64,000 bases of DNA. It comes from Thiomonas delicata. Lineage in GTDB: Bacteria > Pseudomonadota > Gammaproteobacteria > Burkholderiales > Burkholderiaceae_C. Made by a program: the position numbers and the translations under genes. Of the stretch, positions 1 through 64,000 are shown one piece after another. Where the stretch lies: assembly GCF_900088825.1 (NCBI RefSeq), contig NZ_LT592170.1, forward strand, positions 792,590 through 856,589, read 5' to 3'. Below the pieces are notes generated by a model, which did no database searches, was not told the DNA's origin, and saw nothing but the letters and a program-made list of their open reading frames with translations. Position 1 is the first letter of the stretch, and each line of letters opens with the position of its first letter.

Positions 1-1
1 C

Positions 2-586
2 ATCGCCACCATTCTTCTGGGTATCGCTGGACTGGTCTCAGGCCTGCCCCTGCCCACCACACGCTGGCTGGCCGCGTCCTGTTTTGCCATCGGCTTGCCA
101 CTCGCCGGAAAACTCGGACTGTCCACCGACGGCGGCGGGTTGGCCGTACGGGTGGCCGCCCTTGGCCTTTGGCTTGTCGCTGTCACGGTGCCTGCACTGC
201 TGATCTCCGCCGCGCCGAGTCTGGCGTCGGCGCCTGCCGCGAGCCCCGTTCCCATCAGCGCCTTGCATCCCGGGCCGGGTGAGCAGACGGTCGTCCTGCC
301 AGCAGGAACCTTGGTCGCCATTCGGCTGGATCTCGATAGCCCGCTGCTGTCCGCGAGTCCGTCCGCGTTCCTACCCATCACGGTCGATGAGCCAATCCTC
401 CTCTCACTGCGGGACGGACAGCCGGATGGCCGCTACCGATTGCCAGGGCAACCCTGGCAAAGCCTCGGGGACGGGCAATTGCGCCTGAACATCGACCATA
501 TTCAGGTGAGGATCAGCGGCCAGTCCGCCGACTTGCTGGTGCATGCCGCATTCCACGCAACCAATCCCACACTGGGTCTTCCATGA
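2..586 (+). CDS. Unrecognised membrane protein, 5' end outside window
   Basis: The frame is open from the left edge to a TGA at 584-586, leaving 194 visible residues, so the true start is probably outside the window; a TTG at 95 is the only in-window candidate I noted. The first ~70 residues are strongly hydrophobic with two or three membrane-helix-like stretches, followed by an Ala/Pro-rich linker. The last ~100 residues look like a small beta-rich soluble domain. The stop overlaps the start of the next gene (ATGA), so the two are translationally coupled. I do not recognise the family; a membrane protein co-expressed with a DNA-binding protein is all the sequence supports. Confidence 0.55.
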   Translation: MATILLGIAGLVSGLPLPTTRWLAASCFAIGLPLAGKLGLSTDGGGLAVRVAALGLWLVAVTVPALLISAAPSLASAPAASPVPISALHPGPGEQTVVLPAGTLVAIRLDLDSPLLSASPSAFLPITVDEPILLSLRDGQPDGRYRLPGQPWQSLGDGQLRLNIDHIQVRISGQSADLLVHAAFHATNPTLGLP

Positions 587-933
587 GCGTACAACTCCCT
601 CAATTCGATCCCCTGTTGCATCAGCCGCTGCGTACCCAGATCGCGGCCTTCCTGGCTGCGCGCGGAGAGGCGTCGTTCTCCGAACTGAAACAGGCAATCG
701 GGGCGACCGACGGCAATCTTGACTCCCACATGGCCAAGTTCATCGATGTGGGCTATGTCAAGGCGCGCAAGGAACCAGCAGCCACGGGGCGGGCGCAAAC
801 CGTGTTTAGTCTGACGCCTGTGGGCCGCAAAGCGCTAACGGCCTACATCGCGCAACTGCATGCGTTGATGGTTCTGAGTGACGCACCAACTCCAGCCGCG
901 CCCGCTGCACCCAGGCGGGCCAAGCCCGCATGA
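583..933 (+). CDS. Winged-helix (HTH_34-like) transcriptional regulator
   Basis: 116 residues. The pattern fits the small winged-helix family with 'HPxR..IL..L' at the start: FDPLLHQPLRTQI opens helix 1, SFSELKQAIGATDGNLDSHM is the recognition helix-turn-helix, and a wing with FSLTPVGRKAL follows. A short Ala/Pro-rich tail ends the protein. Its start overlaps the stop of the upstream membrane protein (ATGA). Such regulators usually control their own small operon; the target here is unknown. The family call is from motif recognition only. Confidence 0.75.
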   Translation: MSVQLPQFDPLLHQPLRTQIAAFLAARGEASFSELKQAIGATDGNLDSHMAKFIDVGYVKARKEPAATGRAQTVFSLTPVGRKALTAYIAQLHALMVLSDAPTPAAPAAPRRAKPA

Positions 934-980
934 AACCTGTTTCTCCCTGTTGTCAACCCGAAACCAAACCGGACCTCATC

Positions 981-1391
981 ATGAAGCTGACCTTCCACGC
1001 CTTTGCAATGACTGCCGCGGCAGCCACCTTGTCTCTGTCCGGTTGCGCCGGGCTGGTCCTGCCAAGCGCTGATTCAATGGCCAAGTTGCCGGTTGTTCGC
1101 TTTGGCGAGCAGGCTCCAGCCCACAAGGAATACGTGCTGTTCCTTCCTGCCAATACCCCTTTGCCCGTTGATGCGTCGGTCGAAGGCACCTTGCTGGAGA
1201 AAACCGCAAAAGCATCGATGACCGTGACCCTGAAGAAGGGCATCTACATCTACAAGCGCTGGGTCAGCTTCGACGACAAGACTTGGGTTGCGGGCCAGGA
1301 TGCGGTCGCCGGCAAATTCTTGATCACCATCCCCGGCGAGAAGACCGGGGCGAATCCAGGCGTGATGAGCGCCGAGTTCAACCTCAAGTGA
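981..1391 (+). CDS. Small lipoprotein of unknown function
   Basis: 136 residues. The ATG at 981 gives a textbook lipoprotein signal peptide, with Lys at position 2, a hydrophobic core and lipobox LSGC. An alternative ATG at 930 overlaps the upstream stop (ATGA) but would put 17 unsuitable residues before the signal peptide, so 981 is preferred. The mature part is short and beta-rich (alternating hydrophobics around GIYIYKRWVSFDD) and matches no family I know. It is the third gene of the left-edge cassette. Confidence 0.6.
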   Translation: MKLTFHAFAMTAAAATLSLSGCAGLVLPSADSMAKLPVVRFGEQAPAHKEYVLFLPANTPLPVDASVEGTLLEKTAKASMTVTLKKGIYIYKRWVSFDDKTWVAGQDAVAGKFLITIPGEKTGANPGVMSAEFNLK

Positions 1392-1784
1392 TCCGCTGCG
1401 AGTGTTCTCGCACTGGCCTTGACCAACTGCCCCGACAGGCTCATGGCGTCTGTCTCTGGCGCACGGAAGCGGCAAGTCCGCTGCTGGTCATGCAGTCGGG
1501 GCGATTGCGGCCGACTTCCGGGCGCGCAAGCTCTTCGTACCGCGAATCCAGGGATATTTTCATCACGGTTGACCTTGCTGGCCACCCATGATGTGGCCTT
1601 CGTCCATCCCCATGGGGAGGCGGTGCTCGGCATGGCTCGCTACACAAGCCGCCACGGTTTTGCATTGGCACGTACGCTCCATGCGTGACGTACCGTCAGT
1701 GCCTAGACTGGAGGTCGAACGGCCAAATTCCTGAAACCCGCACTGATTTTTTCTTGCGGCCCAACATGCCGCGCAACGTCGAGC
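1392..1784 (+). other. Gene-free stretch upstream of the serine hydrolase
   Basis: About 390 bases between the small lipoprotein and the hydrolase lipoprotein. Short open frames on both strands show no family pattern, no signal peptide and no convincing ribosome binding site. I see no strong hairpin with a T-run, tRNA or repeat here. It may hold the hydrolase promoter or a decayed gene. Confidence 0.4.
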
Positions 1785-3617
1785 ATGCACATACGGATCA
1801 TGCAAAGAAAAATCTTCCTCAAGGCGCTGGGGCTTGTGCCCATGGCGTTGCCGCTGGCGGAGTTGGCCGGCTGTGTCAGCGCCCCAAAGCGCCCACAGAG
1901 TCCGGCACGCGGCGACCATGAGGCGGCACGCGCTTACATCACCGCGTTGATCCGCTATGAAATGGTCAAGCATCGGGTCGCAGGGCTCAGCATTGCCTTG
2001 GTGGATGATCAGCGCATCGTCTGGGCGCAAGGCTTTGGCTATGCGGATCTGAAGCGCAAGATTCCCGCATCGGAAACAACGCTTTATCGGGTGGGCTCGA
2101 TCAGCAAGCTCTTTACCGCCATGGCGGCGATGCAACTCAGCGAAAGCGGAAAACTCGACATAGGCGCCCCCCTCTTGGCCTGCTTGCCAGGATTCGAGAT
2201 GAAGACGCGTCAGCCGCATGTCAGACCTATCACGCCTCGCCAGCTGATGACCCATCACGCGGGGCTGCCGCGAGATCGCCTGAAAGGTTTCATGCACCCA
2301 CATCCCCAGCCCTTTGCGGATCTCGTGAAGGACCTCAGGCATGAGCATGTGGCTTACCCGCCAGACGAGATTTTTGCCTACTCCAACCTGGGGATTTCAT
2401 TGCTCGGTGCGGCAATTCAGAACATTGCGGGTGCGCCTTTTGCAGACCACATGCGTCGCGAAATGCTGAACCCCTTGGAGATGCGCGATTCAGCGTTTGA
2501 AACGGGATATTCAAACGCGGCTTCGATGGCCAAGGGTTATCTTGGATGCAAGGCTATCGTGGAGTATCCCTTGCGTGATGTCCCCGCTGGAGGGCTCAAC
2601 TCCAATGTCGTGGATATGAGCCGCTTCATATCGATGGTTTTTGCAGGGGGCGCGTCCGGCGGCGGCTGTGTGTTGCAGGCTCAGACCATGGCCGAGATGC
2701 TGCGTCCGCAAAATGAGCACGTTCCGCTGGATCTCGATTTCCGCATCGGCCTGGGTTGGTTTCTCGGCTCCACCCATCCCGCTCTTCGGCACGTGGGGCA
2801 GGTCGCGGGACATGGTGGTGCCACACGCTTGCACCGAAGCCAGTTGTACGTCCTGCCCGAGCACAAACTCGGGGTCGTCGTTTTGGCCAATACCAGTACG
2901 GCAACGCCTGTCGTGGACCGGGTTGCCGCCGAAGCGCTGGCCCTGGCGCTCGAGGTGAAGACGGGCATCCGTCCGCAGCAACTGGCCAAGCCCCCTATGG
3001 CTGAAACCCCAATTTCCGCGGATGACATGCGCACGTATGCGGGCAGCTACACCACCCTTGCTGGCCTCGTGACGATCACTTCAACAGGAAAGGGGTTGTG
3101 TGCGCACGTTGCAGGACGCAGGTTTGATGTGAAGCGCCGTGCTGACGGCACGTTCGCTCTTGCGTATTCGCTGCTTGGCATCATTCCGCTTCATCTCAAG
3201 CAACTTGCGGATGTCGGTTTTTCCCGGAAAACCCTGCAGGGGCGGGACATCCTGGTTGCGCATATTGGCGCGATACAACTGCTTGCCGGCCAAAGGCTAG
3301 GACCCACCGAGAACGATACGGGGTGGGAACGCTTACTCGGCGAATACGATGTCGCCAATCTTGATGGCGACTTCAGCATGTTTTCTGATGTTCGCGCTGT
3401 GGGTGAACACGGTTTTCTGCTGGTCGAAATGAAGTCGATGATGGGATCCAAACAGACGTACCGAGTGCCTCTGCTGCCGGTTTCTGAGCATGATGCGATT
3501 GCCCAGGCGAACCTCGCTGGCATGGGGGAAACGGTGCGGTGCGTGACGTTCGATGGAGTTCAAGGGCTTGCATTTTCCGGCTACTACTTCAAGCCCAAAT
3601 CGTCGTCAACAACGTGA
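1785..3617 (+). CDS. Class C beta-lactamase-like serine hydrolase lipoprotein
   Basis: 610 residues. An N-terminal lipobox (LAGC) follows a hydrophobic signal, so the enzyme is probably anchored in the periplasm. Serine beta-lactamase/penicillin-binding-fold motifs are present in order: SISK (SxxK nucleophile motif) in VGSISKLF, YSN (YxN) in FAYSNLG, and HGG (KTG equivalent) in AGHGGATR. After the ~390-residue catalytic domain comes a ~200-residue C-terminal beta-rich extension, as in many beta-lactamase-related esterases or peptidases. An in-frame ATG at 1800 is an alternative start that gives a cleaner signal peptide. The substrate cannot be predicted; such proteins are more often esterases or D-amino-peptidases than true beta-lactamases. 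Codon use looks less GC-biased than in the downstream operon. Confidence 0.85.
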   Translation: MHIRIMQRKIFLKALGLVPMALPLAELAGCVSAPKRPQSPARGDHEAARAYITALIRYEMVKHRVAGLSIALVDDQRIVWAQGFGYADLKRKIPASETTLYRVGSISKLFTAMAAMQLSESGKLDIGAPLLACLPGFEMKTRQPHVRPITPRQLMTHHAGLPRDRLKGFMHPHPQPFADLVKDLRHEHVAYPPDEIFAYSNLGISLLGAAIQNIAGAPFADHMRREMLNPLEMRDSAFETGYSNAASMAKGYLGCKAIVEYPLRDVPAGGLNSNVVDMSRFISMVFAGGASGGGCVLQAQTMAEMLRPQNEHVPLDLDFRIGLGWFLGSTHPALRHVGQVAGHGGATRLHRSQLYVLPEHKLGVVVLANTSTATPVVDRVAAEALALALEVKTGIRPQQLAKPPMAETPISADDMRTYAGSYTTLAGLVTITSTGKGLCAHVAGRRFDVKRRADGTFALAYSLLGIIPLHLKQLADVGFSRKTLQGRDILVAHIGAIQLLAGQRLGPTENDTGWERLLGEYDVANLDGDFSMFSDVRAVGEHGFLLVEMKSMMGSKQTYRVPLLPVSEHDAIAQANLAGMGETVRCVTFDGVQGLAFSGYYFKPKSSSTT

Positions 3618-3630
3618 ACCCTGGCCTCGA

Positions 3631-4299
3631 ATGCGGCATGGTCGGTTGTTGTTGAGCGTCATTGGGTCGGCCGCCATCAACGCCTTCCTGATCTGGCAGT
3701 TTTTCCCCACCCTAACCAAGCCGCGACCACAAAGCGCGGAGCAGCTTTTTCACGTGCGCCTCGATACCGATCGGCGCTCACCGCCGGCCAAGGCCGCGTG
3801 CCGGATCGAGTCTTCGCCGGCGAAAATTACGGCGCCTGCGGGACAAGATCAAGCCGGTTCACCAAAAGCGCGAGAGACATCCAGCTTGTCGCGATCACGC
3901 CAGCCAGTTCGGTCTGCGGCGCCACTCGTGACATTACCCGATGCCCCAAAAAACCCCGTTGCCCAACGGGGCGCCACTCCCATACTTGAGACCGCACAGC
4001 CCGAGAGCGACGTGGCTTCTGCTGCTATTGCGTCTCCCCCTGTAGCTCCGTCGCCGGCTGGCTCCATACCCCTTTGGTCGAGCTCGAATCCAGTGCTCCA
4101 AAAGGCCGTAAGGGATGCATCGAGCAAGGTCGGAAACGGGCCAGAGTTCGCGGATCCGAATAAAAGCGAGCGCTTGAACGAAAGGTTGAGGTCGAACATT
4201 GAGAGGGCATGGAAACCAGATTGCGGCGATCCACGCCAAGGGGGCCTTCTTGCATTGCCAAAGCTCATCTATGACGTCGCAACGCATCAGTGCAGGTGA
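3631..4299 (+). CDS. Unrecognised membrane-anchored Pro/Ser/Ala-rich protein
   Basis: 222 residues from the ATG at 3631; an in-frame ATG at 3553 would overlap the hydrolase gene by 65 bases and is less likely. One membrane helix lies near residues 8-25, preceded by MRHGR, then a ~120-residue low-complexity Pro/Ser/Ala/Arg linker. The C-terminal ~60 residues include NERLRSNIERAWKPDCGDP and two cysteines. This layout (single anchor, disordered spacer, small C-terminal domain) is TonB-like in outline, but I see no TonB signature. It starts 13 bases after the serine hydrolase, so the two are probably co-transcribed. Confidence 0.55.
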   Translation: MRHGRLLLSVIGSAAINAFLIWQFFPTLTKPRPQSAEQLFHVRLDTDRRSPPAKAACRIESSPAKITAPAGQDQAGSPKARETSSLSRSRQPVRSAAPLVTLPDAPKNPVAQRGATPILETAQPESDVASAAIASPPVAPSPAGSIPLWSSSNPVLQKAVRDASSKVGNGPEFADPNKSERLNERLRSNIERAWKPDCGDPRQGGLLALPKLIYDVATHQCR

Positions 4300-4373
4300 A
4301 AACGGGCAGCGTCGTGGGGATTTAGGGCTACCTGTTTGCGGATTGGTCTGTGCTTCGCAAGGCACGGCAAGCC

Positions 4374-5783
4374 TCAGCGTGCGCTGCCGCCCAGCTCGAT
4401 ACGCCGCAGCACGAGGTAGACGATGGCGGCGACCACCACGCCAAGTTCGAAGCCGATGTCCATGCCGTAGGGCGGGTTGAACAGTCCGGCGACGGGACCG
4501 ACGAACATGGTCTGCGCCGCACCCAGGTAGACGCCGAACAGGCCGGCAGCCATGGCGATGGCGGCGGCCCAGCCCACGGGGAGCTTGCTGCGGGTGTTCC
4601 AGTCGTCCACGTTGTAGCGACCGCGCCGGAACACGGCGTGCTCGAGGATGAGGATGATGGCCCACGGCCCCAGCCAGTAGGCAACCAGCAGCAGGAAGTT
4701 CTCCAGCGTGGCGTTGAAGTGCGCGGCCGCGGGAATGGCAATGGCGATGTAAACAATGGCGCCGATGAGGGTCCACACCGCGCGGTTGATCTTCTGGAAG
4801 CCCTTGCCCAGAACCTGCATCGACAGGCCCAGGCTGTAGTCGTTGGGGATGTTGTTGGCAATGACCGACAGCGCCAGCAGCAGGAGCAGCATCTTGCCCG
4901 CGCCGCCCAGCGGTTGCAGCACCGCGGCGAGCAGCGCGCCGCCGCCGTCGGCGCTGGCCTTGCCGAAGGCCGTCACCGTGGTCAGGCCCAGGCCCAGGGT
5001 TTCCAGCAGCACGCAGGGCACGACTACGCCGAGGAAGGTGAGCCAGAACACGCGCGAGGGCGCCGTGTCCTCGGGCTGGTTCACGTTGTAGTCCGCGGCG
5101 TAGGAGCTCCAGCCGGTGGCGAAGCCGAAGATGGCGCCGCCGAAGGACACCAGCGCGGCCACGTGGGCCATGGTCCACACCGGGGTGGGCAGGGCGTGCA
5201 TCTGGCCGCCGGCGGCGAACAGCACGATGAGGAAGATGGCCGCCATGGGCATCCAGGCGAAGCGCTCGTAGCGGTGCACGTAGCGGTAGCCGTAGATGCT
5301 GACCACGGTGGTGAGCGCCGCGATGATGAGAATGGCGGCCCAGGTGGGCACGGCGCCGCCGCTGATGGCGGTGATGATCTGCGCGCCGACGATGACGTTC
5401 ACCGCCGACCAGCCGATGCACGCGGCGACGTTGAACAGCGCCATGACCTTGGCGCCGTTCCAGCCGAAGGAAAAGCGCGAGATGGTCATCTGCCGCAGGC
5501 CGAGTTTGGGGCCTAGCGTGGAGAAGAACGCCACCGGCAGCACGCCCAGGATGTTGAAGGCGACGATGACACCCAGGCTGTCCCAGAAGCCCAGGCCGAA
5601 CACGGGGATGGCCAGGGCGCCGAGCGCCACGGTGGAGATAACCAGGTTGGCCGACAGCCACATGGTGAAGTTGTCGACAATGCGCACGTGGCTACGGTCG
5701 TGCGGCGGCACGCGTTCGATGCCACGGGTTTCGATGCCGGGATCGAGCGCGGGCATCGTGGGGTTTGCTGCGGGGCTGCTCAT
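4374..5783 (-). CDS. codB: NCS1-family cytosine/purine permease (CodB-like)
   Basis: 469 residues, the usual size for the NCS1 nucleobase:cation symporters, with about 12 hydrophobic segments. N-terminal features include a charged lead-in before MWLSANLVISTVALGALAIP; later GFATGWSSYAADYNVNQP and IANNIPNDYSLGLSMQ fit the cytosine-permease subgroup. It is the last gene of the minus-strand pyrimidine operon, 105 bases after codA, with its own ribosome binding site (ACGGAG). It most likely imports cytosine for the deaminase encoded just upstream; related substrates such as uracil or hydantoins are possible. Confidence 0.9.
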   Translation of the reverse strand: MSSPAANPTMPALDPGIETRGIERVPPHDRSHVRIVDNFTMWLSANLVISTVALGALAIPVFGLGFWDSLGVIVAFNILGVLPVAFFSTLGPKLGLRQMTISRFSFGWNGAKVMALFNVAACIGWSAVNVIVGAQIITAISGGAVPTWAAILIIAALTTVVSIYGYRYVHRYERFAWMPMAAIFLIVLFAAGGQMHALPTPVWTMAHVAALVSFGGAIFGFATGWSSYAADYNVNQPEDTAPSRVFWLTFLGVVVPCVLLETLGLGLTTVTAFGKASADGGGALLAAVLQPLGGAGKMLLLLLALSVIANNIPNDYSLGLSMQVLGKGFQKINRAVWTLIGAIVYIAIAIPAAAHFNATLENFLLLVAYWLGPWAIILILEHAVFRRGRYNVDDWNTRSKLPVGWAAAIAMAAGLFGVYLGAAQTMFVGPVAGLFNPPYGMDIGFELGVVVAAIVYLVLRRIELGGSAR

Positions 5784-5888
5784 GGGTGTTGCTCCGTGTC
5801 AGGAAGTGGCCGGTCTTGGATGCCGGAGTTGAAGGATCGTATACAAAACCCGAGCAAAATCCATTCCCGATTCACCCTGCCCGACGCA

Positions 5889-7193
5889 TCATTTCGGTGC
5901 TTGACCGGAGCTGCCTTGCGAGGGCCGCGTGAAGTCCACGGTCTGCGGCCGCCCGGGCAGCCGCAGCGTGGTGGTCGCGGGCGCGGCGCTGGCGATGACC
6001 TTGCCGGCGCGGATCACGGCCAGGCGGCTGGCCCGCAGGCGGATGGCCTCGACCGGGTCGGCCGCCTGCAGCAGCACGAGATCGGCGCGGCAGCCGGGCT
6101 CCAGGCCGTAGCCGTCCAAGCCGAGGATGCGCGCCGGGGTGGTGGTGACGGCTTCGAAGCATTGCCGCATCGCGTCCCGGCCGGTCATCTGCGCCACGTG
6201 CAGGCCCATGTGCGCGACTTCCAGCATGTCGCCCGAGCCCAGGCCGTACCAGGGGTCCATCACGCAGTCGTGGCCGAAGGCCACCGGCACGCCCGCGGCC
6301 AGCAGCTCGGGCACGCGGGTCATGCCGCGGCGCTTGGGGTAGGTGTCGTGCCGGCCCTGCAGGGTGATGTTGATCAGCGGGTTGGCGATGGCTGCCACGC
6401 CGGACTCGCGCAGCAGCGGCAGCAGCTTGCTGACGTAATAGTTTTCCATGCTGTGCATGGAGGTGAGATGCGAGCCGGTGACGCGCCCCTGCAGCCCCAG
6501 GCGCTGCGCCTGCGCGGCCAGGGTCTCGATGTGGCGCGACAGCGGGTCGTCGCTTTCGTCGCAGTGCATGTCCACCATCAGCCCGCGCTGGGCGGCGATG
6601 GCGCACAGCATGCGCACCGACTCGGCACCCTGCTCCGCGGTGCGCTCGAAGTGCGGGATGCCGCCGACCACGTCCACCCCGAGGTCGAGCGCGCGCTCGA
6701 GGTTGGCCAGCGCGCGCGGCGCCCGCAGCAGGCCGTCCTGCGGGAAGGCGACGAGCTGCAGGTCCAGGTAGGGCTTGACCCGCTCGCGCACGTGCAGCAG
6801 CGCCTCCACCGCCAGTAGGCGGTCGTCGCACACGTCCACGTGGGAGCGGATCGCCAGCAGGCCCTTGGCCACCGCCCAGTCGCAATACGCCAGCGCGCGC
6901 TCGACCAGGGCCTCCTGCGTCAGTTGCGGCTTGAGCTCGCCCCACAGCGCGATGCCCTCCAGCAGCGTGCCGCTCTGGTTCACGCGCGGCAGGCCGTGGC
7001 TGAGCGTGGAGTCCATGTGGAAATGCGCGTCGACGAAGGGCGGGGTGACGAGCTGGCCGGCGCAATCGATTTCGTGTCCGGCCTGCGCCGGCAGATGCGT
7101 TTGCAGCGCGGCGATGCGGCCATGCGCGATGCCGATGTCGATCCCGGCCCGACCGTCGGGCAAGGTGGCGTTGCGAAGAATGAGGTCCAGCAT
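5889..7193 (-). CDS. codA: Cytosine deaminase
   Basis: 434 residues, close to E. coli CodA (about 427) and colinear with it as far as I can recall. Amidohydrolase metal ligands are visible: HFH in PPFVDAHFHMD, the barrel His in HVDVCDD, the catalytic Glu in MHCDESDD and the metal Asp in FGHDCVMD. Family-specific blocks NQSGTLLEGI and LQGRHDTYPKRRGMTRV are retained. The ATG at 7193 is chosen because AAGGA precedes it and the preceding frame belongs to unrelated upstream sequence. It converts cytosine to uracil plus ammonia in the cytoplasm, feeding Upp and the URC-like proteins of the same operon. Confidence 0.95.
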   Translation of the reverse strand: MLDLILRNATLPDGRAGIDIGIAHGRIAALQTHLPAQAGHEIDCAGQLVTPPFVDAHFHMDSTLSHGLPRVNQSGTLLEGIALWGELKPQLTQEALVERALAYCDWAVAKGLLAIRSHVDVCDDRLLAVEALLHVRERVKPYLDLQLVAFPQDGLLRAPRALANLERALDLGVDVVGGIPHFERTAEQGAESVRMLCAIAAQRGLMVDMHCDESDDPLSRHIETLAAQAQRLGLQGRVTGSHLTSMHSMENYYVSKLLPLLRESGVAAIANPLINITLQGRHDTYPKRRGMTRVPELLAAGVPVAFGHDCVMDPWYGLGSGDMLEVAHMGLHVAQMTGRDAMRQCFEAVTTTPARILGLDGYGLEPGCRADLVLLQAADPVEAIRLRASRLAVIRAGKVIASAAPATTTLRLPGRPQTVDFTRPSQGSSGQAPK

Positions 7194-7240
7194 CGTGCGT
7201 TCCTTCGGGGTTGTTGCCGTCGCTTGGTCGGGGCGTGCTT

Positions 7241-7975
7241 TCAGCCCCGCCTGGAGGTTTTGCGCCCTTCCCGCAAGCGAGGCGCGGGGTGGGCAGCGGT
7301 GTCCGCGGCCGGTGCCGGCGCGGGTTGATCGCCCAGCCCGCAGCCGCGCAGCACGAGACCGACCACATGCTCGGTGGCGCGTTGCCAGGGCGCGCCGCGC
7401 AGGCTGCGCGCGCCCAGCACGGCGCGCACCTGGGGGGCGAAGTCGGCATAGGTCTGGGTCGCGGCCCAGATGGTGAAAAACAGGTGCGGCGGGTCGACCG
7501 GCGCCATGCGCCCCTGCGCGATCCAGCCCTCGATCACGGCCGACTTGCGCGCCACCAGCTCGCGCAGTTCGCCGCGAAGAATGTCCTGCATCTCGGGGGC
7601 GCCGCGCAGCATCTCGCCGGCGAACACGCGCGAGGCCTCGGGCCGGGTCTGCGCCAGCGCCATCTTGGCGCGCACGTAGGCGCCCAGCGCCTGCGCCGGG
7701 TCGGCATCGGCGCGAATGCCGTCGGTCTCGGCCAGCCAGTCGCGCAGCATGCGCTCCAGCACCGCGCGGTAGAGCTGCTGCTTGGTGCGGAAGTAGTAGT
7801 GGATATTCGCCTTGGCCACTCCGGCCTGCGCGGCGATCTCGGCCATGCTGGCGCCGCGAAAACCGTCGCGCGCGAACACGGCCTCGGCCGCGCGCACGAT
7901 GGCGGCTTCGTTGGCTTGGCGGATGCGTCCCGCGGCCGGCGCAGGCGCAGCGGTCGGCGCCGGCGCGGCGGCCAT
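7241..7975 (-). CDS. rutR: RutR-like TetR-family pyrimidine regulator
   Basis: 244 residues. The N-terminal TetR helix-turn-helix (about residues 25-70) contains IAAQAGVAKANIHYYF. The C-terminal domain carries the RutR-type signature FTIWAATQTYADFAPQVRAV with DPPHL before it, very close to E. coli RutR, whose ligands are uracil and thymine. A 35-residue Ala/Arg-rich tail is extra. Its ATG shares a base with the upp stop codon (TGATG), so translation is coupled to upp. A palindrome identical to the core of the known RutR site lies upstream of the first operon gene (11220-11235), which implies autoregulation. The ligand is inferred, not shown. Confidence 0.88.
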   Translation of the reverse strand: MAAAPAPTAAPAPAAGRIRQANEAAIVRAAEAVFARDGFRGASMAEIAAQAGVAKANIHYYFRTKQQLYRAVLERMLRDWLAETDGIRADADPAQALGAYVRAKMALAQTRPEASRVFAGEMLRGAPEMQDILRGELRELVARKSAVIEGWIAQGRMAPVDPPHLFFTIWAATQTYADFAPQVRAVLGARSLRGAPWQRATEHVVGLVLRGCGLGDQPAPAPAADTAAHPAPRLREGRKTSRRG

Positions 7976-8610
7976 CACTTGGTCCCGAAAATCCGGTCGC
8001 CGGCATCGCCCAGGCCGGGGACGATGTAGCCGTGCTCGTTGAGGCGCTCGTCGACGGCGGCCAGCGTGACCGGAACGTCCGGGTGGGCCGCGCGCACCGT
8101 GCGCAGGCCCTCGGGCGCGGCCAGCAGGTTGACGAGCTTGAGGGCGCTGGCGCCGGCGTCCTTCAGGCGCGTGAGGGCGGCGGCGGCCGAATTGCCGGTG
8201 GCGAGCATGGGGTCGACGACGATGACCAGGCGCTCGGACATGTCGTCGGGCACCTTGAAGTAGTACTCCACCGGCTCCAGCGTGTCGGGGTCGCGGTACA
8301 GGCCGATGTGGCCGACGCGGGCGTTGGGCAGCAGATCGATCATGCCGTCGAGCATGCCGTTGCCGGCGCGCAGGATGGACACCAGGCACAGCTTCTTGCC
8401 GCTGAGCAGCGGCATGCGGCAGGCGGCGACCGGGGTGACGATCTCCACCTCCTCGGTGGGCAGGTCGCGCGTGGCCTCGTAGGCCAGCATCGCGGCGATC
8501 TCGCGCACCAGGCGGCGGAAATTGTCGGTGGTGGTGTCCTTGCTGCGCGCCAGCGTCAGCTTGTGCTGCACCAGCGGGTGGCTGACGACATGGACCATGG
8601 GATCGTGCAT
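7975..8610 (-). CDS. upp: Uracil phosphoribosyltransferase
   Basis: 211 residues, the normal size. The PRPP-binding loop [15 protein letters not shown] and the C-terminal uracil-binding [13 protein letters not shown] are intact. It converts uracil and PRPP to UMP. A ribosome binding site (GGAGA) precedes the ATG at 8610. In the URC pathway described in the yeast Lachancea kluyveri, the homologous enzyme (URC6) performs the entry step. Here the gene lies between a DUF1688 gene and a RutR-like regulator, so a dual salvage/catabolic role is likely. Confidence 0.97.
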
Positions 8611-8670
8611 CTGGGTTCTCCGTTCATGTTGTGTGTTGTGGTGGGCGTGCCGGGCGCGTGGCCTGGGGCG

Positions 8671-9951
8671 TCAAAACACCGTGCCGTCGCTGACGATGCA
8701 CAGCGGCGGCCCGCCGTCGGCGCGGCGCTCGGCGGCGATGCGGCGGCCGGCGAACCAGGCGCCGCCCTCGATCACCTGCGTCAGCGGAAATTGCGCCGCG
8801 CTCACGCCCAGTCGTGCGCGCACGGCGTCGGCCAGGTCGTCGAGCAGCGCGACGGTGAGGGCGCGCCACTCCACCACCGGCTCGCTGTCGACGGCGAGGG
8901 GCTTGCTCGCCAGCGCGGCGTCGCGCGGCTGCAGCAGGCCGAGGTCGAGCAGCAGGCCGCCGTTGCGGTATTCGGGCAGGCCGGTGAGGGCGTCGAGTTC
9001 GCGCACCTGCAGGCCGCCCCATTGCAGCGGCTCGATCAGCGAATAGCTCATCCACTGCGTCAGTTTGTGGAAGGGCATATAGCCGTCGCTCGTGGCGGGG
9101 TGGTGCCAGCAGTCACCCAGGTTCACGCCGGCCAGCGTCAGCCGGCCCGGCCACACCGGGCCGAGCAGGCGCAGCAGGGAGGACAGCATGGTGTCGGCGC
9201 GCACGCTCATGCCTTTCCCCTCGCCCTGCGCCGCGGCGTGGGCGAGCCAGTGGTCGAACAAGCGCCCCAGGCGCAGACTTCCGGGGCGCTCGGGGTCGGC
9301 GAACACGGCGGGCGCGGCGCGCATGGCTTCGCCCAGATTGCGCAGCAGTTGGGCGCGGCCTTCCAGGCCCACCAAGGGGTTGTCGGGCCCAACCTGGAAG
9401 GCCTGTGCCAACGCGGCGGCGTCGCTGCGTCGCAGCGCGGCGGCGTCGCAGCGCAGGGGTTGGGCCGGATCGTCCGACAGCCGGCCGCTGGCGAACAGCG
9501 CCAGGCTGGCCACGCCCAGCCCTTCGGAGCGCGCCAGGGTCTGGCCGCTGCCGGCGTCGGCGTAGCGCCACTGCGGGCCGGCGCCGGCGTCGAGCAGCAC
9601 GCTGGGGACCACGAGGTCGATGGCGATGCGGGCACGCTCCTGTGGCGTGGCGTGCAGCGGGCCGAGCAGGCTTGCGAAGCGGTCGACGCCGCCGCTCTCG
9701 AAATGGCGCCAGCGGCTGTGCATGGGCACGCGCAAATCGGGGTGGCGGCTGCGGATGGTGTCGACCACATAGTCGGCCGTGGCGTCCATGCGTTCCGGAT
9801 GCCAGGTGAAATGCGCCAGTTCGCCGCGCCGCGCATGGGCCATGATTTGCGCCGCGTGGCTGCGCACGGCGCCGGCGCTCAGCAGGTTTTCGGCGCGCGC
9901 GGCGGGGGATCGTGCGAGAGAGGATGCGCCGGTCTGGACTGGGCCGCTCAT
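8671..9951 (-). CDS. DUF1688 family protein (URC4/Urg3-like)
   Basis: 426 residues, typical of the DUF1688 family, for which yeast URC4 and fission yeast Urg3 are the named members. Recognisable blocks are the N-terminal RAENLLSAGAVR, then WRHFESGGVDRF, DLVVPSVLLDAGAGPQWRY, SDGYMPFHKLTQWMSYSLIE and the C-terminal DGTVF. The biochemical activity of the family is not established; genetics in yeast place it in uracil catabolism together with a RibA-like protein. The start overlaps the upstream RibA-like gene by four bases (ATGA), and upp follows 60 bases later. This gives a URC1-URC4-URC6 gene order. No signal peptide, so cytoplasmic. Confidence 0.88.
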   Translation of the reverse strand: MSGPVQTGASSLARSPAARAENLLSAGAVRSHAAQIMAHARRGELAHFTWHPERMDATADYVVDTIRSRHPDLRVPMHSRWRHFESGGVDRFASLLGPLHATPQERARIAIDLVVPSVLLDAGAGPQWRYADAGSGQTLARSEGLGVASLALFASGRLSDDPAQPLRCDAAALRRSDAAALAQAFQVGPDNPLVGLEGRAQLLRNLGEAMRAAPAVFADPERPGSLRLGRLFDHWLAHAAAQGEGKGMSVRADTMLSSLLRLLGPVWPGRLTLAGVNLGDCWHHPATSDGYMPFHKLTQWMSYSLIEPLQWGGLQVRELDALTGLPEYRNGGLLLDLGLLQPRDAALASKPLAVDSEPVVEWRALTVALLDDLADAVRARLGVSAAQFPLTQVIEGGAWFAGRRIAAERRADGGPPLCIVSDGTVF

Positions 9952-11201
9952 TCTTCCAGCCCCCGGCCCTTCGGCAGCGCCAGCTCCTCTTCACTCGGCG
10001 TGTCGTGCGAGAAGTAGCCGGCGGCCTTCTTCGCGTCCATCTCCACGCGCGCATCGGACGGAATCAGATCGTCGGGAATGGCCACCTGCTCGACGACCTC
10101 GATGCCGGCCTGGGTCAACGCGCCGAGTTTCATATGGCTCATCGACGCCCAGCGGTCGATGCGGGTGATGCCCAGCCAATGGAACACGTCGGGCATCAGT
10201 TCCTGGAAGCGCATGTCCTGCACGCCGGCGACGCATTCGGTGCGCTCGAAATAGGTCTCGGCGCGGTCGCCGCCGGCCTGGCGCTTGCGCGCGTTGTAGA
10301 CCAGGAACTTGGTGACCTCGCCCAGCGCGCGGCCTTCCTTGCGGTTGTAGACCACCAGGCCGACGCCGCCTTGCTGCGCCATCTCGATGCAGACCTCGAT
10401 GCCGTGCGCCAGATAGGGCCGGCAGGTGCAGATGTCGGAGCCGAACACGTCGGAGCCGTTGCATTCGTCGTGCACGCGGCAGGCCACGCGGGTCTCGGGG
10501 CGGCCGAGCTGGGCGACGTCGCCGAAGAAGTACAGGGTCATGCCGCCGATGGGGGGCAGGAACACCTTCAGGTCGGGCCGCGTCACCAGCTCGGGGAACA
10601 TGCCGCCGGTCTGCTCGAACAGGGCGCGGCGCAGCGCCGCCTCGCGCACCTTGAAGCGCGCGGCAATGCCCGGCAGCCACCACACCGGGTCGATGGCGGC
10701 CTTGGTCACGCGCACGTCGCCGTTGGCATGCAGGATGGCGCCATCGGGCGTGAGCCGGCCCTTGACGATGGCGTCTTTCAGCTCGGGCATGTTGATATGC
10801 GCGCGGGTGACGGCGATGGTCGGGCGCAGGTCGAGGCCGGCGGCAATCTGCGCGGCGAACACCTCGGGCACCAGATGGCCCCAGGGGTCGAGCGAAACGA
10901 TGTTGCCGGGCTCGGCCCACTGCGGATGCGGGCCGATGCCGGCGGCCGGCGCGGTGTCGGTGAAATCGGGCCGGTGGTCGCGGTCCAGCGCGCCCGAGGC
11001 CACGGCCAGCGCACGGTACAACGCATAGGCCCCCGCATGCGTGCCGATGGCGTTGCGCCGGCGCGGATCGGTCAGCGTGGCCACCACCGGACCGCGCTCG
11101 GCGGCCGTGGCCGCGCCCCAGCGGATCTCCGGCGCATGCACGCTGCCGCCCGTGCCGGGGTGCGACGAGAGGACGACATGGCTGAAGGGCGGGCTGGACA
11201 T
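9948..11201 (-). CDS. GTP cyclohydrolase II-like protein (URC1-like)
   Basis: 417 residues. The C-terminal half resembles RibA: a zinc-site-like block CRVHDECNGSDVFGSDICTC, followed by YNRKEGRALGEVTKF and a C-terminal GxxxxxW region. The first ~190 residues are an extra domain absent from riboflavin RibA but present in the URC1 subgroup. It is the first gene of the operon, with GGAG nine bases before the ATG and a RutR-type operator just upstream. Because its neighbours are DUF1688 and upp, a role in opening the pyrimidine ring in uracil catabolism is more likely than riboflavin synthesis. The exact reaction is inferred from yeast genetics. Confidence 0.87.
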   Translation of the reverse strand: MSSPPFSHVVLSSHPGTGGSVHAPEIRWGAATAAERGPVVATLTDPRRRNAIGTHAGAYALYRALAVASGALDRDHRPDFTDTAPAAGIGPHPQWAEPGNIVSLDPWGHLVPEVFAAQIAAGLDLRPTIAVTRAHINMPELKDAIVKGRLTPDGAILHANGDVRVTKAAIDPVWWLPGIAARFKVREAALRRALFEQTGGMFPELVTRPDLKVFLPPIGGMTLYFFGDVAQLGRPETRVACRVHDECNGSDVFGSDICTCRPYLAHGIEVCIEMAQQGGVGLVVYNRKEGRALGEVTKFLVYNARKRQAGGDRAETYFERTECVAGVQDMRFQELMPDVFHWLGITRIDRWASMSHMKLGALTQAGIEVVEQVAIPDDLIPSDARVEMDAKKAAGYFSHDTPSEEELALPKGRGLEE

Positions 11202-11219
11202 GAGGGCACTCCGTAAAAC

Positions 11220-11235
11220 CTGACCAATTGGTCAG
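11220..11235. promoter_or_regulatory. RutR-type operator
   Basis: CTGACCAATTGGTCAG is a perfect 16-base palindrome. Its core TGACCA-NN-TGGTCA equals the RutR consensus known from E. coli (TTGACCANNTGGTCAA) except at the outermost bases. It begins 18 bases upstream of the URC1-like start codon, on the same side as the likely promoter, and the operon encodes a RutR-like protein. Binding would be expected to repress the operon until uracil or a similar ligand is present. Confidence 0.8.
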
Positions 11236-11463
11236 AATGTACAGGCAGTCAAGCAAGCCCCATGCCGGGTTTCCCCGGCGCGGCGGCAGGACGATGCCGT
11301 TCTGCCACAAGCCGGCGCCGGAGCCGGGGGGAGCCGGACAGGGTGCGGCGTGGAGGCGTGCGCACCGCAGTCGTGCGGGCGGCGAAGGCGAGGCCGCACC
11401 ACCAAAGTGCACCCCAGCAAGGCGGGATGGAAACATTAAGTTTCACTTGCTTGCATTCCTTCA

Positions 11464-11492
11464 TTGACTGTGATTGCGTCGACTCTGACAAT
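11464..11492 (+). promoter_or_regulatory. Candidate promoter of the HAAT transporter operon
   Basis: TTGACT at 11464-11469 and GACAAT at 11487-11492 are separated by 17 bases, fitting a sigma-70 promoter with a good -35 and a weak -10. It lies 72 bases before the binding-protein start. The rest of the 362-base divergent region (11202-11563) holds the RutR-type operator near its left end and otherwise only GC-rich sequence with short hairpins. Confidence 0.4.
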
Positions 11493-11494
11493 CA

Positions 11495-11518
11495 TTTTTG
11501 ACAATCCAACGTCAAAAA
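11495..11518. promoter_or_regulatory. Inverted repeat at the transporter promoter, possible operator
   Basis: TTTTTGAC, an 8-base spacer and GTCAAAAA form a perfect 8+8 inverted repeat just downstream of the putative -10. The inner TTGAC/GTCAA half sites are the same as in the RutR consensus but 2 bases further apart, so it may bind a different regulator. The position would let a bound protein block transcription start. Confidence 0.4.
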
Positions 11519-11563
11519 ATCCGTGCCCACCGATCCCATGACGGGCGCAACCAGGAGACTCAC

Positions 11564-12808
11564 ATGAAGCACAACATCCGCAAGGCGCTGAAGGCTTTGG
11601 CCGCAGGCGCCACATTCACCGCGGCCGCCGCCGCGGCACAGGCAGCCGGTGCGCCGGCGGTCATCAAGATCGGCACGCTGTACGCCAGCAGCGGCGCGTT
11701 CGCCGTCGCCTCGCAGGGTCAGTACGAAGGCCTGCAGTTCTGGGCCAACGCCGTCAACAAGGACGGCGGCCTGTTCGTCAAGGCCTACGGCAAGAAGATT
11801 CCGGTGAAGATCGTCGCCTACGACGACCAGAGTTCCACCTCCACCGCCACCTCGCTCTACAACCAGCTCATCACCCAGGACAAGGTGGACGTCCTCGTGG
11901 CCGACTTTGGCTCGGTGCTGACCTCGGTGGCCGTGCCGCTGGCGGCCGAGCACCACATGCTGCTGATCGACCCCACCGGCTCGGGCGCCAACTTCTTCAC
12001 CAAGAAGACCGACTACCTCGCCGACGTGAGCATCCCGTCGTCCCAGGTGTGGCCGGTGCCGCTGGGCAAGTTCCTGCTGGCGCAGAAGATCAAGCGCGTG
12101 GCCATTCTGTACGACGCCAACGACTTTGACGCCTCCCAGGCCACGACGCTCAAGGACGTGCTGGCCAAGGGCGGCGTGACGCCGGTGTACTACCACGGCG
12201 TTCCCACCTCCGAGTCCAACTACACCATCCTGCTGCACACCATGGCGGCCAGCCATCCCGAGGCCGTGATCGAGCTGGGCTATCCGCCCAACGACATCGC
12301 CTTCCTGCGCTCGCTGTCGCAAAGCGGGCTGCATTTCGACATGACGTTCACCATCTTCCCCGGCCAGCTGCTGACGCTGCTGACGAAGAACGTGGGCGCC
12401 AAGGCGCTGGCCTACACCTACACCTATCCGACGCCGCCGCTGGTGAAGTACGACAAGGTCACCTACGGCATGAACACCGCCGAATTCGTGCAGGCCTACA
12501 ACGCCGCCACGCACAAGGAGCCCAACTTCCTGAACGCCGCGGGCTACAACACCGGCATCGTCATGCAGGACATGCTCGGCACCGCGCCGAAGTTCACGCA
12601 GCTGGACTTCCATCAGGCGCTGATGGACATGTCGGGCAAGACCACGACCCTGCTCGGCCCCTTCGAGATCAACGCCAACGGCGCGCAGCTCGGCCAGCCC
12701 TTCCCGGTCGCGCAGCTGGTGCCCGAGGGCGACGGCTCCAAGGTTGTGGTGGTCTATCCGCAGGACAAGGCCACCGGCAAACCGGTGTACCCGGCGCCGC
12801 ATTCCTGA
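11564..12808 (+). CDS. Periplasmic binding protein of a HAAT-type ABC importer
   Basis: 414 residues with a Sec signal peptide (MKHNIRKALKALAAG then an Ala-rich core ending near QAAGA). The mature protein is a type I periplasmic binding fold of the Peripla_BP_6 family: IKIGTLYASSGAFA at the N-terminus, IKRVAILYDANDF opening the second lobe. AGGAG precedes the ATG at 11564. It heads an operon with two permeases and two ATPases. The ligand is not deducible from sequence; the position divergent from a pyrimidine-degradation operon suggests a pyrimidine, urea or related compound rather than an amino acid. Confidence 0.88.
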   Translation: MKHNIRKALKALAAGATFTAAAAAAQAAGAPAVIKIGTLYASSGAFAVASQGQYEGLQFWANAVNKDGGLFVKAYGKKIPVKIVAYDDQSSTSTATSLYNQLITQDKVDVLVADFGSVLTSVAVPLAAEHHMLLIDPTGSGANFFTKKTDYLADVSIPSSQVWPVPLGKFLLAQKIKRVAILYDANDFDASQATTLKDVLAKGGVTPVYYHGVPTSESNYTILLHTMAASHPEAVIELGYPPNDIAFLRSLSQSGLHFDMTFTIFPGQLLTLLTKNVGAKALAYTYTYPTPPLVKYDKVTYGMNTAEFVQAYNAATHKEPNFLNAAGYNTGIVMQDMLGTAPKFTQLDFHQALMDMSGKTTTLLGPFEINANGAQLGQPFPVAQLVPEGDGSKVVVVYPQDKATGKPVYPAPHS

Positions 12809-12897
12809 TGCGTGGATGACCCGGGCGGCGCGCCCGCCCGGGTTTGCAAGCGCCACGCGGTGATCCCGCGGTGTCAGCGCAAGGTTGGGGAGAACCC

Positions 12898-13779
12898 GTG
12901 GAATTGCTTGAGTACGCCATCATTGGCGGGATTTTGTATGGCATCTTTTTCAGCCTGGTCGGGATCGGGCTGAATCTGATTTTCGGCGTCATGCGCATCA
13001 TCAACCTCGCGCATGGCCAGTTCATCGTGCTCGGCGGCTATGCCGCGTTTCTCGTCTCGCAGCACTTCGGCCTCAACCCGCTGTGGGGCATCGCGCTGTC
13101 CGTGGTCGGCGCCATCGTCGTCGGCTGGCCGCTGTATGCCGCGGTGGTGCCGCGCCTGCAGCGCAGCGGCGACCCGGAGATGCTGTCCTTCATCCTGTTC
13201 TTCGGCATCGGCCAGATGCTGGAGGCGCTGACCGTGCTCGGCTTCGGCGCCGACCAGCGCTCGCTGCCGGGCGACGCCTTGGGCAGCGGCAATCTCGGCC
13301 TGCTCGGGCAGGAGTTCCCCGACAGCTGGTGGGTGGCGGCGGCGGTGAGCCTGGCGGCCATCGCCGGGCTGTACGTCTATTTCTCGCACACCAAGCTGGG
13401 CTACGCCACGCGCGCCATCATGGCCAACCGCGACGAGGCCCTGGCCACCGGCATCGACGTGCGCCGGGTGTCGGCCATCGCCTTCGTCGCCGGGCTGGCG
13501 CTGGCCGGCATCGCCGGCGTGTTCGTGCCCTATCTGCTGGGCTCGGTCTCGCCCGATCTCGGCGACGGGCTTACCACCACCTCGTTCGCCATCGTCATCA
13601 TCGGCTCGCTGGGCAACCCGCTGGGCACCGTCATCGGCGGCCTGGTGTTCGGTCTCGGCACCATGCTGATGCAAACCTACTACTCATCCTGGTCCAACGT
13701 CGTGCCCTATGCGCTGCTGCTCGTCATCGTGCTGATCCGCCCCTCCGGTCTGCTCGGAAAGGCGGTGCGCCTTGCGTGA
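12898..13779 (+). CDS. HAAT-family permease, LivH-like
   Basis: 293 residues, about eight membrane segments. The N-terminal block FGVMRIINLAHGQFIVLGGY is the hallmark of LivH/UrtB permeases; a later IIGSLGNPLGTVIGGLVFG block is also typical. The GTG at 12898 is chosen because GGGGAG lies just upstream and the longer reading would add 18 soluble residues. Its end overlaps the next permease by eight bases, so the pair is translationally coupled. Confidence 0.88.
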   Translation: MELLEYAIIGGILYGIFFSLVGIGLNLIFGVMRIINLAHGQFIVLGGYAAFLVSQHFGLNPLWGIALSVVGAIVVGWPLYAAVVPRLQRSGDPEMLSFILFFGIGQMLEALTVLGFGADQRSLPGDALGSGNLGLLGQEFPDSWWVAAAVSLAAIAGLYVYFSHTKLGYATRAIMANRDEALATGIDVRRVSAIAFVAGLALAGIAGVFVPYLLGSVSPDLGDGLTTTSFAIVIIGSLGNPLGTVIGGLVFGLGTMLMQTYYSSWSNVVPYALLLVIVLIRPSGLLGKAVRLA

Positions 13780-14707
13780 CGCCACCTTCATGCGCTGGGC
13801 GCGGCCCGGCGCCATCGTGCTGGCGCTGCTCGCCGGCGCCTTCGCCCTGCTGCCGCATGTCTACGGCAACCAGTCCCTGCTGTTCACGCTGATGACCTTC
13901 ATCGTGCTGGCCCAGGGCTTGAATCTGCTGTACGGCTTTACCGGCTACCTGCCGTTCGGCTACGTCGGCTTTTTCGGCTGCGGGGCGTATGCCACCTCGC
14001 TGCTGGTGCTGCACACCCACCTTCCGGTGCTGGCCTGCGTGGCGGGCGGAGGGCTGGCTGCCGTGTCGATGGCGTTGGTTCTCGGCCCCTTGCTGCGGCT
14101 GTCGGGCGCCTACTTTTCCATCGCCAGCCTGGCGGCGTCGCAGATCCTGTACTTCGTCGTGTCCAACACCAATCTGGCCGACATCACCGGCGGGCCCTAT
14201 GGCCTGAAGATCGAGCAGGTGTACGCCCCCAACGCCAGCTATTTCTCGATGCTGGCCGTGCTGCTGCTGGCCACGGCGCTGGCGGCCTACTTCCGCGCCT
14301 CGCGCTTCGGCATGGCGCTGCGGGCGATGAAGCAGGATGCGCTGAGCGCCTCGATGGCCGGCATCGACATCGTGCGCGCGCGCCTGATCACCTGGCTGGT
14401 CTCGGCCGCCATCGCCGGGCTGGCCGGCGGGGTTTACGCCTGGAACCTCTCGGTGTTCTACCCGGACGCCGTGTTCACCTTGCAGATCTCGGTGTTCGCC
14501 ATCGTCTTCTCCCTGTTCGGCGGCGTGGGCACGGTGGTCGGGCCCATTGTCGGCGCGGCCGTGCTGTACACGCTGTACTCGGCCATCGGCATTTCCACGC
14601 CGCAGTACTTCCAGCTGGTCTACGGGCTGCTGATCGTGCTGCTGGTGCTGTTCCTGCCCGGAGGCATTTTGTCCTTGTTCAGCCGCAGGGGGATCCGTGT
14701 CTTCTGA
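13772..14707 (+). CDS. HAAT-family permease, LivM-like
   Basis: 311 residues, eight to ten membrane segments. The block LAQGLNLLYGFTGYLPFGYV and the later FSLFGGVGTVVGPIVGAAV match LivM/UrtC permeases. A TTG start at 13772 overlaps the LivH-like stop and is preceded by GGAAAGG; an ATG at 13790 is the alternative. The end overlaps the ATPase gene by 11 bases. It should pair with the LivH-like protein to form the inner-membrane channel. Confidence 0.87.
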   Translation: MRDATFMRWARPGAIVLALLAGAFALLPHVYGNQSLLFTLMTFIVLAQGLNLLYGFTGYLPFGYVGFFGCGAYATSLLVLHTHLPVLACVAGGGLAAVSMALVLGPLLRLSGAYFSIASLAASQILYFVVSNTNLADITGGPYGLKIEQVYAPNASYFSMLAVLLLATALAAYFRASRFGMALRAMKQDALSASMAGIDIVRARLITWLVSAAIAGLAGGVYAWNLSVFYPDAVFTLQISVFAIVFSLFGGVGTVVGPIVGAAVLYTLYSAIGISTPQYFQLVYGLLIVLLVLFLPGGILSLFSRRGIRVF

Positions 14708-15404
14708 ACCTCTGCTGCGCCTGGAAGGCGTGTACAAGCGTTTCGGCGGCCACGCCGTGCTCAACGACGTGAGCTTCGCCGTGGGGCCCGGCGAGATCGT
14801 CGGCCTGGTCGGCCCGAACGGTTCGGGCAAGACCACCACCATCAATGTCATTTCCGGGGTCCACCGCGCCGATGCCGGCGCCGTCGTGTTCGACGGCCGG
14901 CCGGTGCACAAACTGCCCACGTTCCGGTTGGCGCGCCTGGGCATCAACCGCACCTTCCAGGTGCCCAAGGTGTTCCGCGACATGACGGTGCGCGAGAACA
15001 TCGAAGTCGCCGCGCACTTCGGCCGCGCGCATGACGCCGACGTGGGCGCCATCCTGGCCGACATCGACCTCGCCGCGCAGGCCGACCAGCTGGCCGGCTC
15101 GCTCACGGTGAACCAGCAGAAGCTGCTGGACCTCGGCCGGGCGCTGGCCACCGGCCCGAAGCTGCTGCTGGTGGACGAGATCGGCGCCGGCTTGAATCCG
15201 GCCGAGCTCGGCGGCATCGCCACGCTGCTGCAGAAGCTGGCGGCGCGCGGCATCGCCCTCATCGTGGTCGAGCACCTGCTGGACTTTCTCAACCGCATCA
15301 CGGCGCGCGTCATCGTGCTCGGCGCCGGTCGCATGCTGTTCGAGGGTCCGCTGGACGCCGCCTCGCGCGACCCCGAGGTCGTCGCGGCCTTCATCGGAGG
15401 TTGA
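14697..15404 (+). CDS. HAAT ABC transporter ATPase, LivG-like
   Basis: 235 residues. Walker A GPNGSGKTT and Walker B LLLVDEIGAGLNP are clear, and INRTFQVPKVF is the Q-loop region. The ABC signature reads LTVNQQ where most LivG proteins have LSYGQQ, so the central Gly is Asn; the residue after the Walker B Glu is Ile rather than Pro. Other LivG branches also vary here, so this may be a subfamily trait. The GTG start at 14697 overlaps the LivM-like gene. It would energise import together with the LivF-like ATPase. Confidence 0.88.
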   Translation: MSSEPLLRLEGVYKRFGGHAVLNDVSFAVGPGEIVGLVGPNGSGKTTTINVISGVHRADAGAVVFDGRPVHKLPTFRLARLGINRTFQVPKVFRDMTVRENIEVAAHFGRAHDADVGAILADIDLAAQADQLAGSLTVNQQKLLDLGRALATGPKLLLVDEIGAGLNPAELGGIATLLQKLAARGIALIVVEHLLDFLNRITARVIVLGAGRMLFEGPLDAASRDPEVVAAFIGG

Positions 15405-15408
15405 GGCC

Positions 15409-15563
15409 ATGAAGCCCACTGCACGGCCGCCCGAAAGTGGGCGAATTCCCTCCGGGAGGGAACGCGCGCAGCGCGAGGGAGCACAGATGATCTCACTGCA
15501 CGGCCGCCCGAAAGTGGGCGAATTCCCTCCCGGAGGGAACGCGCGCAGCGCGAAGGAACACCC
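15409..15563 (+). repeat. Tandem ~77-bp duplication between the two ATPase genes
   Basis: Two copies of a unit start at ATGA, at 15409 and 15487, and a third ATGA at 15564 is the LivF-like start (spacings 78 and 77). From 15417-15484 and 15494-15561 the copies agree at all but about three of 68 positions. Each contains the inverted pair TTCCCTCC/GGAGGGAA and the palindromic GCGCGCAGCGCG, and ends in a purine-rich GAGGGA or GAAGGA that sits at ribosome-binding distance from the next ATG. A 52-codon frame runs from 15409 through both copies and ends at 15567, overlapping the LivF-like start (ATGA). The frame is probably not a conserved protein but could couple translation. Confidence 0.85.
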
Positions 15564-16265
15564 ATGAGCCTGCTTTCCCTGCAAGGCGTCGAGTCCGGCT
15601 ACGGACCGATGCAGATTCTCTGGGGCATCGACCTCGATGTCGCCGCCGGCGAAACCGTGCTGCTGCTGGGCGCCAACAGCGCCGGCAAGACCACCCTGTT
15701 GCGCACCATCATCGGCCTGCTGCCGTGCTGGCGCGGCGGCATCCGCTTCGATGGCGAGCGCATCGACACGCTGGCGCCCGATCAGCGCATCCGCCGCGGC
15801 ATCGCCTTCATGTCCGAACTCGGCGTGTTTCCCACCTTGTCGATCGACGAGAACATCGCGCTCGGCGGCTATTTCCTGCGCGACGCCGAGGTGCGGCGCC
15901 GCCGCGAGCGCCTGTTCGAGCTGTTCCCCGATCTGGCCGCGAAGCGGCGCGACGCCGCCGGCTCGCTTTCGGGCGGGCAGCGCAAGATGCTGGGCATCGC
16001 CAAGGTGCTGGTGTCCGAGCCCAGGTTGTTGCTGATGGACGAGCCTTCGTCGGGACTGGCGCCGGTGTTCGTCAAACAGGTGATCGAGGTGCTCAAGACC
16101 TCCATCGGCAGCGGCACATCGTTGCTGATCGCGGAGCAGAACGTCGCCTTCCTGGCGCTGGCCGACCGGGGTTACCTGATCGACCACGGCAAGGTCAGGC
16201 TCTCGGGCACGCGGACCGAACTGGAGTCGAGCGACGCGGTGCGCGAAGCCTACTTCGGGCTTTGA
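15564..16265 (+). CDS. HAAT ABC transporter ATPase, LivF-like
   Basis: 233 residues, the normal LivF size. Walker A is GANSAGKTT, the signature LSGGQRKML and Walker B LLLMDEPSSGLAP, with the H-loop position occupied by EQN as in other LivF proteins. Its ribosome binding site (GAAGGA) is supplied by the end of the second upstream repeat copy. It is the last gene of the importer operon and is convergent with the AsmA-like gene. Confidence 0.9.
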   Translation: MSLLSLQGVESGYGPMQILWGIDLDVAAGETVLLLGANSAGKTTLLRTIIGLLPCWRGGIRFDGERIDTLAPDQRIRRGIAFMSELGVFPTLSIDENIALGGYFLRDAEVRRRRERLFELFPDLAAKRRDAAGSLSGGQRKMLGIAKVLVSEPRLLLMDEPSSGLAPVFVKQVIEVLKTSIGSGTSLLIAEQNVAFLALADRGYLIDHGKVRLSGTRTELESSDAVREAYFGL

Positions 16266-16272
16266 CGCCGCC

Positions 16273-16289
16273 GCGGCCATTTCGGCCGC
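16273..16289. terminator. Hairpin between convergent transporter and AsmA-like genes
   Basis: GCGGCC-ATTTC-GGCCGC forms a 6-bp GC stem with a 5-base loop in the 36-base convergent gap. There is no T-run on either strand, so it may only slow polymerase or protect 3' ends. Confidence 0.3.
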
Positions 16290-16301
16290 CGGCCGCGGGG
16301 C

Positions 16302-18641
16302 TTAAGGCAGCAGGCCTTTGAGCTTGTCCTGCAGCCTGTCGCGCAGCTGCTGTTGCGGGTTGGGGCCGAGGCGTTTTTCCAGCTCCTGCCGGGCGCGATT
16401 CCTCACCGCGTTCTCGATGGCGCCGCCCGCCGCCTGCGACCACAACACGGCGTACTGCGGCTGGGCGAAGGATCCCGAGATCCGGACCGGAACCGTCAGC
16501 CCCTTGAGGGCCGCCGCCCGCTCCCCGCCCTGGCCGGCCAGGGTGCCGACGATGGTGGGGCGCAGCACATAGTCCAGGGTTTGCGCGGGGAGGTCGAAGC
16601 GGCCCTTGCCGCTCACGCGCAGCAGCGGGCTTTGCAGGTTCAGGTCGGAACTCGACGCCACGCCTTGCGCAAGCTGGAAGCTCACCGACAGCGACGTGAA
16701 GTCGGTCTGCTGCGTGCCGCTCGTCACCGCTTGGCGATCTTGCCTAAGGCGCAGCAGGCTGTTCGCGTCGCGCAGGCTTTGCGCCAGGTTGAAGCCCTTG
16801 AGCGCGCCGTTGCGCACCTCGAACTGCGCGGTGCCCGACAGCGCGCGCAGCCATGCCTCGGGGGTCTTGCCCTGGGTGTCCAGTGCAAGCGAGCCATTGG
16901 CCGTGCCGAGCAGGAAGTCGCGCCCGCTCAGGGCCTGGATGATGGGCTGGATCTGCAGGTTGCGCGCCGACTGCCTGAGGGTGTAGTGCGCCGTGCCCAG
17001 GTTGACGCGCGCGGTGCCGGACAGGCTGCCGCCATAGCCCTGGACCGAGAAGGGGTCGACCGTGACGGCCTTGCGGTCGTCATGCACGCGCATCTGCAAC
17101 TGGCTCCACTGCATGCCCTTGAAACGCAGACGGCCGATTTGCAGGCGGGCGTCCAGGTCCAGTGCCTGCAGCGCAGAGAGGTCGATGGGTTGGGCCGGGG
17201 CCTGGGCTGGCGCCGCAGGTGCGGCGGACTTGGCCGCAGTCGCGGTCGGCGGTCGAGCCACCGTGGCGTGCGTGCCGAGCAGGGCATCGAGGTCGAGCTG
17301 GTCGGCGCTCGCGTTCAACGTGATGGCGCCCTTCTGGCTGTTGCCCGCGAGCTTGATGTGCGAGGCGCCGGCAAGTCCCGCCAGGTCGACGCTCGCCGTC
17401 GAGCCGGCCAGGGCGTAGGTCATGCTGCCTTGCAGGTCGAGGGGCAGCGGCTTGGCGCCCGGCCGCGCGGCTTGCCAGGTGCCCTGCAGCCTTGCGGCGT
17501 CGAGCGTCGCTTCGATCGTTCGCAGGTTCAGGCTCAGATTTCCGCGCAGCTCGGCGTGGACACCGGCGGCGCCGGCTGTCATGCCCTGTTCGACGGCGAG
17601 TTGGACGTCGGGCCATTGCAGCTTGTCCATCGCGCCGGAGGTCGCCGGGGCGCTGATCGTCACGCGCGTGGTGCCCGGCGCAGCGCCCAGCAGGGCCTTG
17701 GCCTCGAACGCGCCGGCCGCGATGCGGTGGCCGGCCCACGACAGCTGGGGCAGGCTGGCTTCGGCCTGCAGGGGCTGGCCCTTGGCGCCCTGGCCCTGGG
17801 CCTTGAGCTCGAAAGCCTGCACCTCGAGCTTGGCCGTGTTCGGGTCGGGGGTCGGCGCGCCCTGCGCCGCGGTGTAGCTCAGGCTGCCCGACACATTGGT
17901 CAGCAGTTTCTTGATGCCCAGCACGCTGCCGTCGCTGCGCAGCATGAAGTCTTGCAACGCGAGCGGACCCCGGGGCGTGGCGAGCAGGCGGCCTTTCAGA
18001 CTGAAGTTGGTATCGAGCTGCGGCTTGGTGAAGACGGCGCGCGCGCTCAGGCGCATCGGACCTGGCGCGGATGCGCCGATTCCGGCCAGTTCCAGGTTCA
18101 GTGCCGCAAGGTGGCCGGCGACGCCGGTCTTGGCGTCGTGCAGGGTGATGGTCCCGTCCGTGACGCTCAGGCTGCGCACCAGCAGGTCCAGCGGCGGCGC
18201 GGGATTGTCCGACGTGTCTTCGGCCTGCGGCGTGCTCGGCTTGGGCAGCAGGTCATCGAAATTGAAGCGGCCCTGCGCGTCGCGCTGGATGATCACCCGC
18301 GGCGCGTCCAGCGCGATGCGGTCGACCACGATCTTGCGCCGAATCAGGGCGAAGAGGTCGAGATGCAGGCGCATGTCTGCGGCTTGTGCGAACAAGGCAT
18401 CGCTGCCGGGCTCGCTCAGGCGCATGGGCCCGGTTTCGAGTGTGAATGGCGGGAACAGCCGCAGATCGATGGTGCCCGGCAGGGCCAGGGTGCGGTGGTA
18501 GCGCTCCTGGACCACATGGATGAGCGCCGACTTGTACTGGTTCGGGTCGAAGGCCAGCAGGATCAGCCCCACGCCTCCCACGACGAGGATGAACAGCGCG
18601 ACCAGCGCCGCCACGGTGAACTTGATCAGCTTGCCTGTCAT
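16302..18641 (-). CDS. AsmA-family envelope protein
   Basis: 779 residues. An N-terminal membrane anchor (about residues 5-30, FTVAALVALFILVVGGVGLI) is followed by the AsmA N-terminal pattern FDPNQYKSALIHVVQERYHR and DDLLPKPS. The C-terminal AsmA block has GRFDLPAQTLDYVLRPT and a tail ending in QQQLRDRLQDKLKGLLP. AsmA-like proteins span the periplasm and are linked to outer-membrane assembly and phospholipid transport. The ATG at 18641 is preceded by AGGAG; an earlier in-frame ATG at 18758 would add 39 non-signal residues. It is divergent from the flavin hydroxylase gene. Confidence 0.88.
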   Translation of the reverse strand: MTGKLIKFTVAALVALFILVVGGVGLILLAFDPNQYKSALIHVVQERYHRTLALPGTIDLRLFPPFTLETGPMRLSEPGSDALFAQAADMRLHLDLFALIRRKIVVDRIALDAPRVIIQRDAQGRFNFDDLLPKPSTPQAEDTSDNPAPPLDLLVRSLSVTDGTITLHDAKTGVAGHLAALNLELAGIGASAPGPMRLSARAVFTKPQLDTNFSLKGRLLATPRGPLALQDFMLRSDGSVLGIKKLLTNVSGSLSYTAAQGAPTPDPNTAKLEVQAFELKAQGQGAKGQPLQAEASLPQLSWAGHRIAAGAFEAKALLGAAPGTTRVTISAPATSGAMDKLQWPDVQLAVEQGMTAGAAGVHAELRGNLSLNLRTIEATLDAARLQGTWQAARPGAKPLPLDLQGSMTYALAGSTASVDLAGLAGASHIKLAGNSQKGAITLNASADQLDLDALLGTHATVARPPTATAAKSAAPAAPAQAPAQPIDLSALQALDLDARLQIGRLRFKGMQWSQLQMRVHDDRKAVTVDPFSVQGYGGSLSGTARVNLGTAHYTLRQSARNLQIQPIIQALSGRDFLLGTANGSLALDTQGKTPEAWLRALSGTAQFEVRNGALKGFNLAQSLRDANSLLRLRQDRQAVTSGTQQTDFTSLSVSFQLAQGVASSSDLNLQSPLLRVSGKGRFDLPAQTLDYVLRPTIVGTLAGQGGERAAALKGLTVPVRISGSFAQPQYAVLWSQAAGGAIENAVRNRARQELEKRLGPNPQQQLRDRLQDKLKGLLP

Positions 18642-18772
18642 GCGCGGCTCCTGCAGGCGAGCCGCGCAGCGTGTCCTCGTGCCTGGTGTGTCATCGTGAC
18701 CGTGGCGCGCCGCTGTGGGCGGGAGGCGCAAAATGAAGGGTCGTTCCATTCTAGGCACAGGATTCGTGTTCC

Positions 18773-19975
18773 ATGACTTCGCGTACGGATGATGTCGTGA
18801 TCGCCGGTGGCGGCCTGGTCGGCAAGGCCGTCGCGCTGGCGCTGGCGCAGGCCGGTTTGCGCGTGCTGCTGTGTGGCGCCAGGCCCGCCGCGGCAGCGCC
18901 CGCCGAGGGCTACGGCCAGCGCGTGTATGCCATCAATGCGGCCTCCCGCCGGTTTCTGGAAGGCCTGCGCGTGTGGCCGCAGCTGCCGTCCGAACGGATC
19001 CAGGCGGTGGAGCGCATGCGGATTGCGGCGGACGGCGCCAAGCTCGAATTCAGCGCTTACGCGCAGGGCGTGGAGGCCCTGGCGTGGATTGCCGAGTCCG
19101 ACGCGATCGAACGCGCGCTCGATCTCGCCCTGCAGTTCGAGCGCGGCGCCAGCATCGCCACCGCCAGTGTGGAACAGGCGCAACAGGAGGGCGGTCAATG
19201 GGACGTGCGGCTTGCCGACGGCGCGCAGGCGCGCGCCGGGTTGCTGCTCGGAGCCGACGGCCGCAACAGCCGCGTGCGTGCTTGGGCCGGGATCGGCGTG
19301 CGCAGCAAACCCTATGGTCAGACCGGCATGGTGTGCAATTTGCGCTGCGCGCAGGGGCATGGCGGGGTGGCGTTCCAGGCGTTCACGGCGGAGGGGGTGA
19401 TCGCCCTGCTGCCCCTGCCTGCGTGGAATGGCGAGCATCAGGTCTCCCTGGTGTGGTCGGCGCCCGCGGACCTGGCCGCGCAACTGCAGGCGGCGGGCGC
19501 CGACACCTTGGCGCAGCGGCTGCATACCCACCTCGACGCCTTGGGGGCCGGGCATCTTGCGCCGATCTCGGCCGCGGGCGGGATCGGCGCATGGCCGCTG
19601 GTGTTGCAGCGCGCCGACAGCCTGGTGGCCGATGGCGCCGCGCTGCTGGGCGATGCCGGCCACGTCATCCATCCCCTGGCCGGGCATGGCCTCAATCTCG
19701 GCCTGCAGGATGCCCAGGCGCTGGCTGCCGTGCTTGCCGGGCGCGGCGCCGCGCAGGCGGTGGGCGACGCGCGCGTGCTGCGGCGTTATGCGCGGGCGCG
19801 CGCCGAGCAGGTCCTGGCCCTGGAATGGGTCACGGACGGCCTGCAGCGGCTGTACGCCCCGGGCATGGCCTGGCTCGCTCCACTGCGCGCCTTGGGATTG
19901 GCGGGGACCAATCACCTCACGCCCGTCAAGCGCTGGCTGGCCGGCTATGCTTCGGGCTTGGCCGTGGCGCCCTGA
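18773..19975 (+). CDS. UbiH/VisC-type FAD-dependent hydroxylase
   Basis: 400 residues, typical of the ubiquinone-biosynthesis hydroxylase family. The N-terminal FAD fingerprint VVIAGGGLVGKAVALAL, the central LLLGADGRNSRVR (DG motif) and the C-terminal GDAGHVIHPLAGHGLNLG are all present. Such enzymes hydroxylate the quinone ring with FAD and oxygen. Which position (C1, C5 or C6) this one acts on cannot be told from sequence. dsbC follows 53 bases later in the same direction, a common beta-proteobacterial arrangement. Confidence 0.88.
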   Translation: MTSRTDDVVIAGGGLVGKAVALALAQAGLRVLLCGARPAAAAPAEGYGQRVYAINAASRRFLEGLRVWPQLPSERIQAVERMRIAADGAKLEFSAYAQGVEALAWIAESDAIERALDLALQFERGASIATASVEQAQQEGGQWDVRLADGAQARAGLLLGADGRNSRVRAWAGIGVRSKPYGQTGMVCNLRCAQGHGGVAFQAFTAEGVIALLPLPAWNGEHQVSLVWSAPADLAAQLQAAGADTLAQRLHTHLDALGAGHLAPISAAGGIGAWPLVLQRADSLVADGAALLGDAGHVIHPLAGHGLNLGLQDAQALAAVLAGRGAAQAVGDARVLRRYARARAEQVLALEWVTDGLQRLYAPGMAWLAPLRALGLAGTNHLTPVKRWLAGYASGLAVAP

Positions 19976-20028
19976 ATTCCCAGGGCGCGCGTTCGTCCGC
20001 GGCAACATCCCCACCCTCAGGAATTCCC

Positions 20029-20748
20029 ATGAAATTTCGCTTCATCGCAGCCCTGCTCGGGCTCGCCGCCAGTCTGGTGCTGGCCACCGCCAGCCAGGCC
20101 CAGACCACGGCCGAGGTGCGCAATGCCCTCGCCAAGGTGCTGCCCAACTTCCCTGCATCGGCCAAGATCATCAAGACCCCCTACGCGGGCCTGTACGAAG
20201 TGGATATCGGCGACCGTGTGTTCTACACCGACGCCAGCGGCCGCTATTTGTTCGCCGGCGAGATCCTGGACACCAAGACCGGCACCAACATGACCAAGGA
20301 GCGCATCACCGAATTGCAGAAGATCAGCTGGAAGGATCTGCCGTTCAAGGATTCGTTCAAGGTCGTCTACGGCAACGGCAAGCGCCAGATCGCCGTGTTC
20401 GAGGACCCGTATTGCCCTTACTGCCATCAGCTCGACAAGACCCTGGAGAAGATGAGCAACATGACCGTGCACGTGTTCCTGTTCCCGGTCATCCGTCCCG
20501 AGTCCCCGGTCAAGTCGCGCGAAGTCTGGTGCGCGCCCGACCGCAGCAAGGCCTGGCAGGCATGGATGAACGACCAGAAGGATCCGCCCAAGGCTCCGGC
20601 CGGCTGCGCGGATCCTCTGAAGGCCAACCTCGCCCTCGGCCAGCGCCTGGGGATCGAGAGCACGCCCACCATGTTCCTGGAGAACGGCCAGCGCATCACC
20701 GGGGCGGTCGATGCCGCCGAGATCGAAAAGCGCATGGCGATGAAGTGA
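20029..20748 (+). CDS. dsbC: Periplasmic disulfide isomerase DsbC
   Basis: 239 residues with a Sec signal peptide ending near residue 24 (SQAQ). An N-terminal dimerisation domain (about 25-90) is followed by a thioredoxin fold with active site CPYC at residues 129-132. The cis-Pro loop reads STPTMF, and a second structural Cys pair lies near VWCAP and GCADP. It reshuffles wrong disulfides in the periplasm. The ATG at 20029 gives the signal peptide directly. Confidence 0.95.
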   Translation: MKFRFIAALLGLAASLVLATASQAQTTAEVRNALAKVLPNFPASAKIIKTPYAGLYEVDIGDRVFYTDASGRYLFAGEILDTKTGTNMTKERITELQKISWKDLPFKDSFKVVYGNGKRQIAVFEDPYCPYCHQLDKTLEKMSNMTVHVFLFPVIRPESPVKSREVWCAPDRSKAWQAWMNDQKDPPKAPAGCADPLKANLALGQRLGIESTPTMFLENGQRITGAVDAAEIEKRMAMK

Positions 20749-20753
20749 TCCCG

Positions 20754-20775
20754 GCGCGTCCCACGCGGGACGCGC
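20754..20775. terminator. Hairpin between convergent dsbC and EAL genes
   Basis: GCGCGTCCC-ACGC-GGGACGCGC is a perfect 9-bp stem with a 4-base loop just after the dsbC stop. It lacks a T-run but is placed to end or stabilise both convergent transcripts. Confidence 0.45.
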
Positions 20776-20818
20776 ATGCGCGGGCTCGCGCTGCGCCCCG
20801 CGCCGCGGCCGCGGCGCT

Positions 20819-21604
20819 TCAGGCGGTGGCGATCTTGCCCGTCTGTTTCAGGAACTGCGCCCAGTCTTCGAGTTCACGCGGTTCGCCGAACAGGTAGCCC
20901 TGCATCACGCGCAACCCGAGCGCGTGCAGCGCCTCGGCGTTTTCGTGGGTTTCCACGCCTTCGGCCACGACCTTGATGTCCAGGCGCTGGGCCAGGGCCA
21001 CCAGCGAACGCACGATTTCCTCGTTGCGCACGTCGCCCTTGAGTTCGGAAGTGAAACCCGACGGGATTTTCAGGTGCGCGGGGCTGAGCCGCTTGAGGTA
21101 TTCGAACGAGGCATAGCCCTCGCCGAAGTCGTCCATCGCGATCAGGATCCCCGCCTGCTGCAGGGCCGTGATGTTGCGCAGCACGCTGGGAAACACCGGG
21201 ATGGGCCGGCGTTCGGTGACTTCCATGATGAGCCGGTTGGCCGGCCACTGGTTGCGCTGCAGAACCTGTTCGATGCGGCGCACCAGATCCGGGTCGCCAA
21301 GCTGGTCGGCCTCGATGTTGACCGAAATGTAGCCGCGCCAGCCGGTCCAGTTCGACAGCACGCGCGCTTCCGAGACGGCTTCGTCGACCACCCAGAAAAA
21401 CAGCTCGCTGGTCTGGGTCGGGCTGAGCTGGGGCAGGAAGGTCAAGGGGGAGTGGCGCCTGGGCGCCGTTTCGGCGCGCCAGCGGAACAGCACCTCGAGG
21501 CCGAGGATTTCTCCTCCCGGATACTGCACCTGGGGCTGATACACGAGAGACGGCGAGCCTGAGCCGGCATGGCCGGCAATTTCGCTGAACACGTCACGTT
21601 CCAC
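20819..21604 (-). CDS. Stand-alone EAL-domain protein (c-di-GMP phosphodiesterase)
   Basis: 261 residues from a GTG at 21604, preceded by GAGGGA; the start is uncertain because the frame is open further upstream. Nearly all EAL catalytic positions are present: EVL in ILGLEVLFRW (EAL motif), VNIEADQ, EVTER, DDFGEGYAS, LKI, AEGVET and MQGYLFGEP. The Asp of the usual LKID motif is Pro (LKIPSGF), which might lower activity. There is no GGDEF, PAS or membrane segment, so it is cytoplasmic with an EAL domain only. It probably hydrolyses c-di-GMP or acts as a binding regulator. Confidence 0.85.
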   Translation of the reverse strand: MERDVFSEIAGHAGSGSPSLVYQPQVQYPGGEILGLEVLFRWRAETAPRRHSPLTFLPQLSPTQTSELFFWVVDEAVSEARVLSNWTGWRGYISVNIEADQLGDPDLVRRIEQVLQRNQWPANRLIMEVTERRPIPVFPSVLRNITALQQAGILIAMDDFGEGYASFEYLKRLSPAHLKIPSGFTSELKGDVRNEEIVRSLVALAQRLDIKVVAEGVETHENAEALHALGLRVMQGYLFGEPRELEDWAQFLKQTGKIATA

Positions 21605-21745
21605 AGCTTCCCTCGGTCTGTTTTGATTTTGATGAGGCAGATTAGCATGGAGTCGGCTTCCCCTCCGCGGGGGCGCATGCGGCCACGGATGCCGATATGC
21701 GTTTTGCGCGGGGCGCGTCGCCTTGTCCACATCCTGTCCCGCACC

Positions 21746-23611
21746 ATGCCATCAAGCCCTACACCCGTCGCACGCAAGCGCAGTTCATCGGCCCTGCCGG
21801 CCCCGACCCCGGATGCGCAAGGCCGGCAGGGGCCGCATTACACCGTGGGCATGGACGACGCGCTCGCGCACCGGTTTTCCATCGAACTCGATCTCGCCTC
21901 GCCTGCCCCGCAGGGGCAGGAATTCTGGCTGCCGGTGTGGATTCCCGGAAGCTATCTGGTGCGCGAGTTCTCGCGCCATGTGCTCGCCGTGGAGGCGGCC
22001 TGCGCGGGCAAGCCGGTGGCCTTGCGCAAGGTGGCCAAGAACCGTTGGCGCGCGGCGCCCTGCAAAGGGCCGCTGCGTCTGCGCTGGACGGTGTATGCCC
22101 ACGACGCCTCGGTGCGCACGGCTTTTCTCGACGCCTCGCGCGGCTTCTTCAACCCGTCCAGCCTGCTGCTGGCGGTGGACGGGCAGGAGCAGGCCGCGCA
22201 CACCCTGCGCATCCTGCCGCCGGCGGCGCAGCCCGCGTGGACGGTCGCCACGACGCTGCCGGGCGTGGACGTGGACGCGCGCGGTTTTGGCCTCTACCGG
22301 GCGGACAGCTACGACCGGCTCATCGACCATCCCGTCGAAGTCGGCCGACTGCTGCGTCTGCCGTTTCGCGCCCACGGCGTGCCGCACGAGATGGTCATCG
22401 CCCACGCCGACCGCCTGGAAGGCCAGGTCGACACACGGCGGCTGGCGGCCGACCTCAAGCGCATTTGCGAAGCCGAGATGGCCCTGTTCGAGCCGCAGCG
22501 GCCGCGGGCTCCATTCAAGCGCTACGCCTTTCTCGTCGCCCCGACCAGCAACGGCTACGGCGGGCTGGAGCATGCCGACAGCACCGCGCTGATCTGTGCC
22601 GAAGCGGACCTGCCCCATCCGGCCGACGGCAAGACGCGCAGCGCCGGCTACCGCCAGTTCCTCGGCCTGTGCAGCCACGAGTACTTCCACGCCTGGAACG
22701 TCAAGCGCATCCGTCCGCAGGCGTTGACGCCTTACGACCTCGAGCGCGAGAACATGACCAGCCTGCTGTGGCTGTTCGAGGGCTTCACCTCGTATTACGA
22801 CGACCTCATCCTGCGTCGCGCCGGTCTGCTGGAGCCGCAGCAATACCTGGATCTGCTGGCGCGCGCGATCAACGCCGTGCAGGCCACGCCGGGGCGCCAC
22901 GTGCAGAGCCTGGCCGACGCCAGTTTCGACGCCTGGATCAAGTTCTACCGCCCCGACGAGAACACGCCCAACGTGACCGTCAGCTACTACGCCCTGGGCG
23001 GATTGTTCGCCCTGGCGCTCGACCTGACCCTGCGCATGCGCAGCAAGGCCACGCTCGACGACGTGATGCGCCTGCTGTGGCGCCGCTACGGCCGCGACGA
23101 TGCGCCCTTGCGCGATCAGGGTTTGGCCGAGGACGCCCTGCCCGCGCTGGTGCGCGAGGTCAGCGGGCTGGACCTGCGCGGCTTTTTCGCGCGCCATGTC
23201 GACGGCACCGCGGAACTGCCGCTGCAGCGCCTGCTCGCCGCCATCGGCGTGCGCTGGAGCCACGGCAAAGCGGACGTGCTCACCGGGCTGGGGCTCAGGC
23301 TGGACGACGCACAGGGCTGGCCCAAGGTGCGCCAGGTACTGGCCGGATCCTGGTCGCAACAGGCCGGCCTGTCGCCCGGCGACCTGCTGCTCGCCGTGAA
23401 TGGCGAACGCACCAGCCCCGAGCACCTCAAGCGCCTGCATGCGCGGGCCCGCATGGGCGACCTCTGGCAGGTGCATGCCATGCGCGACGCGCGGCTGGTG
23501 CAACTGCAGGCGCCTCTGCCCACGCTCCCGCAGGGCCCGGTGCAACTGGCCCTCGCCGACAAACCGCCAGCGCGCGCGCTGCGCTGGCGCAAGGCTTGGC
23601 TTGGCGCGTGA
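21746..23611 (+). CDS. M61-family metallopeptidase with PDZ domain
   Basis: 621 residues from the ATG at 21746. The zinc motif HEYFH (HExxH) in CSHEYFHAWNVKRIRP and the downstream LWLFEGFTSYY, providing the third ligand Glu, are the hallmarks of glycyl-aminopeptidase-like M61 proteins. The first ~200 residues form the beta-rich N-terminal domain (FWLPVWIPGSYLVREFSRH), and a PDZ-like segment lies near the end (LSPGDLLLAVNGERTS). No clear signal peptide with this start. The physiological substrate is unknown for bacterial members. Confidence 0.9.
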   Translation: MPSSPTPVARKRSSSALPAPTPDAQGRQGPHYTVGMDDALAHRFSIELDLASPAPQGQEFWLPVWIPGSYLVREFSRHVLAVEAACAGKPVALRKVAKNRWRAAPCKGPLRLRWTVYAHDASVRTAFLDASRGFFNPSSLLLAVDGQEQAAHTLRILPPAAQPAWTVATTLPGVDVDARGFGLYRADSYDRLIDHPVEVGRLLRLPFRAHGVPHEMVIAHADRLEGQVDTRRLAADLKRICEAEMALFEPQRPRAPFKRYAFLVAPTSNGYGGLEHADSTALICAEADLPHPADGKTRSAGYRQFLGLCSHEYFHAWNVKRIRPQALTPYDLERENMTSLLWLFEGFTSYYDDLILRRAGLLEPQQYLDLLARAINAVQATPGRHVQSLADASFDAWIKFYRPDENTPNVTVSYYALGGLFALALDLTLRMRSKATLDDVMRLLWRRYGRDDAPLRDQGLAEDALPALVREVSGLDLRGFFARHVDGTAELPLQRLLAAIGVRWSHGKADVLTGLGLRLDDAQGWPKVRQVLAGSWSQQAGLSPGDLLLAVNGERTSPEHLKRLHARARMGDLWQVHAMRDARLVQLQAPLPTLPQGPVQLALADKPPARALRWRKAWLGA

Positions 23612-23688
23612 ACGGGGCCGTCGCCGTCGCCTGAGGCCGGGTCGGCTCCTATGCTTGAACATTCGAGACACCGAACGAGGAGACTTTC

Positions 23689-24465
23689 ATGACCTACGAA
23701 ACCCTGCTGACCGAAACCCAGGGCCGGGTTGCGCTCATCCGCCTGAACCGCCCCAAGCAGCTCAATGCCTTGAACGACATCCTGATGGATGAGCTGGGTG
23801 CGGCGCTCACCGGGTTCGATGCCGACGACGGCATCGGCTGCATCGTGCTGACCGGCAGCGACAAGGCCTTCGCCGCGGGCGCCGACATCGCCATGATGGC
23901 GCAGAAAACCTTCATGGAGGCGTACCGGGGCGACTTCATCACCCGCAACTGGGAGCGCATCGGGACGGTGCGCAAGCCCGTCATCGCCGCGGTGGCGGGC
24001 TATGCCTTGGGCGGCGGCTGCGAGCTGGCGATGATGTGCGACTTCATCATCGCCGCCGACAACGCGCGGTTCGGCCAGCCCGAGATCAAGATCGGCATCA
24101 TCCCGGGCGCGGGCGGCACGCAGCGTCTGCCGCGCGCCGTCGGCAAGAGCAAGGCCATGGACCTGGCGCTGACCGCGCGCACGATGGACGCCGCCGAGGC
24201 CGAACGCGCGGGCCTGGTGTCGCGCGTGGTGCCCGCCGACAAGCTGCTGGACGAGGCTCTGGCCGCAGCCCAGGTCATCGCCGGCTACCCGCTGCAGGCG
24301 GTGATGATGGTCAAGGAATGCGTCAACCGCGCCTACCAGGCGCCGCTTTCCGAAGGGCTGCTGTTCGAGCGCCGCGGCTTCCACAGCCTGTTCGCCACCC
24401 ACGACCAGAAGGAGGGGATGGCCGCCTTTCTCGAGAAGCGCGCGCCGCGTTTCGAGCACCGGTGA
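23689..24465 (+). CDS. Enoyl-CoA hydratase
   Basis: 258 residues, the usual crotonase size. The oxyanion-hole motif [11 protein letters not shown] and the catalytic block with two acidic residues, [20 protein letters not shown] then [10 protein letters not shown], match FadB1/PaaF-type enoyl-CoA hydratases. It would hydrate trans-2-enoyl-CoA in fatty-acid or aromatic-acid degradation. AGGAGA precedes the ATG. It stands alone between the peptidase gene and a tRNA, so no pathway can be assigned. Confidence 0.9.
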
Positions 24466-24517
24466 AGCGGCGGGGATGGGCGCAAAGGGCGCGCGCGGCG
24501 GCCGCTTGTGCGGCGGC

Positions 24518-24547
24518 TTGAATCGGCCTGCACGGCTTGCGTATAAT
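24518..24547 (+). promoter_or_regulatory. tRNA promoter
   Basis: TTGAAT at 24518-24523 and a perfect TATAAT at 24542-24547 are separated by 18 bases, ending 11 bases before the tRNA. This fits a sigma-70 promoter for the tRNA gene. Confidence 0.6.
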
Positions 24548-24558
24548 GCCCGATCTTT

Positions 24559-24635
<77 letters not shown>

Positions 24636-24775
24636 CCATTTTCGATGTCCGGCCGTTGTTCAAACTTTGAGCCGTTCAGGCCGACACGGCCCGAGCCGCA
24701 AGACCGCATTCCGGCGCTTGCGGCTTTTTCATGCGCCTCGCACAAGGGGCGCCCTCGCGGAACAGGGATTTCGAC

Positions 24776-25669
24776 ATGACCATGCCACCATCCCGCAAGG
24801 GGCTCATCCTCGCCGGCGGCTCCGGCACGCGGCTGTATCCCGTGACCCAGGCGGTGAGCAAGCAGCTGCTGCCGGTGTACGACAAGCCGATGATCTACTA
24901 CCCGCTGTCGGCCCTGATGCTGGCCGGCATGCGCGACGTGCTCATCATCTCCACGCCGCAGGACACGCCGCGCTTCGAGCAGTTGCTGGGCGACGGCAGC
25001 CAGTGGGGCATCAACCTCCGCTACGCGGTGCAACCGTCCCCCGACGGCTTGGCGCAGGCCTTCGTCATCGGGCGCGATTTCGTCGGCAATGCGCCCTCCA
25101 GCCTGGTGCTGGGCGACAACCTGTTCTGGGGCCACGACTTCCAGGCCCAGCTGCAGCGGGCCAGCGCCCAGGAACGCGGCGCCACCGTGTTCGCCTATCA
25201 CGTGCACGACCCCGAACGCTACGGCGTGGTCGCGTTCGACGCCACGGGACGCGCCAGCAGCATCGAGGAAAAACCCGTCCAGCCCAAGAGCAGCTACGCC
25301 GTCACCGGGCTGTACTTCTACGACCAGCAGGTGCTGGACATCGCCGCCAGCCTCAAGCCTTCGCCGCGCGGCGAACTGGAGATCACCGACGTCAACCGCG
25401 TCTACCTGGAACAAGGCAGCCTGCAGGTGCAGACGCTGGGGCGCGGCTATGCTTGGCTGGACACCGGCACTCACGAGTCCCTGCTCGATGCCGGGCAATT
25501 CATCGCCACCCTCGAAAAGCGCCAGGGCCTGAAGGTGGCCTGCCTGGAGGAGATCGCCTACCGCCAGGGCTGGATCGGCGCCGAGCAGTTGCTGCGCCTG
25601 GCCGAGCCCTTGAAGAAGAACGGCTACGGCCAGTACCTGCTGCGCGTCCTGCAAGAATCCGGAGCCTGA
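24776..25669 (+). CDS. rfbA: Glucose-1-phosphate thymidylyltransferase
   Basis: 297 residues, the normal RfbA/RmlA length. The nucleotide-binding [11 protein letters not shown], then [30 protein letters not shown] and [20 protein letters not shown] are classic. It makes dTDP-glucose from dTTP and glucose-1-phosphate, the first step to dTDP-rhamnose for surface polysaccharide. The ATG at 24776 is preceded by AGGGAT. rfbC follows 23 bases later; rfbB and rfbD are not in this window. Confidence 0.96.
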
Positions 25670-25692
25670 ACACCAACCGCAATGCGCCTGCC

Positions 25693-26262
25693 ATGCCCTA
25701 TACCGTGACGCTCACCGCGCTGCCCGAAGTCCTCATCCTCGAACCCCGCGTGTTCGGCGATGCGCGCGGCTTTTTCTTCGAAAGCTACAACCGGCGCGAC
25801 TTCGCCGCCGCCACCGGGCTGGACGTGGAGTTCGTGCAGGACAATCATTCGCGCTCGGTGCAAGGGGTGCTGCGCGGCATTCACTACCAGATCGTCCGCC
25901 CCCAGGGCAAGCTCGTGCGGGTGGTGTCGGGTGCGGTGTGGGACCTTGCGGTGGATCTGCGCCGCAGCTCCCCGCGCTTTGGCCGCTGGGTGGGCGTGGA
26001 GCTTTCCGCCGACAACAAGCGCCAGCTCTGGGTGCCGCCGGGCTTCGGGCATGCTTTCCTCACCTTGAGCGCGTCGGCCGAATTCCTCTACAAGACCACC
26101 GACTACTGGTACGCCGAGCACGAGCGCAGCGTGGCGTGGAACGATCCGGCCCTGGCCATCCCCTGGCCGCTGTCGGGGCTGGATCTTCCCGACGGCCAGC
26201 CCAAGCTGGCGGGCAAGGACGCGGCGGCGCCGCGCCTGGGCGACGCCGCGGTGTTCGACTGA
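25693..26262 (+). CDS. rfbC: dTDP-4-dehydrorhamnose 3,5-epimerase
   Basis: 189 residues, matching RfbC/RmlC. Diagnostic blocks are GFFFESYNRRDF, QDNHSRSVQGVLRGIHYQ with the catalytic His, WDLAVDLRRSSPRFGRW and WVPPGFGHAFLTLS. It epimerises dTDP-4-keto-6-deoxyglucose on the way to dTDP-L-rhamnose. The ATG at 25693 fits the family's N-terminus. It probably forms an operon with rfbA. Confidence 0.95.
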   Translation: MPYTVTLTALPEVLILEPRVFGDARGFFFESYNRRDFAAATGLDVEFVQDNHSRSVQGVLRGIHYQIVRPQGKLVRVVSGAVWDLAVDLRRSSPRFGRWVGVELSADNKRQLWVPPGFGHAFLTLSASAEFLYKTTDYWYAEHERSVAWNDPALAIPWPLSGLDLPDGQPKLAGKDAAAPRLGDAAVFD

Positions 26263-26376
26263 AGCCGCGGGCGGCGCGAGGCCGGCTCATGCACCCTCGA
26301 CTGCTAAGATTGCCCGCCAGCGCAGGCGCGTCCTGCATGTTCCGGCCGAACGGCCCCACGCCTCTGGATCCACACC

Positions 26377-26775
26377 ATGAACCGCGTGTCTCGCACTCCG
26401 CAACGCAAGCCCGCCCGCCTCGGGCCCGTCCTTGTCCGGCTGGTCTGCGTCCTGGCCTTCGGCTTGTCGGGCCTGGCCCAGGCCCAGCAGCAGCGCCTGT
26501 ACCCGGCCGGCAGCTTGCAAGGCTGGGCCACGTTTGGCGCCTGGCCCGAGGTCACCATCAACTGCACCCCCTACCGCCTGGGGCCGGGCATACGCGTGCT
26601 CGATCCCGAACAGCATGTTCTGCTCACGGGCAAGCTCCCTGGCTTGCAAGCCAGGGTGGTGTTCCAGCGCGATGCAATGGGCCAGATCTTCCGAATCTGG
26701 CTCGTGGGGGCCCAGGATGGCGCGCTCGCGACGGTGCCCGTGGCGCCTTCCAATTGCCTGTTCGGCAGTTCCTGA
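26377..26775 (+). CDS. Small exported protein of unknown function
   Basis: 132 residues with a Sec signal peptide: a basic start (RVSRTPQRKPAR), a hydrophobic core LVRLVCVLAFGLSGLAQA and a likely AQA cleavage near residue 36. The ~95-residue mature part has two cysteines (NCTPY and SNCLF) that could form a disulfide. I do not recognise a family. It lies between rfbC and miaB in the same direction. Confidence 0.6.
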   Translation: MNRVSRTPQRKPARLGPVLVRLVCVLAFGLSGLAQAQQQRLYPAGSLQGWATFGAWPEVTINCTPYRLGPGIRVLDPEQHVLLTGKLPGLQARVVFQRDAMGQIFRIWLVGAQDGALATVPVAPSNCLFGSS

Positions 26776-26859
26776 TCCCTTCGGCATCCAGTAACCAGTA
26801 AGGCTGCGCCGTGGGTGCGGCCTTGGCTCTTCAGGCGCCGCACGCCAGTTTCAAGACCC

Positions 26860-28203
26860 ATGAAAAAACTCTATATCAAAACCTTCGGTTGCCAGATGAA
26901 CGAGTACGACTCGGCCAAGATGGCCGACGTGCTCGGCGCCGACCAGCACTACGAAGCCGTGCAGAATCCCGAGGACGCCGACCTCATCCTGCTCAACACC
27001 TGCTCGATCCGCGAGAAGGCGCAGGACAAGGTCTTCAGCGATCTGGGGCGGCTGCGCGCGCTCAAGGGCGAAAAGCCGGGGCTGCGCATCGGCGTGGCCG
27101 GTTGCGTCGCCAGCCAGGAAGGTGCGGCCATCATCGAGCGCGCGCCCTATGTGGACCTCGTCTTCGGTCCGCAGACCCTGCATCGACTGCCCGATCTGCT
27201 CGCTGCGCGCGAGCGCACCGGGCGTGCCCAGGTGGACATCAGCTTTCCCGAGATCGAGAAGTTCGACCACCTGCCGCCCGCGCGTGCCGAAGGCGCGACC
27301 GCCTTCGTGTCCATCATGGAAGGCTGCAGCAAGTATTGCAGCTACTGCGTGGTGCCGTACACGCGCGGCGAGGAGGTGTCCCGCCCGCTGGAGGATGTGC
27401 TCACCGAGGTGGCCGAACTCGCGGCGCAAGGGGTGAAGGAAATCACCCTGCTGGGGCAGAACGTCAACGCCTGGCGCGGCGTGGTGGATGGGCAGCCGGC
27501 CGATTTCGCGCTGCTTCTGGAGTACGTCGCCGAGATCCCGGGCGTCGAGCGCCTGCGCTACACGACCAGCCATCCGAACGAATTCACCGAGCGGCTGATC
27601 GAGGCCCACGGGCGCATCGCGCAGCTCGTGCCGCATGTCCACCTGCCCGTGCAGCATGGGTCGGACCGCATCCTGGCCGCCATGAAGCGCGGCTACACCG
27701 CGTTGCAGTTCAAGCACATCGTGCGTCGCCTGCGCGCCGTGCGGCCGGGCATCAGCATTTCGTCGGACTTCATCGTCGGCTTCCCCGGCGAGACCGATGC
27801 CGATTTCGCGCAACTGATGAGGCTGGTCGACGACGTCGGCTTCGACGCCAGCTTCAGCTTCATCTTCAGCGCCCGCCCCGGTACGCCAGCGGCCAGCCTG
27901 GCCGACGACACGCCGCAGGAGGTGAAGCTGGCGCGACTGCAAGCTCTGCAGGCGCGCATCGAGGCGCATGCCCAGACCCTCTCGCAGGCCATGGTCGGGA
28001 CGGTGCAGCGCGTGCTTGTGGAGGGCGTCAGCCGCAAAAGCGCGGCCGAACTGCAGGGGCGCACGGAGAACAACCGCATCGTCAATTTCGCCGCCCCGGC
28101 GCGGCTGATCGGCGAGATGGCGGAAGTGCGCATCCTGGCCGCCTTGCCGCACTCGCTGCGTGGCGAGGTGGTGCGGCGCGAGGCCGTTCAGGCAGCGGCC
28201 TGA
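26860..28203 (+). CDS. miaB: tRNA-2-methylthio-N6-dimethylallyladenosine synthase MiaB
   Basis: 447 residues. N-terminal cluster ligands are visible in [21 protein letters not shown] and [10 protein letters not shown]. The radical-SAM motif is CSKYCSYC in [17 protein letters not shown], and a TRAM domain lies near the C-terminus ([20 protein letters not shown]). It methylthiolates A37 of tRNAs reading UNN codons. The ATG at 26860 gives the conserved [14 protein letters not shown] start. Confidence 0.97.
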
Positions 28204-28231
28204 CCCCGGCCCCGCTGCGGATCCGGGGTCA
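28201..28231. terminator. Hairpin between convergent miaB and carboxypeptidase genes
   Basis: TGACCCCGG and CCGGGGTCA pair perfectly over nine bases with a 13-base loop; the first arm overlaps the miaB stop codon. There is no T-run, so termination strength is uncertain. Confidence 0.45.
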
Positions 28232-28237
28232 AGGGAG

Positions 28238-29497
28238 CTACTGAATCGCCAGGCGCAGCGCGTCCCAGACGCGCTTGAGGAAGCCGGCTTGCGGCACGGT
28301 ATTGAGCGCCACCAGCGGATAACTGGCGATGGCCTTACCGTCCAGGGTGACTTGCAGGGTGCCGATCTTCTGCCCCCGCGTGATCGGAGCGACGAGCGGG
28401 TCCGGGCGCTGTACCGTGGTCTTGATCTTCGCGCCGGCGCCGCGCGGCACGCTCACGGCCAGGGTCTCGAAGCTGCCGAGTTGGACCTGGTTTGTCGCGC
28501 CCTTCCACACATGCGCATCCAGGACCGGCTTGTTTGCCGTGACGACGCGGATGTCGTCGAAATTCTGGAAAGCCCAGTTCAACAGTTTCTCGCTTTCCGA
28601 GCCACGGGCGCGTTCCGTCGGCGTGCCCATGACCACGGTCAGCAGCCGCCGCGGGCCATTCGGGAAGTTGCGCTGCGCCGAGGTGATCATGCAATAGCCG
28701 GCCTCCTTGGTGTAGCCGGTCTTCATGCCGTCGACCGAGGGGTCGGTGAACAGCAGGCTCACGCGGTTGGGCTGCGTGATGTGGTTGTAGGTGAATTCCT
28801 TGACCTTGAAATACCGCGCGTAGTCGGCGGGGAAGTCGCGGATGATGTGCGTGGCGATGATCGACAGATCGTGCGCCGTGGTGTGGTGGCCAGGATCGGG
28901 AAGGCCGGTCGGGTCCATGAAATGGGTGCCCTTGAGGCCCCATTCCTGCGCCTGGCGGTTCATCATGCCGACGAAGGCGGATACCGAACCTCCGACCGTT
29001 TGCGCCAGGGTCATCGCCGCGTCGTTGCCCGACTGCACGATCATGCCCAGCAGCAGGTCGTTCACCGACACCGGTACGCGCGGGTCGATGAACATGCGCG
29101 AGCCGCCGGTGCGCCAGGCCTCGTTGCTTTCGTGCACCATCTGGTTGAGCTTGATCGTGCCGTCCTTCAGCGCCTTGAAGGTGAGGTAGGCGGTCATCAG
29201 CTTGGTGAGCGAGGCGGGCGCTTCCTGTTGGTCGGCGTTCTGCTCGGCGAGGATCTGATTGCTGGTCAGGTCCATGACCAGCCAGCTGCGCGCATCCAGC
29301 GTGGGCAGCGGCACGGATTCGAGCAAGGCGGCCGTCGGCCCGGTGGGCGTGTTGCCCGGCCCGGTCAGCGTAGGGCTTGCCGAGGATGCGGGGGCCGCAG
29401 GGGCGGATGGAGCGGCATGGGCCAGCGGCCCGCAGCCGAGCGCGGCACTGAGTGCCAACACGGCCAGTCGTTGGGGGGTCTTGAACAGCATGGGCAT
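28238..29497 (-). CDS. dacC: D-alanyl-D-alanine carboxypeptidase (PBP5/6 type)
   Basis: 419 residues from the ATG at 29497 (29491 is also possible). A signal peptide ending near LAHAAP is followed by an Ala/Pro-rich spacer. The three active-site motifs are intact: SLTK (SxxK) in APASLTKLM, SGN (SxN) in VQSGNDAAM, and KTG in DGMKTGYTKEAG. The C-terminal domain ends in an amphipathic helix (FLKRVWDALRLAIQ) typical for membrane attachment. It trims pentapeptides in periplasmic peptidoglycan. Confidence 0.94.
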   Translation of the reverse strand: MPMLFKTPQRLAVLALSAALGCGPLAHAAPSAPAAPASSASPTLTGPGNTPTGPTAALLESVPLPTLDARSWLVMDLTSNQILAEQNADQQEAPASLTKLMTAYLTFKALKDGTIKLNQMVHESNEAWRTGGSRMFIDPRVPVSVNDLLLGMIVQSGNDAAMTLAQTVGGSVSAFVGMMNRQAQEWGLKGTHFMDPTGLPDPGHHTTAHDLSIIATHIIRDFPADYARYFKVKEFTYNHITQPNRVSLLFTDPSVDGMKTGYTKEAGYCMITSAQRNFPNGPRRLLTVVMGTPTERARGSESEKLLNWAFQNFDDIRVVTANKPVLDAHVWKGATNQVQLGSFETLAVSVPRGAGAKIKTTVQRPDPLVAPITRGQKIGTLQVTLDGKAIASYPLVALNTVPQAGFLKRVWDALRLAIQ

Positions 29498-29712
29498 GGG
29501 ACGTGAGGACAGAGAACGGAACAGGAAAAGGCGGACGGCGCCGGCGCGGATGCCCGCGCCGGCGCGTCTGCATGCACTGCGCACCATAGCAGCGCGCCTG
29601 CGCGGGCCAGGTTAAAAATGATTTCGGGTTGGAGTGGCGGCGCGCGGAAACGTTCTCGGTTTCAGCCACGCTTGCCCGGGATGTTTGCAACGAGTCCCGT
29701 TGGGGCCGTGGT

Positions 29713-30399
29713 TCAGGCCGCTTGCTGTGCGCCGTGCCATGTGCAGATGGCGTTCTTGAGCGGCGTGAGCATGCCGTGGAAAAAATGCCCCGCGCCGGGC
29801 ATGACCAGGATCGGATGTGGCTGCGGACGCGCCCAGTCGAGCACCGCCGCAAGCGGCACCACATCGTCGCGTTCGCCATGGATCGCCAGGGTCCGGCCAG
29901 CCAGCGGCTCGCCGTGGGCGTCCAGCAGCGGCGGCACGGGAAAGTTCACCACGGCCGCCCCGACCAAGGTGAGGTGGCCGATTTCAAGCCCGGACTGATG
30001 CAGGCGATGCGCGAGATTCGCGGCGACATAGGCGCCAAACGAAAAACCGGCCAATGCCAGCGGGACGCTCCCGGCGGCAATGCCGAGGCGGGCCGCCAGC
30101 GCCGAACCGTAGTGCTCCAGCAGCGCGTGCAGGTCCTCGGTTTCCCCGCGCCCGGCGTCATAGACGCCTTCGCTTTGGCCGACGCCGCGAAAATTCGGCC
30201 GCACGGCCATGAAGCCCAGTTGCACCCAGGCGCGCGCCAGCGTCTGCGCCACCTTGTTGTCCAGGCTGCCGCCGTGCAGCGGATGGGGATGGGCGACCAG
30301 GGCGAGGCCGCGCGGCTCCAGTTCGGGCGGATTGTCCACCGCCACCTCGATCCAGCCGGCCGGGCCGGGTATGCGCTCGCGCAGGGTGTGGCGGTTCAT
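29713..30399 (-). CDS. Alpha/beta hydrolase
   Basis: 228 residues. The fold motifs are AHPHPLHGG after strand 3, RPNFRGVGQSEG, a nucleophile elbow GFSFGAY, HGERDDVVP with the acid residue and the catalytic His in GAGHFFHG. This matches the family of small cytoplasmic hydrolases often annotated as phospholipase/carboxylesterase-like or dienelactone-hydrolase-like proteins. Its start overlaps the ferredoxin stop by four bases (ATGA). The substrate is unknown. Confidence 0.8.
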   Translation of the reverse strand: MNRHTLRERIPGPAGWIEVAVDNPPELEPRGLALVAHPHPLHGGSLDNKVAQTLARAWVQLGFMAVRPNFRGVGQSEGVYDAGRGETEDLHALLEHYGSALAARLGIAAGSVPLALAGFSFGAYVAANLAHRLHQSGLEIGHLTLVGAAVVNFPVPPLLDAHGEPLAGRTLAIHGERDDVVPLAAVLDWARPQPHPILVMPGAGHFFHGMLTPLKNAICTWHGAQQAA

Positions 30400-30722
30400 G
30401 GCTGGGGCGCGTCGGGCAACAGCAGGCGCTCGACGACTTCGCCGCGCTTGAGATGGCGTTCGACGATTTCGTCGATATCGCTTTTGTCGACATAGGTGTA
30501 CCAGACGCCTTCGGGGTAGACCACGCAGGCGGGCCCCTCCTCGCAGCGATCCAGGCAGCCGGCGCGGTTCACGCGCACATTGCCGCGGCCCGCGAGGCCG
30601 GCGGCCTTCACCGCCTGCTTGCAATGGTCGAATGCCTCCTCGGCCCCGCGCGCCGCGCAGCAGGCGCGGCCTTCCTCGCGCTGGTTGAGGCAGAAGAAAA
30701 CGTGGTGTTTGTAATAGGTCAT
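30396..30722 (-). CDS. Thioredoxin-like (2Fe-2S) ferredoxin
   Basis: 108 residues. Cysteines at FFCLNQREEGRACC and RAGCLDRCEEGPACVVYPEG match the thioredoxin-fold 2Fe-2S ferredoxins, with VVYPEGVWYTYV as the characteristic end. It is a cytoplasmic electron carrier or cluster-binding protein, partner unknown. It starts 7 bases after the VanZ-like gene and overlaps the hydrolase gene, so the three are co-transcribed, probably with hemJ. Confidence 0.88.
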   Translation of the reverse strand: MTYYKHHVFFCLNQREEGRACCAARGAEEAFDHCKQAVKAAGLAGRGNVRVNRAGCLDRCEEGPACVVYPEGVWYTYVDKSDIDEIVERHLKRGEVVERLLLPDAPQP

Positions 30723-30729
30723 GGTGGAT

Positions 30730-31851
30730 TCAATTGTGTGGGCCGGGCCGCGCGATGCGCCCCAGCAGGTAGAGCCCTGTCACATAGGGCCAGAGCCAGC
30801 TCAGCCATTGCGGCATGCCGAACATGCGGATGAACAGGCCTTGGCTCCAGGTTTGCAGATTCTGCGCGTAATACGGGTCGGGTCCGGCCTGGTTGACCCA
30901 CCACAGCCCGCAAAGCAGCGCAGCCAACGCGAGGGCGGCGCAGAGCCGGCGCGGCAAATGGGTCAGCGGCAGGCCCAGGACCAACCCCACGCCCAGGCCT
31001 TGGAGGGCGGCCGGCGTGGCCCAGGCCAGCGCGTGTTCGGGCCCGAAGCCGAGCACGGCCGACAGCGTGATGGCGAGCAGTCCGGCAGCGGTGAGCGCCA
31101 GGGCGATGCGCGCGCGCGGCGCGGTGGGGCGGCTGATGGACGCGCTGGTCCACAGCACGGCCATCAGCATGGATGCGGCGATCCAAACCTGCTGCGCCGA
31201 GCCCATGGGCCGAGGCGTGGACAAGGCCAGGAGGGCGTCGGAATTGAACCATCGGGCAAACGGCGGCGCGATCTGCATCGCATCGGACAGGCTTTGTGAC
31301 AGGGAGCCGATCACCTGTCCGGTCGCAAAGAGCGCCGGAGGCGGCCACAGCAGCGCCAACGGCCACACCAGCAGCAGCAGCAGGCCGAAGCCGGCATCGC
31401 GGGTCAGCCAGCGTTCGCGCAGGTCGCGCGTCTTCTGGCTCAACGCCAGGCGCGGCAGCAGCCAGACCGCGAGCGCGGCGCCGAGCGCGGCGCCCAGGGT
31501 GTTGGTGGCCCAGTCCACGTTCGACGACACGCGCACCGGCAGGAACGATTGCAAGGACTCCATGCTGAACGACAGCAGGCTGGAGCCGATCGTGGCAAGC
31601 CCCCAGGCGCGCCAGCCGGTCCAGCGCGGCCGCAGGCTGGCGGCGGTCAGCAGGCCGAGCGGAAAATAGCCCGCCGCGTTCGTCAGCATGTCGCCTGCCG
31701 TGATGTAGCGCGGCCAATTCGCCGTGACGAAGTCGAACGGGCTCAGTCCCTGCCAGCGCCAGCCCGAAAAAGGGTAGAGGCTGGCATACAGCACCAGCAG
31801 CAGATAGGCAGCCAGCGCATAGCGCGAAAATCCCGGAGGCGGACGGTTCAC
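30730..31851 (-). CDS. VanZ-like membrane protein
   Basis: 373 residues with roughly ten hydrophobic segments. The N-terminal ~120 residues show the VanZ pattern: YASLYPFSGWRW, DMLTNAAGYFPLGLL and SFSMESLQSFLPVR followed by SNVDWATNTLGAALG. The C-terminal half is an extra set of membrane helices. VanZ-like proteins are of uncertain function; the founding member gives low-level teicoplanin resistance, which should not be assumed here. It lies nine bases after hemJ. Confidence 0.75.
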   Translation of the reverse strand: MNRPPPGFSRYALAAYLLLVLYASLYPFSGWRWQGLSPFDFVTANWPRYITAGDMLTNAAGYFPLGLLTAASLRPRWTGWRAWGLATIGSSLLSFSMESLQSFLPVRVSSNVDWATNTLGAALGAALAVWLLPRLALSQKTRDLRERWLTRDAGFGLLLLLVWPLALLWPPPALFATGQVIGSLSQSLSDAMQIAPPFARWFNSDALLALSTPRPMGSAQQVWIAASMLMAVLWTSASISRPTAPRARIALALTAAGLLAITLSAVLGFGPEHALAWATPAALQGLGVGLVLGLPLTHLPRRLCAALALAALLCGLWWVNQAGPDPYYAQNLQTWSQGLFIRMFGMPQWLSWLWPYVTGLYLLGRIARPGPHN

Positions 31852-31860
31852 CGCAGCGAA

Positions 31861-32298
31861 TCAAAACGGCTTGATCACCACCAACGGCACGATGATGAAC
31901 AGGGCGACGGTGGGGATTTCATTGAACCAGCGAAACCACTGATGGCTGCGCGTGTTGCTGCCATTCTCGAACTCGCGCAGGATGCGTTTGCACCAGAGGT
32001 GAAACCCGATCAGCCCCAGGACGAGAGCCAGCTTGGCGTGCATCCAGCCATTGCCGGGGCCGTGCAGCCCGACGCCGAAGTACAGCCACAGCACAAGGCC
32101 GAAGCCGACCGCGGGCATCATCAGGATGGTCATGAAGCGGTAGAGCTTGCGCGCCATCAGCAGCAGGCGCTGCCGCTCGGCTTCGTTGCCGGGAGCGACC
32201 ATGGCCAGGTTGACGAAGATCCGCGGCAGGTAGAAAAGGCCGGCGAACCACGAGATGACGAAAATGATATGCAGGGCCTTGACCCACAGAAATCCCAT
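31861..32298 (-). CDS. hemJ: Protoporphyrinogen IX oxidase HemJ
   Basis: 145 residues, four to five membrane helices, the typical size of HemJ (UPF0093). The N-terminal MGFLWVKALHIIFVISWFAG contains the conserved haem-ligand-type His at position 10, and WMHAKLALVLGLIGFHLW carries the conserved HxK pair. It oxidises protoporphyrinogen IX in the inner membrane, the penultimate haem step. hemB is divergent 200 bases away, supporting the haem role. The paralogue-like CopD protein at 34.3 kb is distinct. Confidence 0.85.
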   Translation of the reverse strand: MGFLWVKALHIIFVISWFAGLFYLPRIFVNLAMVAPGNEAERQRLLLMARKLYRFMTILMMPAVGFGLVLWLYFGVGLHGPGNGWMHAKLALVLGLIGFHLWCKRILREFENGSNTRSHQWFRWFNEIPTVALFIIVPLVVIKPF

Positions 32299-32347
32299 GC
32301 GCGCTCCTAGTCGAGTTCCGCCAGTTTAAATTTCGCGGGCTTGCGGC

Positions 32348-32440
32348 AAAAAAAACCCCGGCGGGGGCGCCGGGGTCAATAGCCTTGAATCAAGGCCCCC
32401 GCTCAGGGAGGAGAAGCGGGAGGAGGCGCCTCGCGGCGGC
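32348..32440 (-). ncRNA. Candidate small RNA with anti-Shine-Dalgarno loops and terminator
   Basis: Reading the minus strand, CCTCCTCCC (32418-32426) is followed by a hairpin with stem CCCGCT/AGCGGG (32398-32420) whose loop TCTCCTCCCTG exposes CTCCTCCC. Then comes a 6-bp hairpin GCCTTG-ATT-CAAGGC (32382-32396) and an intrinsic terminator: stem CCCCGGCG/CGCCGGGG, 4-base loop and eight Ts (32348-32375). CU-rich loops of this type are the hallmark of the CcsR/cuckoo small-RNA family described in Rhodobacter. The 5' end and promoter are not visible; it could also be the leader of hemJ. The approximate right boundary is a guess. Confidence 0.55.
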
Positions 32441-32465
32441 CACCTGCTGATCTTGATTCCCGTAA

Positions 32466-33512
<1,047 letters not shown>

Positions 33513-33538
33513 GCAGGCCGCGCGACTTTGGGGCCCGG

Positions 33539-33563
33539 CGCGCGGAACCCGCCCGCGCGTTTT
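33539..33563 (+). terminator. Intrinsic terminator after hemB
   Basis: CGCGCGG-AACCCGC-CCGCGCG followed by TTTT, 26 bases after the hemB stop. The stem is GC-rich and the T-run short. Confidence 0.5.
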
Positions 33564-33620
33564 GTGTCCGACACGGGCAACCGGCCACGGCGTTGCTAAA
33601 CCCACACGGAAAACCGCGCT

Positions 33621-34298
33621 ATGTACACGATACGCGTCTGGGACTTGCCTCTGCGCCTGTTCCACTGGTTCTTGGCGTTGTTCATCGTCACGTCCATCGT
33701 CACCGGCCTGGTGGGTGGCAACGCCATGCAGTACCACTACTGGAGCGGCTATGCCATTTTGGCGCTGCTCGTGTTCCGGCTGCTATGGGGTTTCGTCGGC
33801 GGCCACCATGCGCGTTTCGTCAACTTCGTGCGCCATCCGAGGACGATCATCGCCTATGTGCGCGGCCAGCTCACGGATCCCGCGCATGGCGTGGGGCACA
33901 ACCCGCTGGGCAGCCTGTCGGTGCTGGCCTTGCTGCTGGCGGCGGCGATGCAGGTGGGGAGCGGCCTGTTCGCCAACGACCAGATTTTCAACGCGGGCCC
34001 GCTGGCCAACGATGTGAGCGACCGCACCAGCGCCATCCTGACCTTCTATCACACCACCATCGGCCAACCTCTCATCTATGGCTTGGTCGGCTTGCACGTG
34101 GCTGCGATCCTGTATTACGCCGTGGTCCGGCGCAAAAACCTGGTTGCCGCGATGATCACGGGCGACAAGCTGGTGGAGGTCCCTGTGCCCGCGACGCGCG
34201 ACACCGCCCTGATGCGTCTGCTCGCCGCCGTATTGCTGGCGTTGGGCGTGGCGCTGGCTTGGTGGGTTTCCTCGCTGGGTGCGGTGGGCGGATACTGA
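33621..34298 (+). CDS. Cytochrome b561-type diheme membrane protein
   Basis: 225 residues with four to five membrane helices. Likely haem-ligating histidines sit in RLFHWFLAL, QYHYWSGYA, GHNPLGSLS and GLHVAAILYY, the pattern of bacterial b561/Ni-Fe-hydrogenase b-type cytochromes. It would pass electrons between quinone and a partner, often a periplasmic c-type cytochrome. No such partner gene lies next to it. The ATG at 33621 begins MYTIRVWDLPLRLFHW, the usual start of this family. Confidence 0.87.
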   Translation: MYTIRVWDLPLRLFHWFLALFIVTSIVTGLVGGNAMQYHYWSGYAILALLVFRLLWGFVGGHHARFVNFVRHPRTIIAYVRGQLTDPAHGVGHNPLGSLSVLALLLAAAMQVGSGLFANDQIFNAGPLANDVSDRTSAILTFYHTTIGQPLIYGLVGLHVAAILYYAVVRRKNLVAAMITGDKLVEVPVPATRDTALMRLLAAVLLALGVALAWWVSSLGAVGGY

Positions 34299-34319
34299 GT
34301 GCGTCTCGAAGCTCCGGCT

Positions 34320-34766
34320 TCAATGCCAAAGCGTGATCATCGCGATGGCGATCCACCCCAGCACGAAATTGGTCATCACCAGCGGGTGAATCTGCTGTAG
34401 CGCCTTGGCCACCTTGGCCCAGTCCTGTTCGGCGGCGGCGCGTCGTGCGCGCTTGAACGGCGCAAAGTAGATGTGCGCGAACAACGCCATCATGATCAAT
34501 CCGATGCCGAACATGGCATGCCAGGCCGCAGGCGCGTGCGCAAAGCCCGTCTGCGCCATCACCCACAGGCCGGAAGCCAGCAGCAAGGCGATGCTGATCC
34601 ATACCAGCGGAAAGAAGCGCTGCAGGCTGGCAAAAATCATGCGCGGACGCAAGGGCGGCTCGAGTACGGCGAAAGCCGCAGGCCGCAGGCTGAGCAAGAC
34701 GAAGGCCATGCCTCCCATCCAGACAATCGCGCCCAACAGGTGGGCGAAAATCAACAAGCCGTTCAT
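34320..34766 (-). CDS. CopD-like small integral membrane protein
   Basis: 148 residues, four membrane helices. MNGLLIFAHLLGAIVWMGGM at the N-terminus and LQQIHPLVMTNFVLGWIAIA at the C-terminus match the CopD superfamily, distantly related to HemJ. The ATG at 34766 is preceded by GGGAG. Function is uncertain: some relatives handle copper, others are unassigned. It is convergent with the cytochrome gene. Confidence 0.75.
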   Translation of the reverse strand: MNGLLIFAHLLGAIVWMGGMAFVLLSLRPAAFAVLEPPLRPRMIFASLQRFFPLVWISIALLLASGLWVMAQTGFAHAPAAWHAMFGIGLIMMALFAHIYFAPFKRARRAAAEQDWAKVAKALQQIHPLVMTNFVLGWIAIAMITLWH

Positions 34767-34916
34767 GCAATCTCCCAGGTCTGCGGACAATTCTTTGCGA
34801 GCAAGCCCTATTCCAACATGCCTGGCCGGGCGCGGTACGGCAGGGGGCGTTCAGGCGCGATCGATGCTCGAAAACCTTGATGGCCAGCAAAGCAAAGCAT
34901 GGGCTGTCGAAAAACG

Positions 34917-34945
34917 CTGAAATCGTGTGAGCCTTCCCTTATACT
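34917..34945 (+). promoter_or_regulatory. Candidate promoter of the ATP synthase operon
   Basis: CTGAAA at 34917-34922 and TATACT at 34940-34945 with a 17-base spacer fit sigma-70. It lies about 90 bases before the atpI start within a 270-base gap that otherwise holds nothing recognisable. Confidence 0.45.
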
Positions 34946-35036
34946 TCCGCTGTTTAGCCGCCCTTAATTGTTACAACTCAAACACAATAAAACGCAAACG
35001 GGCGGCCCAGTCGAGGCCCTGCAGGGTGTGCCGGGC

Positions 35037-35546
35037 ATGCCGCAACTGTTCGTTTCCTTGAATTCCCCTGGTGTGAGACAAGTGCAAGTTTCCGAATCCT
35101 GGCAAGACGATGTCGACAGTGTCGAGCGCGAGCCGCTGACGCGACAGCAGGCGCAAGCCTTGCTGTTGGCCAAGCCCGGCGTTTCGGTCTGGCGCGTCGT
35201 GGCGCTGCAGGCTGTCGTCGGCCTGGCCGTGGGAATTGCGGCATTTGTCCTGGGCGGCCGGGCGGCGGCCTTGTCGGCGCTGTACGGGGGGGTCGTTGTC
35301 ATGCTTCCCGCGGCGCTTTTCGCCGGGGCCATGCGTGCCTGGCTGGTGAGGTTGAAGCCGGCTTTTGCGCTGTTTGGCTTCGCCTTGGGCGAGCTGCTGA
35401 AAATCGCGCTCACGCTGATTCTTTTCGTGCTGGCCCCGCGCTTGCTGCCCGACCTGCATTGGGTCCCCATGCTGATCGGGCTCGCCGTCACGTTGCAGGT
35501 GTATTGGCTGGCCTTGCTGCTGCGCGGCAAGGCGCCCAAGCCCTGA
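35037..35546 (+). CDS. atpI: ATP synthase assembly protein I
   Basis: 169 residues from the ATG at 35037; the start is uncertain, with a GTG at 35073 and an ATG at 34968 also in frame. Four membrane helices follow a soluble lead-in; the blocks LQAVVGLAVGIAAFVLGGRA and ALFGFALGELLKIALTLILF are typical of proteobacterial AtpI. AtpI helps assemble the c-ring. It precedes atpB by 45 bases. Confidence 0.85.
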   Translation: MPQLFVSLNSPGVRQVQVSESWQDDVDSVEREPLTRQQAQALLLAKPGVSVWRVVALQAVVGLAVGIAAFVLGGRAAALSALYGGVVVMLPAALFAGAMRAWLVRLKPAFALFGFALGELLKIALTLILFVLAPRLLPDLHWVPMLIGLAVTLQVYWLALLLRGKAPKP

Positions 35547-35591
35547 GTCCGTCCTCCACTGTCCGCGATCGTTCAATCGACTGATCTCCCC

Positions 35592-36452
35592 ATGTCCGCA
35601 GACCAGAACACCATTACCGCAGGCGAGTACATCATCCATCACCTGACGCAGTGGACCAGCGGTCCGCGCGTCGGCGTGGTGGATTTCGGCATCGTCGATA
35701 TCGATTCGCTCATTTTCTCCATCGGCCTCGGCTTGATCGCCTGCTTCGTTCTCTGGCGCGTCGCCAAAAGCATGACCAGCGGGGTGCCCGGACGGCTGCA
35801 GGCGGCTGTCGAATTCCTGGTCGAGTTCGTCGACGAACAGGCGCGCGGCATCGTGCGCAACGCCAAGTCGCGCGAGTTCGTGACGCCGCTGGCTTTCATC
35901 TCGTTCATCTGGATCGTGATGATGAACCTGATGGATCTTCTGCCGGTCGATCTGCTGCCGCGTTTGTGGCAAGGCGCAGGGGCCATGACCGGACACGACC
36001 CCGCGCACATGTATCTGCGGGTGGTGCCCACGGCCGACTTGTCGGTCGCCCTCGGCATGTCGGTCACCATCCTGCTGTTGAGCTTGTACTACGGCATCAA
36101 GGTCAAGGGCATTGGCGGCTGGGTGCACGAACTGTTCACCGCCCCCTTCGGCAACCATGTCCTGCTGTGGCCGCTGAATTTCGCCATGCAGTTGCTGGAG
36201 TACCTGGCCAAGACCCTGTCCCATGGCATGCGACTGTTCGGCAATCTCTACGCCGAGGAGATCCTGTTCATGATCATCGCGCTCATGGGGGCGGCGGGTT
36301 TGAGCAGCCTGACGGGCTGGTCGCTGTTTTTCGGCAATATCGTGGCGGGGCTGGCCTGGTCCATTTTCAGCATGCTGATCATCGTGCTGCAAGGCTTCAT
36401 TTTCATGATGCTCACCTTGGTCTACATCGGCCAAGCGCACGATCATCACTGA
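35592..36452 (+). CDS. atpB: ATP synthase subunit a
   Basis: 286 residues, five to six membrane helices. The essential Arg lies in LAKTLSHGMRLFGNLYAEEI, with the conserved NLMDLLPVDLLP and MMLTLVYIGQAHDHH end. It forms the proton half-channels against the c-ring. The gene order atpBEFHAGDC from here on is the standard one. Confidence 0.97.
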   Translation: MSADQNTITAGEYIIHHLTQWTSGPRVGVVDFGIVDIDSLIFSIGLGLIACFVLWRVAKSMTSGVPGRLQAAVEFLVEFVDEQARGIVRNAKSREFVTPLAFISFIWIVMMNLMDLLPVDLLPRLWQGAGAMTGHDPAHMYLRVVPTADLSVALGMSVTILLLSLYYGIKVKGIGGWVHELFTAPFGNHVLLWPLNFAMQLLEYLAKTLSHGMRLFGNLYAEEILFMIIALMGAAGLSSLTGWSLFFGNIVAGLAWSIFSMLIIVLQGFIFMMLTLVYIGQAHDHH

Positions 36453-36463
36453 TTCGATTTTGA

Positions 36464-36760
<297 letters not shown>

Positions 36761-36806
36761 TTCGCAGCCATCTTCATCCGACTGATTCAACGCAAAGGTT
36801 AGCGCC

Positions 36807-37277
36807 ATGCATCTGGACGCAACACTGATTGCGCAGCTCGTGGTGTTCTTGCTGCTGGCGTGGTTCACGGCGAAATTCGTCTGGCCACCCATCACGAGGG
36901 CCCTGGACGAGCGCGCCAAAAAAATCGCCGACGGTTTGGCCGCGGCCGATCGCGCCAAAGCCGAGCTTGCCTCGGCCAACCGCGAGGTCGAGCAGGAGCT
37001 TGCCCGCTCGCATCACGAAAGCGCGCAGCGATTGGCCGAGGCCGAGCGCCGTGCGCATGCCATGATCGAAGAGGCGCGCAGGAAGGCGGAAGAGGCCGGC
37101 GAGAGCATCATTGCTCAAGCCAAGGCGGAGGCCGAGCAGCAGGTCATCAAGGCGCGCGAAGCGCTGCGCGATCAGGTTGCAGGGCTTGCCGTGAAGGGCG
37201 CCGAGGCCATTTTGCACCGCGAAATCAACCCGCAAGTGCATGCCGACTTGCTTGCCCGGCTCAAAGCCGAGTTGTGA
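36807..37277 (+). CDS. atpF: ATP synthase subunit b
   Basis: 156 residues. One N-terminal membrane helix ([21 protein letters not shown]) is followed by a long charged coiled coil rich in Ala, Glu and Lys. It is the peripheral stalk linking subunit a to delta. Length matches the proteobacterial b subunit. Confidence 0.96.
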
Positions 37278-37289
37278 TCGGAGCACGCC

Positions 37290-37835
37290 ATGGCTGAACT
37301 CGCCACCATCGCGCGGCCCTATGCCGAAGCCATTTTTGAGGCTGTGCAAACCAAGCCCGCGGCGGACGCGCTGGAGCAGGTTTCCCGCGCGCTTGATGCG
37401 CTGGCGCTCGTCGCGCGCGATTCGCAGGTCCGTTCGCTGGCCGGGGACCCGCATCTGTCCATCGAGCGGCTCGAGGAGTTGATGCTTGCCGCGGTGCCGC
37501 AACCGGCAGGCACGGCGGTCCGCAACATGCTGCGGGTGGTTCTCGAGAACCGTCGTCTTGCGGCACTGCCCGCCATTGCCGAACAGTTTCATCGACTCAA
37601 GGATGCGGCGCAGCAGCGTGCCGAAGCGGTGATCAGCAGCGCGTTTGCGTTGGACCCGGCTCAAATCGACGAGCTCCTGCCCGCGCTTGAGCGCAAGTTC
37701 GGCTGCAAGCTCTATCCGCGTGTCGAAATCGACCCCAGTCTGATTGGCGGTATTCGCGTCGCCGTGGGTGACGAAGTGCTTGACACTTCGGTACGCGCGC
37801 GGCTGGACTCCATGCGTATCGCGCTCTCCGCCTGA
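37290..37835 (+). CDS. atpH: ATP synthase subunit delta
   Basis: 181 residues. N-terminal [15 protein letters not shown] and C-terminal [22 protein letters not shown] are the delta/OSCP signatures. It caps the F1 head and binds subunit b. It starts 12 bases after atpF. Confidence 0.96.
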
Positions 37836-37867
37836 GCTCTCATCGCCCAAGTATCCCGAGGCTACCC

Positions 37868-39409
37868 ATGCAACTCAATCCCGCAGAAATTTCCGAACTC
37901 ATCAAAAGCCGCATCGAAGGCCTGGGCGCGAACGCCAATGTCAAGAATCAGGGCACCGTCGTCTCCGTTTCCGACGGCATCGTGCGGGTGCACGGCCTGT
38001 CCGACGTGATGCAGGGCGAAATGCTCGAATTCCCCGGCAATACCTTCGGCCTCGCGCTCAACCTCGAGCGTGACTCGGTGGGCGCCGTGGTGCTGGGCGA
38101 CTATGGCCATATCTCCGAAGGCGATACCGTCAAGTGCACCGGGCAGATCCTGTCCGTGCCGGTCGGTCCCGAGTTGATCGGCCGCGTTGTCAATACCCTC
38201 GGCCAGCCCATCGATGGCAAGGGCCCGGTCAATACCAAGCTCACCGACATCGTCGAGAAGGTCGCCCCCGGCGTGATCTGGCGCAAGTCCGTGTCGCAGC
38301 CGGTGCAAACCGGTATCAAGGCCATCGATGCCATGGTTCCCGTCGGCCGCGGCCAGCGCGAGCTCATCATCGGCGACCGTCAGACCGGCAAGACGGCGGT
38401 GGCGGTGGACACCATCATCAGCCAGAAGGGCAAGGACCTGATCTGTATCTACGTCGCCATCGGTCAGAAGGCTTCGACTATCGCCAACGTGGTGCGCAAG
38501 CTGACGGAATACGGCGCGATGGACTACACCATCGTGGTTGCCGCCTCGGCTTCGGATTCGGCCGCCATGCAGTACCTGGCGCCCTATGCCGGCTGCACCA
38601 TGGGCGAATACTTCCGCGACCGTGGCCAAGACGCGCTGGTCATTTATGACGATCTGACCAAGCAAGCTTGGGCCTATCGCCAAATTTCCCTGCTGCTGCG
38701 CCGCCCGCCTGGCCGTGAGGCCTACCCCGGCGACGTGTTCTACCTGCACAGCCGCCTGCTCGAGCGCGCGGCCCGCGTGAACGAGGAATACGTCGAGAAG
38801 TTCACCAACGGCGAAGTCAAGGGCAAGACCGGTTCGCTGACCGCATTGCCCATCATCGAGACGCAGGCCGGCGACGTGTCCGCCTTCGTGCCGACCAACG
38901 TGATTTCCATCACCGACGGCCAGATCTTCCTCGAGACCGATCTGTTCAACGCCGGCGTGCGCCCTGCGATTAACGCCGGCGTTTCCGTGTCCCGCGTCGG
39001 CGGCGCGGCCCAGACCAAGGTGATCAAGAAGTTGTCCGGCGGTATTCGTACCGATCTGGCGCAGTATCGCGAATTGGCCGCCTTTGCCCAGTTCGCCTCC
39101 GACCTTGACGATGCAACCCGCCGCCAGCTCGAGCGCGGCCGCCGCGTCGTGGAATTGCTCAAGCAGCCGCAATACCAGCCGGTGCAGGTGTGGCAGCTGG
39201 CCGCTTCGCTGTACGCGGTGAACAACGGCTATCTCGACGATATCGATGTCAAGCAGCTTCTCGGTTTCGAGAAGGGGCTGCACGCGCATCTGCAGTCCAA
39301 ATATGCCGCATTGATCGACAGCATCGAGTCCAAGAAGGACCTGGGCAAGGAAGACGAAGCCGTGTTGAAGGAGGCCATCGCCGAGTTCAAGAAGGCCGGG
39401 GCTTACTGA
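37868..39409 (+). CDS. atpA: ATP synthase subunit alpha
   Basis: 513 residues. Walker A is [10 protein letters not shown]; other landmarks are [17 protein letters not shown]-like text and the ATPase signature [14 protein letters not shown]. This is the non-catalytic nucleotide-binding subunit of F1. The start [17 protein letters not shown] is the usual beta-proteobacterial N-terminus. Confidence 0.98.
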
Positions 39410-39523
39410 TTCATTCCACCATTCACCCAAGTCGGTTCATGACCATGTCCCGCAGTCCCGTGGCGTCGTACGCGCGCAACCTCGCGGGCTCGTGGCGGGC
39501 GTTCTGACCGAAGGAGATTTCGC

Positions 39524-41853
<2,330 letters not shown>

Positions 41854-41929
41854 CCGCAGCCCGCCGCGTGCTTGCAAGGTCCTGCATGGCAGGGCTTGCG
41901 GCGCGCGGCGGCTGGCACCCGGAGTCACC

Positions 41930-42358
41930 ATGAACACCTTTCAAATCGATGTGGTCAGTGCTGAAGAGCTGATCTATTCCGGGCAGGCCCGTTTCGTCGC
42001 CCTGCCGGGTGAGGCAGGCGAGCTCGGCATCCTGGCCGGGCATACGCCCCTGATCACACGCATCAAGCCTGGCGCGGTGCGCATCGAGCGCGCGGACGGC
42101 GGCGCAACCGAGGATGACTTTGTCTTTGTCGCCGGCGGTGTGCTCGAAGTGCAGCCCAAGCATGTCACCGTGCTCGCGGACACGGCCATACGCGGCAAGG
42201 ATCTCGACGAGGCCAAGGCGCAGGAGGCGCTGAAGCTGGCGCAAGAAAACCGTGCGCATGCCAAGGAGGTGCAGGACATCGCCGTGGTCGAAGGCGAACT
42301 GGCGATGCTCGCCGCGCAGCTGGCGGCAATCAGGAAACTGCGCAATCGCCCGCATTGA
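41930..42358 (+). CDS. atpC: ATP synthase subunit epsilon
   Basis: 142 residues. The N-terminal beta-sandwich has [20 protein letters not shown] and [12 protein letters not shown]-like text; the C-terminal two-helix arm is Ala/Glu-rich. It regulates rotation of F1. It is the last gene before an intrinsic terminator. Confidence 0.96.
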
Positions 42359-42384
42359 TCCGCGCCCTGCGACCATCATCCTGC

Positions 42385-42411
42385 AAACCCGCTTCGCGCG
42401 GGTTTTTTCTT
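42385..42411 (+). terminator. Intrinsic terminator of the ATP synthase operon
   Basis: AAACCCGC and GCGGGTTT pair perfectly around a 5-base loop and run into TTTCTT, 26 bases after the atpC stop. Confidence 0.85.
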
Positions 42412-42452
42412 GTCTGGCGACGGGCCTTGGGTGGGTTCGCACACAGGCGGGC

Positions 42453-42481
42453 TTCACCTCGCGCGGCTGTCTATGTAGTAT
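42453..42481 (+). promoter_or_regulatory. Possible rlpA promoter
   Basis: TTCACC at 42453-42458 and TAGTAT at 42476-42481 with a 17-base spacer lie 37 bases before the rlpA start and after the atp terminator. Both boxes are imperfect. Confidence 0.3.
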
Positions 42482-42518
42482 CGGGCAGCATGCAGACGAG
42501 GAAGCGAGCCGGACGCCG

Positions 42519-43715
42519 ATGTACGAAAAGCCTAGAACTGCTGGCTGCCTGAGCGCGATGCGCCACGCCGCCGGAACGGCAATCGCCGGTACCGGGATCC
42601 GGCAGCCGGCGCTCGTTGTGACCTTGCTGCTTGGCGCCCTGCTGGCTGGATGCGCCAGCGTGCCGGCGACATCAAGCGATCAAGGCGGCCTGGCATCTGG
42701 CAGCGCGGGCTCCGGCTGTCAGGCGCCCGCGCCGAATTTGCGCGCTGCCTACAACCGCAGATATACCGTGCTCGGGCGCAGCTACGCCCCGTTGCGCAGC
42801 GCGGATGGTTATGAGGCCGAGGGGGTGGCTTCCTGGTATGGATCGGAGTCGGGCACGACCACCGCCATGGGCACGGCCTTCAGGCCGAAGGCCTTCACCG
42901 CCGCAAGCCGCGTATTGCCGTTGCCGACCTGTGTGCAGGTCACGAATTTGAACAACGGGCTCAGCGCCTTGGTCCTGGTCAATGATCGTGGCCCCTTTGT
43001 CGAAGACCGCATCATGGACTTGTCCTATGGCGCGGCCAAGGCTCTGGGCATCACCCGCACCGGCACGGCGCGGGTGCGCATCGTCGCGCTGGAGGGCAAG
43101 GGGACATCCGACATTCAGGCGAGCCGGCCCAGGATGCCGGCCGGACCCGTTCGGAATGTGTCCATGGCCGCTGCCCGCATGAATCCAGGGAGTCGTACCG
43201 ACCTGGCCGCACCGGAGCAATTCGCGCCTATGCCGCTAGCTGCGCCGGCCGCCGAGTCGAGCCCCGCGGCCGCGCCGACCTTCGTCGTCCAGCCCCTGCC
43301 ACCGATGAGCCAGGGGAGTGAGGCGGCCAATCCTGGACAAGCCGCCGACCGGGGCGTGCAGGGGCAGCCGGCGGCAGAAACATCCACCCCCATGCCGATC
43401 GAGCAAGGGCCAGGCCTTGCGGGGCAGGCCCCGACAGCGGCCTCACCCTCCTCGGCGAGCCCATGGACAGGGGCGCAAACGTATCTTCAGACGGGCGCTT
43501 TCACGATGAAACGGAACGCGGACACGGAACGGCAGAGGCTGCGCGAGGGAGGCATCGAGTCGGTCGAGATCGTGCCCGGGACGATTCGCGGCAAGACCTA
43601 CTACCGCGTGCTGATCGGTCCGCTACCCCAGCCCACACCCGATGCCGGGCTGCAGCAAAAGCTCACGCGCTTGGGTGTCGGGTCTTACACGGTCGTGCAG
43701 GAGTCCCAGCAATGA
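42519..43715 (+). CDS. rlpA: RlpA-like septal ring lipoprotein with SPOR domain
   Basis: 398 residues from the ATG at 42519 (42558 also possible). The signal peptide ends in the lipobox LLAGC. A double-psi beta-barrel follows: EGVASWYGSESGTTTAMGTA, LPTCVQVTNLNNG and LVNDRGPFVEDRIMDLSYGA. A ~130-residue Pro/Ala/Ser-rich linker leads to a C-terminal SPOR domain (TYLQTGAFTMKRNAD to GPLPQPTPD). RlpA proteins are lytic transglycosylases that act on denuded glycan at the septum. Confidence 0.9.
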   Translation: MYEKPRTAGCLSAMRHAAGTAIAGTGIRQPALVVTLLLGALLAGCASVPATSSDQGGLASGSAGSGCQAPAPNLRAAYNRRYTVLGRSYAPLRSADGYEAEGVASWYGSESGTTTAMGTAFRPKAFTAASRVLPLPTCVQVTNLNNGLSALVLVNDRGPFVEDRIMDLSYGAAKALGITRTGTARVRIVALEGKGTSDIQASRPRMPAGPVRNVSMAAARMNPGSRTDLAAPEQFAPMPLAAPAAESSPAAAPTFVVQPLPPMSQGSEAANPGQAADRGVQGQPAAETSTPMPIEQGPGLAGQAPTAASPSSASPWTGAQTYLQTGAFTMKRNADTERQRLREGGIESVEIVPGTIRGKTYYRVLIGPLPQPTPDAGLQQKLTRLGVGSYTVVQESQQ

Positions 43716-43762
43716 AGCCAGGCCAGCGAGCTGCTTGGTTCCCGGGCTGGTCAGGCGAATGA

Positions 43763-43793
43763 CAGGCCAGGCATGACGAAGTTGCCTGGCCTG
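43763..43793. terminator. Hairpin between convergent rlpA and PsiF-repeat genes
   Basis: CAGGCCAGGCA and TGCCTGGCCTG form a perfect 11-bp stem with a 9-base loop in a 94-base convergent gap. There is no T-run; a bidirectional role is plausible. Confidence 0.55.
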
Positions 43794-43809
43794 AATGGGG
43801 CGATGATGC

Positions 43810-44178
43810 TTACTTCTTCTTCGCGCTCAGGCATTCCTTCATGAACTTCTTGCGTTCATCGCCTTTGAGTGCCTTGGTCTTGGCATCGGCGTTGCAGGTG
43901 ACCATTTTTTCCTGTTGAGTCGTCAGTTTCTTGCCTTCATGCGCGGCAGGCATGGCCTTTTTCTCGGCCATCGCGGGTTTGGCGGGTTCGACGCCCTTGG
44001 CGCTCAGGCATTCCTTCATAAACTTCTTGCGGGCTTCGCCGTTGAGCGCCTTGGTCTTGGCGTCGGCGTTGCACTGGGTCATTTTGCTGGTTTGCGCAGA
44101 GGGCGTCTGCGCGGAAGCCAAGCCTGGCAGGGTGATCGCGGCGCAAGACAGGCCGAGGGCGATGATGAGCTTTTTCAT
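43810..44178 (-). CDS. Periplasmic protein with two PsiF repeats
   Basis: 122 residues with a signal peptide ([19 protein letters not shown], cleavage near ASAQ). Two nearly identical ~33-residue repeats follow, each with [10 protein letters not shown] and a [10 protein letters not shown] end, separated by a Lys/Ala-rich linker. This is the PsiF repeat named for a phosphate-starvation-inducible E. coli protein; the molecular role is unknown. The four cysteines could pair within each repeat. The ATG at 44178 is the signal-peptide start. Confidence 0.88.
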
Positions 44179-44315
44179 GGACAAGGACTCCGAACAGAAG
44201 GGATGAGAACCGGGCCTGGCGCAAACGACGCCGAGCCCCACGACCCGCAATGGGTGTTGCGCATTCGAACACATCCGGTTACAGAAGGGCCGAACTTTTG
44301 GCCCGCCTAAAATGG

Positions 44316-46085
44316 ATGGATTTCATCGCAACAATACCCATAATGCGCGAATACATATCCCGGTTGACAGGCGTGCTCTCTGCCGCCGCTGCCCGGCTGG
44401 ACAACGCGGCGGCGCCTGCTCAACTGGAACGTCCCAAAGCTGCGGGGCACGGTGACTATTCCTGCACGCTTGCCATGCAGCTGGCCCGGAGCCTCAAGCG
44501 AAATCCGCGCGATCTCGCGCAGGCCCTGATCGATGCCGTGCGTGCCGATGCGGATGTGGCGGCGGGTTTGGCGGACATCGAGCTGGCAGGCGCCGGATTC
44601 ATCAACTTCACCTTGACGCCCACGGCGAAGCAGGCGGTGGTTGCCGCAGTGAATCGGGAAGGGGCCGCCTACGGCCGCGCCGGCGCCGGCCAGCGTGGGC
44701 AGGTGCTGGTCGAGTTCGTTTCGGCCAACCCCACGGGGCCGCTGCATGTCGGCCACGGCCGCCAGGGCGCCTTGGGCGACACCATTGCCGAATTGCTGGC
44801 GACCCAGGGCTGGGCCGTGACGCGCGAGTTCTACTACAACGATGCCGGCGCGCAGATCCAGAATCTCGCGATTTCGGTGCAGGCGCGCGCACGTGGGCTC
44901 GCCCCGGGCCACGCGCAGTGGCCCGAAGCCGCATACAACGGCGAATACATCGCCGATATCGCGCGCGACTATCTGGCCGGCGCCACGGTGCAGGCGGCCG
45001 ATGGCGTCGCGGTGGTCGCCACGGGGGATGTGAACGACCTCGAGGCCATTCGCCGCTTCGCCGTGGCCTATCTGCGCCGCGAGCAGGACATCGACCTCAG
45101 GATTTTCGGGATTCGCTACGACAATTTCTACCTCGAATCCAGCCTGTACGCGAGCGGCAGGGTCGAGGAAACCGTGCGGCGGCTTGTCGCCTCGGGGCAT
45201 ACCTACGAGCATGAAGGGGCGCTATGGCTGCGTACCACCGGCTTCGGCGATGACAAGGACCGGGTCATGCGCAAGTCCGATGGCAGCTACACCTATTTCG
45301 TTCCCGACGTGGCCTACCACCTGGCCAAATGGGAGCGCGGGTACCGGAACGCCATCAACGTGCAGGGCTCCGATCACCATGGCACGATCGCCCGCGTGCG
45401 TGCCGGACTGCAGGCCGTCCATCCAGAGATTCCGAAGACGTTTCCGGCTTACATCCTGCATAAGATGGTGACCGTGATGCGCGGCGGGCAGGAGGTCAAG
45501 ATCTCCAAGCGCGCCGGCAGCTACGTCACGGTACGCGACCTGATCGAGTGGTCGGGCGGGGTGCGCGATGACATGGATCAAGCCGAGCGTGACGCGGCGC
45601 TTCGGCGCGGCCGCGATGCGGTGCGCTTCTTCCTGGTCTCCCGCAAGGCCGATACCGAATTCGTCTTCGACGTGGATCTGGCGCTCGCGCAGAATGACGA
45701 AAACCCCGTCTATTACGTGCAATATGCGCATGCCCGCATCTGCTCGGTTCTTGGGCAGTGGACGGAGCGCGAGGGCGGAAACGAGGCGGATCTGGCCGAC
45801 GCCGACCTCGCCGCGCTGACCCATCCGCGCGAACTCGAACTGATGATGCAGCTCGCCGCCTATCCGGACATGCTGCGGCAGGCGGCGCAGGACCTCACGC
45901 CGCATGACGTGGCTTTTTACCTGCGCCAGCTCGCCGGCAGCTTCCATGCCTACTACAACGCCGAGCGTGTCTTGGTGGATGATGCCGCCCTGAAACGGGC
46001 GCGTCTCGCGTTGCTGTTGGCGGTGCGTCAGGTGTTGCACAATGCGCTGAGTGTGCTGGGTGTCAGCAGTCCCCAGCGCATGTGA
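44316..46085 (+). CDS. argS: Arginyl-tRNA synthetase
   Basis: 589 residues from the ATG at 44316; an ATG at 44343 is also possible. The class I HIGH motif is HVGHG in [14 protein letters not shown] and the KMSKS equivalent is KISKRAG. The C-terminal DALR anticodon domain includes [12 protein letters not shown] and ends in [13 protein letters not shown]. It charges tRNA-Arg in the cytoplasm. Confidence 0.97.
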
Positions 46086-46106
46086 CACCTGCCTGCCGGG
46101 CGCCAG

Positions 46107-46778
46107 ATGTCCCAGCGGCTTCCTTCACATTCCAGCCACGCCATGCTCCATCACGCAAGCACATCCATCTCGCCACGCCGCGCCCAGCGCGGGGGCACCC
46201 TGCTCGGGCTGATCGTCGGCCTGGTCTTCGGCCTGGCCATCGCGCTCGTGGCCGCCATGTACATCACCAAGGCGCCTCTGCCTTTCATGAATCGCTTCCA
46301 GGAGCGGCCAAGCGGCGCCGCATCCGGCGCGGCGAACTGGAATCCGAACCAGGGACTGGTCACCGGCGGAACGCCGGCTCCAGCGGCGAGAAGTTCCGAG
46401 CCGGGCGCGGTCAGCAGCGCGCCGCTGTCCCCCAAGGCCATCGAGTCGCTGGGTCAACCTCCTTCGGGAGTCGTACAGTCCGGCGGCGCAACGCCGCCGC
46501 CCGGCGGCAACACTCCGGCCTCAACGTCTGCCGCAACGGCCAATTTGCAATACATCCTGCAAATTGGCGCCTACAGCAATCGCAACGATGCCGAAAGCCA
46601 GCGCGCCAAGGTGGCCTTCACGGGCTTGGAAGCGCACCTCGACGAGCGCATGGTGAACGGCCGCACGCTCTACCGAGTCCGCGTCGGTCCCTATGCATCC
46701 CCGGAGCAGGCTGACAAGGCGCAGAAACTCCTGAACGACAACGGAATCGAATCCGCCATCGTCAAGGTTTCGAAGTAG
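46107..46778 (+). CDS. SPOR-domain membrane protein (FtsN-like)
   Basis: 223 residues. A short basic cytoplasmic start, one membrane helix (LLGLIVGLVFGLAIALVAAM, about residues 32-51), a disordered Pro/Gly/Ser-rich periplasmic linker and a C-terminal SPOR domain (YILQIGAYSNRNDAE to GPYASPEQADKAQ). Such bitopic SPOR proteins bind septal peptidoglycan. Its place after argS and before dsbA is the usual beta-proteobacterial neighbourhood. An ATG at 46143 is an alternative start. Confidence 0.87.
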   Translation: MSQRLPSHSSHAMLHHASTSISPRRAQRGGTLLGLIVGLVFGLAIALVAAMYITKAPLPFMNRFQERPSGAASGAANWNPNQGLVTGGTPAPAARSSEPGAVSSAPLSPKAIESLGQPPSGVVQSGGATPPPGGNTPASTSAATANLQYILQIGAYSNRNDAESQRAKVAFTGLEAHLDERMVNGRTLYRVRVGPYASPEQADKAQKLLNDNGIESAIVKVSK

Positions 46779-46865
46779 GCCCGGAACAGGACGGCGTCCT
46801 CGGCGGCGCCCGATCGAAGCCGAGGTTCGATACACACCACCTCCCCCACATAGAAAGGAAGCACC

Positions 46866-47522
46866 ATGAATCGCTGGTTCGCCCGCACCTCTGCGTTGCT
46901 CTTGCTGGGTTTGAGCCTTGCGGCGAGCGCCGCAGGGGCAACCTTCCAGGAAGGCTTTGGCTATACGAAGCTGCCGATCGCGCAACCTGTCGGCCACAAG
47001 GGCAAGATCGTCGTGACCGAGTTCTTCTGGTACAACTGCCCGCACTGCTTCGAATTCGAACCGCTGCTCGAGGCTTGGGCGAAAAAGCAGCCGGCCGACG
47101 TCGTTCTCGAGCGGGTGCCGGTCGCGTTTGCGCCCCAGTTCGTGCCGCAACAGAAGCTGTACTACGCGCTGAAGGCGCTCGGCAAGGTTGACGCACTGCA
47201 AGGCGCCATTTTCAATGCCATCCACGTCCAGCACATTCCGCTGATGACGCCCGATCAGATGGCCAACTGGCTGGCCGGGCGCGGCATTCCCAAGGCGACC
47301 TTCATGAACGCCTACAACTCGTTCGGCGTGCAGATGGAGGTCAAGCGCGCCACGCAGATGGTGACCGACTATCAGATCTCCGGCGTGCCCACGATGGCCG
47401 TGCAGGGCATGTATACGGCCTCGGCCTCGATGCCCGAGACGCCGACCAACGAGAAGGTGCTCCAGGCCGTGGATGAGCTGGTGCAGCAGGTACGTGCCGG
47501 GATGGGGAAGTCGGCCAAATAG
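46866..47522 (+). CDS. dsbA: Thiol:disulfide oxidoreductase DsbA
   Basis: 218 residues with a signal peptide ending near SAAGA. The active site is CPHC at residues 58-61 in FFWYNCPHCFEFE, and the cis-Pro loop is SGVPTMAVQG. It introduces disulfides into secreted proteins. GAAAGGAAG precedes the ATG at 46866. Confidence 0.95.
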   Translation: MNRWFARTSALLLLGLSLAASAAGATFQEGFGYTKLPIAQPVGHKGKIVVTEFFWYNCPHCFEFEPLLEAWAKKQPADVVLERVPVAFAPQFVPQQKLYYALKALGKVDALQGAIFNAIHVQHIPLMTPDQMANWLAGRGIPKATFMNAYNSFGVQMEVKRATQMVTDYQISGVPTMAVQGMYTASASMPETPTNEKVLQAVDELVQQVRAGMGKSAK

Positions 47523-47582
47523 TCTTGCAGGCTTGGCCCGCGACGATCCGGGGGCGCAGCCCTTCGGGTTCGCGGCCGGACG

Positions 47583-47610
47583 AAAACGCCCGCATCGCGC
47601 GGGCGTTTTT
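47583..47610 (+). terminator. Intrinsic terminator after dsbA
   Basis: AAAACGCCCGC and GCGGGCGTTTT pair over 11 bases around a 5-base loop, ending in a T-run, 61 bases after the dsbA stop. It separates dsbA from lptA. Confidence 0.85.
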
Positions 47611-47685
47611 GCTGGCGTTGCGGTCAAGGCCGTGGAACTCGGGCTGCGGAGCATGGAGCCTGTGCACATGCCTACAATGCGTCGC

Positions 47686-48324
47686 ATGAAAGCAAACTTC
47701 ATGCCCATGCCTCACAAAAGTGCGCGCACGCTGCTGGCGCTGGCCCTGTGGGCTTCATGCGCCGCGGCCCAGGCCCTGCAGTCGGACAAGGCCCAGCCGA
47801 TCCATGTCGAAGCCGATGCGATGCGGTACAACGACGTGAAGCAGACCAGCGTCTTCACGGGCAACGTGGTCGTGACCAAGGGCTCGCTCGTCATCCATGC
47901 GGCCAAGGTGGATGTGCGACAAGATCCGGACGGTTATGACGAGGCCACGGCCTATGGCAGTCCGGACAAGCTGGCGACCTTCGATCAGGCCCTCGACGCC
48001 CAGCCGGGCCAGCCGGTGCCAACCCTGCATGGCAGTGCGACGCAGATCCGTTACGACGGCAGGACCGATGTGCTGACCTTTACCGGCAAGGCGACGCTGG
48101 ACCGCCTGAGCGACGGCAGGCTGACCGACCGGGCCCAGGGTGACGTCATCACCTACAACGATCTCACGGATATCTTCACCGTGGTTGGCGGCAAGGGCGG
48201 GGTCGCGCCCGGCAACCCGACTGGGCGCGTGCGCGTCATGCTTGCGCCGCGCACGGCGCCGCCGGTTGCCAAGGCCTCGGGGCCCGCGCTCAAGGTTTCG
48301 CCCAGCATGGAGGCCAAGCCATGA
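47686..48324 (+). CDS. lptA: LPS-transport periplasmic protein LptA
   Basis: 212 residues from the ATG at 47686; several nearby in-frame ATGs (47653-47707) leave the start open. A signal peptide (TLLALALWASCAAAQA) is followed by the OstA/LptA jellyroll: SDKAQPIHVEADAMRYND, TSVFTGNVVVTKGSLVIHA and DVLTFTGKATLDRLSDG. It forms the periplasmic bridge for lipopolysaccharide. No lptC lies upstream; instead there is a terminator and dsbA. Confidence 0.93.
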   Translation: MKANFMPMPHKSARTLLALALWASCAAAQALQSDKAQPIHVEADAMRYNDVKQTSVFTGNVVVTKGSLVIHAAKVDVRQDPDGYDEATAYGSPDKLATFDQALDAQPGQPVPTLHGSATQIRYDGRTDVLTFTGKATLDRLSDGRLTDRAQGDVITYNDLTDIFTVVGGKGGVAPGNPTGRVRVMLAPRTAPPVAKASGPALKVSPSMEAKP

Positions 48325-48379
48325 GGCGCCGGCCATCCAGGAGCGCGCTGCGCATCGGCGCGTCCGGAAGGACGTGCCG

Positions 48380-49174
48380 ATGAACGCCGTGCTCCACCCC
48401 GTCGAGTCGCTTGCCCAGCCGCAGGCGCAGCCCGCCGGCATGCTGAGCGTGCGGCGCCTGCAAAAGCGCTATGGCGGCCGGATGGTGGTGCGCGACGTGA
48501 GCCTGGACGTACGCGGCGGCGAGGTGGTGGGTCTGCTGGGCCCCAACGGGGCCGGCAAGACCACGTCCTTCTACATGATCGTCGGGCTCGTGCGTGCCGA
48601 CGGCGGCGAAATTCACCTCAACGGCCAGGACATCACGGCGCAGCCGATGTACCGGCGCGCCCGCCTGGGACTGTCCTACCTGCCGCAGGAGGCCTCCATT
48701 TTCCGCGGGTTGACGGCCGCCGAGAACGTGCGTGCGGTGCTCGAACTCCAGCGTGACGCCGATGGGCGCGCGCTGAAAAGACCCGAGATCGAGGCGCGGC
48801 TCGGCCAATTGCTGCGCGAACTGCATGTCGAGCATCTGGCCGACAGCCCTGCCATCGCGCTGTCGGGCGGCGAGCGAAGGCGCGTGGAGATCGCGCGCGC
48901 GCTGGCGACCGATCCCCAGTTCATTCTTCTGGACGAGCCTTTTGCCGGGATCGACCCCATCGCCGTGATCGAAATTCAGCGCATCGTGCAATTTCTCAAG
49001 TCGCGCGGGATTGGCGTGCTGATCACCGACCACAACGTGCGCGAGGCCCTGGGCATTTGCGATCATGCCTGCATCATCAGCGAAGGCAGCGTGCTCGCGC
49101 TGGGCAGGCCGGACGAGATCGTCAACAACCCCGCGGTACGCAAGGTGTACCTGGGCGAGAGTTTCCGGTTATGA
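48380..49174 (+). CDS. lptB: LPS export ABC ATPase LptB
   Basis: 264 residues. Walker A GPNGAGKTT, signature LSGGERRRVEIARAL, Walker B FILLDEPFAGIDPIAV and the LptB-specific YLPQEASIFRGLTA are present. A ~20-residue N-terminal extension precedes the ABC fold. With LptFG it powers LPS extraction. GGAAGG precedes the ATG; rpoN follows after 13 bases. Confidence 0.96.
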   Translation: MNAVLHPVESLAQPQAQPAGMLSVRRLQKRYGGRMVVRDVSLDVRGGEVVGLLGPNGAGKTTSFYMIVGLVRADGGEIHLNGQDITAQPMYRRARLGLSYLPQEASIFRGLTAAENVRAVLELQRDADGRALKRPEIEARLGQLLRELHVEHLADSPAIALSGGERRRVEIARALATDPQFILLDEPFAGIDPIAVIEIQRIVQFLKSRGIGVLITDHNVREALGICDHACIISEGSVLALGRPDEIVNNPAVRKVYLGESFRL

Positions 49175-49187
49175 GTCTGACCTGACC

Positions 49188-50657
49188 ATGAAACAAACGC
49201 TCAATCTTCGACTGTCCCAGCATCTGGCGCTGACGCCCCAGCTGCAGCAGTCCATTCGCCTGCTGCAGCTCTCGACCCTCGAGTTGCAGCAGGAAGTCGA
49301 GCAGATGCTCGAAGCCAACCCCTTCCTGGAGCACGAGGAGGCGGAGCCGGAGCCGGAGGCGGCGTCCGAGGCTCAGGCAACGGCCGAAGTGGCCGAGGCG
49401 CGCAAGGAGGCGGCGTCGGACGAGACGCCGGAGCTCAAACTCGACCGGGAAGACTGGCAGGGCGGAGCCGAACAGGGAGACTGGGACGCGGCCCCCGGCG
49501 AAACCTGGCAGGGCAGCAACAGCGAGGCCGATGACGACTTCGACCCCCTCGGCCTGGCGCATGTCGGGATCGACTTGCGCGCCCACCTGCGCAGCCAGCT
49601 CGCGGGTTTGAGCCTGGGCGAAGGCGACCGCGCCGCTGCGGAAGCCATCATCGATTCGCTCGATGACGACGGCTACCTGCCCGAAGGGCCCGACCAGCTT
49701 GCCGCCGAACTCGATGCCACGGCCGACGCCGAGGAGCGCGAGGCTCTGTGCGACGCCTTGCGCATGGGGCTCAAGTTGGTGCAGAGCTTCGACCCCGCCG
49801 GGGTGGGCGCCACCACGCTGTCCGAGTGCTTGTGCCTGCAGCTGCGACGCGAGCCGCCGTGCCCGATCCGGGACCTGGCCATGGCGCTGTGCGCGGGTGG
49901 GCATATGGACCTTCTGTCCAAGCGCGATTGGCGCCGTCTGGGGCGTCTGCTGCATGCCGACGAGGCCGCTTTGCGCGAGGTGCAGCAACGCATCGCCAAG
50001 CTGGACCCGCGCCCGGGGGCGCGCTTTGCGCCGTCCACCGCCCAGGCCGTCACGCCTGACGTCATCGCCCAGCGCAGCGGGCGGCGTTGGCGTGCCGTTC
50101 TCAATCCCGAAGTGCTGCCCAAGCTGCGCATCAACGGCCTGTACGCGGATCTGCTGCGGCGTTCGCGCGATGGCGCGGGGCTGTCGGGCCAATTGCAGGA
50201 GGCGCGCTGGTTCGTGCGCAACGTGCAACAGCGCTTCGAGACCATCGAGCGCGTGGCCCAGGCCGTCATCGAGCGCCAGCAGAATTTTTTCAACCATGGC
50301 GAGCTGGGCATGCGGCCGCTGGTGCTGCGTGAAATCGCCGACGAACTGGGTTTGCACGAGTCCACCATTTCCCGCGTCACCACGCAGAAATACGTGTTGA
50401 CGCCTTTCGGCACCTTCGAGTTGAAATACTTCTTCGGCTCGGGACTGTCCACCGATACCGGCGGCAACGCCTCGAGCACGGCAGTGCGCGCGCTCATTCG
50501 GCAGATGGTGCAGGAGGAAAATCCGGCGGCCCCGCTGTCGGATGGCGAGATCGCCGAACGCCTTTCCGCGCAAGGCATCACCGTGGCGCGGCGCACCGTG
50601 GCGAAGTATCGCGACGCCCTGCGCATTCCGCCCACGGCGCAACGCAAGAGCGCGTAG
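49188..50657 (+). CDS. rpoN: RNA polymerase sigma-54 factor
   Basis: 489 residues. Region I is MKQTLNLRLSQHLALTPQLQ with the Gln/Leu-rich stretch after it, region II is acidic (residues about 45-115), and the C-terminus has the helix-turn-helix LHESTISRVTTQKY and the RpoN box ARRTVAKYRDALRIP. It directs transcription from -24/-12 promoters. In most beta-proteobacteria hpf follows directly; here it lies 13 kb away at 63741. Confidence 0.97.
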   Translation: MKQTLNLRLSQHLALTPQLQQSIRLLQLSTLELQQEVEQMLEANPFLEHEEAEPEPEAASEAQATAEVAEARKEAASDETPELKLDREDWQGGAEQGDWDAAPGETWQGSNSEADDDFDPLGLAHVGIDLRAHLRSQLAGLSLGEGDRAAAEAIIDSLDDDGYLPEGPDQLAAELDATADAEEREALCDALRMGLKLVQSFDPAGVGATTLSECLCLQLRREPPCPIRDLAMALCAGGHMDLLSKRDWRRLGRLLHADEAALREVQQRIAKLDPRPGARFAPSTAQAVTPDVIAQRSGRRWRAVLNPEVLPKLRINGLYADLLRRSRDGAGLSGQLQEARWFVRNVQQRFETIERVAQAVIERQQNFFNHGELGMRPLVLREIADELGLHESTISRVTTQKYVLTPFGTFELKYFFGSGLSTDTGGNASSTAVRALIRQMVQEENPAAPLSDGEIAERLSAQGITVARRTVAKYRDALRIPPTAQRKSA

Positions 50658-50685
50658 GGGCTGCCGCCTCGCGCGCCCTAGCCCC
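50657..50685. terminator. Hairpin between convergent rpoN and rfaE2
   Basis: GGGGCT and AGCCCC pair across the 20-base convergent gap, including both stop regions. There is no T-run; the loop is 17 bases and itself GC-rich. Confidence 0.35.
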
Positions 50686-51217
50686 GATGGCGGCGGATGC
50701 GCTGCACGAGCGCCGTGGTTGAGCGCCCCGCGACGAGGGGAATCGCCATCGCGTGCCCGCCCCAGCTGCGTACCAGGGTCGTCTCGGCCAGGGTTTCGAT
50801 GGCGTAGTCGCCGCCCTTCACGTACAGGTCGGGTCGCACCAGATTGAGCAGGGCGAGCGGCGTGCTCTGGTCGAACAGCACGACAAGATCCACGCTCTCC
50901 AGCGCGGCAAGCACCGCGGCGCGGTCGTCCTGCGCATTGAGCGGGCGGTCGGGCCCCTTGCCCAGGGTGCGTGCCGAGGCGTCCGAATTCAAGCCCACGA
51001 CCAGGCTCGCCCCCTGGGCGCGCGCTTGCGCGAGATAGGTCACATGGCCCCGGTGCAGGATGTCGAACACGCCGTTGGTGAACACCAGCGGACGCGGGAG
51101 TAAGGCCAGGGCAGGCGGCAAATCCGTTTGCGCGACGATTTTTTGCAGGAAGGCGGGAGGAGCCGTCGGGGCGTCGACGGTGGAGGCGGGCGTGGAGCGG
51201 CTGGACATGTCCGGCAT
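50678..51217 (-). CDS. rfaE2: Heptose 1-phosphate adenylyltransferase (RfaE domain II)
   Basis: 179 residues. The nucleotidyltransferase motif is VFTNGVFDILHRGHVTYLAQ (HxGH) and the later VKGGDY is conserved. It makes ADP-heptose for LPS core. The separate RfaE1 kinase domain is not fused, as usual in beta-proteobacteria. Two ATGs (51217, 51208) are possible starts. Confidence 0.93.
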   Translation of the reverse strand: MPDMSSRSTPASTVDAPTAPPAFLQKIVAQTDLPPALALLPRPLVFTNGVFDILHRGHVTYLAQARAQGASLVVGLNSDASARTLGKGPDRPLNAQDDRAAVLAALESVDLVVLFDQSTPLALLNLVRPDLYVKGGDYAIETLAETTLVRSWGGHAMAIPLVAGRSTTALVQRIRRHRG

Positions 51218-51364
51218 TGTCGCAAAGCTGCGCACGCCGGCCGGCGTGCCTTGGGTGGGCGCGGCGCGTTCACCAAACTTCACGGTTGCATCGCCCGCGA
51301 ACCGATACCATTTCCCGCATCGCCCCGTTTCCAGCCGTGGGTGCGCAGCGCAAGCCTTTTTCTT

Positions 51365-52786
51365 ATGTCCGATTCCATCTCCAACCGATTCCACGCCCTT
51401 CTCGCCCACCTGCGATTCGGCCTCGACCCCATGGTGCCGATGATGCTGATCGCCGCGGCCGTCGGTTTCGCCAGTTCCGTGGCCGTTGAGGGTTTCCGGA
51501 TGGCCATGTACGCCATCATTCATCTCTACAGCGCGCATGAGCATCTGGTGGCCGCTGCCGCCGGCCTGCCGCTGTGGCAGCGCGCTGCCATTCCGCCGCT
51601 CGCGGCAATCGTCGGCGGGCTCATCATGTGGGCCGGGCACCGCTGGATCAAGCGTCCGCGCGGGCCGGAATACATGGAGGCGGTCCGGGTGGGCGATGGC
51701 CGGCTGCCGCTGGGGCCGAACCTGGTGCGCACCGTGTCTTCGCTCGTGGCCGTGTCCGGCGGCATCACCATCGGCCGCGAAGGCACGATGATCCAGTTCG
51801 CCTCGCTCATCTCGTCCATCATCGGGCGCATTGGCCGCGCCGACGCGGCTCACCAGCGGCTCATCGTCGCCTGCGGCGCCGCCGCCGGCTTCGCCGGGGC
51901 CTATCACGCGCCGATCGCCGGGACCCTGTTCGTCGCCGAAATCATTCTCGGCGGCTTGCAGTTGCGCGAGATCGCCGCCGTGCTGGTGGCCGCGGTGATC
52001 GGCGAACTCACCACGCAAAGCCTGTTCGCCACCGGGCCGCTGTACCTGGCGCACGCGGTGCCTGCGGTGAGTTTCGTCGATCTGCTCGACGCAGCGCTCC
52101 TGGGGCTGCTGGCCGGGTTCATCGGCCCGGCGTTTCTCTGGCTGCTCGACACCTCGCGGCGCAAATACCAGTCGCTGATCGGCTTCCTGCCGTTGCGCAT
52201 GGGCTTGGCCGGGTTGGTCATCGGCCTGCTTTCTCTGCTCATGCCCGAGGTCTGGGGCAACGGCTACAGCGTGGTGCAGTCTTTTCTCGTCGACCACTGG
52301 GCGCTGTCGGCGGTGGCGGGTGTCTTCGTGCTGCGGCTGATCGCCGTCACCGCGGCGAGCGCGGCCGGCATCCCCGGCGGCGTGTTGACGCCGACGTTGG
52401 CGCTGGGGGCGGCCATGGGTCTCATGGTCTCGCATTCGTTTCTCGTGCCCGAGGCCAGTCACTCGCAGGCCTTGTGGGCCCTGGTCGGCATGGGCAGCCT
52501 GCTGGCGGCCACCACGCACGCGCCGGCGATGTCGGCCATCATGGTGTTCGAGATCACCCGCAACTACAACGTGGTGATGGCCGCCATGCCGGCTTGCGTC
52601 ATTGCCTCGGTCATCGGCAGCCTGCTGCGCCATCGCTCGGTCTATGCCGAGGCCTTGGGGCTCAAGGAGGGCGAACACAGCACTCTGGGAGTCGTGGAGC
52701 GCGCGTTCCCGAGCGCTGGCGAGGAGACGGTGGCAGCTCTTGCGGTGACTGATGCCGGCCCACCCTTGGGCGGCAAGGCTGAGTGA
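51365..52786 (+). CDS. ClC-family chloride channel/antiporter
   Basis: 473 residues with about ten membrane helices. The ClC block AVSGGITIGREGTMIQF contains the gating Glu in GREG (usual GREGP, here GREGT), and AGAYHAPIAGTLFVAEI and AAGIPGGVLTPTLALGAAMG match later ClC motifs. There is no CBS domain pair. It likely exchanges chloride and protons or acts as a channel. It is divergent from rfaE2 and convergent with the CarH-like gene. Confidence 0.88.
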   Translation: MSDSISNRFHALLAHLRFGLDPMVPMMLIAAAVGFASSVAVEGFRMAMYAIIHLYSAHEHLVAAAAGLPLWQRAAIPPLAAIVGGLIMWAGHRWIKRPRGPEYMEAVRVGDGRLPLGPNLVRTVSSLVAVSGGITIGREGTMIQFASLISSIIGRIGRADAAHQRLIVACGAAAGFAGAYHAPIAGTLFVAEIILGGLQLREIAAVLVAAVIGELTTQSLFATGPLYLAHAVPAVSFVDLLDAALLGLLAGFIGPAFLWLLDTSRRKYQSLIGFLPLRMGLAGLVIGLLSLLMPEVWGNGYSVVQSFLVDHWALSAVAGVFVLRLIAVTAASAAGIPGGVLTPTLALGAAMGLMVSHSFLVPEASHSQALWALVGMGSLLAATTHAPAMSAIMVFEITRNYNVVMAAMPACVIASVIGSLLRHRSVYAEALGLKEGEHSTLGVVERAFPSAGEETVAALAVTDAGPPLGGKAE

Positions 52787-52865
52787 CACCGCGGAGGTCC
52801 GGCGTAGATCCTGACGCCGCCGCCCTGCGCTTGGGATACCGGTAGACCTTGCCGTCTTGTGAACG

Positions 52866-52909
52866 GTGTGATCCTCGCTGGTTCGATACAGATCCGATGC
52901 GGATCACAC
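52866..52909. terminator. Inverted repeat between convergent clc-like and CarH-like genes
   Basis: GTGTGATCC and GGATCACAC are perfect 9-base arms separated by 26 bases in the 126-base convergent gap. There is no T-run, so it may end both transcripts or be a protein site. Confidence 0.35.
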
Positions 52910-52912
52910 GGA

Positions 52913-53875
52913 TCAACTGACTGGGGAATGGGTTTGTCGCCACGTGCGGATGGCTTCGGGCAGACTGGTGAGTTCGCGTGCGATGCGTACACCGTTCGGT
53001 GCGCGTCTGAGCGCAGGAGACGAGCCTCCTGCCCAGACCTCAATGGTTTCCGGCAATCGGCTGCGGAGTTCGGCCAGTGCTTCCAGGACTTGCGTCTGGG
53101 TGGGTAGTGCGGAAAAGCTCAGCGCCAGCACATCGGCATGGTGTGCCTGTGCGGCAAGCAGCATGCTCGACACCGGCGTTTGCACGCCTAGCGAGACACA
53201 GTGGCATCCTTCGAGCGCGAGCATGGCCTCGGCCATGAGCAGCCCCAGCCCATGGGGCTCGTGGGGGATGGTGGTGAGCAGCACGCGTGGGCGCGCCGCC
53301 TCGGCTGACTCGGGGCCCGGTACGGCCGAAATGGCGGCGCGCAGCACGCGGTGCAGCGTTTCGGAGAACTGATGCTCTTCGAAGATCTCCAGATCTCCGC
53401 GCATCCAAGCCTGGCCAACGTCGGCCACCAGAGGGGCGACGATTTCGGTGACAAAACGCCCCAGGCCCAAACGCATCTGGGCTTGCATCAACTCACGCTT
53501 GAGCCGCTCTGCATCATGCTGTTTGACGAGGCGAAGGTAATGCTTCGAGCCTGATTTGAGAGCATCGATTGCGCGCACGGCGGCTGGAGGCGTCGATGCC
53601 TGTAGAGATTCGCGTGCCAGTGCCTGGAGTTCTTCTACCGGCCGCGCGACGATGCGACCGGGCCTGTGTCCCGCGGCCATCAGGCGCTTGATCAAGTGCA
53701 GTTTTTTCACCTGATCGACTGGATACAGCCGTTCCTGCAGCGCGTCGCGCAAGGGCATCGGAAAGCCGTAGCGCCGTTCCCACACCCTCAGCGTGTCCTT
53801 CGGAATGCCGGTGTCGCGCTCAACCGCGGCGATGCTCATGTCGGATAGGGTGGCTGGAGAGGTGCGGTCGTTCAT
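52913..53875 (-). CDS. CarH/LitR-like B12-dependent light-sensing MerR regulator
   Basis: 320 residues. The N-terminal MerR helix-turn-helix (about residues 12-75) has VERDTGIPKDTLRVWERRYG. The middle four-helix domain carries the W-x9-EH photoreceptor motif (W157, E167, H168), and the cobalamin domain has E206-x-H208-x-x-G211 followed by SLGVQTP. In CarH these residues cap the adenosyl group and provide the lower cobalt ligand. Such proteins repress target genes in the dark as B12-bound tetramers and release DNA in light. It is divergent from the gpx-folE2-cfa genes, with two palindromes between. Confidence 0.88.
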   Translation of the reverse strand: MNDRTSPATLSDMSIAAVERDTGIPKDTLRVWERRYGFPMPLRDALQERLYPVDQVKKLHLIKRLMAAGHRPGRIVARPVEELQALARESLQASTPPAAVRAIDALKSGSKHYLRLVKQHDAERLKRELMQAQMRLGLGRFVTEIVAPLVADVGQAWMRGDLEIFEEHQFSETLHRVLRAAISAVPGPESAEAARPRVLLTTIPHEPHGLGLLMAEAMLALEGCHCVSLGVQTPVSSMLLAAQAHHADVLALSFSALPTQTQVLEALAELRSRLPETIEVWAGGSSPALRRAPNGVRIARELTSLPEAIRTWRQTHSPVS

Positions 53876-54005
53876 CGAGGAAAGGTGGTCTGGCTTGCAT
53901 CCAAAACGTTCGCCATGGCGTATGAGGTTTCTGTGCTTGTTTCCCGGTCCCTGGCAGGGATTGCCCCCTATCGTAGGCGGCCATGAAATGGGCTCGGAAA
54001 AACCA

Positions 54006-54053
54006 CAATTTTGTCCAGGACAAAATTGGTGTCAGGGTTTTTTGTCTAGGACA
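54006..54053. promoter_or_regulatory. Twin palindromic operators, probable CarH-like sites
   Basis: Site 1 (54006-54028) is a perfect inverted repeat with arms CAATTTTGTCC and GGACAAAATTG around one central A. Site 2 (54043-54053) is TGTCTAGGACA, one mismatch from the same core. The direct repeat TTTTGTC-x-AGGACA recurs exactly 31 bases apart, three helical turns. The sites lie 130-170 bases upstream of the divergent CarH-like start and 49-96 bases upstream of gpx. The remaining gap sequence shows no clear -35/-10 pair. Confidence 0.7.
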
Positions 54054-54101
54054 TCCTGCATCATTTGCAGCCACAAGCATCGCCCTTCCCGGAGTTGTCT
54101 C

Positions 54102-54689
54102 ATGCGTCGTCTCAAAATTCTTGCTGTTGTCGTCGCTCTATCCAGCTGGATCGCTTTGGATCTGAATGCGCACGCCACCCCCCCTGTTGCCCAGCCTGCC
54201 GCAACGGGCGCATGCCCGTCCCTGTTGAACCAGACATTCCCGCGCTTGCAGGACGACAAGCCCATCGACATGTGTCAGTACGCCGGCAAAGTTGTGCTGG
54301 TGGTCAATACAGCGAGCTACTGCGGTTTTACTCCGCAATACAAAGGTTTGGAGGCGCTCTACCGGCAATACGGACCCCAAGGTCTCGTGGTGCTGGGTTT
54401 TCCGTCCAATGATTTCAATCAGGAAATGAAGGATCCGGGCAAGATCGCCGCGTTTTGCAGAGACACCTACGACGTCCAATTTCCGATGTTCGCGCCCTCG
54501 CACGTGACCGAACCGAAGCCGAACGATTTCTACAAAAAACTGATCATGGCCACGGGTGATCAACCGAAATGGAATTTTTACAAGTATTTGATCGGACGTA
54601 ATGGGAAGATTGCCGGTGTTTATTCCAGTCTAACCACGCCCGAAAACAAAGACTTCGTCGCAAAGATTCAAGCTCTACTCAAGCAGTAG
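54102..54689 (+). CDS. Exported glutathione peroxidase family protein
   Basis: 195 residues from the ATG at 54102, seven bases after GGAG. A signal peptide (MRRLKILAVVVALSSWIALD, cleavage near NAHA) makes it periplasmic, unusual for this family. The peroxidatic Cys is in NTASYCGFTPQYKGLEALY, and the WNF motif in KWNFYKYL is kept. The usual second Cys of FPCNQF is Ser here (FPSNDF). It would reduce peroxides, probably with a thioredoxin-like partner. It is the first gene downstream of the twin operators. Confidence 0.9.
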   Translation: MRRLKILAVVVALSSWIALDLNAHATPPVAQPAATGACPSLLNQTFPRLQDDKPIDMCQYAGKVVLVVNTASYCGFTPQYKGLEALYRQYGPQGLVVLGFPSNDFNQEMKDPGKIAAFCRDTYDVQFPMFAPSHVTEPKPNDFYKKLIMATGDQPKWNFYKYLIGRNGKIAGVYSSLTTPENKDFVAKIQALLKQ

Positions 54690-54818
54690 ACGTATCGCAG
54701 CGAGTCGCCACATGGCGTGGCGCATCCTGATGCATGCAGCCGAGAAACCGCAGCCGACCGCCCACGACACCCCCCCATGGAGTTGCCCGCAAGGTGCCGC
54801 TTCTTGAAAGGACAGCAG

Positions 54819-55643
54819 ATGAACGCCCCTGAACATTTCTTTGCAAGCGAACCCAGAGCATTGCCCGATATTCAGTCCGCCGGCGACCGACGCAACCTGC
54901 CGATTCAGCGCGTAGGGGTCAAGGGAGTGCGTCATCCGGTACTCATCCGCACCGTGGATGGCGGCACGCAGCCCAGCGTGGCCACATTCGACATGTTCGT
55001 GGCGTTGCCATCCGACGTGAAAGGCACGCACATGTCACGCTTCGTCGAAATTCTCGAAGCCCACGCAGGCGTTCCCCTCGACCCCGCAACGCTGCGTGGC
55101 ATGTTTGACCGCATGCTTGAGCGGCTGGGCGCCCAACGTGGTGAGATCGCCCTGACGTTCACCTATTTCATGCGCAAGACGGCGCCGGTATCGGGTGTGA
55201 GCAGCCTGATGGACTATGAAGCCAGCTTTCATGTGACGGGTCGCGTCGGAGCGCCAGCACAGGTGCACATGGCGTTGCAAGTTCCGGTCACGAGCCTGTG
55301 CCCATGCTCGCGCGAGATTTCCAATTACGGTGCGCACAACCAGCGGTCGCACTTGACCCTGAAGATCGAGACCAAGGCCCCGATGCATTTGGATGACATC
55401 GTGCGTGTGGCCGAAAGCAGCGCCTCCTGTGAGCTTTGGGGGTTGCTCAAGAGGCCGGATGAGAAGTATGTCACCGAACGCGCCTATGACAACCCCAAGT
55501 TTGTCGAGGACCTGGTGCGGGACGTGGCTCTGGCACTGCGGTCGGATGCGCGCGTGGATGCATTCACGGTGGAATCGGAGAACTTCGAGTCGATCCACAA
55601 CCACTCCGCCTACGCGCGCATCGATTTCGTGCGCGGGGCATGA
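54819..55643 (+). CDS. folE2: GTP cyclohydrolase FolE2
   Basis: 274 residues, the usual FolE2 (type IB) size. Conserved blocks are [17 protein letters not shown], the metal/catalytic Cys region [20 protein letters not shown] and the C-terminal [14 protein letters not shown]. It makes dihydroneopterin triphosphate from GTP without requiring zinc. AAAGGA precedes the ATG. In light-response clusters a pterin enzyme often accompanies photolyase; no photolyase gene lies in this window. Confidence 0.95.
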
Positions 55644-55901
55644 ATCCAGTTGCGTGCGAATCTCGTATGCCTTGGTGTGCACCGGGCTTGCTGCTCTCTC
55701 GACAGCGCCACCGGATTTCCATTTCCTCGCTGCTCGAACCGGCACGGCCATGAGAACTTTTCGATTTTCCCGCACCGAAACAACGGCACTGCCCCGACAC
55801 ACGGTTGGCTTGGGAAACCCGGCTTACCTGTCATGGCTGCGTCCCGGCTCCGGCGCTGGGCGGCGTAACCAGATGCACGCCCAGTTTTGCGGGAGTGTGT
55901 G

Positions 55902-57236
55902 ATGCGAATCGCCATTGTCGGCACGGGCATTTCAGGCCTCGCTGCAGCCTGGCGCTTAAAGGAGCATGCGCAACTGACCGTATTCGAGGCCGGCAGTCAT
56001 TTCGGAGGCCACACGCACACGGTGGATGCCACTGTGGGGAGCATGACCTATCCGGTCGACACCGGTTTTCTCGTGCTCAATCGCCGTACCTACCCCGGCC
56101 TGCTCAGCCTGTTCACGGAACTGCACATTCCGATTGCCGAGTCTGACATGTCCTTTTCGGTCCAGCGCCTGTATCCCGGTGGGAGGCGCTTGGAGTGGAG
56201 CGGAGCCAATCTGAACACTGTGTTCGCCCAGCGCGCGAATCTGCTGCGCCCGCGCTTCTGGCGCATGCTGGGCGACATTCTGCGCTTCAACCGTGAGGCA
56301 ACAGAGCTGGCCGAGGCGGCTCAGCCCGCTTTGGCGGACACGCGCAGCGTGAGAGATTTTCTGCACGCAGGCCGATACAGCGACGACTTTGCGCATGGAT
56401 ATTTCCTGCCCATGGCGGCCTGCATCTGGTCTTGTCCCACGTCCCAAATGCTCGACTTTCCGGTCGCCACGATGGCGCGGTTTTGTCACAACCACGGTCT
56501 GCTGCAGGTGACGAAGCGCCCACAATGGCTGACTGTGCGCGGCGGTGCGCGACAGTATGTCGAGCGCATCGTCACCAGGCTGCCCGATGCGCGTCTGAAC
56601 ACCCCCGTCCGGCGTGTCAAGCGCTTCGACATGGGCGTCGAAGTGTCCACGGACACCGGCACGGAATGGTTCGATCACGTGATTCTCGCCTGCCACAGCG
56701 ATCAGGCATTGGCCCTTCTGGCTGATGCGAGCCAGACCGAACGCGAGGTCCTTGGCGCCATACGCTACCAGCCTAATCGTGCCGTGTTGCATACAGACAC
56801 CCATCTGCTGCCGCGAAACCCTAGGGCGTGGGCCGCATGGAATTATGAAAGCGCCATGCCCTCGGAGCGCCATGATCTCGGCAGAACCGTGCAGCCGACC
56901 GTCTGTCTGCACTATCTCATCAACAAGTTGCAGCCCGTGCCATTCGACCGGCCTGTCATGGTCACCATGAACCCGGTACGCGAACCCGAGCCGTCGAGCG
57001 TTCTGCGTCAAATCGACTATGCACATCCGGTGTTCGACACCGCGGCGGTCGCAGCGCAGTCTCGCATTCCCGAACTGCAGGGCCGACGCCGGACCTTCTA
57101 TTGCGGCGCATGGTGTGGCTACGGTTTTCATGAAGATGGCCTGAAGGCAGGTTATGCCGCGGCCAATGCCCTGCTTGCCCAGGCCAGTCGGCATGCCCTG
57201 GAAAGTCTGCCCTCAATGCAGGCCGAGGTGATGTGA
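55902..57236 (+). CDS. FAD-dependent amine-oxidase-like protein
   Basis: 444 residues. The N-terminal FAD fingerprint is IAIVGTGISGLAAAWRL with FEAGSHFGGHTHTV, and the C-terminal FAD block is YCGAWCGYGFHEDGLKAGYA. This is the NAD(P)/FAD family found next to DUF1365 and cyclopropane-fatty-acid synthase in singlet-oxygen and light-response clusters. Its substrate is unproven; an acyl-chain desaturation or oxidation role is inferred. GGGAG precedes the ATG and the stop overlaps the next start (TGATG). Confidence 0.88.
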   Translation: MRIAIVGTGISGLAAAWRLKEHAQLTVFEAGSHFGGHTHTVDATVGSMTYPVDTGFLVLNRRTYPGLLSLFTELHIPIAESDMSFSVQRLYPGGRRLEWSGANLNTVFAQRANLLRPRFWRMLGDILRFNREATELAEAAQPALADTRSVRDFLHAGRYSDDFAHGYFLPMAACIWSCPTSQMLDFPVATMARFCHNHGLLQVTKRPQWLTVRGGARQYVERIVTRLPDARLNTPVRRVKRFDMGVEVSTDTGTEWFDHVILACHSDQALALLADASQTEREVLGAIRYQPNRAVLHTDTHLLPRNPRAWAAWNYESAMPSERHDLGRTVQPTVCLHYLINKLQPVPFDRPVMVTMNPVREPEPSSVLRQIDYAHPVFDTAAVAAQSRIPELQGRRRTFYCGAWCGYGFHEDGLKAGYAAANALLAQASRHALESLPSMQAEVM

Positions 57237-58075
57237 TGAGCGAGGCATCGGCCCTGTCGCACGCCGCCATCGCAGGGCCGCCTGCCTGCCGTGGCAAGCC
57301 GGCCCTGCCGCAGATTGCCATGGGTATGGTGCATCACACACGGCTGCGCCCGGTCGTCAACCGTTTCGCCTACCGTGTGTTCTTCCTCCTCCTGCCGATG
57401 CGCACCCTCGCGCGCGACCCAGGCCTGTTGCCGATCGCGCGCAACCGCGCTGCGGCAGTGAGCTTTCACGACCGCGATCATGGCGATGGCGGGAGCGACA
57501 GCCTGGGCTGGCTCCTGGGATTGCTGCACGAACAGGGCATTCGTGATGCCGATGGCGAAATCTGGTTGCAGACTTTTCCACGCGTGCTGGGCTATGTGTT
57601 CAACCCGGTGAGCTTCTGGTACTGCCATCAGGCCAGCGGGGAGTTGCGAGCAATTGTTGCCGAGGTCAACAACACGTTCGGTGAGCGGCATTGCTATTTG
57701 CTTGAGCCTGGCAATCGGGCACAGACGCTGGCCTGGGGCCAAGAGCTTCGAGCCGCCAAGGTGTTTCATGTCTCCCCGTTTTGCGCAATCGAAGGCGGCT
57801 ATCGCTTCCGCTTCTTGCGCGCCCAGCATCACGATGGCGAGCGCTTGGTCGCTCGCATCGAACACGACGATTCCAGCGGCCCGCTCGTACTGACCAGCAT
57901 CAGCGGCTGCCTGCATCCCCTCAGCACGGCGAGCGCGAGGTCCGCCTTGTTCGCCAACCCCATGATGACCTTGGGTGTGATGGCGCGTATCCACTGGCAA
58001 GCGTTCAAGCTCTGGCGCAAGCGCGTGCCGTTCCACTTCAAGCCTGCACCACCCGATAACTCCGTGACGCGATGA
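57236..58075 (+). CDS. DUF1365 family protein
   Basis: 279 residues. Diagnostic blocks are GMVHHTRLRPVVNRFAYRVF, LGYVFNPVSFWYCH, EVNNTFGERHCYLL and KVFHVSPF. The family has no established activity but is almost always encoded between the amine-oxidase-like protein and Cfa. The ATG at 57236 uses the last base of the upstream stop; a GTG one codon earlier is possible. The end overlaps cfa (ATGA). Confidence 0.92.
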   Translation: MSEASALSHAAIAGPPACRGKPALPQIAMGMVHHTRLRPVVNRFAYRVFFLLLPMRTLARDPGLLPIARNRAAAVSFHDRDHGDGGSDSLGWLLGLLHEQGIRDADGEIWLQTFPRVLGYVFNPVSFWYCHQASGELRAIVAEVNNTFGERHCYLLEPGNRAQTLAWGQELRAAKVFHVSPFCAIEGGYRFRFLRAQHHDGERLVARIEHDDSSGPLVLTSISGCLHPLSTASARSALFANPMMTLGVMARIHWQAFKLWRKRVPFHFKPAPPDNSVTR

Positions 58076-59340
58076 ATCCACGCCCATCTGCCGCCGTTGG
58101 CGCGACCCCGAGCCACGAGCTTGGCGATTCCCGCCTGCGCGCGGTGCCGTTTGCAGCGCGCACAGTGCTGGCCTTGTTGCAGCGCCTGCGAGGTGGGCGA
58201 CTGGAACTGCGGCTCCCCGATGACAAGACCTTGCATTTCGGCGAGCACCAATCCGATTTGCCGCTTGTGCATCTGCACGTGCGTGACTGGGCTGTGTTCT
58301 CGGCTGTGCTGCGTCGCGGCGACATCGGTTTTGCCGAGGGTTACTTCGACGGTCAATGGACGACATCCGATCTGCCCGGGCTTCTGGGTTTGCTATTGGC
58401 CAATCGCGGCGCGGTGGAGCGCGTCCTGCATGGCAGCGCCTGGGGCACGCTCATGGCTCGCCTGCGCCATGTACTCAACCGCAATTCGCGCAGTGGAAGC
58501 CGCTACAACATCCACGTCCACTACGACATCGGCAACGCCTTCTATCAGCTTTGGCTGGATCGGGGCATGACGTATTCCTCCGCCCTGTTCAGCACCTCGG
58601 AGCAGAGTTTGGAGGCAGCGCAGCAGGCCAAGTTTGCACGAGTTGCGGCCCAACTCGATTTGCCGGCGGGGAGTCGGGTGCTGGAAATCGGTTGCGGCTG
58701 GGGTGGTTTTGCCGAAACTGCCGCGCGCTCCGGGCTTCGCGTGACTGGCATAACCTTGTCCACCGAACAACTGGCCTTCGCCCGCGATCGGTTGCGGGTT
58801 GCGGGACTTGCGGAGATGGCGCAGCTGAGCCTGTGCGACTACCGCGACGCGGCTGCAATTGCCCCGACCGAAGGTTACGACGGCATCGCCTCCATCGAGA
58901 TGTTCGAAGCTGTGGGCGAGGCGTACTGGCCGAGCTTCTTCAAAACCGTGGCGACCCAACTCAAGCCGGGCGGACGCGCCTGCATCCAGACCATCACGAT
59001 CGACGATGCCATCTTTCCCCAGTACCGCCGGGGGACGGACTTCATCCAGCAGTACATCTTTCCTGGCGGCATCCTGCCAAGCAGATCGGCATTTGTCGCG
59101 CAGGCGCGTCAGGCCGGGCTTGAGGTGGCGGACGCCCTGGCCTTCGGCCAGGACTATGCCAGAACGCTTGCGTTGTGGAGGCAGCGTTTCTTGCGGCAGC
59201 GTGATGCGGCTCGCGCGCAGGGTTTTGGCGAGCGCTTCCTTTTGTTGTGGGAGTTCTATCTTGCTTATTGCGAGGCCGGATTCGCGCAACGGACTCTCGA
59301 CGTTGTGCAGTTCACGCTCCGGCACCGACGAGAAGCATGA
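58072..59340 (+). CDS. cfa: Cyclopropane-fatty-acid synthase family methyltransferase
   Basis: 422 residues. The SAM-binding motif is VLEIGCGWGGFAE; other Cfa landmarks are HYDIGNAFYQLWLD, MTYSSALF, SIEMFEAVGEAYWP and YIFPGGILPS. It transfers a methylene group to unsaturated acyl chains of membrane phospholipids. In Rhodobacter the homologous CfaA is part of the singlet-oxygen response. Four-base overlap with DUF1365. Confidence 0.93.
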   Translation: MNPRPSAAVGATPSHELGDSRLRAVPFAARTVLALLQRLRGGRLELRLPDDKTLHFGEHQSDLPLVHLHVRDWAVFSAVLRRGDIGFAEGYFDGQWTTSDLPGLLGLLLANRGAVERVLHGSAWGTLMARLRHVLNRNSRSGSRYNIHVHYDIGNAFYQLWLDRGMTYSSALFSTSEQSLEAAQQAKFARVAAQLDLPAGSRVLEIGCGWGGFAETAARSGLRVTGITLSTEQLAFARDRLRVAGLAEMAQLSLCDYRDAAAIAPTEGYDGIASIEMFEAVGEAYWPSFFKTVATQLKPGGRACIQTITIDDAIFPQYRRGTDFIQQYIFPGGILPSRSAFVAQARQAGLEVADALAFGQDYARTLALWRQRFLRQRDAARAQGFGERFLLLWEFYLAYCEAGFAQRTLDVVQFTLRHRREA

Positions 59341-59356
59341 GCCGAAGATCGAGGCC

Positions 59357-59974
59357 ATGATGCGCGCGATGGACAACCTTCCCTGCGAACGCAGGCGTAC
59401 ACGGCTGCTGCAGGCCGCCAGCGTGGCATTGATGATCGCCACGCCTTGCATCGCGCGCGCTGCCGACTCCGTCGGCCCGCCTTCGGCCTTCGTCGTTCGC
59501 GTTTTGGGTGATGCGCGCCTGATCGGCAGTGGTCTGTATCGCTGGTGGGGCTTCGAGGTGTATACGGCAGCACTTTGGGTGGGACCAAGAGGAATCAATC
59601 CCGCGCAGCTAACAGACGCCCCGTTCGCACTTGCACTGCGCTACGCCCGCCGTATCAAGGGGCGCGACATTGCCGACATGTCCGACCTTGAAATGCGCAG
59701 GCTCGGCATGGGTACTGATGACGAACGGGCGGCGTGGCTGCAGCGCATGCGTGCGATCTTTCCCGATGTGCGCGATGGTGATGTCCTGTGCGGCGTGTTC
59801 GATACAGACGCGCCGGGCGGGCCGCAGACAACCTTTCTCTTCAACGACAGGCCCATTGGCCGGATTGCGGGGGATGCCTTTGCCTGCGCATTTTTCTCCA
59901 TCTGGCTATCCCCCAAGACCACCGCGCCGGCGCTGCGCGCGGCATTGTTGGCGCGAGCCCAGACCATGCCATGA
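59357..59974 (+). CDS. Chalcone-isomerase-like exported protein
   Basis: 205 residues with a signal peptide (LLQAASVALMIATPCIARA, cleavage near ARAAD). The block GSGLYRWWGFEVYTAALWVG is typical of the bacterial chalcone-isomerase-like domain, with ALALRYARRIKGRDIADMS after it. Bacterial members are not known to act on flavonoids; a lipid-binding role is suspected. GAGG precedes the ATG and the stop overlaps the MFS gene. Confidence 0.82.
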   Translation: MMRAMDNLPCERRRTRLLQAASVALMIATPCIARAADSVGPPSAFVVRVLGDARLIGSGLYRWWGFEVYTAALWVGPRGINPAQLTDAPFALALRYARRIKGRDIADMSDLEMRRLGMGTDDERAAWLQRMRAIFPDVRDGDVLCGVFDTDAPGGPQTTFLFNDRPIGRIAGDAFACAFFSIWLSPKTTAPALRAALLARAQTMP

Positions 59975-61314
59975 GCGCCGAATCTGGCGGTGCGGCGCGC
60001 TTGAACATGTTGGGCGCGAACGCGCAAGGGCGCGTATGGATCAAGTCCTGCGCTACGGTTCAACTCGTGTGCTACGGCGCACCCCAGTTCGCACTGAGCT
60101 TCGTCGCTTTGCCGCTCTATGTGTTTCTGCCGGACTACTACGCCACGCGCTTTGGTGTTCCACTCGGCTTTCTCGGTGCCGTGTTGTTGCTGGCGCGTTT
60201 GCTTGACGCAGTCATCGACCCGGTCATTGGCCGTTTGGCCGATCACAGGCTGGGGGCGGGTCGGGGCTGGCGATTCATGGCGGTCAGCGGCGTTTTGCTC
60301 GCGCTGGGCTTCGCCCTGCTTCTGGGCTTTCCTCTCGTGGTGGTTTACGCGTCACAGCCATACACCTTTACCGCAGTGATGGGCTTGGCGCTGTTGTTGA
60401 CCTATTCTGGCTACAGCGCCGCCAGCGTGACGCACCAAGCCTGGGGGTCGACGCTCGGTACTGACGAAGCCGAGCGCGTGCGCATTTTCGCCTGGCGCGA
60501 GGGGTTGGGCCTGGCCGGGGTGCTGGTGGCCGCCAGCGTGACGCAGCTCGGCGGGGCGCTCGGCTTCACGTTGGTATTTACCGCCAGTCTGTGGATCGGG
60601 TTGTGGTTGTTGAGGCGTGCGCCGGCGCCGCGTCAATTCCTCGTGCACGAAACTTTGCATGGTCTGCGAGCCGCATTCGAGCCCCTACGTCACCTTGCCT
60701 TCCGCCGTTTGCTATTGGTGTATCTCGCCAGCGGTGTGGCCGCCGCGGTACCTGCAACATTGGTTTTGTTCTTCATCCGCGACCGTATTGGCGCACCCGA
60801 ACTGGCTGGGTTTTACTTATTGATCTACTTCGCCTGTGGGGCAGCGTTCCTGCCGTTGTGGTTGCGTGTGGCGAAGCGTTGGGGGGCGGCGCCGAGTTGG
60901 CTTGTGGGCATGGGGCTCAGCGTGGTCGTGTTCCTGGGAGCCGCACTTCTGCAACCCGGCGATCGCTGGGCTTATGCCGGAATCTGTGCCGCCTCCGGCC
61001 TGGCACTGGGTTCGGATCTTGTGCTTCCGCCCGCGCTTCTTGCGGGCCTGATTCGCAACTTGGGCCATGGAGGGCAACTCGAGGGAGCCTACTTCGGGAT
61101 CTGGGGCATGGCCACCAAGCTGACGTTGGCTCTGGCCGCTGGAGCCGCGCTGCCACTCCTGGCCAGCCTCGGCTATGTGCCTGGCACCCCCGCCACGGGG
61201 GTGTTGCCGCCCCTGGTGGTGGCTTATTGCCTACTGCCTTGCATTCTCAAACTGCTGGCGGGGGCCGCTTTGTGGTTCGGCTGGATGCACTGGGCGCGGA
61301 GTCCGGCATGTTGA
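59971..61314 (+). CDS. MFS_2 (GPH-type) transporter
   Basis: 447 residues, about 12 membrane helices. The GPH/MelB-type motif appears as LLDAVIDPVIGRLADH in the first half. A role in exporting or flipping a lipid-related product is possible given the neighbours, but the substrate is unknown. Start and stop codons overlap or closely abut the flanking genes. Confidence 0.85.
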   Translation: MSAESGGAARLNMLGANAQGRVWIKSCATVQLVCYGAPQFALSFVALPLYVFLPDYYATRFGVPLGFLGAVLLLARLLDAVIDPVIGRLADHRLGAGRGWRFMAVSGVLLALGFALLLGFPLVVVYASQPYTFTAVMGLALLLTYSGYSAASVTHQAWGSTLGTDEAERVRIFAWREGLGLAGVLVAASVTQLGGALGFTLVFTASLWIGLWLLRRAPAPRQFLVHETLHGLRAAFEPLRHLAFRRLLLVYLASGVAAAVPATLVLFFIRDRIGAPELAGFYLLIYFACGAAFLPLWLRVAKRWGAAPSWLVGMGLSVVVFLGAALLQPGDRWAYAGICAASGLALGSDLVLPPALLAGLIRNLGHGGQLEGAYFGIWGMATKLTLALAAGAALPLLASLGYVPGTPATGVLPPLVVAYCLLPCILKLLAGAALWFGWMHWARSPAC

Positions 61315-61337
61315 TACACCCAATGGAGAATTTCCCC

Positions 61338-61895
61338 ATGAAACGGTTCTGGAGCGCATCGCGTTTTGGCATGGCCGCACTTGCATGTATCGCTTTGCTG
61401 GGCGGGTGCGCCAGCGTCACGCCGATGGACTATCGCGGCGAAAAACCCTCGCTGAAACTGGAGCAGTATTTCAACGGCCCACTGACTGCGGATGGCATCG
61501 TGTTCAATCGCGCAGGCAAGGTCGTTAAACGTTTCCACGTCGATATGGTGGGCGTCTGGCACGGCGACGAGGGCACGCTGACCGAGAATTTCACTTACAG
61601 CAATGGGGCCAAGCAGGTGCGAGTCTGGACGCTCAGGCGTGTGCCTGGTGAACACGGCGAGCGTCGCTACCAGGGTAGCGCAGGTGATGTCGTCGGTACC
61701 GCCAGCGGCTATGCCGAGGGCAATGCATTCAACTGGCGCTATACCCTGTTGCTGCCCGTCGGCGGAGCGACCTACCAGGTGCAAATGGACGACTGGATGT
61801 ACCAGATGGACCAGCATGTGCTGCTGAATCGCACGGTGATGACCAAGTTCGGCTTCGAAGTCGCAAGCATCTTCATCGCTTTTCACAAGCCTTGA
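61338..61895 (+). CDS. DUF3833 lipoprotein
   Basis: 185 residues with lipobox LLGGC after a hydrophobic signal. LEQYFNGPLTADGIVFNRAG, then FHVDMVGVWHGDEGTLTENF and QMDDWMYQMDQHVLLNRTVM, match the DUF3833 family. Function is unknown, but these lipoproteins co-occur with the cfa-DUF1365 cluster. GGAG lies upstream of the ATG at 61338. Confidence 0.87.
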   Translation: MKRFWSASRFGMAALACIALLGGCASVTPMDYRGEKPSLKLEQYFNGPLTADGIVFNRAGKVVKRFHVDMVGVWHGDEGTLTENFTYSNGAKQVRVWTLRRVPGEHGERRYQGSAGDVVGTASGYAEGNAFNWRYTLLLPVGGATYQVQMDDWMYQMDQHVLLNRTVMTKFGFEVASIFIAFHKP

Positions 61896-61906
61896 CGGGG
61901 CTCAGC

Positions 61907-62671
61907 ATGCCGCTCAATCCTCGTTTTACCGATTGGTCAGGCAAACGGGTCTGGATCATTGGCGCCTCCAGCGGCATCGGCGCTGCACTCGCACGGGATT
62001 TGCTCGCACGCGGTGCCAGGGTCGCGGTATCGTCACGCAGCCAGGACAAGCTCGCCGAGATGGTCGGTGCCCTGGTTCTGTCGCTGGACGTTCGCGATGG
62101 CGCTGCGCTGCGGCAGGCCATGACGCGCATCCAAGGTGCGTACGGCGGGCTTGATCTGTTCGTCTATTGCGCGGGTATCTATGCCCCGCAACGCGCGACG
62201 GGCTTCGATCTGCCCTCGGCCCTCGCGCACGATGACATCAACTATCGCGGCGTCTTGCACGCGCTCGATGCGGTGCTTCCGGGACTGCTCGCACAACGCA
62301 GCGGCCACATCGCACTGGTGTCCAGCGTGGCTGGGTGGCGCGGCTTGCCGCAGGCGCTGGCGTATGGCCCGACCAAGGCTGCGCTGATCAACCTGGCTGA
62401 GGTTTTGTACACGGATCTGCGAGCGTCGGGTATAGGCGTGAGCGTGATCAATCCCGGTTTCGTCGATACGCCGCTGACCGTACGCAACGACTTCGCGATG
62501 CCCGCTCTGATAACTGCGCAGCAGGCGGCGGGCGCCATCTTGCGAGGGCTGGAGCACGGGCGCTTCGCTATCCATTTTCCAAAGCGGTTCACGCTGTGGT
62601 TGCGCTTGTTGCGGCTGCTGCCAGACCCTTTGTATTTCGCCGCCGTGCGCCGCATCACGGGTCTCGGATGA
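61907..62671 (+). CDS. Short-chain dehydrogenase/reductase
   Basis: 254 residues. The cofactor motif is IIGASSGIGAALA, NAG is replaced by CAG in FVYCAGIYAP, and the catalytic YxxxK is YGPTK after a Ser in ALVSSVAG. It is a cytoplasmic NAD(P)-dependent oxidoreductase of unknown substrate. It starts 11 bases after DUF3833 and overlaps the next gene (ATGA). Confidence 0.9.
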   Translation: MPLNPRFTDWSGKRVWIIGASSGIGAALARDLLARGARVAVSSRSQDKLAEMVGALVLSLDVRDGAALRQAMTRIQGAYGGLDLFVYCAGIYAPQRATGFDLPSALAHDDINYRGVLHALDAVLPGLLAQRSGHIALVSSVAGWRGLPQALAYGPTKAALINLAEVLYTDLRASGIGVSVINPGFVDTPLTVRNDFAMPALITAQQAAGAILRGLEHGRFAIHFPKRFTLWLRLLRLLPDPLYFAAVRRITGLG

Positions 62672-63156
62672 GCACGGCGCATCGCGTTTTCGGAACCTAT
62701 GCGCCCGCGTCGGATCCGGTGCATGGGGGCCACCAGGCTCTGTCGCGTTTCATCGCCTATTTTGAGACCCTGTCGCGATCCAGCCTCGACGATATCGCTC
62801 GTATTTATGCTCCCAACGCCCGTTTCAGGGATCCCTTCAACAATGTGCAGGGCCTGGATGCCGTGCGACGTGTTTTCGTCCACATGTTCGCCGTCACGGA
62901 GGCGCCCCGCTTTGTCGTGCTAGACGCCCTGGGCAATACGACCCAGGGCTTCGTGGTCTGGAATTTCAACTTCCGTGGCAAGGGGCGCGCCGCGCGCGAC
63001 TGGGTCATTCATGGCGCCACCCGGCTCGAATTCGACGCCCAGGGCCTGGTGACCCTGCATCGTGATTACTGGGATGCCGCCGAGGAACTCTACGAGCACT
63101 TGTTCATGCTGGGCCCATTCTTGCGCGCAATCAAGAAGCGCTTGCAGGCCGATTGA
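62668..63156 (+). CDS. NTF2-like (SnoaL-type) protein
   Basis: 162 residues. The pattern RFIAYFETLSRSSLDDIARI then YAPNARFRDPFNNVQG and HRDYWDAAEELYE fits the NTF2/SnoaL cone fold. It is the last gene of the eight-gene operon. Members bind small hydrophobic ligands or act as isomerases; the role here is unknown. Confidence 0.85.
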   Translation: MSTAHRVFGTYAPASDPVHGGHQALSRFIAYFETLSRSSLDDIARIYAPNARFRDPFNNVQGLDAVRRVFVHMFAVTEAPRFVVLDALGNTTQGFVVWNFNFRGKGRAARDWVIHGATRLEFDAQGLVTLHRDYWDAAEELYEHLFMLGPFLRAIKKRLQAD

Positions 63157-63740
63157 TTTGCCCCGGTGGTGGCTATTTCAACCACCCCTGCGTCTGAGAA
63201 TCTACGGCGGCAGGGTTTGAGTCCAACATGAGGGCGAGGGCGAAAGGATGGTCGAGGGCCCAGTTTGGCGATGAGGGTCGGGGTCAATCGTGCGACCGAG
63301 AACAAATCGACGATGTCATGCCGGACCAAGCGGTTGCTTTGCAGGGTGAGGACATCGAGCATGAACGCATAGCGCCCGGTACGCGGCACACCGGATCTGG
63401 GATGCGAATCGGTGGGCGTGGAAGGGTCGGCCACGCACGGTGAGGGCACCGCCCGAGATGGCTGAAAAGCCAGTTCGGATCCATTGGTGTTGAAATGACT
63501 GAATTTCGGCGTGAAAAACTGTTCGTTGCCGTATGTTGGCCATGGGCGGCGCGTCTGTTGCGCTGCGGCGAATTCCTCCTGCCCAGGTTCGGCTTGATTT
63601 TGGCTGGAGGCCGGCGCACACTGCAATCGCCTTGCTGCCGCGCGTCGGCGCCGTCCGATTGGCGCAGCGGTGGCGGGCAAGCCTCGGAACCGGGCTTCAC
63701 CCGAACCGTTTTGCTCAACTGTGTAACCAGGAGGGATTTA
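63157..63740 (+). other. 584-base region before hpf without a recognised gene
   Basis: It begins with a weak hairpin (GGTGGT/ACCACC, 63165-63186) after the NTF2-like gene. A 196-codon minus-strand frame (63090-63680) spans most of it and overlaps the NTF2-like gene end, but shows no family pattern, signal peptide or ribosome binding site that I recognise. The stretch directly before hpf should hold its promoter; I see no clear sigma-70 or -24/-12 boxes. It could be the remains of the original rpoN-hpf spacer plus decayed DNA. Confidence 0.4.
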
Positions 63741-64000
63741 TGAACCTGACCATCAGCGGCCACCACATGGACGTGACGCCAGCCTTGCGCAGCTATGTCG
63801 AAGCCAAGCTGCACCGCGTGACGCGACATTTCGATCAGCTGATCAGTGTCAACGTGCTGCTCTCTGTGGAGAAGCAAAAGGAAAAGGAACGCCGCCAGAA
63901 GGCTGAATGCAATTTGCAACTCAAAGGCAAGAACATCTTCGCCGAATGTCAGGATCAAGACCTGTACGCCGCCATCGACGAATTGGTGGACAAGCTCGAC
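63741..64000 (+). CDS. hpf: Ribosome hibernation promoting factor, 3' end outside window
   Basis: 86 residues are visible before the right edge. The start [20 protein letters not shown], the central [18 protein letters not shown] and the [14 protein letters not shown] end of the helix match the HPF/RaiA family. It binds the ribosome decoding centre in stationary phase. AGGAGGG lies eight bases before the ATG. It is normally directly downstream of rpoN in beta-proteobacteria. Confidence 0.93.

Follow-up and report, generated by a model that had tools for sequence, protein, structure and literature searches.

A URC-type uracil degradation operon in Thiomonas delicata with a DUF1688 protein of predicted Qng1-like fold and a candidate RutR-type box

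The window (i.e., the whole stretch of 64,000 nucleotides of Thiomonas delicata DNA that was analysed) comes from a genome of 3.84 Mb in 54 contigs, and contains six adjoining genes on the minus strand between positions 4374 and 11201. Read along that strand from 11201 to 4374, these are a URC1-type cyclohydrolase (9948–11201; 417 aa), a DUF1688 protein of the URC4/urg3 family (8671–9951; 426 aa), upp, encoding a uracil phosphoribosyltransferase in the URC6 role (7975–8610), a RutR-like regulator of the TetR/YcdC type (7241–7975), codA, encoding a cytosine deaminase (5889–7193), and an NCS1-family permease (4374–5783). All six open reading frames lie at the place and on the strand given in the initial annotation, and the overlaps that it described are present, ATGA at the URC1/DUF1688 junction and TGATG between upp and the regulator. 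The remaining genes are separated by 60 bases (DUF1688–upp), 47 bases (regulator–codA) and 105 bases (codA–permease). A palindrome that resembles a RutR-type box, CTGACCAATTGGTCAG, is found at 11220–11235, 18 bases upstream of the URC1 start codon. Farther out, and divergent from the operon, the genes of a plus-strand LIV-type ABC transporter begin at 11498. These were considered as a urea transporter and rejected, based on a score of 41 bits against the UrtA model (cut-off 493) and on urea-transporter cut-offs that were missed.

Most of the gene assignments follow directly from Pfam and NCBIfam models. The URC1 protein combines a GTP_CH_N domain (E 9.7e-82) with a GTP_cyclohydro2 domain and reaches 764 bits against NF005536 (cut-off 403), in agreement with its earlier description as a RibA-like protein with an extra N-terminal domain. 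Upp (276 bits against TIGR01091; cut-off 208), CodA (816 bits against the cytosine deaminase model PRK07572; cut-off 438) and the DUF1688 protein (468 bits in Pfam; cut-off 25) also score above their cut-offs, and keep the names they had been given. The permease had been called a cytosine permease. It falls below both the CodB model PRK11017 (22.8 bits; cut-off 326) and the general NCS1 model TIGR00800 (215 bits; cut-off 353), and by family it appears to be an NCS1 carrier, for which the cytosine label is too specific.

The URC1 protein was compared with known structures in two ways, using a predicted structure of the window protein (pLDDT 81.8) and a profile built from 45 sequences, namely this protein and those of 44 among the 76 URC1 loci described below. 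Both comparisons lead to PDB entries 7ej3 and 7eev, which are titled “UTP cyclohydrolase”: the profile matches them with an E-value of 1e-224, and the model with an E-value of 1.3e-52 and 68% identity over nearly the full chain. At E ≤0.001, the model otherwise matches just two chains of E. coli GTP cyclohydrolase II (2bz0) and a single chain of M. tuberculosis RibA2. The equivalents of the zinc ligands and catalytic pair of E. coli RibA (C54, C65, C67, D126 and R128) are invariant in all 45 sequences. Based on these similarities, the window URC1 can be regarded as a close full-length homologue of UTP cyclohydrolase. The initial annotation described URC1, URC4 and URC6 as genes known by yeast genetics, and the yeast reports bear this out, although for URC1 the picture has since been extended by the UTP cyclohydrolase PDB entries and by structural and biochemical work from 2021, which is cited for the URC pathway in a passage of PMC12507026.

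The co-occurrence of the RibA-like, DUF1688 and upp genes had been proposed as a check of the operon’s identity. In one sample of 299 genomes from the window’s phylum, DUF1688 (PF07958) occurs in 18 genomes, and GTP_CH_N (PF12471) occurs in the identical 18, with a domain-to-domain spacing of 683–885 bases in all 18. This pairing of the core families in the same genomes, adjoining in every one, exceeds chance. A further 80 related loci were fetched by their match to DUF1688, and since several of the contigs end early, the gene counts across this set are lower bounds: at least 76 loci contain a URC1 homologue, 76 Upp, 25 CodA, 20 a RutR-like regulator and one an NCS1 permease. The nearest DUF1688 relative among them is from a Burkholderiales MAG (89% identity over residues 122–426). 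Homologues of URC1, URC4 (DUF1688) and URC6 (Upp) are thus jointly present in the window and in its relatives. Clustering of neighbouring genes on the longest ORFs was confused by shadow frames, and a codon-position score, read for 14 of the 80 loci, was used in its place. In 13 of the 80 loci, a Bmp-type (PF02608) ABC transporter is close to the URC genes; its binding protein has no match within the window. For the divergent LIV-type transporter, tblastn recovered the binding protein in none of the 80 loci and each permease in one, so that its link to the URC genes is not general. Within the genus, a match of the URC1 span to the RibA model was found in two of 13 genomes (including the window’s own), and the operon therefore seems to be accessory.

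The regulator had been described as RutR-like. Its alignment with E. coli RutR covers 195 residues, 87 of them identical, and its score of 209 bits does not reach the cut-off of the RutR equivalog model TIGR03613 (368 bits). A passage of PMC10891134 gives W77, Y97, W167, Q171 and Q179 as the uracil-contact residues of RutR, and describes its site as a palindrome of approximately 16 bases. All five contact residues are identical in the window regulator. The consensus of the RutR box we take to be TTGACCANNTGGTCAA. The exact sequence TGACCANNTGGTCA occurs once in the whole genome, ahead of URC1 at 11220–11235. Sites with at most one mismatch number 10 in the genome, compared with 6 for the backward control, so that at the genome level only the exact site stands out. 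Within the window there is one match at this threshold, and the mean for shuffled sequence is 0.09.

The association between the box and the regulator gene was scored across the related loci. With at most one mismatch, the box is present upstream of URC1 in 18 of the 19 scored loci that contain the regulator (14 of them exact), and in none of 57 loci that lack it, one of which has a site at two mismatches. The exception among the 19 is L020, which has a two-mismatch box. Unscored were L019, where the regulator is present and the contig ends before URC1, and three regulator-free loci. Across 199 scrambled half-site draws (repeats included), the maximum was one of the 19 regulator loci. By their titles, 17 of these 19 are betaproteobacterial, and the other two are titled just Proteobacteria, so that the count is inflated by shared descent. 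In ten other loci, which lack the regulator and were likewise taken as betaproteobacterial (eight by title; L042 and L046 by the identity of their URC1), no box is present at up to three mismatches. We regard the palindrome as a candidate RutR-type box, associated with the adjoining RutR-like gene.

DUF1688 is named a protein of unknown function in Pfam. The window protein has no NCBIfam model at E 0.001, and a sequence search of PDB chains gave no related chain, returning two alpha-mannosidase rows at E 0.26. The statement that the family is without an assigned biochemical function thus holds for the Pfam name, NCBIfam, the PDB by sequence and the open-licence literature that was searched. 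The structure was predicted with a pLDDT of 93 and a pTM of 0.90. When the model was compared with 350,542 PDB chains by Foldseek, all 11 matches with E ≤0.001 were Qng1/DUF2419 chains (E 1e-8 to 9e-7; probability 1.00; TM 0.66–0.73, based on target length; 13–18% identity), and the first match after these has an E-value of 0.4.

The relationship was also examined at the level of sequence profiles, using an alignment of 56 DUF1688 sequences (the window protein and 55 of the 80 loci). Each of the 56 was scanned with the Pfam models at a threshold of E 10, and the Qng1 family PF10343 (Q_salvage) was matched weakly in nine (best E 6.8e-4); besides DUF1688 and PF10343, no family was found in more than two members. 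The window protein itself has no PF10343 match up to E 10, with DUF1688 alone listed. One member matches the unrelated family DUF6412 at 4.2e-4, a value marginally ahead of the best one for Q_salvage, so that a lone best E-value is weak proof, and it is the recurrence of PF10343 that counts. For a direct profile comparison, nine bacterial Qng1 relatives above the cut-off were used, out of 10 found in 296 genomes of a Rhodococcus genome’s phylum; the tenth (L108), which is under the cut-off, was left out. The Qng1 family search gave no match in one Rhodococcus genome, nor in 249 genomes of the window’s phylum, where no control genome matched either and the family may therefore still be present. 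The DUF1688 and Qng1 profiles align by hhalign with a probability of 94% (score 61.6; E 9e-8), compared with scores of 28.5 for the best of 200 column shuffles, 19.7 for the reversed profile and 18.0 for the unrelated URC1 profile. We conclude that DUF1688 is predicted to share the Qng1/DUF2419 fold. Our search of the open-licence literature gave no paper that connects DUF1688 with Qng1, and none in which urg3 and queuosine appear together.

The alignments also allow the Qng1 active site to be mapped tentatively onto DUF1688. Qng1 releases queuine from queuosine 5'-monophosphate (excerpt of PMC11592518; PDB titles). In the Sphaerobacter enzyme, K199 and D231 are the positions mutated in PDB entries 7u5a (K199C) and 7ulc (D231N), and D298 and W302 are named as active-site residues in the same excerpt of PMC11592518; the numbering of all four is consistent with the PDB chain. 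The profile alignment pairs K199 with DUF1688 K296 and D231 with E327, and a low-confidence extension of it adds the pairs D298–E395 and W302–W399. K296, E327 and W399 are invariant in the 56 DUF1688 sequences, and position 395 carries Glu in 51 of them and Gln in the other five. On this mapping the Lys and Trp of Qng1 would be retained and both Asp replaced by Glu, with two of the four pairs taken from the low-confidence extension. Both acids would therefore be one carbon longer than those of Qng1, and it is plausible that the extra length goes with a leaving group that is smaller, for example urea. In addition, the Qng1 substrate is a nucleoside 5'-monophosphate, in keeping with a route that begins at UMP. 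In yeast, URC4 has been placed at the step from ribosylurea to urea (passage of PMC7530994), and a passage of PMC8709784 speaks of “ribosyl-urea degrading enzymes”. We infer that ribosylurea 5'-phosphate is the substrate of DUF1688, and that its cleavage yields urea and ribose 5-phosphate.

These features can be combined into a single scheme. Uracil would be taken up directly, or formed from cytosine by CodA, and Upp would couple it to PRPP to give UMP, which would be phosphorylated to UTP. By analogy to GTP cyclohydrolase II, the URC1-type UTP cyclohydrolase would open the ring of the pyrimidine, and with the loss of a three-carbon part the urea would be left attached to ribose 5-phosphate; the exact URC1 product is proposed here, as is induction by uracil. 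Cleavage of the N-ribosyl bond by the Qng1-fold DUF1688 protein would yield urea and ribose 5-phosphate, and ammonia would be released from the urea by urease or urea carboxylase. Both enzymes are encoded in the genome (urease alpha, 182 bits; urea carboxylase, 1876 bits, cut-off 1304), and so urea can be used. The RutR-like protein would occupy the palindrome upstream of URC1, and would be released upon binding uracil. The Rut pathway itself was rejected for this genome, which has no match to the RutA pyrimidine monooxygenase at E 0.001. Co-occurrence, the related loci and the regulator-box association support the initial proposal, and a URC-type operon that carries a regulator and a cytosine feeder of its own is the best reading of the cluster. 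For the full explanation, in which the operon responds to uracil and DUF1688 hydrolyses the N-ribosyl bond, we estimate a probability of roughly 0.72.

The alternatives differ in how much of this scheme they retain. The closest keeps the URC pathway and the Qng1 fold, and gives DUF1688 another job, acting for example on a ring-opened ribosyl-ureidoacrylate or on a dephosphorylated nucleoside. The low identity with Qng1 (13–18%), the change from Asp to Glu at two mapped positions and the approximately 100 extra residues (426 aa versus 315–344) all leave room for such a shift; on the other side, the mapped Lys and Glu are invariant, as expected if the hydrolase chemistry is kept, and the yeast literature puts URC4 at ribosylurea (passages of PMC7530994 and PMC8709784). 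On balance we consider a different DUF1688 reaction unlikely, but the most serious competitor.

More distant from the preferred scheme is the proposal that the cluster serves pyrimidine salvage or pool control, converting cytosine to UMP, with URC genes that do not support growth on uracil here. CodA, the NCS1 carrier and Upp would be sufficient for such a route, and the distribution is patchy, as seen in the two of 13 same-genus genomes. It appears improbable given that URC1, DUF1688 and Upp occur together even where CodA is absent (Upp in 76 and CodA in 25 of the 80 loci), that the genome encodes urea-using enzymes, and that the yeast URC loci are reported to be essential for uracil degradation (passage of PMC7530994). 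Still more improbable is a role of the RibA-like protein in riboflavin synthesis, as a GTP cyclohydrolase II, in spite of its homologous RibA domain, the retained E. coli RibA positions and the absence elsewhere in the genome of a match above the RibA cut-off. The protein scores 48.9 bits against the canonical RibA model TIGR00505 (cut-off 205.85), its closest structures are titled UTP cyclohydrolase, and 11 of the 12 other genomes of the genus have neither a URC1-span match nor a RibA above the cut-off, so that riboflavin synthesis in the genus does not depend on URC1. We rejected the riboflavin role on these three grounds.

Returning to the proposed uracil-responsive operon, its pathway as such is already known, through published yeast URC genetics and UTP cyclohydrolase, and the window is a further bacterial member. 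Bacteria reportedly link URC1 and URC4 with upp, according to a 2008 study. The conservation of URC1 and URC4 in many bacteria is noted alongside the yeast work in a passage of PMC3869809. The results obtained here are the gene content, the linkage, the regulator-box association, and the fold and residue similarity; what they add is a function prediction for DUF1688 and a candidate RutR-type switch, the chemistry of URC1 having been published. Taken together, we think it probable that DUF1688 (URC4/urg3) acts as a ribosylurea-5'-phosphate N-ribohydrolase and represents a pyrimidine-catabolic branch of the Qng1 superfamily, providing the enzyme that had been missing from the URC pathway in bacteria and fungi, and that the URC operon in a bacterial group has come under a uracil switch of the RutR type, which is known from the Rut pathway, an unrelated route. 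In the literature searched, URC4 has a yeast phenotype without an assigned enzyme chemistry. Uracil breakdown has four named routes, and if the proposal is true, the urea-releasing step of one of them would be filled in, and Qng1, viewed so far as a micronutrient-salvage enzyme, would gain a catabolic relative. The predicted fold, the candidate residues for catalysis and the putative substrate make the function of DUF1688 directly testable, and the regulator together with its box would provide a simple, inducible system in a bacterium for doing so.

Among known systems, the closest in gene families are the yeast sets, namely URC1, URC4 and URC6 of Lachancea kluyveri and urg1–urg3 of Schizosaccharomyces pombe, which consist of the same three families as the window (a cyclohydrolase-like protein, DUF1688 and a uracil phosphoribosyltransferase; passages of PMC7530994, PMC3869809 and PMC2174524). 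The window differs in that CodA, an NCS1 carrier and a RutR-like regulator share one compact operon with these genes, and its genome encodes urease and urea carboxylase away from the operon. Compared by sequence and model, the window URC1 is matched almost end to end by UTP cyclohydrolase (7eev and 7ej3; 68% identity). With GTP cyclohydrolase II (RibA) it shares a homologous C-terminal domain with retained metal and catalytic positions, but it adds the N-terminal GTP_CH_N domain and scores far under the RibA cut-off. The regulator resembles RutR of the Rut pathway in its five uracil-contact residues and its RutR-type palindrome, whereas the box precedes a URC operon rather than rutA–G, in a genome without a RutA match. 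Finally, DUF1688 resembles Qng1/DUF2419 in its predicted fold, in weak sequence similarity and, on the tentative mapping, in a Lys, two acids and a Trp, and differs in having Glu in place of two Asp and in being only 13–18% identical, approximately 100 residues longer (426 aa versus 315–344), outside PF10343, and located among pyrimidine genes.

Canonical RibA (GTP cyclohydrolase II of riboflavin synthesis, model TIGR00505) was found above the cut-off in none of 13 genomes of the genus, namely that of Thiomonas delicata itself and 12 others, and the matches to the model in these genomes are all partial and low-scoring. The position recorded with this observation for the T. delicata genome (G000) is G000:C4:1661144-1661596.

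Both 2-kb bins of 6001-10000 have a G+C content of 0.72, and the remaining bins of 1-30000 range from 0.59 to 0.70. The plus-strand ORF at 1785-3617 (610 aa) resembles, as judged by eye from its sequence, a lipoprotein of the serine beta-lactamase/esterase type.

Adjoining URC1, and divergent from it, is a LIV-type ABC transporter (11498-16265; binding protein, two permeases and two ATPases), which scores under the urea-transporter cut-offs. At 13 of the 80 related loci (L028-L033, L035, L037, L040, L063, L071, L074 and L077), a Bmp-type binding protein (PF02608), an ABC ATPase and two permeases lie close to the URC genes, and this Bmp-type transporter is likely an alternative feeder.
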